DNA of 29,672 nucleotides from a virus, in the IMG/VR virus record IMGVR_UViG_3300046376_000072, positions 1 through 29,672 of that record. One strand, given 5' to 3'. This document shows, one piece after another, positions 1-29,672 of the stretch (the stretch's first letter is position 1; the number at the start of each line of letters is the position of its first letter). The notes below the pieces were generated by a model, which had not been told where the DNA came from, made no database searches, and saw only the letters and a list, made by a program, of their open reading frames with translations. The translations under genes were made by a program, and so were the position numbers.

Positions 1-255
1 GTGCCCAAGGCTGGCGCGGCCACTCAGGTCGAGCGCCTTGGCCCGCGCCTTCTCGACGGTCCAGCCTTCGGCGCTGTAGACGCCGATCTCGACATAGTCC
101 TGCTTGCCGGTGTTCTTGTTGCGGTAGCGCAGCGCGAAGGTCGCAGTGCCCTTCGGGCTGATCGAGACATAGAAGCCCGAACACAGGGTATCGAAGTATT
201 TGACCCGCGCCTTGACGGGGGTGGAGACGAGTTTGGTGGTGATCAGCTTTGCCAT
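1..255 (-). CDS. Tyrosine integrase, N-terminal part (truncated by window edge)
   Basis: Leftward gene starting with ATG at 255-253; 85 codons are present and the frame is still open at base 1. The visible part starts MAKLITTKLV and contains KYFDTLCSGFYVSISPKG and FALRYRNKN, the three-strand arm-type DNA-binding domain typical of prophage tyrosine recombinases (DUF4102/SAM-like arm region). The catalytic domain with its R-H-R-Y residues would lie outside the window. It would catalyse site-specific integration and excision at att sites. A leftward promoter candidate (387-416) and a repeat-rich segment lie upstream, and a bidirectional terminator at 433-461 separates it from the alpA operon. 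The assignment to the integrase family is firm; subfamily and att site cannot be judged. Confidence 0.85.
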   Translation of the reverse strand, partial: MAKLITTKLVSTPVKARVKYFDTLCSGFYVSISPKGTATFALRYRNKNTGKQDYVEIGVYSAEGWTVEKARAKALDLSGRASLGH

Positions 256-386
256 GGTTGCCCCTTTGAGTGCCAAGTGCCCGGCACTTGAAACGGTTAA
301 ATCGGGCTGCACCGGGTTGATGGAGGGTAACAAGAACCCCCTATTTTTAAAGGGATTTGTCTGTGTATCCCGGTGCAGCTTGACAA

Positions 387-416
387 TCTTTACCAGCCGT
401 TCTGTGATGCGGTCAA
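387..416 (-). promoter_or_regulatory. Candidate integrase promoter
   Basis: On the minus strand TTGACC (416-411) is followed after 18 bases by TAAAGA (392-387), pointing at the integrase start about 130 bases downstream. One TGCACCGGG repeat (369-377) overlaps the expected start of transcription, which would fit control by a repeat-binding protein. The -10 match is poor, so this is tentative. Confidence 0.3.
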
Positions 417-432
417 GTTTTTTCTGGAATTG

Positions 433-461
433 AAAAAACCCCCGTCGTTAGGGGGTTTTTT
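433..461. terminator. Bidirectional rho-independent terminator
   Basis: Perfect 11-bp stem (A6C5 at 433-443, G5T6 at 451-461) with a 7-base loop. Because the stem ends in A-run and T-run it can act in both directions. For leftward transcription it would stop the alpA operon before the integrase gene, leaving the integrase to its own promoter. Confidence 0.85.
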
Positions 462-560
462 GCATTTTGGGGGGTGGAACGGAAGGGGACTAAAACCCGC
501 TGGGCACTTGCTGGGCACTTGGTAGGTGCCTATTAGCGGTATGCACCGGGATGCACCGGG

Positions 561-797
561 TTAACGGCTGATGCGGTTGTTTGTCGGGCGGGTCATCTGC
601 CAAGTGGCGACCTCGTCGGCATACCAAGCCCGGCGGTTGGGGCTGATCAGGACGCTTGCCGGGAAGGTGCCCTTGCGTTCCATCTTGAACAGCGTTGAGC
701 GGCACACTGGGACGAGTTCCAGCACTTGGTCGATGGTGAGCATGCGGCGCGGCTCGCGGGGCTGTGTTGTGGTTTCCTGAGAGGGAACATCGCTCAT
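561..797 (-). CDS. AlpA-family HTH regulator / excisionase-like protein
   Basis: 78-residue protein. Residues about 19-67 (LTIDQVLELVPVCRSTLFKM, then RKGTFPASVLISPNRRAWYA and DEVATWQ) match the winged-helix MerR-like fold of AlpA and phage excisionases: helix-turn-helix, an F/P-containing wing, then the W-x-x-x-E-V-x-x-W signature. Known members activate integrase genes or act as recombination directionality factors. It is the last gene of a leftward operon and overlaps the upstream gene by ATGA. Its position next to the integrase and the TGCACCGGG/GGCACTTG repeats supports a role in excision control. Family call is strong; excisionase versus transcription factor is undecided. Confidence 0.8.
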   Translation of the reverse strand: MSDVPSQETTTQPREPRRMLTIDQVLELVPVCRSTLFKMERKGTFPASVLISPNRRAWYADEVATWQMTRPTNNRISR

Positions 798-1021
798 TGC
801 TCGACCTCCTTGGCCCGGTAGGCCGCCAGCGCCTCGCGCATCGCCTCCAGCGCCCCTTCAAGCTCCTCGACGCAGCGCACCATGGCGTCCTCTGCGCGGC
901 TCTCGAAATCGGGGCGCACCGGCAGCTGGGCGGCGTGGGCGGTCGCCATGTCAGCTGCGGCCTCGATCGATTTGAGGTGGTAGCTGACCTCTCGTTCCCA
1001 TTGTTCGAGCGGCATGTTCAT
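794..1021 (-). CDS. Hypothetical small helical protein
   Basis: 75 residues starting MNMPLEQWEREVSYHLKSIE, almost wholly helical and rich in Ala, Glu and Arg, with no signal peptide or membrane segment. It joins both neighbours by four-base ATGA overlaps (1018-1021 upstream, 794-797 downstream), so it is translationally coupled in the leftward alpA operon. No family recognised. The heptad-like pattern in the second half (ELEGALEAMREALAAY) suggests a short coiled coil. Confidence 0.65.
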   Translation of the reverse strand: MNMPLEQWEREVSYHLKSIEAAADMATAHAAQLPVRPDFESRAEDAMVRCVEELEGALEAMREALAAYRAKEVEQ

Positions 1022-1242
1022 TGGCGCGGCCCGCCCATCTGGAGGTCCATCATCTCCTCCAGCGCCTCGATCCGCGCCTGCGCCATCTCATGGGCTTTTT
1101 CGTTGCACGCCGCGATGCGGTGCAGTGCGCTCGCGATCGCGAACAGGCCGTCGCTGATGTTGACCGGCTGCGACGGCCCGTCGTTGAACTCAACGCTGGT
1201 CGTCAGGGTCTCGCGCAATAGCTTCTCTAAAGTCTGGGTCAT
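1018..1242 (-). CDS. Hypothetical small helical protein
   Basis: 74 residues starting MTQTLEKLLRETLTTSVEFN; C-terminal half (HRIAACNEKAHEMAQARIEA) is helical. Start chosen at 1242 because GGTGACCG precedes it. It overlaps the following gene by ATGA and the preceding gene's 3' end by 53 bases in another frame. Function not recognised; small helical proteins of this kind are common in phage lysogeny operons. Confidence 0.6.
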   Translation of the reverse strand: MTQTLEKLLRETLTTSVEFNDGPSQPVNISDGLFAIASALHRIAACNEKAHEMAQARIEALEEMMDLQMGGPRQ

Positions 1243-1444
1243 CGGTCACCTCGCGGCAAATGCCTTCGACGGGGTTCAGCTCTAAAACGGCAATGATGCT
1301 TCCGTATTGCCCGTGGCGGATGTCATCCGCCACGATGGGTCGATGTATCATCCGATCGACCGTGATCTCGTAGACAATGGGGCCAGCCCGCTCGCGGCCC
1401 TCATGCTCCGAGATGACGAGGTAGATCATGCGGTCAAGGTTCAC
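1190..1444 (-). CDS. Hypothetical protein
   Basis: 84 residues starting MNLDRMIYLVISEHEGRERA, with alternating hydrophobic stretches that suggest a small alpha/beta fold. It overlaps the upstream gene by 11 bases and the downstream gene by 53 bases. The long overlap makes its C-terminus (after about residue 67) dual-coding, unusual but seen in compact phage operons. No family recognised. Confidence 0.55.
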   Translation of the reverse strand: MNLDRMIYLVISEHEGRERAGPIVYEITVDRMIHRPIVADDIRHGQYGSIIAVLELNPVEGICREVTDDPDFREAIARDPDDQR

Positions 1445-1754
1445 GGCGTTCGAGCCTCACGATGCTCTCTCGGACATGGGCGACCTCGTCGGCCAGCGCG
1501 GCGCAGAGCGCGACGTGTTCGTTGAGCGCATGCTTCTGCCGGGCGGCCTCGATCAGCGCCTGCTGTTCGATTCCATCGAGCTTCTCGCGCAGCGCGGCGA
1601 TCTTGGTGCAGATGTCGTTGGCAATGCCGTCGATCAGACTGTCGATCGCGCCGCGCTGCGGTGCGCCATAGGCCGGGGGCCGCGCCTGTTCATTCTGAAC
1701 AATCTGGTCGATGGTGTCCTTGAGGCGGGCGACGTCGCCGCTCTGGGCCAGCAT
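1434..1754 (-). CDS. Hypothetical coiled-coil protein, first gene of the alpA operon
   Basis: 106 residues starting MLAQSGDVARLKDTIDQIVQ; residues about 35-100 are continuous charged helix (KIAALREKLDGIEQQALIEA), likely coiled coil. A purine-rich CAGGGAGAG lies upstream of the ATG, preceded by inverted repeats at 1764-1809 that could be operators. It appears to be the promoter-proximal gene of the leftward unit ending with alpA. Function unknown. Confidence 0.6.
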   Translation of the reverse strand: MLAQSGDVARLKDTIDQIVQNEQARPPAYGAPQRGAIDSLIDGIANDICTKIAALREKLDGIEQQALIEAARQKHALNEHVALCAALADEVAHVRESIVRLERREP

Positions 1755-1763
1755 GTGGTCTCT

Positions 1764-1809
1764 CCCTGATGTTGTGACGGGAGCATCAGGGTAGTCGCAT
1801 TAAGTGCGA
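1764..1809. promoter_or_regulatory. Inverted repeats upstream of the alpA operon
   Basis: CCCTGATG (1764-1771) and CATCAGGG (1784-1791) form a perfect 8-bp inverted repeat, and TCGCATTAAGTGCGA (1795-1809) is a near-perfect palindrome. They lie between the leftward operon start (1754) and a rightward small ORF (1914), where an operator would be expected. No clear -35/-10 pair is visible. Confidence 0.4.
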
Positions 1810-1913
1810 ACTGGAAGGTTGTGACGGTTTGATGTAGATCAAAGGCAGGTGCATAACCCGGTGCGAGATGCCACCGGGACCGCGCTTCGTAAAGCCTTCC
1901 AGAGGAAACGCCT

Positions 1914-2093
1914 ATGTCTGAAAATGGCGACGACGAGATCAACGTCGAAGGTGAGGCGGCTGTACATGCCGCGAGCTTTCCCTACCACAATCCGCAGGGA
2001 TGCAGAGACATACTCTTCGCTCTCTCGAAAATGGTGGAACTCGGACTGGAAAACCGGGCGTCCCGCCTTGGGCGGGACAACCCTGAAAGCTAA
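1914..2093 (+). CDS. Small acidic hypothetical protein (59 aa)
   Basis: ATG at 1914 follows a good Shine-Dalgarno sequence (AGAGGAAAC). The 59-residue product begins MSENGDDEINVEGEAAVHAA, is acidic at its N-terminus, and ends with CRDILFALSKMVELGLENRA, a probable amphipathic helix. It is divergent from the alpA operon and its stop overlaps the stop of the repressor gene on the other strand (CTAA at 2090-2093). The helix with MVELGLENR resembles small phage-encoded accessory peptides, but no family is recognised. Its good ribosome site is the main support. Confidence 0.5.
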   Translation: MSENGDDEINVEGEAAVHAASFPYHNPQGCRDILFALSKMVELGLENRASRLGRDNPES

Positions 2094-2515
2094 GGCGTCT
2101 TCTTTCGCTTTGCTCCGTTAGGACCGGGAGCGCTCTCCTTCGCGGAGATGCGTACATGAGAAAGTTCATGTAGCAAGGAACGCCTGTCCTTTGGCGTGAG
2201 CTTTACCTTGTCGAGAAGAGCCTCCCGCGCCCGCGTCTCCCGTTCCAGCTTGGTCAGACGGGCCGCTATCGCTTTATTCAGAAACCCGTTCTTGTGGCCG
2301 AACCAAAGCCATTCCGGCGAGATGCCTTCCTGCTTGAAAAGTTTAAAGGCCGTCTCTCTCGAAATCAGAAAACCATGCTCGTAGTGATTCCAGCGCTTGA
2401 ACGGGATACCTAGTCTCTTCGCAAACTGCACTTGGTTCTCTTCGTAGAGCAATCGAAGAAGTCGAAGGCGAAACAGGTACGCTTCCTTGTCGAAGTCTTG
2501 TGTATCCTTTGGCAC
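2090..2515 (-). CDS. HTH (XRE-like) transcriptional repressor, putative lysogeny repressor
   Basis: 141 residues. GTG start at 2515 preceded by GGGGAGAG. Residues about 13-60 (LRLLRLLYEENQVQFAKRLG then FKRWNHYEHGFLISRETAFK) form an XRE/Cro-CI type helix-turn-helix: Q-x-x-F-A-K-R-L-G, then W-x-x-Y-E-x-G. The PEWLWFG segment after it is typical of small phage/plasmid HTH regulators. The C-terminal half (LTKLERETRAREALLDKVKL) is helical, probably for oligomerisation, and no LexA-like peptidase domain is present. It faces a rightward Cro-like gene across a 163-base operator region, the classic immunity arrangement. The repressor role is inferred from fold and position. Confidence 0.7.
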   Translation of the reverse strand: MPKDTQDFDKEAYLFRLRLLRLLYEENQVQFAKRLGIPFKRWNHYEHGFLISRETAFKLFKQEGISPEWLWFGHKNGFLNKAIAARLTKLERETRAREALLDKVKLTPKDRRSLLHELSHVRISAKESAPGPNGAKRKKTP

Positions 2516-2678
2516 TTAAGACTCTCCCCGTTCAAAGTATTTTAGATATGTAACATAGATTGCTTACGTCGCCATGACGCACCCCCCGCATTTTCTGACT
2601 TTTTTAGGTTGTCCTCGGACATTCTAAGAGTCATTCTAAATTTATGGTCCCAATAGAAGTGACCGGGGGAGATGCCAA
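2516..2678. promoter_or_regulatory. Divergent operator/promoter region between repressor and Cro-like gene
   Basis: This AT-richer stretch separates the leftward repressor from the rightward early operon. CATTCTAA occurs twice in direct orientation at 2620-2627 and 2632-2639, 12 bp apart (about one helical turn). TTGTCC at 2610-2615 is a possible rightward -35, with the repeats covering the -10 zone. These features fit repressor/Cro operators; exact promoters are not certain. Confidence 0.5.
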
Positions 2679-2900
2679 ATGCGTCGTCTCACTACAGCTC
2701 GCGAAGTCGTTGAAGCTCTCGGCGGTATTGAAGCCGTCCGCAAGCTGACCGGGGCAAACATAAAGACCATCTATCACTGGACCGGTCAGGCCAAATGCTT
2801 CCCCTCCCGCACCTTCAAGGTGATGAACGACGCCTTGAAGCGTCGTGAACTCGCCGCGCCCGCGGCGCTGTGGAACATGGACACAAGAACCGCCGCCTAA
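2679..2900 (+). CDS. Cro-like HTH DNA-binding protein
   Basis: 73 residues. Residues 7-55 (AREVVEALGGIEAVRKLTGA, then IKTIYHWTGQAKCFPSRTFK) form a helix-turn-helix of the YdaS/Cro type: G-G-x-x-x-V-x-x-L-T-G, then a recognition helix ending in W. The protein is about the size of lambda-type Cro proteins and is the first gene of the rightward early operon. The expected role is repression of the divergent repressor gene or early control; this follows from position, not from specific sequence identity. Confidence 0.7.
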   Translation: MRRLTTAREVVEALGGIEAVRKLTGANIKTIYHWTGQAKCFPSRTFKVMNDALKRRELAAPAALWNMDTRTAA

Positions 2901-2918
2901 CTCAAGGGGGGATGCACC

Positions 2919-3359
2919 ATGGATCAGATCACGCCATCAGACCGTCTTGAATTTTCAGACGACGAAGCCACCCTCCTGCACCTGTACGCCTATCTGGAAA
3001 GGCACAAACCGACGATGGCCGAGATCAAGCGCGCCATCTGCGAACTCTACGCCATCGAGATCAGCGAACTGGAAGGACGCTCGCGCACGCGCTTCCTCGT
3101 CCTCGCGCGCCAGATATTCTGTTACCTGTCGCATCGCTACGCCCGCAAGACGCTTGGCCAGATCAAGCGCCGCGTCGGCTACACCGATCACACCACGGTT
3201 TTGCATGCCATCCGGGTCATCGAACAGTATGCCGTGACGCGCGAGCAATATCGCTACGAGGACATTGAGCGTCCCATGATCAAGGACGACCTCGACCTTT
3301 TGCGGCTTCGGCTGGTCGAGAAGGTGGTGCTGCGGCGTACCGGGGGCGGCCAATGCTGA
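2919..3359 (+). CDS. Stand-alone DnaA domain IV protein
   Basis: 146 residues; AAGGGGGG ribosome site before the ATG. Residues about 34-103 match the C-terminal DNA-binding domain of DnaA: E-I-S-E-L-E-G-R-S-R-T-R at 47-58, A-R-Q-I-F-C-Y-L, then the DnaA signature DHTTVLHAIRVIE at 90-102. The AAA+ ATPase domain of DnaA (about 340 residues) is absent, so it can bind DnaA-box-like DNA but cannot assemble a helicase-loading filament by itself. It is the second gene of the early operon, so a role in origin binding, in competing with host DnaA, or in early transcription control is likely. Domain call is strong, role inferred. Confidence 0.88.
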   Translation: MDQITPSDRLEFSDDEATLLHLYAYLERHKPTMAEIKRAICELYAIEISELEGRSRTRFLVLARQIFCYLSHRYARKTLGQIKRRVGYTDHTTVLHAIRVIEQYAVTREQYRYEDIERPMIKDDLDLLRLRLVEKVVLRRTGGGQC

Positions 3360-3538
3360 CATTGATTGTGACTGAGGCATCGCCTTCGACGGAACAGTGC
3401 GTCACCCGCATGGTAAACGACGTTCGCGCCCTTCGCCCGCTTTCGGCGGCTGAGATTCGGAACGCCTACGTCGTGCTGGAATACGTGCGCGACGAGCTTT
3501 CAAAACTCCTCGACCGAGCGGACAACAAACGTGATTAA
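3353..3538 (+). CDS. Hypothetical small protein
   Basis: 61 residues starting MLTLIVTEASPSTEQCVTRM; a helical protein with an amphipathic C-terminal helix (AYVVLEYVRDELSKLLDRAD). The start overlaps the DnaA-like gene by 7 bases and its end overlaps the Gp157-like gene by 8 bases, so it is locked into the early operon. No family recognised. Confidence 0.6.
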   Translation: MLTLIVTEASPSTEQCVTRMVNDVRALRPLSAAEIRNAYVVLEYVRDELSKLLDRADNKRD

Positions 3539-4025
3539 CATCGATGAACTCCGGCTTCAGATCGAAGCACTCCTTCGCGACTATCCCGACCTTGAAGAGG
3601 ACGAGATGCTTCGTCGCGACATGCTCGACGCCGAGACCGACATCTCTGGCGTCCTGACCGCATTGCTTCAGGCGTCGAGCAACAACAAGTACATGATCGA
3701 TGCGATCAACAACCGCATCGATCAGCTGGCGGCCCGCCGGGCGAGGTTCAAGCATCGCGTCGAGTTTTTGCGTAACCTGATCCTCAAGGTTTTGCAGTCC
3801 GCCGATCTCAAGAGGTTTGAGCTGCCGGAAGCGACCCTGTCGCAGCGCGCCTCGCAGCCGCAGCTGATCGGCGAGGTCGATGTCACGTTGCTGCCCGACG
3901 AGCTGTGCCGGGTGACGCGCGAACCCGACCGGGTGAAAATCCGCGAAGCACTTCTGAAGGGCGACACGGTGCCGGGCATGTTCCTGTCGAATGCGCCGCC
4001 GACGCTTTCCGTCAGTACGAGGTGA
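3531..4025 (+). CDS. Gp157-family phage protein (Sipho_Gp157)
   Basis: 164 residues, GTG start at 3531. The layout fits the Gp157 family: a long N-terminal coiled coil (residues about 1-85, including NNRIDQLAARRARFKHRVEF), then L-I-L-K-V-L-Q-S-A-D, F-E-L-P-E-A-T-L-S-Q-R and a C-terminal V-T-R-E-P-D-R-V-K-I-R-E-A-L-L-K-G segment with a G-x-x-x-V-P-G turn. Family members are encoded with phage recombination genes; protection of phage DNA from host nucleases has been proposed but not shown here. It sits directly before the Rad52-like annealing protein, as is common. Confidence 0.75.
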   Translation: MINIDELRLQIEALLRDYPDLEEDEMLRRDMLDAETDISGVLTALLQASSNNKYMIDAINNRIDQLAARRARFKHRVEFLRNLILKVLQSADLKRFELPEATLSQRASQPQLIGEVDVTLLPDELCRVTREPDRVKIREALLKGDTVPGMFLSNAPPTLSVSTR

Positions 4026-4028
4026 CAG

Positions 4029-4676
4029 ATGGACACGATGGAGCTGTTCACCGCGCTCTCCGAACCCTTCGCCATCGAGGAAATCTCTTGGCGCGTCGGT
4101 CCCACTAACGAGAAGCGCAAAAAACCCGACGAGCCGTGGCGCGGCCAGCCGCTGTGCTACGTCGATGCCCGCACCGTGATGGAGCGGCTCGACAGCGTCT
4201 GCAGCTGCGACGGCTGGCAATGCAGCTACACCCCCGGCGTCGGCGCTTCCATCGTCTGCAACATCGGCATCAGGATCGCGGGCGACTGGATTTGGAAAGC
4301 CGACGGTGCCGGGCCGTCTGACATGGAAGCGGAAAAGGGCGCGTTGAGTGACGCGTTCAAGCGATCGGCGGTGCGCTGGGGCGTCGGGCGCTATCTGTAC
4401 GAGGTTCACGCCCCGTGGCTCGAACTGGACGATCGCAAGAACATCCGCGAGGCCGACCACGCCCGCTTGCGGGCGCTGCATGAAGAGTATGCGCGGAAGG
4501 CAGGCTGGGGCGACGAACACGGTGCGATGGCCTACCGGCTGTTGCTGGCCGACCTCAAGAGGATGCCGCCCGATGCGCGCGAGGCCTTCATCGGCGCGAA
4601 CATGCCGCTGATCGACCGCATGCCGACGGCGATGCGCCGCCATCTGCTTCTGCAGGCAAAGGCGGCGCAGCCATGA
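4029..4676 (+). CDS. Rad52-family single-strand annealing protein
   Basis: 215 residues. Residues about 9-125 match the Rad52/Rad22 (Sak-type) phage recombinase core: an N-terminal E-I-S-W-R-V-G segment, C-Y-V-D-A-R-T-V-M-E-R-L-D (43-55), D-G-W-Q-C-S-Y, and the hallmark G-A-G-P-S-D-M-E-A-E-K-G-A-L-S-D-A-F-K-R-S-A-V-R-W-G-V-G-R-Y-L-Y at 93-124. Such proteins form rings that anneal complementary single strands during phage recombination and replication. The C-terminal 90 residues are helical and may bind a partner such as SSB. It lies between Gp157 and a conserved recombination-cluster protein with a four-base overlap (4673-4676). Confidence 0.88.
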   Translation: MDTMELFTALSEPFAIEEISWRVGPTNEKRKKPDEPWRGQPLCYVDARTVMERLDSVCSCDGWQCSYTPGVGASIVCNIGIRIAGDWIWKADGAGPSDMEAEKGALSDAFKRSAVRWGVGRYLYEVHAPWLELDDRKNIREADHARLRALHEEYARKAGWGDEHGAMAYRLLLADLKRMPPDAREAFIGANMPLIDRMPTAMRRHLLLQAKAAQP

Positions 4677-5149
4677 ACAGTCAGGCGCAGCAGGCGAGAG
4701 ACAACGCGCTCTCGTTCGAGGTCAAAAAGGACGGCCTCACGCAGCGCCAGAGCGGCGACTGGGTGCTGCGCCTCACGATGCAGGCGATCGACATGCACCA
4801 GCGCATCGTCACCGCGGCGATGGGTGCGAGGTTCGCGTGCGTCTTGGTCGAGATCAACGACGACGAGACGCCGGTCGATCACAAGGCCATGGACCGCGAC
4901 AAGTGGCGGGCGCTGGGACCGGCGCGGCAGGCCGGGATCAGATGCAAGGACCCGCTCTTCTGGGCGTATCTGCGCGAGCATGGCGTCGGCAACGTGGTGA
5001 ATGAAGAAATCGCTGCCCGCGTCGTGCGCGATGCCTGCAGTGTGCTGTCGCGCTCCGACCTCGACAAGATCGGTCAGGCCGACGCGCGCATCCTGTGGTT
5101 CGATCTCGATCAGAAATTCCAAGCATGGAAGGCGAGGGAACATGGCTGA
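4673..5149 (+). CDS. Conserved phage recombination-cluster protein, function unknown
   Basis: 158 residues. The N-terminal half is beta-rich (W-V-L-R-L-T-M-Q-A-I-D, then A-C-V-L-V-E-I-N-D-D-E). The middle has A-R-Q-A-G-I-R-C-K-D-P-L-F-W-A-Y-L and the end has V-V-R-D-A-C-S-V-L-S-R-S-D-L with W-F-D-L-D-Q-K-F-Q-A-W. From memory the same pattern (L-V-E-I-x-D-D-E, then Q-A-G-I-x-C-x-D-P) recurs in alphaproteobacterial phages beside annealing proteins and nucleases, but no activity is known to me. It overlaps the Rad52-like gene by ATGA, so a recombination or replication role is inferred from context. Confidence 0.7.
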   Translation: MNSQAQQARDNALSFEVKKDGLTQRQSGDWVLRLTMQAIDMHQRIVTAAMGARFACVLVEINDDETPVDHKAMDRDKWRALGPARQAGIRCKDPLFWAYLREHGVGNVVNEEIAARVVRDACSVLSRSDLDKIGQADARILWFDLDQKFQAWKAREHG

Positions 5150-5363
5150 ATCAGATGGATGGGAAGACATCACGCCCCTCGTCGACGCCGTTTATGCGCT
5201 GATGAGAAAGCACAAGGCATCCCAGCAAGTCGGCGCAGTCGTCATGGAGATCACGATGATCCAGACACTGATGCGCAACGACGTCAGCAAGAGTGACGCG
5301 CTGGAGATGATCTCGATCCACTGGGACCAGCTGGCGCAAACGCCGCAGCATTTTGATGCTTAG
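5142..5363 (+). CDS. Small acidic hypothetical protein
   Basis: 73 residues. Start set at 5142 because GGCGAGGGA precedes this ATG and it overlaps the previous stop by 8 bases; an upstream in-frame ATG lies deep inside the previous gene. The product begins MAESDGWEDITPLVDAVYAL and is acidic and helical. Helix-rich S-K-S-D-A-L-E-M-I-S near the end may form a small interaction surface. No family recognised. Confidence 0.65.
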   Translation: MAESDGWEDITPLVDAVYALMRKHKASQQVGAVVMEITMIQTLMRNDVSKSDALEMISIHWDQLAQTPQHFDA

Positions 5364-5661
5364 GCCGAAGCACCCGCGCGTCGAGGACAAGGCGCACTTG
5401 GCGTTTGTGCGTCGGCATCGCTGCGCCATCTGCGGCACCGACCAGAACATCGAGGCGGCGCATCTGCGGGTGGGTTCGATCAACCACGACAAGGAATCCG
5501 CCGGGATGCAAATGAAGTCGAGCGACAGGTGGGCCGTGGCGCTGTGCACGAAGCACCACCGCGAACAGCACGCGGCTGGCAATGAAATCTTCTGGTGGGC
5601 GAGCTACGGCATCGATCCCTTTTCCCTCGCTTTGTCCTACGGGCGGGAGCGGACAGAATGA
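5356..5661 (+). CDS. DUF968/HNH-like zinc-binding nuclease candidate
   Basis: 101 residues from the ATG at 5356 (a TTG three bases earlier is possible). C23-x-x-C26, A-A-H36-L-R, the K-S-S-D-R-W region, and L-C64-T-K-H67-H68-R-E-Q-H72 give the zinc-binding and His-metal (beta-beta-alpha) layout of DUF968 / phage NinB-neighbour HNH-like proteins. Such proteins are thought to be structure-specific nucleases in phage recombination. C-terminal W-W-A-S-Y-G-I-D-P is also typical. Overlaps: 8 bases with the previous gene and four with the next. The nuclease role is expected from family but not proved. Confidence 0.75.
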   Translation: MLRPKHPRVEDKAHLAFVRRHRCAICGTDQNIEAAHLRVGSINHDKESAGMQMKSSDRWAVALCTKHHREQHAAGNEIFWWASYGIDPFSLALSYGRERTE

Positions 5662-5909
5662 AAATCACACTTCACGATCTCAAGACCAACGCGAAGTTTC
5701 GCGGCACCCTGTTCCTCGACAAGGATCGCGGCGCTTATGAAAACCACTACCAGTCCCAGACCTACCCGCGCCTTGTCGTCGTCAAGAGCGGCGGCCCGCG
5801 CGGGAAAAACAAGAGGCCGGAATATTCCACCACGTATTTTGTCGATGGCGTGGAGTGTCCCGGCCTCGACGCGGTGCTGGCCATGCTCAACGCGGAGCGT
5901 GTGCCATGA
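5658..5909 (+). CDS. Hypothetical basic protein
   Basis: 83 residues, start at 5658 overlapping the previous stop (ATGA). Begins MKITLHDLKTNAKFRGTLFL. It alternates beta-like stretches with a basic glycine segment (K-S-G-G-P-R-G-K-N-K-R-P) and ends with Y-F-V-D-G-V-E-C-P-G-L-D-A-V-L-A-M-L. The pattern suggests a small beta domain with nucleic-acid contact, but no family is recognised. Confidence 0.65.
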   Translation: MKITLHDLKTNAKFRGTLFLDKDRGAYENHYQSQTYPRLVVVKSGGPRGKNKRPEYSTTYFVDGVECPGLDAVLAMLNAERVP

Positions 5910-6121
5910 GGGCGCGCTATTCGATCTGGGGCCGCGAGTACGGCAGTGATCACGACGTCGAACTCGCGCAGGTGAACAACAACCCGCAGGCCGTAGTCGA
6001 TGGGCTGATGTCCAAGATGCTTTCGGTCAACCACAGTGCACTGCCCGGCGGCAAGAAGACCAAAATCAGAAAATATTCGTGGCTGCGGATTATCGAAAAT
6101 GATCGTCCTCCGACCGACTGA
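5906..6121 (+). CDS. Hypothetical small protein
   Basis: 71 residues starting MRARYSIWGREYGSDHDVEL; overlaps the previous gene by ATGA and the next by 23 bases. The first half resembles a short beta hairpin (R-Y-S-I-W-G-R-E-Y-G), and the end is basic (K-K-T-K-I-R-K-Y-S-W-L-R-I-I). Position in the early operon is the only context. Confidence 0.6.
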   Translation: MRARYSIWGREYGSDHDVELAQVNNNPQAVVDGLMSKMLSVNHSALPGGKKTKIRKYSWLRIIENDRPPTD

Positions 6122-6593
6122 AAGCGAATTGCATCTTGGGATGCATGTCGGCGTGCTGCGCGCGATCTTTGCGCTGCGCGCCGAACTGGAAGGCAAGTAT
6201 GGCTGCGAGGACACCGGCTGTGCCGCGCACATCAATGGTGCGATCGGCGAGATGATGCTCGCCAAGCACCGCAATCTGTTCTGGACGGGCACCGTCGGTA
6301 CTGTCAGGGCGTCGGCTGATGTCGGAGGTTACCTCCAAGTCCGCGCTACCGAATTGCGTCATGGCAAGTTGATCGCACACCCACCGGACAAGGATTACCA
6401 GCCTTTCGTCTTGGCGCGCATCCTGTTGCCGGAAGTGCATCTAGTCGGCTGGCTGTGGGGCGGCGAGGCCAAACAGAAAAAGTTCTGGCGCGATGATGTC
6501 GCCCGACCGGCTTTCTTCGCGTGGCCTGTGCGCGACATGGAAACGCTGCCCGACGAGGTCGCGGTGAGGGCGCGTCAAGCGCAATCAGCCTGA
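6099..6593 (+). CDS. Degenerate PD-(D/E)XK-like phage protein
   Basis: 164 residues; start at ATG 6099, overlapping the previous gene by 23 bases. A-I-G-E-M-M-L-A-K, then A-D-V-G-G-Y-L-Q-V-R-A-T, then L-I-A-H-P-P-D-K-D, and G-W-L-W-G-G-E-A-K-Q-K-K-F-W follow the order of helix-E, D, (E/Q)xK and a late basic helix of restriction-like nucleases. The usual E/QxK catalytic core reads Q-V-R, so lysine is replaced by arginine and the enzyme could be inactive or altered. This pattern is common in alphaproteobacterial phages in my memory. The fold assignment is inference and needs structure prediction. Confidence 0.5.
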   Translation: MIVLRPTESELHLGMHVGVLRAIFALRAELEGKYGCEDTGCAAHINGAIGEMMLAKHRNLFWTGTVGTVRASADVGGYLQVRATELRHGKLIAHPPDKDYQPFVLARILLPEVHLVGWLWGGEAKQKKFWRDDVARPAFFAWPVRDMETLPDEVAVRARQAQSA

Positions 6594-6934
6594 TGCCGCG
6601 CCCATGGATGCCGATGTACTGGGGCAATTATCTCGCGGACACCCGGCATCTCAGCCGCGCGCAGCACGGTGCGTACCTCCTGCTGATCGCTCACTACTGG
6701 ACGACGGGCAGTCTGCCCGACGACGACCGGCAGCTCGCCAACATCACCGGCTCGACGCTCGATGAATTTCAGGTGGATAAGCCGGTCCTGCAGAGATTTT
6801 TTTATGACGGCTGGAAACACAAGCGGATCGACCGGGAACTCAAGCGGCACATGGAAATCTACGCCAAACGCCTCGCGGCCAGCGAGAAAGGCACCATGGC
6901 TCTGGCCATGAAACGCTTCCGTCACCGTCAATGA
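6593..6934 (+). CDS. DUF1376 replication-associated protein
   Basis: 113 residues from ATG at 6593, overlapping the previous stop by one base (TGATG). MYWGNYLADTRHLSRAQHGA, then Y-L-L-L-I-A-H-Y-W-T-T-G-S-L-P-D-D-D and L-A-N-I-T-G match the N-terminal DUF1376 (YdaU-like) domain, found at phage replication loci and in prophage proteins preceding a helicase loader. Its usual fold is a winged-helix DNA-binding domain. The protein ends earlier than many relatives, and a rightward ORF in another frame begins over its stop (6931). No separate DnaC-like or DnaB-like gene follows in this window. Confidence 0.85.
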   Translation: MPRPWMPMYWGNYLADTRHLSRAQHGAYLLLIAHYWTTGSLPDDDRQLANITGSTLDEFQVDKPVLQRFFYDGWKHKRIDRELKRHMEIYAKRLAASEKGTMALAMKRFRHRQ

Positions 6935-7125
6935 TCCACACGGACATCCACATGGATAAGCAAATTCGATCCACATGGATGTCCGTGTGGGCTCCCAATA
7001 ACAATCACATACTTAAACTACTTCTACCTTCTCTGTTGCTGCGCGCGAGGGAACGCAATGGGAACCTTGACGACGCAGCACGGCAGGACCACAAATGGTC
7101 CCAACCATTGGGACATGCCGCATGA
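6931..7125 (+). CDS. Small ORF coupled to DUF1376 gene (64 aa)
   Basis: Starts at 6931 with ATGA overlap on the DUF1376 stop and ends with ATGA overlap on the next gene, the coupling seen throughout this operon. The product starts MIHTDIHMDKQIRSTWMSVW, contains a leucine run L-L-L-P-S-L-L-L, and has no recognised domain. A large inverted repeat (6936-6990) lies inside it. It could be a true coupled gene, the displaced C-terminal tail of DUF1376 after a frameshift, or chance reading through a structural DNA element. Support rests on the two overlaps. Confidence 0.4.
   Translation: MIHTDIHMDKQIRSTWMSVWAPNNNHILKLLLPSLLLRARERNGNLDDAARQDHKWSQPLGHAA
6936..6990. repeat. Imperfect 20-bp inverted repeat with embedded ATCCA-CA-TGGAT motif
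   Basis: Left arm 6936-6955 and right arm 6971-6990 pair at 18 of 20 positions (CCACACGGACATCC against GGATGTCCGTGTGG). The 12-bp near-palindrome ATCCACATGGAT also occurs directly at 6946-6957 and 6969-6980. It is located just behind DUF1376. It could be a replication-protein binding site (origin-like), an operator, or an RNA hairpin. It is not followed by a T-run, so a terminator is unlikely. Confidence 0.6.
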
Positions 7126-7391
7126 CCGATCCTCAATTCGCAATTGCCGGGAAGTGGGCGGTAGCGAGCGACGGCGTCCAGTGGATTTTGCAGCGTCGGA
7201 AGGGTTGTGATGAATGGCGGGCCGTCTCGTTCGTCCGCTCGACGAGGGACGTCCTCGCACGATGCATGCGAGAGAAGGGCACAGACCCCTCCAGCATCGC
7301 GCAATTGTTCTCCGGGCTACCAGACACCTTCGACCAGTGGAAAGCGATGCAGACGGCTCCAGAACGGCTTCCGTGCCATGATGGACGATAA
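7122..7391 (+). CDS. Conserved small phage protein, function unknown
   Basis: 89 residues from ATG 7122. Q-F-A-I-A-G-K-W-A-V-A-S-D-G-V-Q-W-I-L-Q-R-R-K-G and W-R-A-V-S-F-V-R-S-T form a beta-rich N-terminus, followed by a helix and the segment L-F-S-G-L-P-D-T-F. From memory, small proteins with the pattern y-x-I-A-x-D-x-x-Q-W-I-L-x-R are frequent in alphaproteobacterial phage early operons. Overlaps: ATGA with the preceding ORF, 14 bases with the next. Function unknown. Confidence 0.7.
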   Translation: MTDPQFAIAGKWAVASDGVQWILQRRKGCDEWRAVSFVRSTRDVLARCMREKGTDPSSIAQLFSGLPDTFDQWKAMQTAPERLPCHDGR

Positions 7392-7884
7392 CGCCGGGCC
7401 GACAGCCGAACGCCTCCACCGCGCGCAAGGGTGCTTCACGATCGCGGGCCGCTCCCGATCGAGCCGCCGCATCAGCATGCTCGACGATTCGCTGGGACGG
7501 GCGTGGATGCGTCGGTGGATATCCGACGAGGAATGTGCCGGGCTTCGCAGATACGCGCTCCACTGGCTCGCTGGCGGCCTCTGCGGGCCTATGCCGTCGG
7601 TCGATCTCAACCGCATCTACGCGCACGATCCCAGCGCGATGTCGGGGCTGGCCAAGACGGAAAAACAGCAGGATCACCGCGAGGCCTACTACGCCGCCCG
7701 CTGCGACATGGGGAGGCGGCCAGCCGCCGTTGCCGACCATGTTGCGCTCTACGATTTTCCGCTGCGCGAAGTCGGCTTCATGCTGGGCTACCGCAGCGCG
7801 GCGCACGCCCGCGAGGCCGCCCGCGAGCTATTGTCGGAGGCTGGTCACCGGCTGTTTCGTTTCTGGAAAGATCGCGACCGTTGA
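7378..7884 (+). CDS. HTH-containing phage protein, possible late regulator
   Basis: 168 residues from ATG 7378 (or 7381). Residues about 45-65 are helical with W-L-A-G-G-L. The C-terminus V-A-D-H-V-A-L-Y-D-F-P-L-R-E-V-G-F-M-L-G-Y-R-S-A-A-H-A-R-E-A-A-R-E-L reads as a helix-turn-helix (P-L-R-E-V-G then G-Y-x-S-x-x-x-A). It is the last gene before the terminator at 7976 and before the leftward cargo block, the position where a late-gene activator or antiterminator often lies. The HTH is seen, the regulator role is inferred. Confidence 0.5.
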   Translation: MMDDNAGPTAERLHRAQGCFTIAGRSRSSRRISMLDDSLGRAWMRRWISDEECAGLRRYALHWLAGGLCGPMPSVDLNRIYAHDPSAMSGLAKTEKQQDHREAYYAARCDMGRRPAAVADHVALYDFPLREVGFMLGYRSAAHAREAARELLSEAGHRLFRFWKDRDR

Positions 7885-7975
7885 CAGTCGGGTCGTTTTG
7901 CGGGCAAATTCTGTTACGCCTCCGGGGTTCGCCCCACTGGAAGCGGTTTCCTGCAAGCCCCCTTGCTGAAACAGA

Positions 7976-8008
7976 CAAAGCCCCGGTGGGTCACTCACCG
8001 GGGCTTTG
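7976..8008. terminator. Bidirectional rho-independent terminator ending the early operon
   Basis: Left arm CAAAGCCCCGGTG (7976-7988), right arm CACCGGGGCTTTG (7996-8008), a perfect 13-bp stem with a 7-base loop. TT and TGTC follow on the plus strand, AAAG-rich sequence precedes, so it may stop both the rightward early operon and the leftward gene at 8015-8491. The segment 7885-7975 holds no gene I can support. Confidence 0.8.
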
Positions 8009-8014
8009 TTGTCT

Positions 8015-8491
8015 CTAGCGTTGATAGGGCAGGCGCTGCTGCGTGTTCGCAGCCGATTGCAACTGTCCGTTGACGATCGCCTGATCACTCAGGTGCCTGA
8101 CGTCGCTGACGCGATTGATCGACAGATGCATGCACAGTTTGTGAAATCGCTCGCGCAGATCGTTGTGCTGGCGCGCGGCCTCCGCGATCTGATGCTGGCG
8201 CTGGTCGATCTCTTTCGCCATCGCATCGCAGCGGGCCTGCAGCAGCGTGATGTCCTTGCAGGCGTCCGAGAGCTGAATAAGCATGTTGCCGCGGGCGGCT
8301 ACCAGCGCGCCGTACAGCTGCAGCCGGATGCGGGCCACTGAACTCGGCAGCACGTCGAGTTCCTTACCGACGGTGGCATCGCTGATGTTGTCGTCGATGT
8401 ACTCGCAGCGGCCTTCTTCGAGCTTGCGGATCACGGTCTTGAGCTTGTCGTTGATCTTGATCGCGTCGAGATGGGTTGAATGCCTCGCCAT
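8015..8491 (-). CDS. Hypothetical HTH-and-coiled-coil protein
   Basis: 158 residues, ATG at 8491 after AAAGAGGAGA. Residues about 36-60 (ISDATVGKELDVLPSSVARI) look like a DNA-binding helix-turn-helix; residues 75-125 (Q-L-S-D-A-C-K-D-I-T-L-L-Q-A-R-C through H-N-D-L-R-E-R-F) are a long coiled coil. The gene stands alone, leftward, with an inverted repeat containing GTTAGTC upstream (8541-8567) and a terminator at its 3' end. It may be a small regulator of the cargo block; this is inference. Confidence 0.65.
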   Translation of the reverse strand: MARHSTHLDAIKINDKLKTVIRKLEEGRCEYIDDNISDATVGKELDVLPSSVARIRLQLYGALVAARGNMLIQLSDACKDITLLQARCDAMAKEIDQRQHQIAEAARQHNDLRERFHKLCMHLSINRVSDVRHLSDQAIVNGQLQSAANTQQRLPYQR

Positions 8492-8540
8492 AGGGAATCT
8501 CCTCTTTGTTGGGCGGGAGATTCCGAAGCCTACGCCCCAT

Positions 8541-8567
8541 CGTTAGTCTGAACTATTGGGACTAACG
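8541..8567. promoter_or_regulatory. GTTAGTC inverted repeat upstream of the leftward HTH gene
   Basis: CGTTAGTC (8541-8548) and GACTAACG (8560-8567) are perfect inverted halves separated by 11 bases. The same GTTAGTC half-site recurs in the hairpin at 13781-13808. It lies between the gene start at 8491 and the terminator at 8570-8595, where the promoter of the leftward gene must be, so it is a candidate operator. Confidence 0.45.
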
Positions 8568-8569
8568 AA

Positions 8570-8595
8570 AAAGCCCCGGACAATGCCGGGGCTTT
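8570..8595 (-). terminator. Rho-independent terminator of the leftward recombinase operon
   Basis: AAAGCCCCGG (8570-8579) pairs with CCGGGGCTTT (8586-8595) around a 6-base loop. Read leftwards it is followed by a T-run and TCG, as expected for termination of the operon 9935-8616. It also insulates the next leftward gene. Confidence 0.8.
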
Positions 8596-8615
8596 CGGTG
8601 CATAAGTCGGTGCGA

Positions 8616-8855
8616 TCAGCCTTCCTTTTTGCGCTTCGCTTTGGCGACGTAGGCCTCCTCCTTGAGGGTGACGTGCGTGCCGCCAGCATCGTTGCAAAGC
8701 CGTAGGATGTTTTCCCTGTCGGTGGAGACCTCGACTTGGGAAACCTTGACGTCCCAGTAGCTGGTCTCCGCGGCGGTGCGCGCGGCCCGCTTGGCTTCGG
8801 CAAGGGTCGTGCAGTAGGGCGCGGTCTCTCCGTCGTGAACGTAGTAAAATTTCAC
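8616..8855 (-). CDS. Hypothetical small basic protein
   Basis: 79 residues from GTG at 8855, overlapping the previous stop by GTGA. The N-terminus is V-K-F-Y-Y-V-H-D-G, the middle has an Ala/Arg/Glu helix and V-S-Q-V-E-V-S-T-D-R-E-N-I-L-R-L-C-N-D, and the C-terminus is basic (A-K-A-K-R-K-K-E-G). The alternation of beta strands and helices suggests a small alpha/beta fold. It is the last gene of the recombinase operon before the terminator at 8570. No family recognised. Confidence 0.6.
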   Translation of the reverse strand: MKFYYVHDGETAPYCTTLAEAKRAARTAAETSYWDVKVSQVEVSTDRENILRLCNDAGGTHVTLKEEAYVAKAKRKKEG

Positions 8856-9064
8856 AGCTTGATATCCTCTTTTTTGTAGGGCCGAGAGAAGTTGACGGGG
8901 GAGGGCGAAGTGAGGTCGAGGTGGACGTCTGGCTCGTCGTGTGGGTCGCTGTACGGCCTTCGATGCCTCCCGCCCAAGGGCTGAGACAGCCAACCAACAA
9001 GTCCAAAGGACAGGCTGATGAAAATGCAGAGCATCACGAACCCTGCAATTTTGATGATGATCAC
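8852..9064 (-). CDS. Single-pass membrane protein, 70 aa
   Basis: GTG at 9064, overlapping the upstream stop by GTGA. Residues 1-26 ([26 protein letters not shown]) form one transmembrane segment or signal anchor. The rest is polar, Pro/Asp/His-rich (P-Y-S-D-P-H-D-E-P-D-V-H-L-D-L). It ends K-K-E-D-I-K-L, like the gene before it. A one-helix protein with a polar tail next to a serine recombinase and HTH gene could be a membrane effector, superinfection factor or toxin, but nothing identifies it. Confidence 0.6.
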   Translation of the reverse strand: MIIIKIAGFVMLCIFISLSFGLVGWLSQPLGGRHRRPYSDPHDEPDVHLDLTSPSPVNFSRPYKKEDIKL

Positions 9065-9291
9065 AGTTTGATATCCTCTTTGGTTGATCCGGTCTTGAGC
9101 ATCAGGTTGACGAGGGCGGCGATCGTGGGTGGCACCGGCCACTGCCCTGCCGACCAGCGCCGCACACTGCGCTCCGCGAGTTGGAAGGTGCGGGCAAATT
9201 CGACCTGTCCCATCGACATCTGCCCGGTGAGCGGGTGGGGCGTCGGGAAACCCAATTTGACGAGCGCGGCGTTGAACTGGTTCGCGGTCAT
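9061..9291 (-). CDS. HTH DNA-binding protein in recombinase operon
   Basis: 76 residues from ATG at 9291, which overlaps the recombinase stop by [33 protein letters not shown] at residues 27-55 reads as a Cro/C1-type helix-turn-helix: E-F-A-x-x-F-x-L-x-x-x-S-V-R-R-W. The W/P-rich end of the HTH is typical of phage Cro-like regulators. It probably regulates its operon or neighbours. The C-terminal K-E-D-I-K-L lies in a 21-base repeat shared with the next gene. Confidence 0.65.
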
Positions 9292-9935
9292 GCGGCAAGC
9301 TCCATGCGGTTGATCATGCGAAGCACCGTCGCGGACGACCATGTGCCGCCGGTTGCGGTCGCCACGCCGCGTTCGTTGAGAACCGCGGCGATGGCGCGCG
9401 ACGACAGGTGAGCGATCGGCTCCACGATGGCCTTCAGGTTCGCAGCGAAGGCGTCTGCGCGCTCGCGCAGGATCGCCGGGCTGGTGGGTGACCCCAGTTT
9501 CTGGCCGCGCTCCTTGGCCGCCCTAAGCGCCGCCTTGGTACGCATCGAGATCATCTCGCGTTCCTTCTCGGCCAGCGCGAGGAACAGGTGCAGCTGGAAA
9601 TTGTCGGCGTGCGGCAGCTCCGCGACCTTGAACGCGACGTCGCGGCGCAGCATCAGACCGGAACCGAAGTGAACGTCGCGGGTGAGGCGATCGAGCTTGG
9701 CGACGATCAGCGTGCCCTTGGTCTTGGCCGCGGCGTCGATGGCAGCTGCCAGTTGGGGCCGGGTGGCGAGCGCATCAGCGCCCTTGCCGGTCTCGACCTC
9801 GACGAAGGTGTCGGTGATGGTGAAGCCTTCGGCGGCGGCGAAGGCGGCGATCTGGGCCTGCTGTGCTTCAAGACCAAGACCGGAGCGGCCCTGTTTTTGG
9901 GTCGAGACGCGGATGTAGGCGATAGCGGATTTCAT
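9288..9935 (-). CDS. Serine recombinase (resolvase/invertase family)
   Basis: 215 residues. Y-I-R-V-S-T-Q-K-Q at 7-15 carries the nucleophile Ser11; the resolvase pattern continues with L-E-A-Q-Q-A-Q-I (22-29), E-V-E-T-G-K-G-A-D (46-54), R-P-Q-L, and A-K-L-D-R-L-T-R-D (79-87). The C-terminal part includes a helix-turn-helix-like [24 protein letters not shown]. Size matches small resolvases and invertases, not large phage integrases. Its start lies under a strong leftward promoter (9971-9999); a repeat-rich AT-rich segment (10132-10269) further upstream could hold its recombination site. It is a second recombinase beside the tyrosine integrase. Confidence 0.85.
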
Positions 9936-9970
9936 CGGAAAGTGTCCCCTTGCATTGCGATAACAAGCCT

Positions 9971-9999
9971 CTTCTAGGTCACTGTGTCCTAGCAGTCAA
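9971..9999 (-). promoter_or_regulatory. Leftward promoter of the recombinase operon (copy 1 of a repeated promoter)
   Basis: Minus-strand TTGACT (9999-9994), 17-base spacer, then TAGAAG (9976-9971), 30-odd bases ahead of the recombinase start and its AAGGGGAC ribosome site. The spacer starts GCTAGGACA and with the end forms a near-palindrome CTAGGACAC-A-GTGACCTAG, a candidate operator. A 28-bp copy (9972-9999) differs at four positions from the copy at 11576-11603. Confidence 0.6.
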
Positions 10000-10131
10000 G
10001 GGGTTTGCATAGCGCAGTGAAGTCGCAGCCAATGCGACCAGAACGCCTTGGGAGAGTCACCCAGAGGCGAAAACGATCTGGTAGTAATCGTACCGGGTGC
10101 CTCGAAATAGCGAATCAGCGGGCTTCTAATT

Positions 10132-10269
10132 GATCCGAACTTTTATTTCAAAAAGCGGATCTGAATTATTCTGAATGTTTCCAATATTGGGTCGAAATCT
10201 TTCCGAATGTTTCAATTTTTGGCCAAAAACCTGTCAAGTTAATTCGTAAAAACTCAGAAACATTTCGAG
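10132..10269. repeat. AT-rich repeat segment (candidate recombination or operator sites)
   Basis: In a stretch that is much more AT-rich than its surroundings, GAATGTTTC occurs at 10173-10181 and 10205-10213, exactly 32 bp apart, and inverted (GAAACATTTC) at 10257-10266. Each direct copy is followed by a palindrome: CCAATATTGG (10181-10190) and TTTTTGGCCAAAAA (10216-10229). GATCCG (10132-10137) and CGGATC (10156-10161) form a further inverted repeat. Spaced short repeats upstream of a small serine recombinase fit a res-like site, but cargo regulation is possible. The stretch 10000-10308 has no gene I can support. Confidence 0.5.
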
Positions 10270-10308
10270 CGGTGTGGCATCTGCGCACTGGTTTGAGTAG
10301 CGCAAAAA

Positions 10309-10335
10309 AATGCCCGGCGGGTGAGGCCGGGCATT
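10309..10335 (-). terminator. Rho-independent terminator of the second leftward operon
   Basis: AATGCCCGGC (10309-10318) and GCCGGGCATT (10326-10335) form a 10-bp stem with a 7-base loop. Read leftwards it runs into seven T residues (AAAAAAA at 10304-10310 on the plus strand). It ends the unit 11539-10358. Confidence 0.85.
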
Positions 10336-10357
10336 GTCGCGGTCATTGGGACGTCGG

Positions 10358-10603
10358 TCAGTCGTCGTTTTCCTCCTCGTCCTCGTCCTCGTCGTCTTCG
10401 TCCGGTTCCTCGTCGGGGTCCGGTTCGTTGGCGCGCTCGGCGTCACGCTTGCGGAGGCGTTCCAAGAAGGCTTCCCGCTCGGCGATACCTTCGGGCGTCT
10501 TGCTGTAAGCCTCTTCACGTTCGCGTCGTTCGCGGGCGCGACGGTCGAGGATGCTCTCCTGATCCTTGAACAGATCGTCCAGCGTCTTGCGTTCCTCCGT
10601 CAT
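10358..10603 (-). CDS. Acidic-tailed hypothetical protein (81 aa)
   Basis: ATG at 10603 overlaps the upstream stop by ATGA. The first 58 residues are a charged helix (E-R-K-T-L-D-D-L-F-K-D-Q through R-E-A-F-L-E-R-L-R-K-R-D) and the last 25 are almost only Asp and Glu (D-E-E-P-D-E-D-D-E-D-E-D-E-E-E-N-D-D). Strongly acidic C-termini occur in DNA-mimic anti-restriction proteins and in chaperone or RNA-polymerase-binding phage proteins; neither is shown here. It is the last gene of the three-gene leftward unit. Confidence 0.65.
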   Translation of the reverse strand: MTEERKTLDDLFKDQESILDRRARERREREEAYSKTPEGIAEREAFLERLRKRDAERANEPDPDEEPDEDDEDEDEEENDD

Positions 10604-10938
10604 CGCGGTGCCTTCAGGCGGCTGACCTTGTCGGCGCAACGCTGGCAGATCGGCACGGCACCGAGAACCGGGTGCGGCTCGGTGGTGACGGCGGGATTGT
10701 CGCACAGCGCAAACCATTGGCAGGCGTCGGGCACGACCTTGGCCGGTTCTGCATGCTTGAAGTCGGCGATGGTATGAAAGTGTCCGGTGCGGCCCCCGGC
10801 CATGCGGCCACGCCTGAAGGCCCAGCCTTCTTTCAGAAACACTTCGTGCTTGTAGTCTTCGACGCCGCTGTCGGGTCCGTAGCAGCACTCGGCAACGCCG
10901 GGATGCGAGGCGATGCTTTTGGGCGCGGTGTAAGCCAT
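10600..10938 (-). CDS. Hypothetical zinc-binding protein (112 aa)
   Basis: Product begins MAYTAPKSIASHPGVAECCY and has a C-terminal four-cysteine pattern: C-D-N-P-A-V-T-T, then V-P-I-C-Q-R-C-A-D-K-V. The A-E-C-C-Y pair near the N-terminus may add ligands. A purine-rich AAGGGGAAAA lies upstream of the ATG. No family recognised. The C-x2-C pair and D/E-rich partner suggest a small regulatory protein pair with the following acidic gene. Confidence 0.65.
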   Translation of the reverse strand: MAYTAPKSIASHPGVAECCYGPDSGVEDYKHEVFLKEGWAFRRGRMAGGRTGHFHTIADFKHAEPAKVVPDACQWFALCDNPAVTTEPHPVLGAVPICQRCADKVSRLKAPR

Positions 10939-11029
10939 TTCAGTTTTCCCCTTGCTGAAGCGGATGCTTCTACGGCCTCAAGCCCGGTAGGTCTGGCGAC
11001 CGCCGGGCGTGAGCGCGATGTGGGTGAGG

Positions 11030-11539
11030 TTAGCTCGAATGCGGGCCGTAGGCGGCGTGCTTGCGTTCGCCCTTGATCTTCGGGAGCTTCTCGACGGTCT
11101 CGGCCTGCACGACCCAGACGTTCTCGATAGAGGGCTGGCCCATGCGCTTGGCGGCTTCTTTCTGTGCCAGATCGGCGCGACCGCACCATGTCACGACGGC
11201 GGGGGTGAAGCCGCCATTGGCGCGGCTGGTCTCAAAGATCGCGATCTGGCGCTGGCGCAGACGCTCGATGTAGGCGTCGAAGCCGCCCTCGATGATGGCT
11301 TTTGCCTTATCGATTGCTGCGTCGTTCTTGTTCCACTCGTAGGGCGATCTGCCGGAAGCGACTTCGGTTTCGTACTCGAAATTCTTGCGGTCAGTTCCGC
11401 TGGCTTCGTAGTTGTGCGCCCGGTCGTGGAAATGCTGTTCGTTGTACTGGATCACGACGGCGTGGGTGTAGGTGCGCTCCGACGAGCGGGTGCCGACGAT
11501 TTCGTTGTTGAGGCGAGCGATGTAGTTGGTCTTGGCCAC
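11030..11539 (-). CDS. Hypothetical protein, first gene of the second leftward operon
   Basis: 169 residues from GTG at 11539, with AAGGGGAAC upstream and the promoter repeat 11575-11603 behind it. It begins M-A-K-T-N-Y-I-A-R-L-N-N-E-I-V-G-T-R-S-S-E-R-T-Y-T-H-A-V-V-I-Q, a beta-rich start. The middle has W-N-K-N-D-A-A-I-D-K-A-K-A-I-I-E-G-G and the end has V-W-V-V-Q-A-E-T-V. Proteins with the G-T-R-x-S-E-R-x-Y-T-H-A-V start occur, from memory, in other rhizobial phages and plasmids without known function. Confidence 0.65.
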   Translation of the reverse strand: MAKTNYIARLNNEIVGTRSSERTYTHAVVIQYNEQHFHDRAHNYEASGTDRKNFEYETEVASGRSPYEWNKNDAAIDKAKAIIEGGFDAYIERLRQRQIAIFETSRANGGFTPAVVTWCGRADLAQKEAAKRMGQPSIENVWVVQAETVEKLPKIKGERKHAAYGPHSS

Positions 11540-11574
11540 GGTAGTTCCCCTTGCTGGCGTGAGTGCCTGCCATC

Positions 11575-11603
11575 CTTCTAGGCCACCATGTCCTAGCAGT
11601 CAA
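11575..11603 (-). promoter_or_regulatory. Leftward promoter of the second cargo operon (copy 2)
   Basis: TTGACT (11603-11598), 17-base spacer, TAGAAG (11580-11575), the same as at 9971-9999; 24 of 28 bases of the element match. GCTAGGACA after the -35 is identical in both copies, which points to a shared regulator binding site in the spacer. The GTG start of the first gene lies about 36 bases downstream of the -10. Confidence 0.6.
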
Positions 11604-11621
11604 CTGTTTCATGTGAAAGAT

Positions 11622-11861
11622 TCACGGAACCTCGCCGTCGTCGAGCGGCGTGTAGCCGCGTTTGATGAGCCACGCCTTGCTCTTGCTGCGGACATCCATT
11701 GGGAGGCTGGTCGACCCGGTGATGGTCTTGTGGAGGGTCACGACGAGGCTGGCGCGATTGGAGGGTTCCGGCAGGCCGTGCTTACGCATGTGGGCAAGCA
11801 GGGCGTCAGGTCCCTTTAGAAGCGCCTGATCGAGTTTATTGCGGTATTGTTTGATGCTCAT
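11622..11861 (-). CDS. Hypothetical basic protein (79 aa)
   Basis: 79 residues, ATG at 11861, begins MSIKQYRNKLDQALLKGPDA, then H-M-R-K-H-G-L-P-E-P-S-N-R-A-S-L-V-V-T-L-H-K and A-W-L-I-K-R-G-Y. Helical with basic patches, which suggests nucleic-acid contact. It starts only 20 bases from a rightward gene (11882), so its promoter must lie inside that gene. No terminator lies between its stop and the promoter at 11575-11603, so its transcript may run on leftwards. Confidence 0.55.
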   Translation of the reverse strand: MSIKQYRNKLDQALLKGPDALLAHMRKHGLPEPSNRASLVVTLHKTITGSTSLPMDVRSKSKAWLIKRGYTPLDDGEVP

Positions 11862-11881
11862 CCGATCCCCCGGAGGTTCAA

Positions 11882-12070
11882 ATGGTAGAATGCCCCATGT
11901 GCGGTGGCCAAAGCGAGGCCGCGGTCTGGCCGTACCTGAAGGGGACCTTGGAATATGGCGAGCCGATCACATGGCGCAGGTGTGCGCGGTGTCGGGCGCT
12001 GTTCTCGAACCTCACCAGAGCGCCTGTAAGGGCCGCTGATGCGTCTAGCAGCGAGGGACCGAAGCCATGA
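11882..12070 (+). CDS. Small zinc-ribbon protein (62 aa)
   Basis: 62 residues from ATG 11882 with CGGAGG upstream. C-P-M-C-G-G at residues 4-9 and C-A-R-C at 34-37 form a four-cysteine zinc ribbon. The C-terminal 20 residues are low-complexity (R-A-A-D-A-S-S-S-E-G-P-K-P). It is the first rightward gene after the leftward cargo block and overlaps the next by ATGA. Confidence 0.65.
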   Translation: MVECPMCGGQSEAAVWPYLKGTLEYGEPITWRRCARCRALFSNLTRAPVRAADASSSEGPKP

Positions 12071-12369
12071 CCGGCGAGGAGCGATATCATCAGGCGATCC
12101 AGAAATCGCGTCTGTTGGGCCATCGTGACATGCAGGCCTTCCTTGGCGACAAGCTGGACGTGCTGCCGTGCCAAATGGATCGCGACCGCGACTGCCTGAT
12201 CGAGGCGTTCGACGAGCTGCTGGCTGAACTCGATCGTTGCAAAGCCATCTTGAGGGCCGCGGGCCTCGATGGTGCGAGAGGCGAAGCCATGAGACCACAG
12301 CGCCAGCGTGGCGATCGTTGGTATCAAGGACAGCAACTCGACATGCAGGACGTCTGGGGAATTTTCTGA
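12067..12369 (+). CDS. Hypothetical helical protein (100 aa)
   Basis: Begins MTGEERYHQAIQKSRLLGHR. Residues about 40-66 form a helix with D-C-L-I-E-A-F-D-E-L-L-A-E-L-D-R-C-K-A-I-L; the C-terminus is basic then aromatic (D-V-W-G-I-F). Overlap ATGA with the previous gene and TGATG with the next. No family recognised. Confidence 0.6.
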   Translation: MTGEERYHQAIQKSRLLGHRDMQAFLGDKLDVLPCQMDRDRDCLIEAFDELLAELDRCKAILRAAGLDGARGEAMRPQRQRGDRWYQGQQLDMQDVWGIF

Positions 12370-12605
12370 TGGTCAGCACAAAGATCACCTCGCAGCTGGC
12401 GGCGCTGGAGCAACGGATGGCTGAAGCGTTGCAGACGGCTGGAATGCACCAGATGCAGCTGATCGGGGCGCTGGCCAAAAACGGCGCGGCACTGACGGGA
12501 AAGGTCATCCAGCTGGAGGCTGAGATCAAACTGATCAGGGATAAACTCGGGTTGAGCGAAGTCACTGACATTGTGACCAAAAACGGGGAGCGTGAAGTTC
12601 CGTAA
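12369..12605 (+). CDS. Hypothetical coiled-coil protein (78 aa)
   Basis: ATG at 12369 overlapping the previous stop. The product begins MVSTKITSQLAALEQRMAEA and the heptad-rich sequence extends to G-K-V-I-Q-L-E-A-E-I-K-L-I-R-D-K-L-G, a long coiled coil typical of small phage packaging or structural accessory proteins. The next gene starts on its stop (TAATG at 12603-12607). No family recognised. Confidence 0.6.
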   Translation: MVSTKITSQLAALEQRMAEALQTAGMHQMQLIGALAKNGAALTGKVIQLEAEIKLIRDKLGLSEVTDIVTKNGEREVP

Positions 12606-12901
12606 TGCCCAGATCAGCCAAATCAATCGTCGATATCAAGAGCTTGGCCAGAGCGCACACGGAGACGTGCATCAGGGTGCTGGCGAAGATCGTGACGGAG
12701 GCGAAAGCGCCCGCATCTGCACGCGCCTTTGCGGCCAACAGCTTGCTCGACCGCGGTTGGGGCAAGGCCCCGCAGCAACTCACGGGCGAGGACGGCGGCG
12801 ATATCCGGGTGACCATCCGACAAATCCTTGTAAATGCTGCACAATCCGACACGCCGCTGATCGAGCATGATGAGGATGAGGACGGTTCTGCGTCAGGCTA
12901 A
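12605..12901 (+). CDS. Terminase small subunit candidate
   Basis: 98 residues. A-R-A-H-T-E-T-C-I-R-V-L-A-K-I-V and A-P-A-S-A-R-A-F-A-A-N-S-L-L-D-R-G-W-G-K-A-P-Q follow the pattern L-x-R-x-H-T-x-A-x-x-x-L-x-x-I-x ... A-x-x-A-A-x-x-L-L-D-R-G-x-G-K-x-P-Q of DNA-binding helical phage proteins often annotated as terminase small subunits. It precedes the large terminase by about 1.6 kb and the palindrome-rich noncoding stretch directly follows it. The same pattern also occurs in other integrated elements, so the role is probable, not certain. The acidic tail D-E-D-E-D-G may contact partners. Confidence 0.5.
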   Translation: MPRSAKSIVDIKSLARAHTETCIRVLAKIVTEAKAPASARAFAANSLLDRGWGKAPQQLTGEDGGDIRVTIRQILVNAAQSDTPLIEHDEDEDGSASG

Positions 12902-13120
12902 CGGACGTTAGCATAGCGCAGCCGCTGCCGATCGACAGTCTAACGCATTGATATCATTGAGCATTCGCATCGCCTGCCTCGATCGAGGAGGGATGCAACC
13001 ACGCTGCATCTGGATACATCAATGATATCAAGGGGTTAGGGGGTGCCTACCGTAGTTCTACGGGGGTGGGGAACCTCCGGGGTGGTATGTCGGGATTCGA
13101 TCCGATCAGGTACCGGTACC
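12897..13120. repeat. Palindrome-rich noncoding stretch (candidate packaging or control site)
   Basis: Between the terminase small subunit candidate and the next gene lie six perfect inverted repeats: GCTAAC-GGAC-GTTAGC (12897-12912), a 13-bp pair TTGATATCATTGA / TCAATGATATCAA (12948-12960 and 13019-13031), CCTCGATCGAGG (12977-12988), GATGCA/TGCATC (12992-12997, 13005-13010), CCGTAG-TT-CTACGG (13050-13063) and GGTACCGGTACC (13109-13120). Such density next to terminase genes fits a pac/cos-type recognition site, an operator cluster or a partition site. No gene is supported in 12902-13172. Confidence 0.55.
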
Positions 13121-13172
13121 GGTTATTTACCCACTTTCCCGCGCTGCCTTTTCGAGTTTCCGCGAGGATCAC

Positions 13173-13457
13173 ATGGACGCACCCGTCTGCCGAACCTGCG
13201 GCCAGAAGCACTGGACGAGGCTCTGTCCCGGCGACGATGTAACGCCTGACGTTACCAAGCCTGTAACGAAGCTCGTTACGGTAACGAAGCACGTTACACA
13301 GACCATCGTGGACCTTGTCGCCGAGAACGAGGCGTTGCGCGCCGAGGTCGCCATGCTGAAGCGGAAGCTGGCCGAGGCAAACAAGGTGCCGATGACGTCA
13401 GCGGAGCGGGTCAGGAAGCACCGGGCGAAGCCCGTTCCTGCCGGTAAACCACGCTGA
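13173..13457 (+). CDS. Zinc-finger protein with VT-repeat segment (94 aa)
   Basis: ATG 13173 behind a GAGGATC ribosome site. C-R-T-C-G-Q-K-H-W-T-R-L-C-P-G at 6-20 gives a CxxC...C/H metal site. Residues about 23-45 repeat V-T (D-V-T-P-D-V-T-K-P-V-T-K-L-V-T-V-T-K-H-V-T). A helical leucine-rich stretch follows (E-N-E-A-L-R-A-E-V-A-M-L-K-R-K-L-A-E), and the basic R-V-R-K-H-R-A-K ending resembles the R-x-x-x-Y/H-R motif common in phage DNA-binding accessory proteins. The V-T codons contain three 17-bp palindromes (13239-13297). Function unknown. Confidence 0.7.
   Translation: MDAPVCRTCGQKHWTRLCPGDDVTPDVTKPVTKLVTVTKHVTQTIVDLVAENEALRAEVAMLKRKLAEANKVPMTSAERVRKHRAKPVPAGKPR
13239..13297. repeat. Three GTAACG-N5-CGTTAC palindromes inside a coding sequence
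   Basis: Units at 13239-13255, 13263-13279 and 13281-13297 share the same 6-bp arms and a 5-base spacer (CCTGA, AAGCT, AAGCA). Each encodes Val-Thr, producing the V-T repeat of the host gene. The identical arms go beyond what the amino acids require, because Val and Thr each have four codons. A regularly spaced palindrome array suggests a protein-binding site, such as an autoregulatory or partition-like site. Confidence 0.65.
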
Positions 13458-13620
13458 CGCGCCAGCCTCTCTGTTCGCAGTAGCTGCGCACCCGGTCGCG
13501 GGTCCACTTCTGCTTCTTCATGTAGTGCAGGATCGGCGCGGCCTCGATCACGCGGTCGTCCCACAGCACGATGCCTGCGGTGAACTTGTCGCTTTCGATC
13601 TGGGCGAGGATTTCGATCAT
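13411..13620 (-). CDS. Small conserved phage protein on the opposite strand (69 aa)
   Basis: ATG at 13620, product begins MIEILAQIESDKFTAGIVLW, then D-D-R-V-I-E-A-A-P-I-L-H-Y-M-K-K and a charged helix W-T-R-D-R-V-R-S-Y-C-E-Q-R-G-W-R-V-S-V-V. The pattern D-x-R-V-I/V-E-A-A-P-I-x-x-Y-M is familiar from other alphaproteobacterial phages. The last 47 bases overlap the preceding rightward gene antiparallel, and the start overlaps the start of a rightward gene by CATG. Function unknown. Confidence 0.6.
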   Translation of the reverse strand: MIEILAQIESDKFTAGIVLWDDRVIEAAPILHYMKKQKWTRDRVRSYCEQRGWRVSVVYRQERASPGAS

Positions 13621-13807
13621 GAAGTACGTCACCACCAGCTTTGATCCGCACGACTACGACCAGATCGTCCTCTTGGCCGCGGTCCACCACGTCTCGGTGT
13701 CGGCGATCGTCCGCAATATCTGCAAGGCCCACCTCGACGGCCTGCCGGTCAGGGTCCCAGCCGCGGAGATGGTGGGCCAGGTTAGTCTAACAGACGGGTT
13801 AGACTAA
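13619..13807 (+). CDS. Ribbon-helix-helix-like protein (62 aa)
   Basis: ATG 13619 sharing CATG with the leftward gene start. M-K-Y-V-T-T-S-F-D-P-H-D-Y-D-Q-I-V-L-L-A-A-V-H-H-V-S-V-S-A-I-V-R-N-I-C-K-A-H-L at residues 1-39 is a beta strand, a helix and a second helix with S-x-S-x-I-V-R-N, the outline of a CopG/Arc-type ribbon-helix-helix fold (T-S-F as the DNA-contact strand). Probably a small DNA-binding regulator. Its 3' end carries the 11-bp inverted repeat (13781-13808). No clear ribosome site is visible because the divergent gene occupies the upstream bases. Confidence 0.6.
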   Translation: MKYVTTSFDPHDYDQIVLLAAVHHVSVSAIVRNICKAHLDGLPVRVPAAEMVGQVSLTDGLD

Positions 13808-13808
13808 C
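13781..13808. promoter_or_regulatory. 11-bp inverted repeat hairpin at the start codon of the next gene
   Basis: GTTAGTCTAAC (13781-13791) and GTTAGACTAAC (13798-13808) are exact reverse complements around a 6-base loop (AGACGG), and each arm is itself palindromic around one central base. The next ATG (13809) follows immediately. It may be an operator, a hairpin that limits translation, or both. The half-site GTTAGTC occurs as an inverted repeat upstream of the leftward HTH gene at 8541-8567. Confidence 0.6.
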
Positions 13809-14042
13809 ATGGCCCTTCCCCGCGAGCTGCCGCCACCGGAGGACCTCTATGGCCCATCTGACCAAGCGCGAGCTGAAGAACCTCAAGCGCAAAGCGCCCC
13901 TGTTACTGCGGAGCAAACGGGCCGTGCGGATGTCGCGCGTTCCAAAGCGCCGCCCGCCGCGCCGAAGCGAAGCGTAGGCGGGTTCGACCGCAGGACCTAT
14001 CAAAGGGAATACATGAGGAAGAGGCGTCAGCGATCGGGATAG
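13809..14042 (+). CDS. Hypothetical basic-tailed protein (77 aa)
   Basis: Begins MALPRELPPPEDLYGPSDQA, has an Ala/Gln-rich linker, and ends F-D-R-R-T-Y-Q-R-E-Y-M-R-K-R-R-Q-R-S-G, a basic helix with the Y-Q-R-E-Y-M-R-K motif common in phage DNA-associated proteins. The start follows the hairpin 13781-13808 without a Shine-Dalgarno sequence, so translation may depend on coupling with the gene before it. An alternative frame starts at 13849 behind a good GGAGG. Confidence 0.5.
   Translation: MALPRELPPPEDLYGPSDQARAEEPQAQSAPVTAEQTGRADVARSKAPPAAPKRSVGGFDRRTYQREYMRKRRQRSG
13849..13977 (+). CDS. Alternative nested ORF, 42 aa, very basic
   Basis: ATG 13849 is preceded by CCGGAGGACC, a better ribosome site than that of the overlapping gene at 13809. 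The product begins MAHLTKRELKNLKRKAPLLL and is extremely basic and Arg/Lys-rich. It lies wholly inside the 13809-14042 gene in another frame, so it may be a real nested gene or the main product, with the longer frame secondary. No family recognised. Confidence 0.3.
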   Translation: MAHLTKRELKNLKRKAPLLLRSKRAVRMSRVPKRRPPRRSEA

Positions 14043-14245
14043 GCGAGGTCGAGATCGATCTGTTCGCGCGACGGCGCTTCGACCATGAACTCCTCGACAT
14101 TATCGCTGTGGAGGTTGGCTCGCTGGACGATCTCGCTGGCATCCTCAAAACTGAACTGCCCGGCCTTGTCGGTGCGCGTGGTGTAGCCGTGGCGATTGGG
14201 CTTCCACCAGCCGCGATGCTCGTTCGACCAGATCAAATACTTCAT
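14027..14245 (-). CDS. Conserved small phage protein on the opposite strand (72 aa)
   Basis: Begins MKYLIWSNEHRGWWKPNRHG, then Y-T-T-R-T-D-K-A-G-Q-F-S-F-E-D-A-S-E-I-V-Q-R-A-N, a beta-rich fold with conserved W-W and F-S-F-E-D-A seen, from memory, in other rhizobial phages. It starts 12 bases from the rightward gene at 14258 and shares its Shine-Dalgarno stretch. The 3' end overlaps the preceding rightward gene by 16 bases. Function unknown. Confidence 0.65.
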   Translation of the reverse strand: MKYLIWSNEHRGWWKPNRHGYTTRTDKAGQFSFEDASEIVQRANLHSDNVEEFMVEAPSREQIDLDLAYPDR

Positions 14246-14257
14246 CAGGAGACCTCC
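14246..14257. promoter_or_regulatory. Shared bidirectional ribosome-binding stretch
   Basis: The 12 bases between the divergent start codons, CAGGAGACCTCC, carry AGGAGA for the rightward gene (14258) and, on the minus strand, GGAGG for the leftward gene (14245). The two starts thus use opposite strands of the same short stretch. It leaves no room for a promoter, so both promoters must lie inside the neighbouring genes. Confidence 0.55.
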
Positions 14258-14491
14258 ATGTGCTTTTCACTGGCGTGGGCTGAACAACTCTGCATCTGGA
14301 TCATCGTCATCGTCGCGGTCTGGTCGATCATCAAACTGCTGCTGCCTTACGTGACCCAGTTCCTTCCGGCCATCGTGGTGCAGATCATCCAGATCGTCCT
14401 GTGGGCCATCATCGCCATCATCTGCATCTACATTATTTTCGGCTTGCTCGCCTGCCTGCTGGGGGCAGGCCCGATGCACTTCCCCCATTAA
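14258..14491 (+). CDS. Two-helix membrane protein, holin-like candidate
   Basis: 77 residues, ATG 14258, ribosome site AGGAGA. Two hydrophobic segments at about 10-33 (L-C-I-W-I-I-V-I-V-A-V-W-S-I-I-K) and 38-68 (A-I-V-V-Q-I-I-Q-I-V-L-W-A-I-I-A-I-I) cover most of the protein; the end is short and polar. Size and topology fit small holins or other membrane accessory proteins, but no lysis gene is nearby and the position just upstream of the large terminase does not prove a role. Confidence 0.55.
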   Translation: MCFSLAWAEQLCIWIIVIVAVWSIIKLLLPYVTQFLPAIVVQIIQIVLWAIIAIICIYIIFGLLACLLGAGPMHFPH

Positions 14492-14497
14492 GTCAGA

Positions 14498-15862
14498 ATG
14501 CCTGACGTCAGCCTGCCGCACAACGGCTGGATGCCACGCGCGCACCAGATGAAGCTGTGGCAGTACCTGCAAGCCGGTGGCGACCGCGCCATGGCGGTCT
14601 GGCATCGTCGGGCCGGTAAAGATGAAATTTTTTTGCACCACGCCGCCTGCGCCGCCATGCAGCGACCGGGAAATTATTGGCACTGCCTTCCCGAATACCT
14701 GATGGCGAGGAAAGCGATCTGGACCGCGATCAACGCCAATACCGGGAAACGCCGCCTCGATGAGGCCTTCCCCGATGCGCTCCGCGAGAACGTCTCCGAC
14801 AACGAGATGTTCATCCGCTTCAAGAACGGATCGACGTGGCAGCTGATCGGAAGTGACAGATACGACGCCACCGTGGGTTCCGGTGTCGCGGGCGTCACTT
14901 ACTCCGAATGGTCTTTGGCCAACCCCAGTGCGTGGGCCTACCACCGCCCCATGCTGGTCGAGAACAAGGGCTGGGCCGCGTTCATTACGACGCCCCGTGG
15001 TCACAACCACGCAAAAGCGATGTTCGACTACGCCAAGACGTCCAAGGACTGGTTCTGCGAGCTTCTCACCGCAAGAGACACCGGGGCGTTGAGCGAGAGC
15101 GAACTCGCCTCCGCACTGGAGGAATATCAGGCGCTGTACGGTCAGGACGTCGGCACCGCCCAGTTCGAGCAAGAGTATCTGTGTTCGTGGAACGCCGCGA
15201 TCTTGGGAGCCTTCTACGCCATGGAAATGGCGCAGGTGCGCGCCGAGAACCGCATCTGCGAGATCGAGGCAATGCCCGATCAGCCCGTGCACGTCTCTTG
15301 GGACTTGGGTGTCCGCGACGATACGGCGCTGTGGTTCTACCAGACCGTCGGCGCGCAGGTGTTCGTCCTCGACTGCTATTCCGCCTCAGGCGTCGGCGTC
15401 GAACACTACGCCTCCGTGATTGAACAGCGCGAACGCGACTACGGCTGGAAGCACGGCACCGACTACGTCCCGCACGACGCCAAGATCAAGGAATGGGGGT
15501 CCGGTCGAACCCGCATCGAGACCATGCTGACCTTCAATCTGCACCCGATGCTGGTCCCCAGCGCCTCGATCGCCGACGGCATCAACGCGGTGCGACGATT
15601 GCTTCCGCTGTGCGTGTTTCATCCGCGCTGCGACGACGGCATCAATGCGATGGAACAGCATCGCCGGGAATGGGACGACGACAAGAAGGCGTTTCGGGCT
15701 TCCGCGGTCCACGACTGGACCTCGCACTTCGCCGACAGTTTTCGCTACCTCGCCTTCGCGTGGCAACCCGCCGCCATCCGCAGGCCCAAGACCAGCGTTC
15801 CGACGTCGGGCTGGATCATTCCGCCGCCGCAGGAACCACGAAACCGAGGAATCATCCTGTGA
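14498..15862 (+). CDS. Terminase large subunit
   Basis: 454 residues. W-H-R-R-A-G-K-D-E at 35-43 is the Walker A of phage terminases (R/G-A-G-K), V-T-Y-S-E-W at 133-138 the Walker B with Glu137, and F-I-T-T-P-R-G at 162-168 the coupling motif. The C-terminal RNase H-like nuclease shows S-W-D-L-G-V (Asp269), P-H-D-A (Asp327) and H-F-A-D-S-F-R-Y (Asp413). The enzyme translocates DNA into the prohead and cuts concatemers. It begins the morphogenesis operon; the portal follows after 3 bases. Confidence 0.93.
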   Translation: MPDVSLPHNGWMPRAHQMKLWQYLQAGGDRAMAVWHRRAGKDEIFLHHAACAAMQRPGNYWHCLPEYLMARKAIWTAINANTGKRRLDEAFPDALRENVSDNEMFIRFKNGSTWQLIGSDRYDATVGSGVAGVTYSEWSLANPSAWAYHRPMLVENKGWAAFITTPRGHNHAKAMFDYAKTSKDWFCELLTARDTGALSESELASALEEYQALYGQDVGTAQFEQEYLCSWNAAILGAFYAMEMAQVRAENRICEIEAMPDQPVHVSWDLGVRDDTALWFYQTVGAQVFVLDCYSASGVGVEHYASVIEQRERDYGWKHGTDYVPHDAKIKEWGSGRTRIETMLTFNLHPMLVPSASIADGINAVRRLLPLCVFHPRCDDGINAMEQHRREWDDDKKAFRASAVHDWTSHFADSFRYLAFAWQPAAIRRPKTSVPTSGWIIPPPQEPRNRGIIL

Positions 15863-15865
15863 TGC

Positions 15866-18169
15866 ATGTCTATGGCTGACGACCCCGTCGAGGAAGACCT
15901 CCGACAGGACGACATCGAATACAACCCGAACGTCGAACCGAAGAACGCCAAGGCGTGGCTGAACCTGTTGGACGAAGCCGAGGAGACGTTCGACCGCTAC
16001 AACGAACACTGCGACAGGATCGACAAGCTGTACGCCTCGCTCGAACGCCTCTCCAATCAGGGGCGCGACAAGCAATTCCAGATGTTCTGGGCCAATGCCG
16101 AGATCATCAAGCCATCGATCTACGCCAAACCGCCGGTCCCGGTGGTCGTTCCCAAGTTCAAGGACCGAAGGCCGGTCTATCAGGCCGCCTCCGAGTTCAT
16201 GGAGCGGTGCACGACCGTGGCATTCGATCTCGCCGGGATCGACGAGCTGATGAAGCTGGTCCGCGACGACCTCGCCCTGATCGACCGCGGCGTGGCGTGG
16301 TGCCGCTACGAGGGGGCGAAGGGCAAAGGCGCTTACGATCACGAAAAGGTCTGCATCGATTTCAAGCCGAGGAAAGACTTCCTGCACTCGGTCTCGCGGA
16401 ACTGGCGCGAGGTGACGTGGGTCGCCGCGGCCTCCTATCTGACAAGATCGGAAGCGCGGAAGCGGTTTCGCAAAACATCCGGCGACCAGTATCAGGACGC
16501 CGAATACCGCGTTGACAAGGAGACGCAGTCGATCGGCGGCGCGGACAACCGCGAGAGAGCCAAGTTCTGGGAAATCTGGGACAGGGCCGGAAGGCGCGTG
16601 TGCTGGGTCGCCAAGGGCTGCGAGAAAATACTCGATGAGGACGATCCTCACCTTGATCTCAGGGGATACTTCCCATGCCCCAAGCCCGCCTACGGCACCG
16701 TGCAGCGCGGCAGTCTGGTGCCGGTGCCGGATGTCCTCCAGTACAAGGATCAGCTCGACGAGGTGAACCTCCTGACGGGCCGCATCCACGCGTTGAGCGA
16801 TGCTCTGGAAGCCAAGGGGTTCTATCCCGCGGGCGGCGCTGAACTCGCCGACGCGATCGAGGCCGCGATCAAGACCAAGACCGCGGGAAGGGTGCTGGTG
16901 CCGATCTCGAACTGGGCGGCCTTCGGCGGCTCGAACGAAGTCATCATCTGGCTTCCGATCGACATGATCGCGAACACCATCCAGACGCTGGTGACGCTCC
17001 GAACGCAGGTGATCAACGACATCTACCAGATCACCGGCATGAGCGACATCATGAGAGGGTCAACCGATCCGCAGGAAACCCTTGGAGCGCAACAACTCAA
17101 GACCGATTACGGCTCGATCCGGGTCCGCGACAAGCAGGAGGAGATCGCGCGCTTCGCCCGCGATCTGGTCGAGATCACCAGTGAGATCATCACTGAAAAG
17201 TTTTCTCCCGTCACCATGATCGAGATGTCGCAGACGCAGTTGCCCACCCAAGCGATGCAAAAACATCAGGCCGACCAGCTGCAGCAGCAACTTCAAAAGC
17301 AGCAGCAGGCCATGCAGATGATGCAGCAGCTGCCGCAGGTGCAGCAGGTGGCGCAGCAGAACCCGCAAGCCGTGCAGCAGGTTCAGCAGCAGGGCCAGCA
17401 GCTGCTGCAGGCCGGTCAGCAGTCGCTGAAGAAGGTCTTGGAAGCGCCGACCGTCGAACAGGTGCTGGCGTTTTTAAAGAACAACCGGGTCAAGTCGTTC
17501 GTCCTCGACATCGAGACCGATTCCACCATCCAGCCGGATGAAAGCGCCGAGAAGCAGCGCCGCGGCGAGTTCATCGGCATGCTGTCTCAGCTGCTGCCGC
17601 AGCTCTCGCAGATGATCATGATGCAGCCGAAGACCGCGCAATTCTGCGGCGAGCTGCTGAAGTTTGCGGTGGCCCCGTTCCGCGCCGGTCGCGCGCTCGA
17701 CGGCGCAATCGATGAGCTTGCGGCGGTGATCGAGAACGGTGCCGACCAGCCGAAGGGCGACGATCCCGCCACCGCGCAGTCGAAGGCCGCGATGCAGATC
17801 GAACAGATGAAAATCTCCTACGCCAAGCAGAAGGACGACGCCGATCGTCAGGTCAAGGTCGCCGGGATGCAGATGGAGGACCAGCGCGAGCGCGCCAAGA
17901 TGCAGACCGCCAACCAGAACGTGGCGATGGAGACGCAGGGCCGTCAGGAAGAGCATCAGATGAAGATGCAGCAGATCGGCATGGACGCCCAAAACCAGCA
18001 GCAGGATCATCAGGCCACGATGGTCGAGAACGCGCAGAAGGCGCAGCTCAACCAGCAGAAGCACGATCAGCAGATGGAGGCGAACACTGCAAAGCAAACC
18101 ATGTTCGCGCAGCAGGCGGCTGATCGTCATCGCCAGCAGATGATGCAGCCGAAGCCGGTGATCCCGTGA
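15866..18169 (+). CDS. Portal protein
   Basis: 767 residues, close to the 725 of P22 gp1. ATG 15866 (a second ATG at 15872 is possible). N-terminal W-L-N-L-L-D-E-A-E-E-T-F-D-R-Y-N and F-W-A-N-A-E-I-I-K-P-S-I-Y-A-K-P-P-V-P, a middle D-V-L-Q-Y-K-D-Q-L-D-E-V-N-L-L-T-G-R, and R-G-S-T-D-P-Q-E-T-L-G-A-Q match large podovirus-type portals. Residues about 468-525 are a Gln/Met-rich helical stretch, and about 641-762 another Gln/Met-rich helix, as in the C-terminal barrel of P22-like portals. It forms the dodecameric DNA gateway at one vertex. Confidence 0.88.
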   Translation: MSMADDPVEEDLRQDDIEYNPNVEPKNAKAWLNLLDEAEETFDRYNEHCDRIDKLYASLERLSNQGRDKQFQMFWANAEIIKPSIYAKPPVPVVVPKFKDRRPVYQAASEFMERCTTVAFDLAGIDELMKLVRDDLALIDRGVAWCRYEGAKGKGAYDHEKVCIDFKPRKDFLHSVSRNWREVTWVAAASYLTRSEARKRFRKTSGDQYQDAEYRVDKETQSIGGADNRERAKFWEIWDRAGRRVCWVAKGCEKILDEDDPHLDLRGYFPCPKPAYGTVQRGSLVPVPDVLQYKDQLDEVNLLTGRIHALSDALEAKGFYPAGGAELADAIEAAIKTKTAGRVLVPISNWAAFGGSNEVIIWLPIDMIANTIQTLVTLRTQVINDIYQITGMSDIMRGSTDPQETLGAQQLKTDYGSIRVRDKQEEIARFARDLVEITSEIITEKFSPVTMIEMSQTQLPTQAMQKHQADQLQQQLQKQQQAMQMMQQLPQVQQVAQQNPQAVQQVQQQGQQLLQAGQQSLKKVLEAPTVEQVLAFLKNNRVKSFVLDIETDSTIQPDESAEKQRRGEFIGMLSQLLPQLSQMIMMQPKTAQFCGELLKFAVAPFRAGRALDGAIDELAAVIENGADQPKGDDPATAQSKAAMQIEQMKISYAKQKDDADRQVKVAGMQMEDQRERAKMQTANQNVAMETQGRQEEHQMKMQQIGMDAQNQQQDHQATMVENAQKAQLNQQKHDQQMEANTAKQTMFAQQAADRHRQQMMQPKPVIP

Positions 18170-19806
18170 GCGATACGTGGACGATGGGCGATCTCGCCGC
18201 GCAGGACAGTTACGATCCCTTCGCGGCAGAAAAGTTTTTGCCGCCGGTCCTCGCCGACCAGAGCAAGCTGATGGCGGGCAAGGATGTCGATACGTTGGGA
18301 AACATTGCTGGCGGTATCGGCAGCATCCTGACGCTGCCGGAACGCGCGATTGGCAATTCCGCAAACGCGCTTTCGACGGGCACCTACAATCCGGCCCCGG
18401 TGCTGGAGGCGGCCACACTGCCGATGGGCACGGGCGCAATAGCTGGCGTGCCGTTGAAGGGTGCCGAAACTGTTCTGGGCGCTGGCGCGGTGCGCCCCAA
18501 GATGGGGTCGCTGGCGTCTCAGGCCGACTACATCCTGCCCGGCGACACGCGGGTCTCGACGCGGTTTCCAGATGCGGTGAAGGCGACGGAAGACCCGCTG
18601 AGACAGCATCTGTCGATTGGCACGCCCGAGATGAAACTCGACCCGGAAAATTTTGAATACAATACCTCGATCCTGTCGAACTATCCCGGCTTTGGAAAGC
18701 TCAAGGGCATGTCGGCTGATGAGGCCGCGCAGGCCTACATCGATCAGGCCAAGGGTAATCTGCAGTATCTCTACGACCGCTCGCCCGCCGAGATGCGGCT
18801 TCGATCCCCGCGCTGGTACGAGGGCGCAAACGAGATCACCGACGCGCTGGCCAATCGCTGGGGCATCCCGCGCCAGAGCGCATCGGCTGCGATGGCATCG
18901 CTGTCGCCGCAGAAGGACTGGTTCATGAACGCCTCGCTTGGCGAACGTGTCGGCGACATCGTGACGGCAAATCCGAAGGCCACCCCCGACATGGCGGCGT
19001 GGGCCAGCACGAAACTCGCCGACGATCCCGAAAGCATGGAGATGATCCGCGCAATGGCGGGCAAGCGGCTCGACCGGGTCGATCCAGATGCGGCGGCGCT
19101 GTTCGTGCGCGCCTACGACGAGGCGCACAATGCACGAAACTATCGTTCAATCCTGCCCGAGGGATATTTCGGCGACTACATCCAGACCCAGAAGGGCGAA
19201 CCGGCGAAGGTCGCATGGGGCACCTACGGCGACATCGACAAGGCCCGGCGCGCGATCCTGTCCGGTGGCGATATGGACGTGATCTCGCCGCTGCTGGGCG
19301 GCAAGCACAAGGTTCGCAGTTTCTACAACAACATCGAATTGCCGTTCGACGCGCGCTACGGCGACATCACCGGAGACACCCATCAGGTCGCTGCCGCCCA
19401 GCTGCGGCCCCTGTCAGGCGCGTCGGAAGCGGTGACCCAGCATCTGGCCTCCGGTGGTCCCGCCGGGTCAACCAATGCCCGTTCGTCCAAGGTCAGCGGC
19501 GTGCAGGGCACCTACGGGCTGGTGGCGGATGCCACGCGCCAGTTCGCGGCAGAGAACGGTCTGTTGCCGCGCGCCGGTCAGTCGGCTACATGGGAGCCGA
19601 TCCGCGAGCTATTCCCGGCGGATTGGAAAAATGCTAAAAACGCGACAGCCGTTGACGACATCTGGAGAGCGCATGACCGCGGAGACCTCACCCTCGACCA
19701 AGCCCGAGACGCCGTCTTCGGTTTTGCGGGCGGAATTGGAACGCCTGAGTGGGCCAGAGGCGGCATTAACGCGCGTTCTCCGCAACTCGGATCAACATAT
19801 CGGTAG
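18166..19806 (+). CDS. Virion-region protein with HhH-DNA-glycosylase-like signature (DUF7178-like)
   Basis: 546 residues; GTG 18166 overlapping the portal stop (GTGA). The first 150 residues are Gly/Ala-rich. W-Y-E-G-A-N-E-I-T-D-A-L-A from about 217 with S-A-S-A-A-M-A-S-L-S-P-Q-K-D-W-F-M-N, then K-A-R-R-A-I-L-S-G-G, K-V-R-S-F-Y-N-N-I (382-390) and T-G-D-T-H-Q-V-A-A-A-Q-L-R-P-L (Asp404-Thr-His406) follow the order of a helix-hairpin-helix DNA glycosylase (A-S-L-S-P-Q, K-x-x-x-F-Y, x-D-T-H). I recall this pattern as DUF7178. A virion role is inferred from location between portal and structural genes; base-excision activity is not shown. Confidence 0.55.
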   Translation: MSDTWTMGDLAAQDSYDPFAAEKFLPPVLADQSKLMAGKDVDTLGNIAGGIGSILTLPERAIGNSANALSTGTYNPAPVLEAATLPMGTGAIAGVPLKGAETVLGAGAVRPKMGSLASQADYILPGDTRVSTRFPDAVKATEDPLRQHLSIGTPEMKLDPENFEYNTSILSNYPGFGKLKGMSADEAAQAYIDQAKGNLQYLYDRSPAEMRLRSPRWYEGANEITDALANRWGIPRQSASAAMASLSPQKDWFMNASLGERVGDIVTANPKATPDMAAWASTKLADDPESMEMIRAMAGKRLDRVDPDAAALFVRAYDEAHNARNYRSILPEGYFGDYIQTQKGEPAKVAWGTYGDIDKARRAILSGGDMDVISPLLGGKHKVRSFYNNIELPFDARYGDITGDTHQVAAAQLRPLSGASEAVTQHLASGGPAGSTNARSSKVSGVQGTYGLVADATRQFAAENGLLPRAGQSATWEPIRELFPADWKNAKNATAVDDIWRAHDRGDLTLDQARDAVFGFAGGIGTPEWARGGINARSPQLGSTYR

Positions 19807-19927
19807 GCTTGCCGACCGCTTCGTGTTCGTCAACTGGTTTGGCGAAACGCCGGAAGTGATCGAGCCCGAAGAACAGCACATCATCGATCTGCTGAAAGAG
19901 TACGACGAGGCTCTCGCGCGAGAGTAG
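19673..19927 (+). CDS. Hypothetical helical protein, out-of-frame overlap with previous gene (84 aa)
   Basis: ATG 19673 behind GGAGAGC. Begins MTAETSPSTKPETPSSVLRA, then R-L-S-G-P-E-A-A-L-T-R-V-L-R-N and V-I-E-P-E-E-Q-H-I-I-D-L-L-K-E-Y-D-E-A. It overlaps the last 134 bases of the preceding gene in another frame, an unusually long dual-coding stretch, and ends just before the terminator at 19953. It is acidic and helical; function unknown. Confidence 0.55.
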   Translation: MTAETSPSTKPETPSSVLRAELERLSGPEAALTRVLRNSDQHIGRLADRFVFVNWFGETPEVIEPEEQHIIDLLKEYDEALARE

Positions 19928-19952
19928 TCGTCCTTTCAATTTGCCAAGCCGA

Positions 19953-19982
19953 AAAAACCGCCCCCTCAAAAGGGCGGTTTTT
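19953..19982 (+). terminator. Rho-independent terminator inside the morphogenesis block
   Basis: AAAAACCGCCC (19953-19963) pairs with GGGCGGTTTTT (19972-19982) around an 8-base loop. It divides the late genes into a packaging unit (14498-19927) and a virion unit (19999 onward), so the second unit likely has its own promoter or depends on antitermination. No promoter between 19983 and 19999 is visible. Confidence 0.8.
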
Positions 19983-19998
19983 CAATAGGGAGACTGCA

Positions 19999-20658
19999 AT
20001 GATCAAGCACAGGGACGACAAGCACGACACTGCCGTGCTGGAGCGAGACACCAAGGCCGAGGTGACGCCGTTGGCCGCGAGCGGACTGACAGTCACCGTC
20101 GCCAACCCGACGCCGCCGACCAATATTCCCTACGTCACCACGGGAAGCCCGCCGGTCATTTCAGCGGACGCGGCGCTGGTGCCTGCGGCGGGTGTCAGTC
20201 CGAAGTGGGGACCGGGCGGCGTTTCTCCTCCCGGTTCGATCACGGCGATTGCCGCGCCTTCAGGCGGCAGCGGTCCCGCGCCCGAAGCCACTGGCTCAGT
20301 CGTGGTGGATAATTCCAAGCCCGGCGCGGTCTCGCTCACGGTGATGGGCAACTACACCAACAACCCGAACGCCTCGCACCCGTCGTCTCAGGCCCCCGCC
20401 ACGCCGCCGACCATCACGGCGCTCGCGCCCGCCTCGACGCCGGGGACCGGCGGCACCATGGCGCTGACGGTGACCGGCACCGGCTTCCAGCAAAATTCCA
20501 TCATCGCGGTTGGCGGCGTTGCGCAGACCACCAACTACGTCAGTCCCACGACGCTGGAGGCCCCGAACGCGCCGAAGCGTTCTTCCGCAGGCACCTCGCC
20601 GGTCACGGTTGTCACCAACGGCACACCCACCGCAGCCACCAACTGGACGTTTACGTGA
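19999..20658 (+). CDS. IPT/TIG Ig-like virion protein
   Basis: 219 residues. Residues 1-130 are Pro/Gly/Ser/Thr-rich and disordered; residues about 135-219 hold an IPT/TIG Ig-like fold: I-T-A-L-A-P-A-S, L-T-V-T-G-T-G-F-Q-Q-N-S-I-I-A-V-G-G-V, T-T-N-Y-V-S-P-T-T-L-E-A-P. Such Ig-like domains decorate capsids and tails and may bind carbohydrate or host surfaces. It overlaps the next gene by one base and shares its fold. Confidence 0.65.
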   Translation: MIKHRDDKHDTAVLERDTKAEVTPLAASGLTVTVANPTPPTNIPYVTTGSPPVISADAALVPAAGVSPKWGPGGVSPPGSITAIAAPSGGSGPAPEATGSVVVDNSKPGAVSLTVMGNYTNNPNASHPSSQAPATPPTITALAPASTPGTGGTMALTVTGTGFQQNSIIAVGGVAQTTNYVSPTTLEAPNAPKRSSAGTSPVTVVTNGTPTAATNWTFT

Positions 20659-21014
20659 TGGGCATCCCGAGCATCAACGAACCCTCCGGTCACACATGGA
20701 TGGTGACGCCGGTCAGCATCAATGAGCCGATAGATTTGCCGACCATCGAGGGTCTCAACCCCTCCGAGGTGATTGCCAATGAACAGGTGGTGGTGGTCGT
20801 TCACGGCAATAACTTCACGCCGGATTGCGTGGTGAGGATCGACGGCGCTGCCGTGCCGACCAATTTTGAAAAGCCGACCAAGCTGAACGTGCAGGGCAGT
20901 TTCAATGCGGCTGGCGTTTTCCCGGTGACGGTGGCGCTGGGGCCGCTCCAGACCGCTTCCCTGCCACTCACTGTCACCGAGGACATTCAGCCGACGCATA
21001 CGAGGCGGCGCTGA
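20658..21014 (+). CDS. Second IPT/TIG Ig-like protein (118 aa)
   Basis: Begins MGIPSINEPSGHTWMVTPVS. The Ig-like core runs from about residue 30 to 115: I-E-G-L-N-P-S-E-V-I-A-N-E-Q-V-V-V-V-V-H-G-N-N-F and C-V-V-R-I-D-G-A-A-V-P-T. Start set at ATG 20658 over the previous stop (TGATG). Probably a partner or duplicated version of the preceding Ig-like domain. Confidence 0.6.
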   Translation: MGIPSINEPSGHTWMVTPVSINEPIDLPTIEGLNPSEVIANEQVVVVVHGNNFTPDCVVRIDGAAVPTNFEKPTKLNVQGSFNAAGVFPVTVALGPLQTASLPLTVTEDIQPTHTRRR

Positions 21015-21253
21015 TGGGCATGCCCGTGAGGACGGTCGCCGCAGGCGGCCTGCCGGTGATCGACGTCTCCGCAACGATCAAGACCGGCCTGCCGGTGACC
21101 GAAGCCGCCAACGGCTTCGGCGTGCCGGTGACCAAGGTTACCGCCTTCGGCCTGCCGGTGGTCTACGTCACCGCGCCGCTACTGGAAAAGAGCAATGGTC
21201 AAGCTGATCGAAGTTGGCCCCGGAAAGTGGCGGGTCGAGAGACCGCCGCTTAA
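21014..21253 (+). CDS. GLPV-repeat small protein (79 aa)
   Basis: Four copies of a G-L-P-V or G-V-P-V block: A-G-G-L-P-V-I-D-V, K-T-G-L-P-V-T-E-A, G-F-G-V-P-V-T-K-V, F-G-L-P-V-V-Y-V. The short regular beta repeat is recurrent in rhizobial phage virion clusters in my memory. The last 59 bases overlap the next gene in another frame. No function known. Confidence 0.65.
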   Translation: MGMPVRTVAAGGLPVIDVSATIKTGLPVTEAANGFGVPVTKVTAFGLPVVYVTAPLLEKSNGQADRSWPRKVAGRETAA

Positions 21254-21506
21254 ACCCGCGCGTTCCGATCTGCCGCTGCCCTACGTCATCAGCGACACCA
21301 TGGAGCCGACCGAACAGGTCGATGGCAAATTCTACACCTCGAAACGCGCGTTCCGCGCCGTCGGTCGCGCGCTGGGCCTCACCGAAGTCGGCAACGAGAA
21401 ATTCAAACCCAAGACGCGAGCCAGTGACGACCGCGCCGTGAAGGAAGGCCGCCGGGCCTCGATCAGGAAAGCCGTCGAGAAGCACCGGGCCGGGCACCGC
21501 ATCTAG
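21195..21506 (+). CDS. Conserved small phage virion-cluster protein (103 aa)
   Basis: Begins MVKLIEVGPGKWRVERPPLK, then L-P-Y-V-I-S-D-T-M-E-P-T-E-Q-V-D-G-K-F-Y-T-S-K-R-A-F-R-A-V-G-R. C-terminal K-E-G-R-R-A-S-I-R-K-A-V-E-K-H-R-A-G is basic and helical. It overlaps the previous gene by 59 bases and precedes the scaffold-like gene. Proteins with D-x-M-E-P-T-E-x-x-D-G-x-x-Y-T-S-K occur, from memory, in other phages, possibly as capsid-associated factors. Function unknown. Confidence 0.65.
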   Translation: MVKLIEVGPGKWRVERPPLKPARSDLPLPYVISDTMEPTEQVDGKFYTSKRAFRAVGRALGLTEVGNEKFKPKTRASDDRAVKEGRRASIRKAVEKHRAGHRI

Positions 21507-21515
21507 GAGATCACT

Positions 21516-22751
21516 ATGACAGACGTCACCGTTGCCCCTGCGGGCAGCGCGCCCCCGGCTGCGCCGAACGAAGCCGTTATCGACCAGAACCCGGTCGCAT
21601 CCCCGACGCCGATCGGGCAGCAGGCCCCCGACAAACCCACAGACATCAAGGGTTCAGAACAGCGTCCCCAGAGTCGTAGGGAGGCCATCCAGAGGGCTTT
21701 CGAGCGGGCGGCCAATCCCCCACCCAAGGGCGAGAAAACCGCTCCACAGACTCCCCCGAAGGCCGCAGAGGCCAAGCCGGGCCACAACAACCCGCCCGAG
21801 GAGACCGAAGGTCTCGATCTGAAGAAGCGGCCTTCCGAACAGCCGCGAGGCGATCGCGGGCAGTTCGCGCCGCGGCAGCAGAACCCGCAGCCGGGTCAGC
21901 AGCAGGTGCCACAGGGCCAGCCGCAGCAGCAGGTTCGCCAACTGCCCGAGACCGCGCCGTACCGCGATCCGCCGCAGCGGTTCTCGGAGAAGGCCAAGCA
22001 GGATTGGGCTGCGGCACCGGAGAGCGTGCGCGGCGACATCCACCGCATGCATCAGGAATTTAACGGGGCCTATCAGCAATACCGCGCCGACCATGAGGCG
22101 ATGAACCCGATCCGCCATTTTCAGGAGATGGCGACGAGCCACGGCACCACGCTGGAACGCGCACTGACGAACTACGTCTCGATGGAGCAAAAACTCCGCA
22201 GCGACGTCGTCGGCGGGTTGGACATCATCATCAACAACCTCAACCTGCAAACCCCCGATGGCCGCAAGCTGAACCTGCGCGACGTGGCCTATCACGTCCT
22301 CAACCAAAGCCCCGAACAGCACAAGCTGGTGCAGCAGTCGAACGCGCAGTCGGCGCAGGGCCACCAGATCGGCGCGCTGCATCAGGAAGTCGCGGGCTTG
22401 AAAAATGCCCTGCAACAGATGCATACTCAACAGCAATTCACGTACACGCGATCGGCTGTCGATCAGTTTGCTGACAGTCATCCGCGTTTCGATGAACTCG
22501 GCGCGGTGATCGAGCAAGAACTCAAGAACGGGTTCGACCTCGAAACCGCCTACCGAAGGGCCGAATTGCTTTGGCCCACACACGCGGCTCAGACCCGCAC
22601 CTCCACGACGGCTCAGACCCGACCCATAGACCGATCGATTTCCGGCGCACCCGATGCTGGCCCCTCAAACGGGACTCGGAGACCGGAAAAGCCCGTCGGT
22701 CGTCGCGAGGCGATCTCGAACGCGATCAAGCGCGTCAACGGATCGCTCTGA
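21516..22751 (+). CDS. Scaffolding-like protein
   Basis: 411 residues, ribosome site AGGAGATC. Residues 1-150 are disordered and Pro/Gln/Lys-rich (K-P-G-H-N-N-P-P-E-E-T). Residues about 150-380 are helical, with P-Y-R-D-P-P-Q-R-F-S-E-K-A-K-Q-D-W, M-H-Q-E-F-N-G-A-Y, and Q-H-K-L-V-Q-Q-S-N. The C-terminal K-P-V-G-R-R-E-A-I-S-N-A-I-K-R-V is basic. A long helical, charged protein directly before the coat gene is the expected place and form of a scaffold (P22 gp8-like), but primary sequence does not prove it. Confidence 0.6.
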   Translation: MTDVTVAPAGSAPPAAPNEAVIDQNPVASPTPIGQQAPDKPTDIKGSEQRPQSRREAIQRAFERAANPPPKGEKTAPQTPPKAAEAKPGHNNPPEETEGLDLKKRPSEQPRGDRGQFAPRQQNPQPGQQQVPQGQPQQQVRQLPETAPYRDPPQRFSEKAKQDWAAAPESVRGDIHRMHQEFNGAYQQYRADHEAMNPIRHFQEMATSHGTTLERALTNYVSMEQKLRSDVVGGLDIIINNLNLQTPDGRKLNLRDVAYHVLNQSPEQHKLVQQSNAQSAQGHQIGALHQEVAGLKNALQQMHTQQQFTYTRSAVDQFADSHPRFDELGAVIEQELKNGFDLETAYRRAELLWPTHAAQTRTSTTAQTRPIDRSISGAPDAGPSNGTRRPEKPVGRREAISNAIKRVNGSL

Positions 22752-22775
22752 CCTCACCCGTTTTGGAGAGCCGTC

Positions 22776-23801
22776 ATGGCAAACATCAACACCAATGCTG
22801 CTTATCAGCAGATACTCTCGATGGCGCTGGAAGACCGGTCATCGAGCTACCAAGACCTCGTCTCGGCCAACAACGCCATGCTCGCAGTGATGCGGCGCAA
22901 GGGACTGTGGCACACCTACTCTGGTCCGAGGATCAGGCAGACGCTGCAGATCAACAAGAACGTCGCCCAGTGGTATTCGGGCTACGATCAGCTGCTGAAC
23001 CCCGCTCTCGATCTGTTCAACGACGCCTACTTCGACCCGAAGATGGTCGTCGTTCCCGTCATCCTCTCGATGCAGGAAATTCTGAACAACGAGGGCGAAG
23101 CGCAGCTGATGGATGTCCTCGACAGCTACATGGCCGCCGCCGAGCGTGCGCTCGAAGACACCATGGACGCGGGCATCTATTCGGACGGCACCGCCAATGG
23201 CGGCAAGCAGGTCACCGGCTTGGCGACTGCCGTGCCGATCGTCAACAACGCGGGCATCTACGGCGGCATCGACCGCTCCACCGCCGTGATCTGGCAGACC
23301 AAGGTCTACGACGCCAATGCCTTCCCCGTAACGGCTCTCGGCACGCAGGTGACGTCGGCGACCATCCGCCCGATGCTCAACTACATCATGACCAAGCAGT
23401 CCCGCGGCAAGGACTACGCGGACTTGCTGGTGATGTCGCCGGAACACTACGCGGCCTATGACGCGGCCACCGTGGCGATCCAGCGCCAGACCAACGACAC
23501 CTCGCTTGGAAAGCTGGGCTTCTCGGCGCTGGAATATATCGGCGGCGGAAAGCGCGCCGAGATCGTCCTCGATGGCGGCATCGGGAGCAACATGCCCGCG
23601 AACACCACCTTCGGGCTGAACACCGACACCCTGCGCATGCGCTACCACCCGAGCCGCAACTTCGACAAGCTGTTCGAGGGCGAGGGCATGATGCCGATCG
23701 ACAAGGACGCGATCGCGCAATTCATCGGCTGGATGGGCGAGCTGACCATGACCAACCCGATGTTCAACTGGCGCTTCTACGACTCGAACCCCGCTGCCTA
23801 A
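22776..23801 (+). CDS. Major capsid protein
   Basis: 341 residues, ribosome site TTTTGGAGAG. Q-Q-I-L-S-M-A-L-E-D-R near the N-terminus, Q-E-I-L-N-N-E-G-E, D-G-T-A-N-G-G-K-Q-V-T-G-L, A-L-G-T-Q-V-T-S-A, Y-A-D-L-L-V-M-S-P-E-H-Y, and P-I-D-K-D-A-I-A-Q-F-I-G-W read as an HK97-fold coat protein. Its position after a scaffold-like gene and before the adaptor agrees. A stable inverted repeat follows the gene. Confidence 0.82.
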   Translation: MANINTNAAYQQILSMALEDRSSSYQDLVSANNAMLAVMRRKGLWHTYSGPRIRQTLQINKNVAQWYSGYDQLLNPALDLFNDAYFDPKMVVVPVILSMQEILNNEGEAQLMDVLDSYMAAAERALEDTMDAGIYSDGTANGGKQVTGLATAVPIVNNAGIYGGIDRSTAVIWQTKVYDANAFPVTALGTQVTSATIRPMLNYIMTKQSRGKDYADLLVMSPEHYAAYDAATVAIQRQTNDTSLGKLGFSALEYIGGGKRAEIVLDGGIGSNMPANTTFGLNTDTLRMRYHPSRNFDKLFEGEGMMPIDKDAIAQFIGWMGELTMTNPMFNWRFYDSNPAA

Positions 23802-23812
23802 CCAGCGGAGTG

Positions 23813-23871
23813 CCGGGGCCGCCGACGTGTAGGCGCAACGCCTCCCGTGCCTTCCGCGAAGACGGCCCCGG
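23813..23871. other. 9-bp inverted repeat after the coat gene
   Basis: CCGGGGCCG (23813-23821) and CGGCCCCGG (23863-23871) are perfect complements with a 41-base loop. No T-run follows, so it is less a terminator than a structure that could stabilise the coat mRNA or dampen read-through to the genes behind it. Confidence 0.5.
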
Positions 23872-23888
23872 ACCAACAGGAGACAGAC

Positions 23889-24584
23889 ATGGCAAAAGAC
23901 CCCGACGCCTCCCTCGTCGCGCTGTTCAAGACCTACGCGAGGAAGAACGAGGCCAAGACCGTCGAAGCTGGACGGTTGATCTGCGACGACATGGAGGTGT
24001 GCGAAATCCGCGCCGCTGGTTCGCGTAATTTCTCCGTGCACCCGGCGACCGCGCTCTCGCACTGGGAGAACAACCCGGAGACCGGTGAACAGACCCCCGT
24101 CACCTACGCCGAACGCTTTGCGCGCCAGTATCAGCAGTTCAAGGCGCGGGCGGCACAGACCAAGAGCGGTACGCCGCTCACCGAGGCGGCGTTTCTCACC
24201 GAGAGCCGCAGAGCGGAGCTGCGCGCCCAGAACATCTACATCGTCGAGCAACTGGCTGCGATCGACGGGCAGGAACTGAAGAACCTTGGCCCCGGCGGTC
24301 GCGATCTGAAGAACCGGGCCATCGAGTTCATCGAGGCCTCCGACGGCAACGCCGTCAATACCAAGCTCGCCGCCGAACTGGAGGCGATGCGGGCGCGCAA
24401 CGCGGTGCTGGAAGAGGACGTGCAGCGGCTGAAGGAGAAATCCGACGGCGAGTTCGACGACATGACCGACGAGCAACTGCGCGACTACATCACGACCAAT
24501 ACCGGGCACGCGCCGCACGGCTCAGTCAGTCGCAAGACGTTGTTGCGGATGGCCGCGAGTTCCCGACCGGAGAAGGTGGCCTGA
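23889..24584 (+). CDS. Virion-cluster helical protein with HeH/LEM-like C-terminus
   Basis: 231 residues; ATG 23889 behind AGGAGACAG. N-terminus starts MAKDPDASLVALFKTYARKN. The middle is coiled coil (A-E-L-E-A-M-R-A-R-N-A-V-L-E-E-D-V-Q-R). The C-terminus D-M-T-D-E-Q-L-R-D-Y-I-T-T-N-T-G-H-A-P-H-G-S-V-S-R-K-T-L-L-R-M-A has the spacing of a HeH/LEM helix-extension-helix DNA-binding domain. Located between coat and adaptor, it may be a minor head protein. Role is inference. Confidence 0.6.
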   Translation: MAKDPDASLVALFKTYARKNEAKTVEAGRLICDDMEVCEIRAAGSRNFSVHPATALSHWENNPETGEQTPVTYAERFARQYQQFKARAAQTKSGTPLTEAAFLTESRRAELRAQNIYIVEQLAAIDGQELKNLGPGGRDLKNRAIEFIEASDGNAVNTKLAAELEAMRARNAVLEEDVQRLKEKSDGEFDDMTDEQLRDYITTNTGHAPHGSVSRKTLLRMAASSRPEKVA

Positions 24585-24585
24585 G

Positions 24586-25296
24586 ATGAGTGTGCTGACG
24601 GTGGTGCAGGATGTCTGTACGCAGGTGGGCGTTGTCCAACCGACGTCGATATTTTCCGGCATCACCGGCAACCGCACCATGCAGGAGATGCTTTCTCTCG
24701 CCAACGAGATGGCGCAGCGCATCGCCTACGACACCCGCGAGTGGCAGCGGTTGAAGAAGGTCCAGGTTTTCACAGGTGACGCCAATACGCCCGCCTTCGA
24801 CATGCCAGCGAACTACAAGCGCATGCTGGTCACGGCCAACGTCTGGCGATCGACGTCGGCGCTGCACCCGATGCGCTACATTCCCGACATCGATGACTGG
24901 CTGCAGCGCCGGGCGCTGGAACGGTTCTCGGCGTGGGGCGAGTGGACGATGTTTGGCGGCCAGATGATGATCTGGCCGACGCTGGGTGTGGGCATCACCG
25001 CGACGTTTCCGTACCTCGACAAAAACTGCGTTGCGCTGAAAGCCGGTGGCTATGGCGATGCGTTCCTGACCGACAACGACAGTTTTGCGCTCGATGAGCG
25101 ACTGCTGAAACTCGGCATGATCTGGCAGTGGAAGGCGTCGAAGGGGTCGCCTTACGCCGAGGACATGGGCACCTACACCGACGCCATCATGATGGCGATG
25201 GGGGCCGACAAGCCGTCGCCGATCATCGTGGGGCGCACGTCGGTCGCCTCGACAGCCCAGATCGCCTATCCGTTTGAAGCGCCATACCCGCCGTGA
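24586..25296 (+). CDS. Head-tail adaptor protein (gp4/SU10-adaptor-like)
   Basis: 236 residues. V-L-T-V-V-Q-D-V-C-T-Q-V-G-V-V at the start, L-A-N-E-M-A-Q-R-I-A-Y-D-T-R-E-W-Q-R-L, Y-I-P-D-I-D-D-W, then G-D-A-F-L-T-D-N-D-S-F-A-L-D-E-R-L-L-K-L-G-M-I-W-Q-W-K-A-S-K-G match the helical tail adaptor that binds the portal in P22-like and SU10-like phages. The D-E-x-L-L-x-x-G-x-x-W-x-W signature is characteristic in my memory. It overlaps the next gene by GTGA, in the expected order for gp4-gp10. Confidence 0.65.
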   Translation: MSVLTVVQDVCTQVGVVQPTSIFSGITGNRTMQEMLSLANEMAQRIAYDTREWQRLKKVQVFTGDANTPAFDMPANYKRMLVTANVWRSTSALHPMRYIPDIDDWLQRRALERFSAWGEWTMFGGQMMIWPTLGVGITATFPYLDKNCVALKAGGYGDAFLTDNDSFALDERLLKLGMIWQWKASKGSPYAEDMGTYTDAIMMAMGADKPSPIIVGRTSVASTAQIAYPFEAPYPP

Positions 25297-26975
25297 GCAT
25301 GCATCAGGCCTTCCGCCGACAGCCGGTGCCGCAGCAGATGGCGCAGCAGTTGCGCGCGGTGACGCTGCCCGCGCCGACGCGGGGCATCATCCTGTCTGAA
25401 AATCTGACCTACATGCAGCCGGGCGGGGCGATGGTCTACGACAACTGGCGGCCCACCATGCGCGGCGCGCAGCTGCGCGGCGGTTCGATCCGCTGGTGCG
25501 ATCTGTTCGACAATGGCGTGGACCCCCCGCCGCCGCTGGAGGACCCCTCCAGAAAGCCGATCATCTCGGCGTTCGAGTATGCCAGTGGCAGCGAACAGAA
25601 GATGTTTGCCGCGACCCAAGACAGCCTGTTCGAGGTGACGTTCGCGGGTACGCCGACGCTGGTGACCGACGGGCAGTCGTCGGGCAACTACTGCGCCAGC
25701 CAGCTGGCGACGATGGCGGGCGACTATCTGTTGGCGCTCAACGACGCGGGCGATTTTCCGCTTCGCTTTGACGGCTCAAGCTGGGAGGTTCTCGACCCGA
25801 CGGCACCCACGCCGCCGGATATCCTGATCACGGGACCGGCGGGCACCACGGTCGAGAACGGCAAAAATCTCGTCTACGTCTGGAAGTACGCGAACCGCTG
25901 GTTTTTCATCGAGGGCGGCTCGATGAACGCGTGGTATCTCGACATCGACGCCATCGGCGGCACCTTGCAGATGATCCCGTTGAGCGGGTCCGCGACCAAG
26001 GGTGGCAAACTGTTGTTTGGCGCGACGTGGACGATCGACGCGGGCGATGGTCTGGACGACAAGTGCGTGTTCTTCACCGATCAGGGCGAGGTGCTGATCT
26101 TTTCCGGCAGCAATCCGTCCGACGCCAATAACTGGCGGCAGGAGGGCCGCTACCAGTTGCCGCCGCCGATGGGCATGAACGCGCACGCGCTCTTGGGCGG
26201 CGATCTGTTGATCGCGACGGTGCAGGGCATTGTCCCTTTGTCCGCTGCGATCACCAAGGATGCCGGTCAACTCGAACTGACGATGCTGACCGTGACCATC
26301 AAGCCGATGTGGCGCTCAGAGGCACAGGTCAAGACCACGCTGCCGTGGACAATGGAGCGATGGGACGAATACGGCGCGATGTTCGTGACGTGGCCCGGCG
26401 GCCCGCCGGGCAACCGCTATTGCGCTGTTGTGAATACCGCGACCGGCGCGTGGTGCCGGTACGTCGGCTGGGATGCGACGTGTTTCATCCGCTTGCGTGG
26501 CGATATGTTTTTCGGGACGCAGAACGGCATCGTGATGCAGGCCGACCGCACCGGCTACGACGACGGCCTGCCGTACACCTGCACGCTGGTGGGTGGCTGG
26601 GAGATGTTCCAGTCGCCGTCGCAGACAGTGATCTGGCATCAGGCGCGGGCGTCGTTCATCGCCGCGCCGAACAGTCCGTTCCGTCCGCAGCTGGCGGCCT
26701 GCACCGACTACGTCGTCAAGATTCCGCAGCCTCCGGTGCCCGGTCCCGATCCCGGCGTCGAGGACGTCTGGGACGAGGGTCTGTGGGACGAGGCGCTGTG
26801 GGATCAGCACACCATCTCGGTGCCGACGGTGCTGAACACCGGCTGGGTGTCCATCGGAGCCACGGGATATTCGCACGCGCCGATTGTGCAGGTGATGGTT
26901 GGACAGCAGGCCCCGCCGAACGTCGAACTGGTTTCGATTGCAGCGACGTTCGAGGTCTTGGGCGTCAACGTGTAG
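25293..26975 (+). CDS. gp10-like tail hub / packaged-DNA stabilisation protein
   Basis: 560 residues; GTG 25293 over the previous stop (an ATG lies two codons later). It follows the adaptor as P22 gp10 follows gp4. T-L-P-A-P-T-R-G-I-I-L-S-E-N-L near the N-terminus, many beta strands such as Y-C-A-S-Q-L-A-T-M-A-G-D-Y-L-L-A-L-N-D and V-F-F-T-D-Q-G-E-V-L-I-F-S-G, and W-D-E-G-L-W-D-E-A-L-W-D repeats (about 490) fit a beta-propeller-type tail protein that closes the portal. Function is family-based inference. Confidence 0.6.
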   Translation: MSMHQAFRRQPVPQQMAQQLRAVTLPAPTRGIILSENLTYMQPGGAMVYDNWRPTMRGAQLRGGSIRWCDLFDNGVDPPPPLEDPSRKPIISAFEYASGSEQKMFAATQDSLFEVTFAGTPTLVTDGQSSGNYCASQLATMAGDYLLALNDAGDFPLRFDGSSWEVLDPTAPTPPDILITGPAGTTVENGKNLVYVWKYANRWFFIEGGSMNAWYLDIDAIGGTLQMIPLSGSATKGGKLLFGATWTIDAGDGLDDKCVFFTDQGEVLIFSGSNPSDANNWRQEGRYQLPPPMGMNAHALLGGDLLIATVQGIVPLSAAITKDAGQLELTMLTVTIKPMWRSEAQVKTTLPWTMERWDEYGAMFVTWPGGPPGNRYCAVVNTATGAWCRYVGWDATCFIRLRGDMFFGTQNGIVMQADRTGYDDGLPYTCTLVGGWEMFQSPSQTVIWHQARASFIAAPNSPFRPQLAACTDYVVKIPQPPVPGPDPGVEDVWDEGLWDEALWDQHTISVPTVLNTGWVSIGATGYSHAPIVQVMVGQQAPPNVELVSIAATFEVLGVNV

Positions 26976-26984
26976 GAGCAAACG

Positions 26985-27512
26985 ATGGCAGCAGCAGCAG
27001 CACCAGCCGCGGCGGCAGCAGCACCCGCAGCCGTGCCGGTGCCCGTTCCCGTACCCGTGCCAGCCACGTCCGCACCCAGCGCCATGGGAAACCTGTTCGC
27101 CAGCTATGATCCGAGCGGTGCCGACAACGGCGTGTTCGCGCCCGCCTACATTCATGGTTTCAAGCCGTCTGAGGACGCGGTCGCGGCGTGGAATGCGCAG
27201 AACCACAGCGTGACGCCGGGCATGATCGACCAGCTGCGGATGCCGAACGCGTGGCAACCGCCGTCGCAAAATCTTCCCGCGGCGGGCGGTGGTCCCTACG
27301 GCGCGGGCCGCATCCCGCAAAGCCAGACGCTTGGCGATCCGCAGGGTCAGGTCGATCCGCTGGCGCTGCGGGCGATGGCGCAGGGTGGTCCCTACGACGT
27401 CAATGCGCGGCGCGCGGCGATTGCACAGCAACTGGCGGCGAATGCGGCGGCACAGGCCGCCTACCAGCCGCCGCCCGTGAACCCCTATGCCTATTACGGT
27501 GGGGGTGGCTGA
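26985..27512 (+). CDS. Low-complexity Ala/Pro/Val-rich virion protein
   Basis: 175 residues. Residues 1-27 are Ala then P-V repeats (A-A-A-A-A-P and V-P-V-P-V-P-V-P), encoded by GCA/GCN runs and GTGCCCGTTCCC-type repeats. The middle has G-N-L-F-A-S-Y-D-P-S-G and G-F-K-P-S-E-D-A-V-A-A-W-N-A-Q-N; the end is Ala/Gln/Gly-rich. Repeat DNA of this sort can vary in length. Between tail genes; probable virion component without assigned function. Confidence 0.55.
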   Translation: MAAAAAPAAAAAAPAAVPVPVPVPVPATSAPSAMGNLFASYDPSGADNGVFAPAYIHGFKPSEDAVAAWNAQNHSVTPGMIDQLRMPNAWQPPSQNLPAAGGGPYGAGRIPQSQTLGDPQGQVDPLALRAMAQGGPYDVNARRAAIAQQLAANAAAQAAYQPPPVNPYAYYGGGG

Positions 27513-27997
27513 TGCTGCGCTATCTCTACGGACACGACGCGGCAGTGAGCGACTTCGTCGCGCAGCTGATCCCGCGCTGCCGGGGGCGCGGCTTTGGTCC
27601 TGCGGCCCGCGCCATCGGGGTGATGGATGAGGAAGGTCGTCTGATCGCGGGGCTGGTCTATCACAACTACGATCCGGCCTCCGAGATCATCGAGATATCG
27701 GGCGCGGCGCTGCCGAAGAAAAACTGGCTCACCCGCGACACCATCCGGCGGATGTACCAGTACCCGTTCCTGCAAGTCGGCTGTCAGATGGTGGTGCAGC
27801 GCAATTCCGCCGATGACGAGCGGTTGCTGAGACAACTCGCGGTCTATGACTACACGTTCATTCGGGTGCCCCGCATGCTGGGGCGCGATGAGGACGGCGT
27901 GCTGTGCTGCCTGACCTGCGAGGCGTGGGCGGCCAATCGTTTCAACAAACGCTTCCACCATCATCTGGTGCCTGCGCTCGCGCAGGCGGCGGAATGA
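27512..27997 (+). CDS. GNAT-fold acyltransferase-like virion-cluster protein
   Basis: 161 residues, ATG 27512 over the previous stop (TGATG). G-R-L-I-A-G-L-V-Y-H-N-Y-D-P-A-S-E-I-I-E-I-S-G-A-A, W-L-T-R-D-T-I-R-R-M-Y-Q-Y-P-F, and R-V-P-R-M-L-G-R-D-E-D-G-V-L match the beta-strand and alpha-helix order of GNAT acyltransferase-like phage proteins found in structural clusters (I-A-x-V-x-H-N-x, C-Q, then R-x-x-R-D-E-D). The usual R/Q-x-x-G-x-G/A acetyl-CoA loop is not clearly intact, so enzymatic activity is open. Next to tail genes. Confidence 0.7.
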   Translation: MLRYLYGHDAAVSDFVAQLIPRCRGRGFGPAARAIGVMDEEGRLIAGLVYHNYDPASEIIEISGAALPKKNWLTRDTIRRMYQYPFLQVGCQMVVQRNSADDERLLRQLAVYDYTFIRVPRMLGRDEDGVLCCLTCEAWAANRFNKRFHHHLVPALAQAAE

Positions 27998-28008
27998 AAG
28001 GATGAGCC

Positions 28009-28413
28009 ATGCCCATCGCTCCGAATAATTACAACAGCAACATGCAGCGCAACGCGATCACGCAGGCGCTGATGAATGTCCAGAACCCGCCGCCGCGCAC
28101 GCAGGTGCCTCCGGTGCCGCCGACGCAGATGATGGGCGCGCAAGGTCCCCCGATGCCGCAGGGCGTGCAGCCGCCGATGTCGCCGCCGATGGGCGGCACC
28201 ATGGGCAGCAGTCTTCCGATGGGTGCTGGCACCACGATGAGCGGCGGCATGCCGATGGGTGGCGGCATCCAGCCACAGGGCGGCGTTCCGACTGGAGGTC
28301 CCATGCCGTCGATGGGACAGCCGCCGATGCCGGGTGCGCCTCCGGTGACGCCGCAGCCGATGCCGCAGAACGCGCCGCCGATTGCGATGCCGAACCAGAT
28401 GCCGGGGATGTAG
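28009..28413 (+). CDS. Met/Pro/Gly-rich low-complexity protein (134 aa)
   Basis: Begins MPIAPNNYNSNMQRNAITQA, then Pro/Met/Gly-rich repeats such as P-P-M-S-P-P-M-G-G-T-M and P-M-G-G-G-I-Q. Probably disordered. AAAGGATGAG precedes the ATG. The next gene starts directly after its stop (TAG-ATG). Its position between the GNAT-like gene and the S74-domain gene suggests a tail or internal virion role, but no family is recognised. Confidence 0.55.
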   Translation: MPIAPNNYNSNMQRNAITQALMNVQNPPPRTQVPPVPPTQMMGAQGPPMPQGVQPPMSPPMGGTMGSSLPMGAGTTMSGGMPMGGGIQPQGGVPTGGPMPSMGQPPMPGAPPVTPQPMPQNAPPIAMPNQMPGM

Positions 28414-29672
28414 ATGTCCAAGCCATCGCCGCCTGCCGCACCAAACCCGGTCGATACCGCCGCCGCCTCGACCTCGACCAATGTCGGCACCGCGATCACC
28501 AACGCGTTCCTGAATAACACCAACCAGATCACGCCGACCGGCTCGCTCAACTACAATCAGACCGGCAGCTACAACTGGGCCGATCCCTACACCGGGATGA
28601 ACGTCAACATTCCGACGTTCACGGCCACACAGACCCTGTCGCCGCAGGAACAGGCCATTCAGGATCAGAATATGGCCGCGCAGTACAATCTGGCGGGGCT
28701 TGCGAACGCGCAGACGGCGAGACTGCCGGGGCTTCTTCAGAACAGCGTCGATCCCAACGCCGCGCCTGCGGCGGGCGATCCCAATGCACTCGCGGGCGTG
28801 CCGGGACCGCAGACTTCGCTCGACACGTCCGGTCTCGCCAACGCCAGCAACATCCAGTCTGGCTACGGTTCAGACTTCAGTCTTCCGCAGGTGCAAGCCG
28901 CGCTGATGGGGCAGATCAATCCGCAGCTGAACATCCAGAAGCAGCAACTCCAGCAGCAACTGGCGGATCAGGGCATCAAGCCGGGAAGCGCCGCCTACAA
29001 CAACGCCATGGTGCCGTTCAACCAGCAGGAAAACAATGCGTGGATGCAGGCGATCACCACAGCGACCGGCCAGCAGGCGCAGTCCATGCAGACCGCCAAT
29101 CAGCTGGCCACGCAGAAAAACGCCGCGCAGCAGCAGGCATTCCAGCAGTCGGCGACCCAAGGCGATTTCACCAACTCCGCGCTGGCGCAACAGCTGGCGC
29201 AGGCGCAGCAAGTCTACGGCGCACAGAACACCACGCGCGCGAACTGGCTCAACGAGCAATACGCCGCGCAGAACCAGCCGATCAATCAGATCACGTCGCT
29301 GTTGTCGGGGTCGCAGGTTTCCAATCCGAATTTCGTAACAACTCCGAACAATCAAATCCCGACCACCGACGTTGCGGGGCTGATCAACAACCGCTTCTCG
29401 CAGGACATGAGCGTCTACCAGCAGCAGTCGCAGAACTATCAGTCCTTGATGGGCGGCATCTTCGGAATGATGGGCGGCATGGCCAAGATGGGCATGGGGA
29501 TGTCCGACCGCCGCGAGAAAGAAAACATCGACAAGATGGCGACCGTGTTCGCCGCCGACGCCGACGGCGACCAGCACGAACTGCCGATCTACAGCTACAC
29601 CTTCAAGCGCGATCCGGCTTCCAAACTTCACATCGGGCCGATGGCGCAGGACGTCGAGAAGTATCAGCCGGA
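28414..29672 (+). CDS. Large virion protein with peptidase S74 chaperone domain, cut by the window edge
   Basis: 419 complete codons are visible and the frame is open at the right edge. After a disordered Ser/Thr/Asn-rich start and a Gln/Asn/Ala-rich helical body (residues about 90-340), G-M-S-D-R-R-E-K-E-N-I at 362-372 and L-P-I-Y-S-Y-T-F-K and H-I-G-P-M-A-Q-D-V-E match the S74 intramolecular chaperone of endosialidases and tail fibres (S-D-x-R-x-K-x-N-I then H-I-G-P-x-A-Q-D-V). Ser364 would be the autocleavage residue. Known members trimerise the tail fibre and are then released. The protein is likely a tail fibre or needle; its end is missing. Confidence 0.8.
   Translation, partial: MSKPSPPAAPNPVDTAAASTSTNVGTAITNAFLNNTNQITPTGSLNYNQTGSYNWADPYTGMNVNIPTFTATQTLSPQEQAIQDQNMAAQYNLAGLANAQTARLPGLLQNSVDPNAAPAAGDPNALAGVPGPQTSLDTSGLANASNIQSGYGSDFSLPQVQAALMGQINPQLNIQKQQLQQQLADQGIKPGSAAYNNAMVPFNQQENNAWMQAITTATGQQAQSMQTANQLATQKNAAQQQAFQQSATQGDFTNSALAQQLAQAQQVYGAQNTTRANWLNEQYAAQNQPINQITSLLSGSQVSNPNFVTTPNNQIPTTDVAGLINNRFSQDMSVYQQQSQNYQSLMGGIFGMMGGMAKMGMGMSDRREKENIDKMATVFAADADGDQHELPIYSYTFKRDPASKLHIGPMAQDVEKYQP

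Follow-up and report, generated by a model that had tools for sequence, protein, structure and literature searches.

The locus described here raises the question of whether a repeat inside a short phage gene is kept for the peptide that it encodes or for its DNA and, if for its DNA, which protein reads it. Scanning of the whole window (the entire stretch analysed, a virus record of 29,672 bases) revealed three perfect copies of GTAACG-N5-CGTTAC, all of them within the ORF at 13173-13457 and none elsewhere. They occupy codons 23-42 in frame as V-T, so that the three V-T-encoding copies claimed in the initial annotation were recovered at 13239-13255, 13263-13279 and 13281-13297, and a secondary dyad arises at 13251-13267 because GTA and GTT codons alternate.

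13239-13255, no strand assigned: palindrome 1, GTAACGCCTGACGTTAC (dyad and pattern scans of the window)
13251-13267, no strand assigned: secondary dyad GTTACCAAGCCTGTAAC with 5-bp arms (dyad scan of the window)
13263-13279, no strand assigned: palindrome 2, GTAACGAAGCTCGTTAC (dyad and pattern scans of the window)
13281-13297, no strand assigned: palindrome 3, GTAACGAAGCACGTTAC (dyad and pattern scans of the window)

The looser dyad GTNAC-N7-GTNAC was observed five times in the window versus 0.16 expected (maximum over 100 shuffles, 4), and four of these five are array members (starting at 13239, 13251, 13263 and 13281). The valine codon GTA accounts for 1 of 226 valine codons in the long genes of the window versus 3 of 6 in the array, and the probability of finding only GTA and GTT at the six array valines is about 1e-6. 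When the array was resampled with peptide and normal codon usage preserved, three 6-N5-6 dyads of any letters appeared in about 1.3% of cases. Given peptide and codon usage alone, three dyads are therefore not very rare, and it is the rare codons together with the homologues that constitute strong evidence; as the peptide by itself makes dyads fairly easy to obtain, a comparison of homologues was needed.

The gene encodes a small protein in which the metal-site motif and basic tail noted in the initial annotation are both seen.

13173-13457, + strand: gene whose product (94 residues) combines a motif resembling a zinc knuckle, the V-T linker, a long helix and a C-terminal basic helix (ORF, homologues, AlphaFold2 model)
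13188-13226, + strand: C-X2-C-X3-H-X4-C motif, residues 6-18, with ligands invariant in 17 homologues; putative metal site
13287-13379, + strand: long helix, residues 39-69, probable coiled coil (AlphaFold2 and marginal coiled-coil PDB matches)
13398-13427, + strand: basic helix, residues 76-85, SAERVRKHRA (AlphaFold2; residues after ER match the site class)

Residues C6, C9, H13 and C18, invariant among the 17 homologues, are four conserved candidate metal ligands of a CCHC zinc knuckle, and on this basis the protein may bind zinc. Its C-X2-C-X3-H-X4-C spacing differs from that of the retroviral CCHC zinc knuckle, which is C-X2-C-X4-H-X4-C, and a Pfam search returned no match for the motif. 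Pfam and PHROG searches of the whole protein likewise gave no match and no replication initiator domain. A heptad-like stretch lies between the V-T repeats and the basic tail. The AlphaFold2 model built from 17 sequences places helices at residues 39-69 and 76-85 and leaves the V-T linker unstructured (overall mean pLDDT 77, pTM 0.35; mean pLDDT 80-95 per ten-residue block across residues 41-70), and PDB profile matches were marginal and for the most part to coiled coils. Dimerisation via the long helix is probable from this model.

The array gene sits between an upstream TerS-like gene and the gene for the terminase large subunit (TerL), and TerS is a separate gene in the window and its relatives alike.

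12605-12901, + strand: TerS-like gene (PHROG matches: phrog_15261; the L092 homologue also matches phrog_10899, terminase small subunit)
14498-15862, + strand: terminase large subunit (phrog_2, phrog_2472)

The fifth GTNAC-N7-GTNAC dyad of the window, a single GTCACTGACATTGTGAC at 12561-12577, lies in the V-T frame of an ORF upstream of the TerS-like gene and may be a chance occurrence. The interval that separates the array gene from the TerS-like gene also contains a 21-bp inverted repeat (90%) with arms at 12940-12960 and 13019-13039, 58 bases apart.

Scanning DNA for a pattern of two dyads close together uncovered a relative in L092, and a degenerate CxxCGxxHWxRxC pattern combined with terminase neighbours added about 20 more relatives, part of them without an array. 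About 15 array-bearing homologues were thus collected from other phage contigs, all sharing the cysteine-histidine motif, linker, helix and basic tail. No homologue emerged from a single-protein search of viral contigs with the window protein, and tblastn with three family members against phages and plasmids gave no match. A profile search of 398 Hyphomicrobiales genomes with 12 candidates scored per genome found none, a scope so thin that it shows little, and the CCHC DNA pattern gave three matches only among 385 alphaproteobacterial genomes, which we judged from their sequence to be chance. A terminase search of genomes recovered related terminases, but no homologue of the 94-residue protein in their short loci. 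Among open-licence papers, we found no description of this protein family.

Comparison of these homologues speaks for the DNA. In members with V-T, all 41 V-T-x-x-V-T pairs are symmetric, i.e. have complementary third bases, versus 24.5 symmetric pairs on average and at most 37 when valine third bases were shuffled within genes. The codon pairs fall into four classes (GTAAC/GTTAC, GTTAC/GTAAC, GTCAC/GTGAC and GTGAC/GTCAC), and each phage uses a single class for its GTNACG-N5-CGTNAC sites.

Class A, GTAACG-N5-CGTTAC: window, L092, L150, L151, L273, L287
Class T, GTTACG-N5-CGTAAC: L171, L264, L268, L298
Class C, GTCACG-N5-CGTGAC: L174, L180
Class G, GTGACG-N5-CGTCAC: L272, L279

Over the part that aligns, the L272 and window proteins share 70% identity, and the L272 array has the same spacing with six of six valine codons switched synonymously. 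In L178 the peptide reads V-A in place of V-T, yet the palindrome is kept as GCAACG-N5-CGTTGC; the arrays of L175 and L265 are irregular. On the array-bearing phage contigs of 39-45 kb, symmetric GTNACG-N5-CGTNAC occurs only at the array, i.e. at one locus per genome, and the L174 contig has two additional asymmetric matches away from it. Because codons switch class in concert and the palindrome of L178 outlives V-T, selection on the nucleic acid, and on the DNA at the array, is strongly supported. The proposal of the initial annotation that selection may act on DNA is thus strongly supported by the 41 symmetric pairs and the concerted synonymous switches. It had also suggested that homologues keeping V-T with varied codons would speak against a DNA site; the codons do vary, but always in a manner that keeps the palindrome.

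We then asked what reads the sites and compared site class with residues of the C-terminal tail. At +1 after ER, class A has V (with Q in the distant L151), classes T and G have M, and class C has A or Q; at +4, class A has H or L (W in L151), class T has M or C, class G has L, and class C has Y or S. Mutual information between class and these residues amounts to 1.30 bits for +1 and 1.47 bits for +4, values reached by 8 and 61 of 50,000 permutations, respectively; as the two positions were noticed by inspection before testing in a set of 14-15 sequences, we corrected for about 45 position pairs, which leaves p below about 0.003. By the same measure, no association with site class was seen at any of 18 positions in the cysteine-histidine motif (p >= 0.14). 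Class does not follow the similarity of the proteins as a whole: with L151 left out, class and backbone identity of the 14 sequences correlate at 0.05 (mean identity 0.61 within and 0.60 between classes), and once backbone identity is controlled for, class and tail show a partial correlation of 0.75 (0 of 20,000 permutations). L151, with Q at +1 and W at +4, breaks the match between class and tail. Relatives with an array carry this basic tail (type 1), while array-less zinc-knuckle relatives mostly carry another tail or none; L292 has a type-1 tail and no array. TerS was considered as the reader and is unlikely, since classes A and T are each found with two unrelated TerS types. Because site class changes in step with the protein's own tail, binding of the array by the product of its own gene is probable. 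The initial annotation had proposed such binding, and the agreement between class and the protein's own tail residues adds to that proposal, with the binding itself still putative.

On this basis we propose that the palindromes of the array are sites at which the protein encoded by the surrounding gene binds double-stranded DNA. The protein would dimerise via the long helix and its C-terminal basic helix would read GTNACG-N5-CGTNAC, one helix per half-site, while the V-T linker would serve as a flexible spacer peptide, its codon choice imposed by the site in the DNA. Bound in this way within the terminase region, the protein would block transcription running through the gene that encodes it. 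We infer dimerisation, zinc binding, DNA binding and the autoregulatory effect from the features described above. Dimeric autorepressors and bZIP-like readers have palindromic sites, a coiled-coil dimer, a basic recognition helix and sites at their own gene. The window locus resembles them by analogy, not homology, in its palindromes, probable coiled-coil dimer, basic helix and placement of the sites at its own gene, and departs from bZIP-like readers in that the basic helix follows the coiled coil rather than preceding it and the type-1 sites lie inside coding sequence.

Autoregulation is favoured since no sites lie outside the early (5') part of the gene and since a sister system has its palindromes in an operator-like position. 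In this second system, a tail of the type FDRxxYQREYMRxxRR goes with paired GTNAG-N-CTNAC palindromes 17-20 bp apart, and in three of four cases (window, L261 and L284) the pair lies directly before the start codon.

13781-13808: palindromes GTTAGTCTAAC and GTTAGACTAAC, 17 bp apart, touching the ATG of the ORF that starts at 13809
13809-14042: small gene with the tail FDRRTYQREYMRKRR and the palindrome pair touching its start codon

The arrangement in L284 is as in the window, with GTAAGTCTTAC, and in L283 the pair is about 510 bp upstream of its gene. With GT.AC set aside as the pattern by which the loci had been collected, GT.AG is the leading paired 11-bp dyad in several unrelated loci, namely in the window, L261, L283 and L284; five other genes with the second tail type have no such palindrome pair. 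The second tail and its dyad pair appear to form a parallel tail-and-dyad system. Consistent with an autoregulatory operator, the type-1 sites are limited to their own gene or control region across whole phage contigs. Several points count against this reading: the array begins 66 bases into the gene, while operators usually lie at the promoter; the terminase linkage suggests a role beyond autoregulation alone; and co-inheritance of array and tail through recombination could mimic co-evolution. As self-recognition is probable and an autoregulatory consequence was rated lower, the joint reading, a self-recognised array with autoregulatory consequence, is our best explanation, and one that we hold with moderate confidence.

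The main rival, since the gene comes after TerS of three families, is a packaging accessory, in which protein on the array would mark the phage genome close to its terminase genes and, in the manner of a second recognition subunit, help TerS and TerL to start packaging, with the array as a pac-like element located within the gene of its own recogniser. Relatives with the cysteine-histidine motif follow TerS genes of the GWGK type, the Sf6 type and Terminase_2, they precede TerL genes whose types also vary among the loci, and there is one array locus per genome. A precedent is the pac site of P22, a single 22-bp asymmetric sequence inside the TerS gene (PMC9611059), which the window array resembles as a candidate recognition site inside a terminase-region gene. 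Unlike P22 pac, the window family has two to five palindromes, located in a separate gene after TerS that is not the small terminase, and the array is missing from phages with closely related terminases. Indeed, L167-L170, whose TerL and TerS are 75-77% and 60-63% identical to those of the window, have no array, blastp found no such gene in them, and in L168 and L169 other small ORFs take its place. A separate element next to TerS is the stronger candidate for such a packaging site, or for a promoter.

13062-13140, no strand assigned: conserved non-coding element located after the TerS-like gene and before the array gene, candidate packaging site (cos/pac) or promoter

This element reads GGGGTGGG..GTCGGGATT..GGTACCGGTACCGGTTATT and has 25 invariant columns in nine phages, whether an array is present or absent. 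The array-less close terminase relatives and this separate element weaken the case for the array as a pac or cos site, and we consider the packaging accessory unlikely.

Still less likely, and in our view improbable, is a replication origin in which the palindromes would be iterons and the protein an initiator. The model for such an arrangement is oriλ inside gene O, with four iterons that are 18-bp hyphenated dyads and an AT-rich region (PMC6022878). As with oriλ, the dyad sites of the window array are several in number and lie within the coding sequence of their presumed binder, and a similar basic motif is found beside CGTNAC repeats inside many phage replication-initiator genes. Unlike oriλ, the sites are perfect 6-N5-6 palindromes without an AT-rich tract, in a different gene neighbourhood and within a gene for a different protein, a terminase-region gene product without a replication domain. 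In eight members the stretch after the array is no richer in AT than the genome, and purine- or AT-rich tracts follow several initiator arrays but not those of the window family. Moreover, the window has a better origin candidate elsewhere, a Bac_DnaA_C protein together with ATCCACA repeats; the missing AT-rich tract and this candidate make an origin at the array less likely. This candidate origin comprises 6934-7000 together with 2919-3359: a DUF1376 gene ends in ATCCACA repeats that form a long inverted repeat, and the phage also encodes a protein with a DnaA C-terminal domain (Bac_DnaA_C). Overall, the array has the site-in-own-gene layout of oriλ and P22 pac, but it lacks defining features of both for which it was examined.

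Hairpins in the messenger, with pairing rather than DNA sites conserved, would fit the finding that the variable position shows all four Watson-Crick pairs, as stems of RNA do. However, the 41 pairs include no G-U, stem pairing does not require one class for all GTNACG-N5-CGTNAC copies of an array, and the window array folds only weakly better than shuffles (z -1.74), all of which favours double-stranded DNA; basic helix residues also track site class, and we regard RNA hairpins as very improbable. An ordinary V-T repeat peptide, with palindromes as a by-product of repeated V-T codons, draws on GTNAC being automatic from V-T and on the resampling figure above, but is scarcely credible in view of the near absence of GTA elsewhere in the window, the concerted class switching, the palindrome of L178 that persists without V-T and the predicted lack of structure in the linker.

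Returning to the self-recognised array, its tail and half-site have counterparts in other phage genes, many of which have an RQxRYRxRxK-like motif beside CGTNAC repeats that are read as V-T, R-N or R-D depending on the frame. Nine of the ten such genes examined match replication or replication-initiation families, including Phage_rep_org_N and DUF1376.

Genes with RQxRYRxRxK-like motif and CGTNAC repeats, mostly replication initiators: L309, L321, L330, L333, L345, L363, L365, L388, L397, L404, L413

These initiators (Phage_rep_org_N, DUF1376 and related PHROGs) share with the window family a similar basic motif, the CGTNAC half-site, a 12-base periodicity and the placement of both in the same gene. 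In their arrays the repeats are for the most part direct or mixed and come after the motif, whereas the window family has inverted pairs, a C-terminal motif and no replication domain. It is possible, and we raise it tentatively, that the basic helix (AERxRxxRxR or RQxRYRxRxK) is a widespread phage DNA-reading module with cognate CGTNAC half-sites in its own gene and a residue-to-base code, site and reader changing specificity together in terminase-linked factors and replication initiators alike. In the proposed code, V would specify CGTTAC, M would specify CGTAAC or CGTCAC, with the +4 residue deciding between them, and A or Q would specify CGTGAC. The code is seen in the zinc-knuckle family only and is not evident in the initiators.

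Sites of this type also occur in other settings. Pairs of GTAACG-N5-CGTTAC lie in intergenic, promoter-like positions near XRE-type regulators (L015 12994-13043, L146 6760-6809, L148 6100-6149 and L139 6424-6475). These pairs, from Sphingomonas and Martelella prophages, are probably repressor operators with identical letters. For the window array, a phage repressor operator was rejected, as symmetric sites occur only at the array in the window's relatives and none lies between the regulator genes of the window. Verrucomicrobial genomes, mostly Opitutae, have repeated GTAACGTATTACGTTAC-like palindromes about 46 bp apart and outside V-T frames.

Genomes with GTAACGTATTACGTTAC-like palindromes: L123-L125, L128-L130, L134-L135, L137-L138, L140, L142, L144

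Judged from the sequence comparisons, the array thus appears to be an unusually clean case of coding DNA under a DNA-binding constraint, in which synonymous codons of four classes vary jointly, in the manner of base pairs, and do so in step with amino acids at other places of the protein that they encode. If this reading is true, the family would offer a testable recognition code and a means by which a phage switches its DNA specificity at one locus, site and reader together, and it would connect the iteron-like arrays found in many phage replication initiators with a factor from the terminase region.
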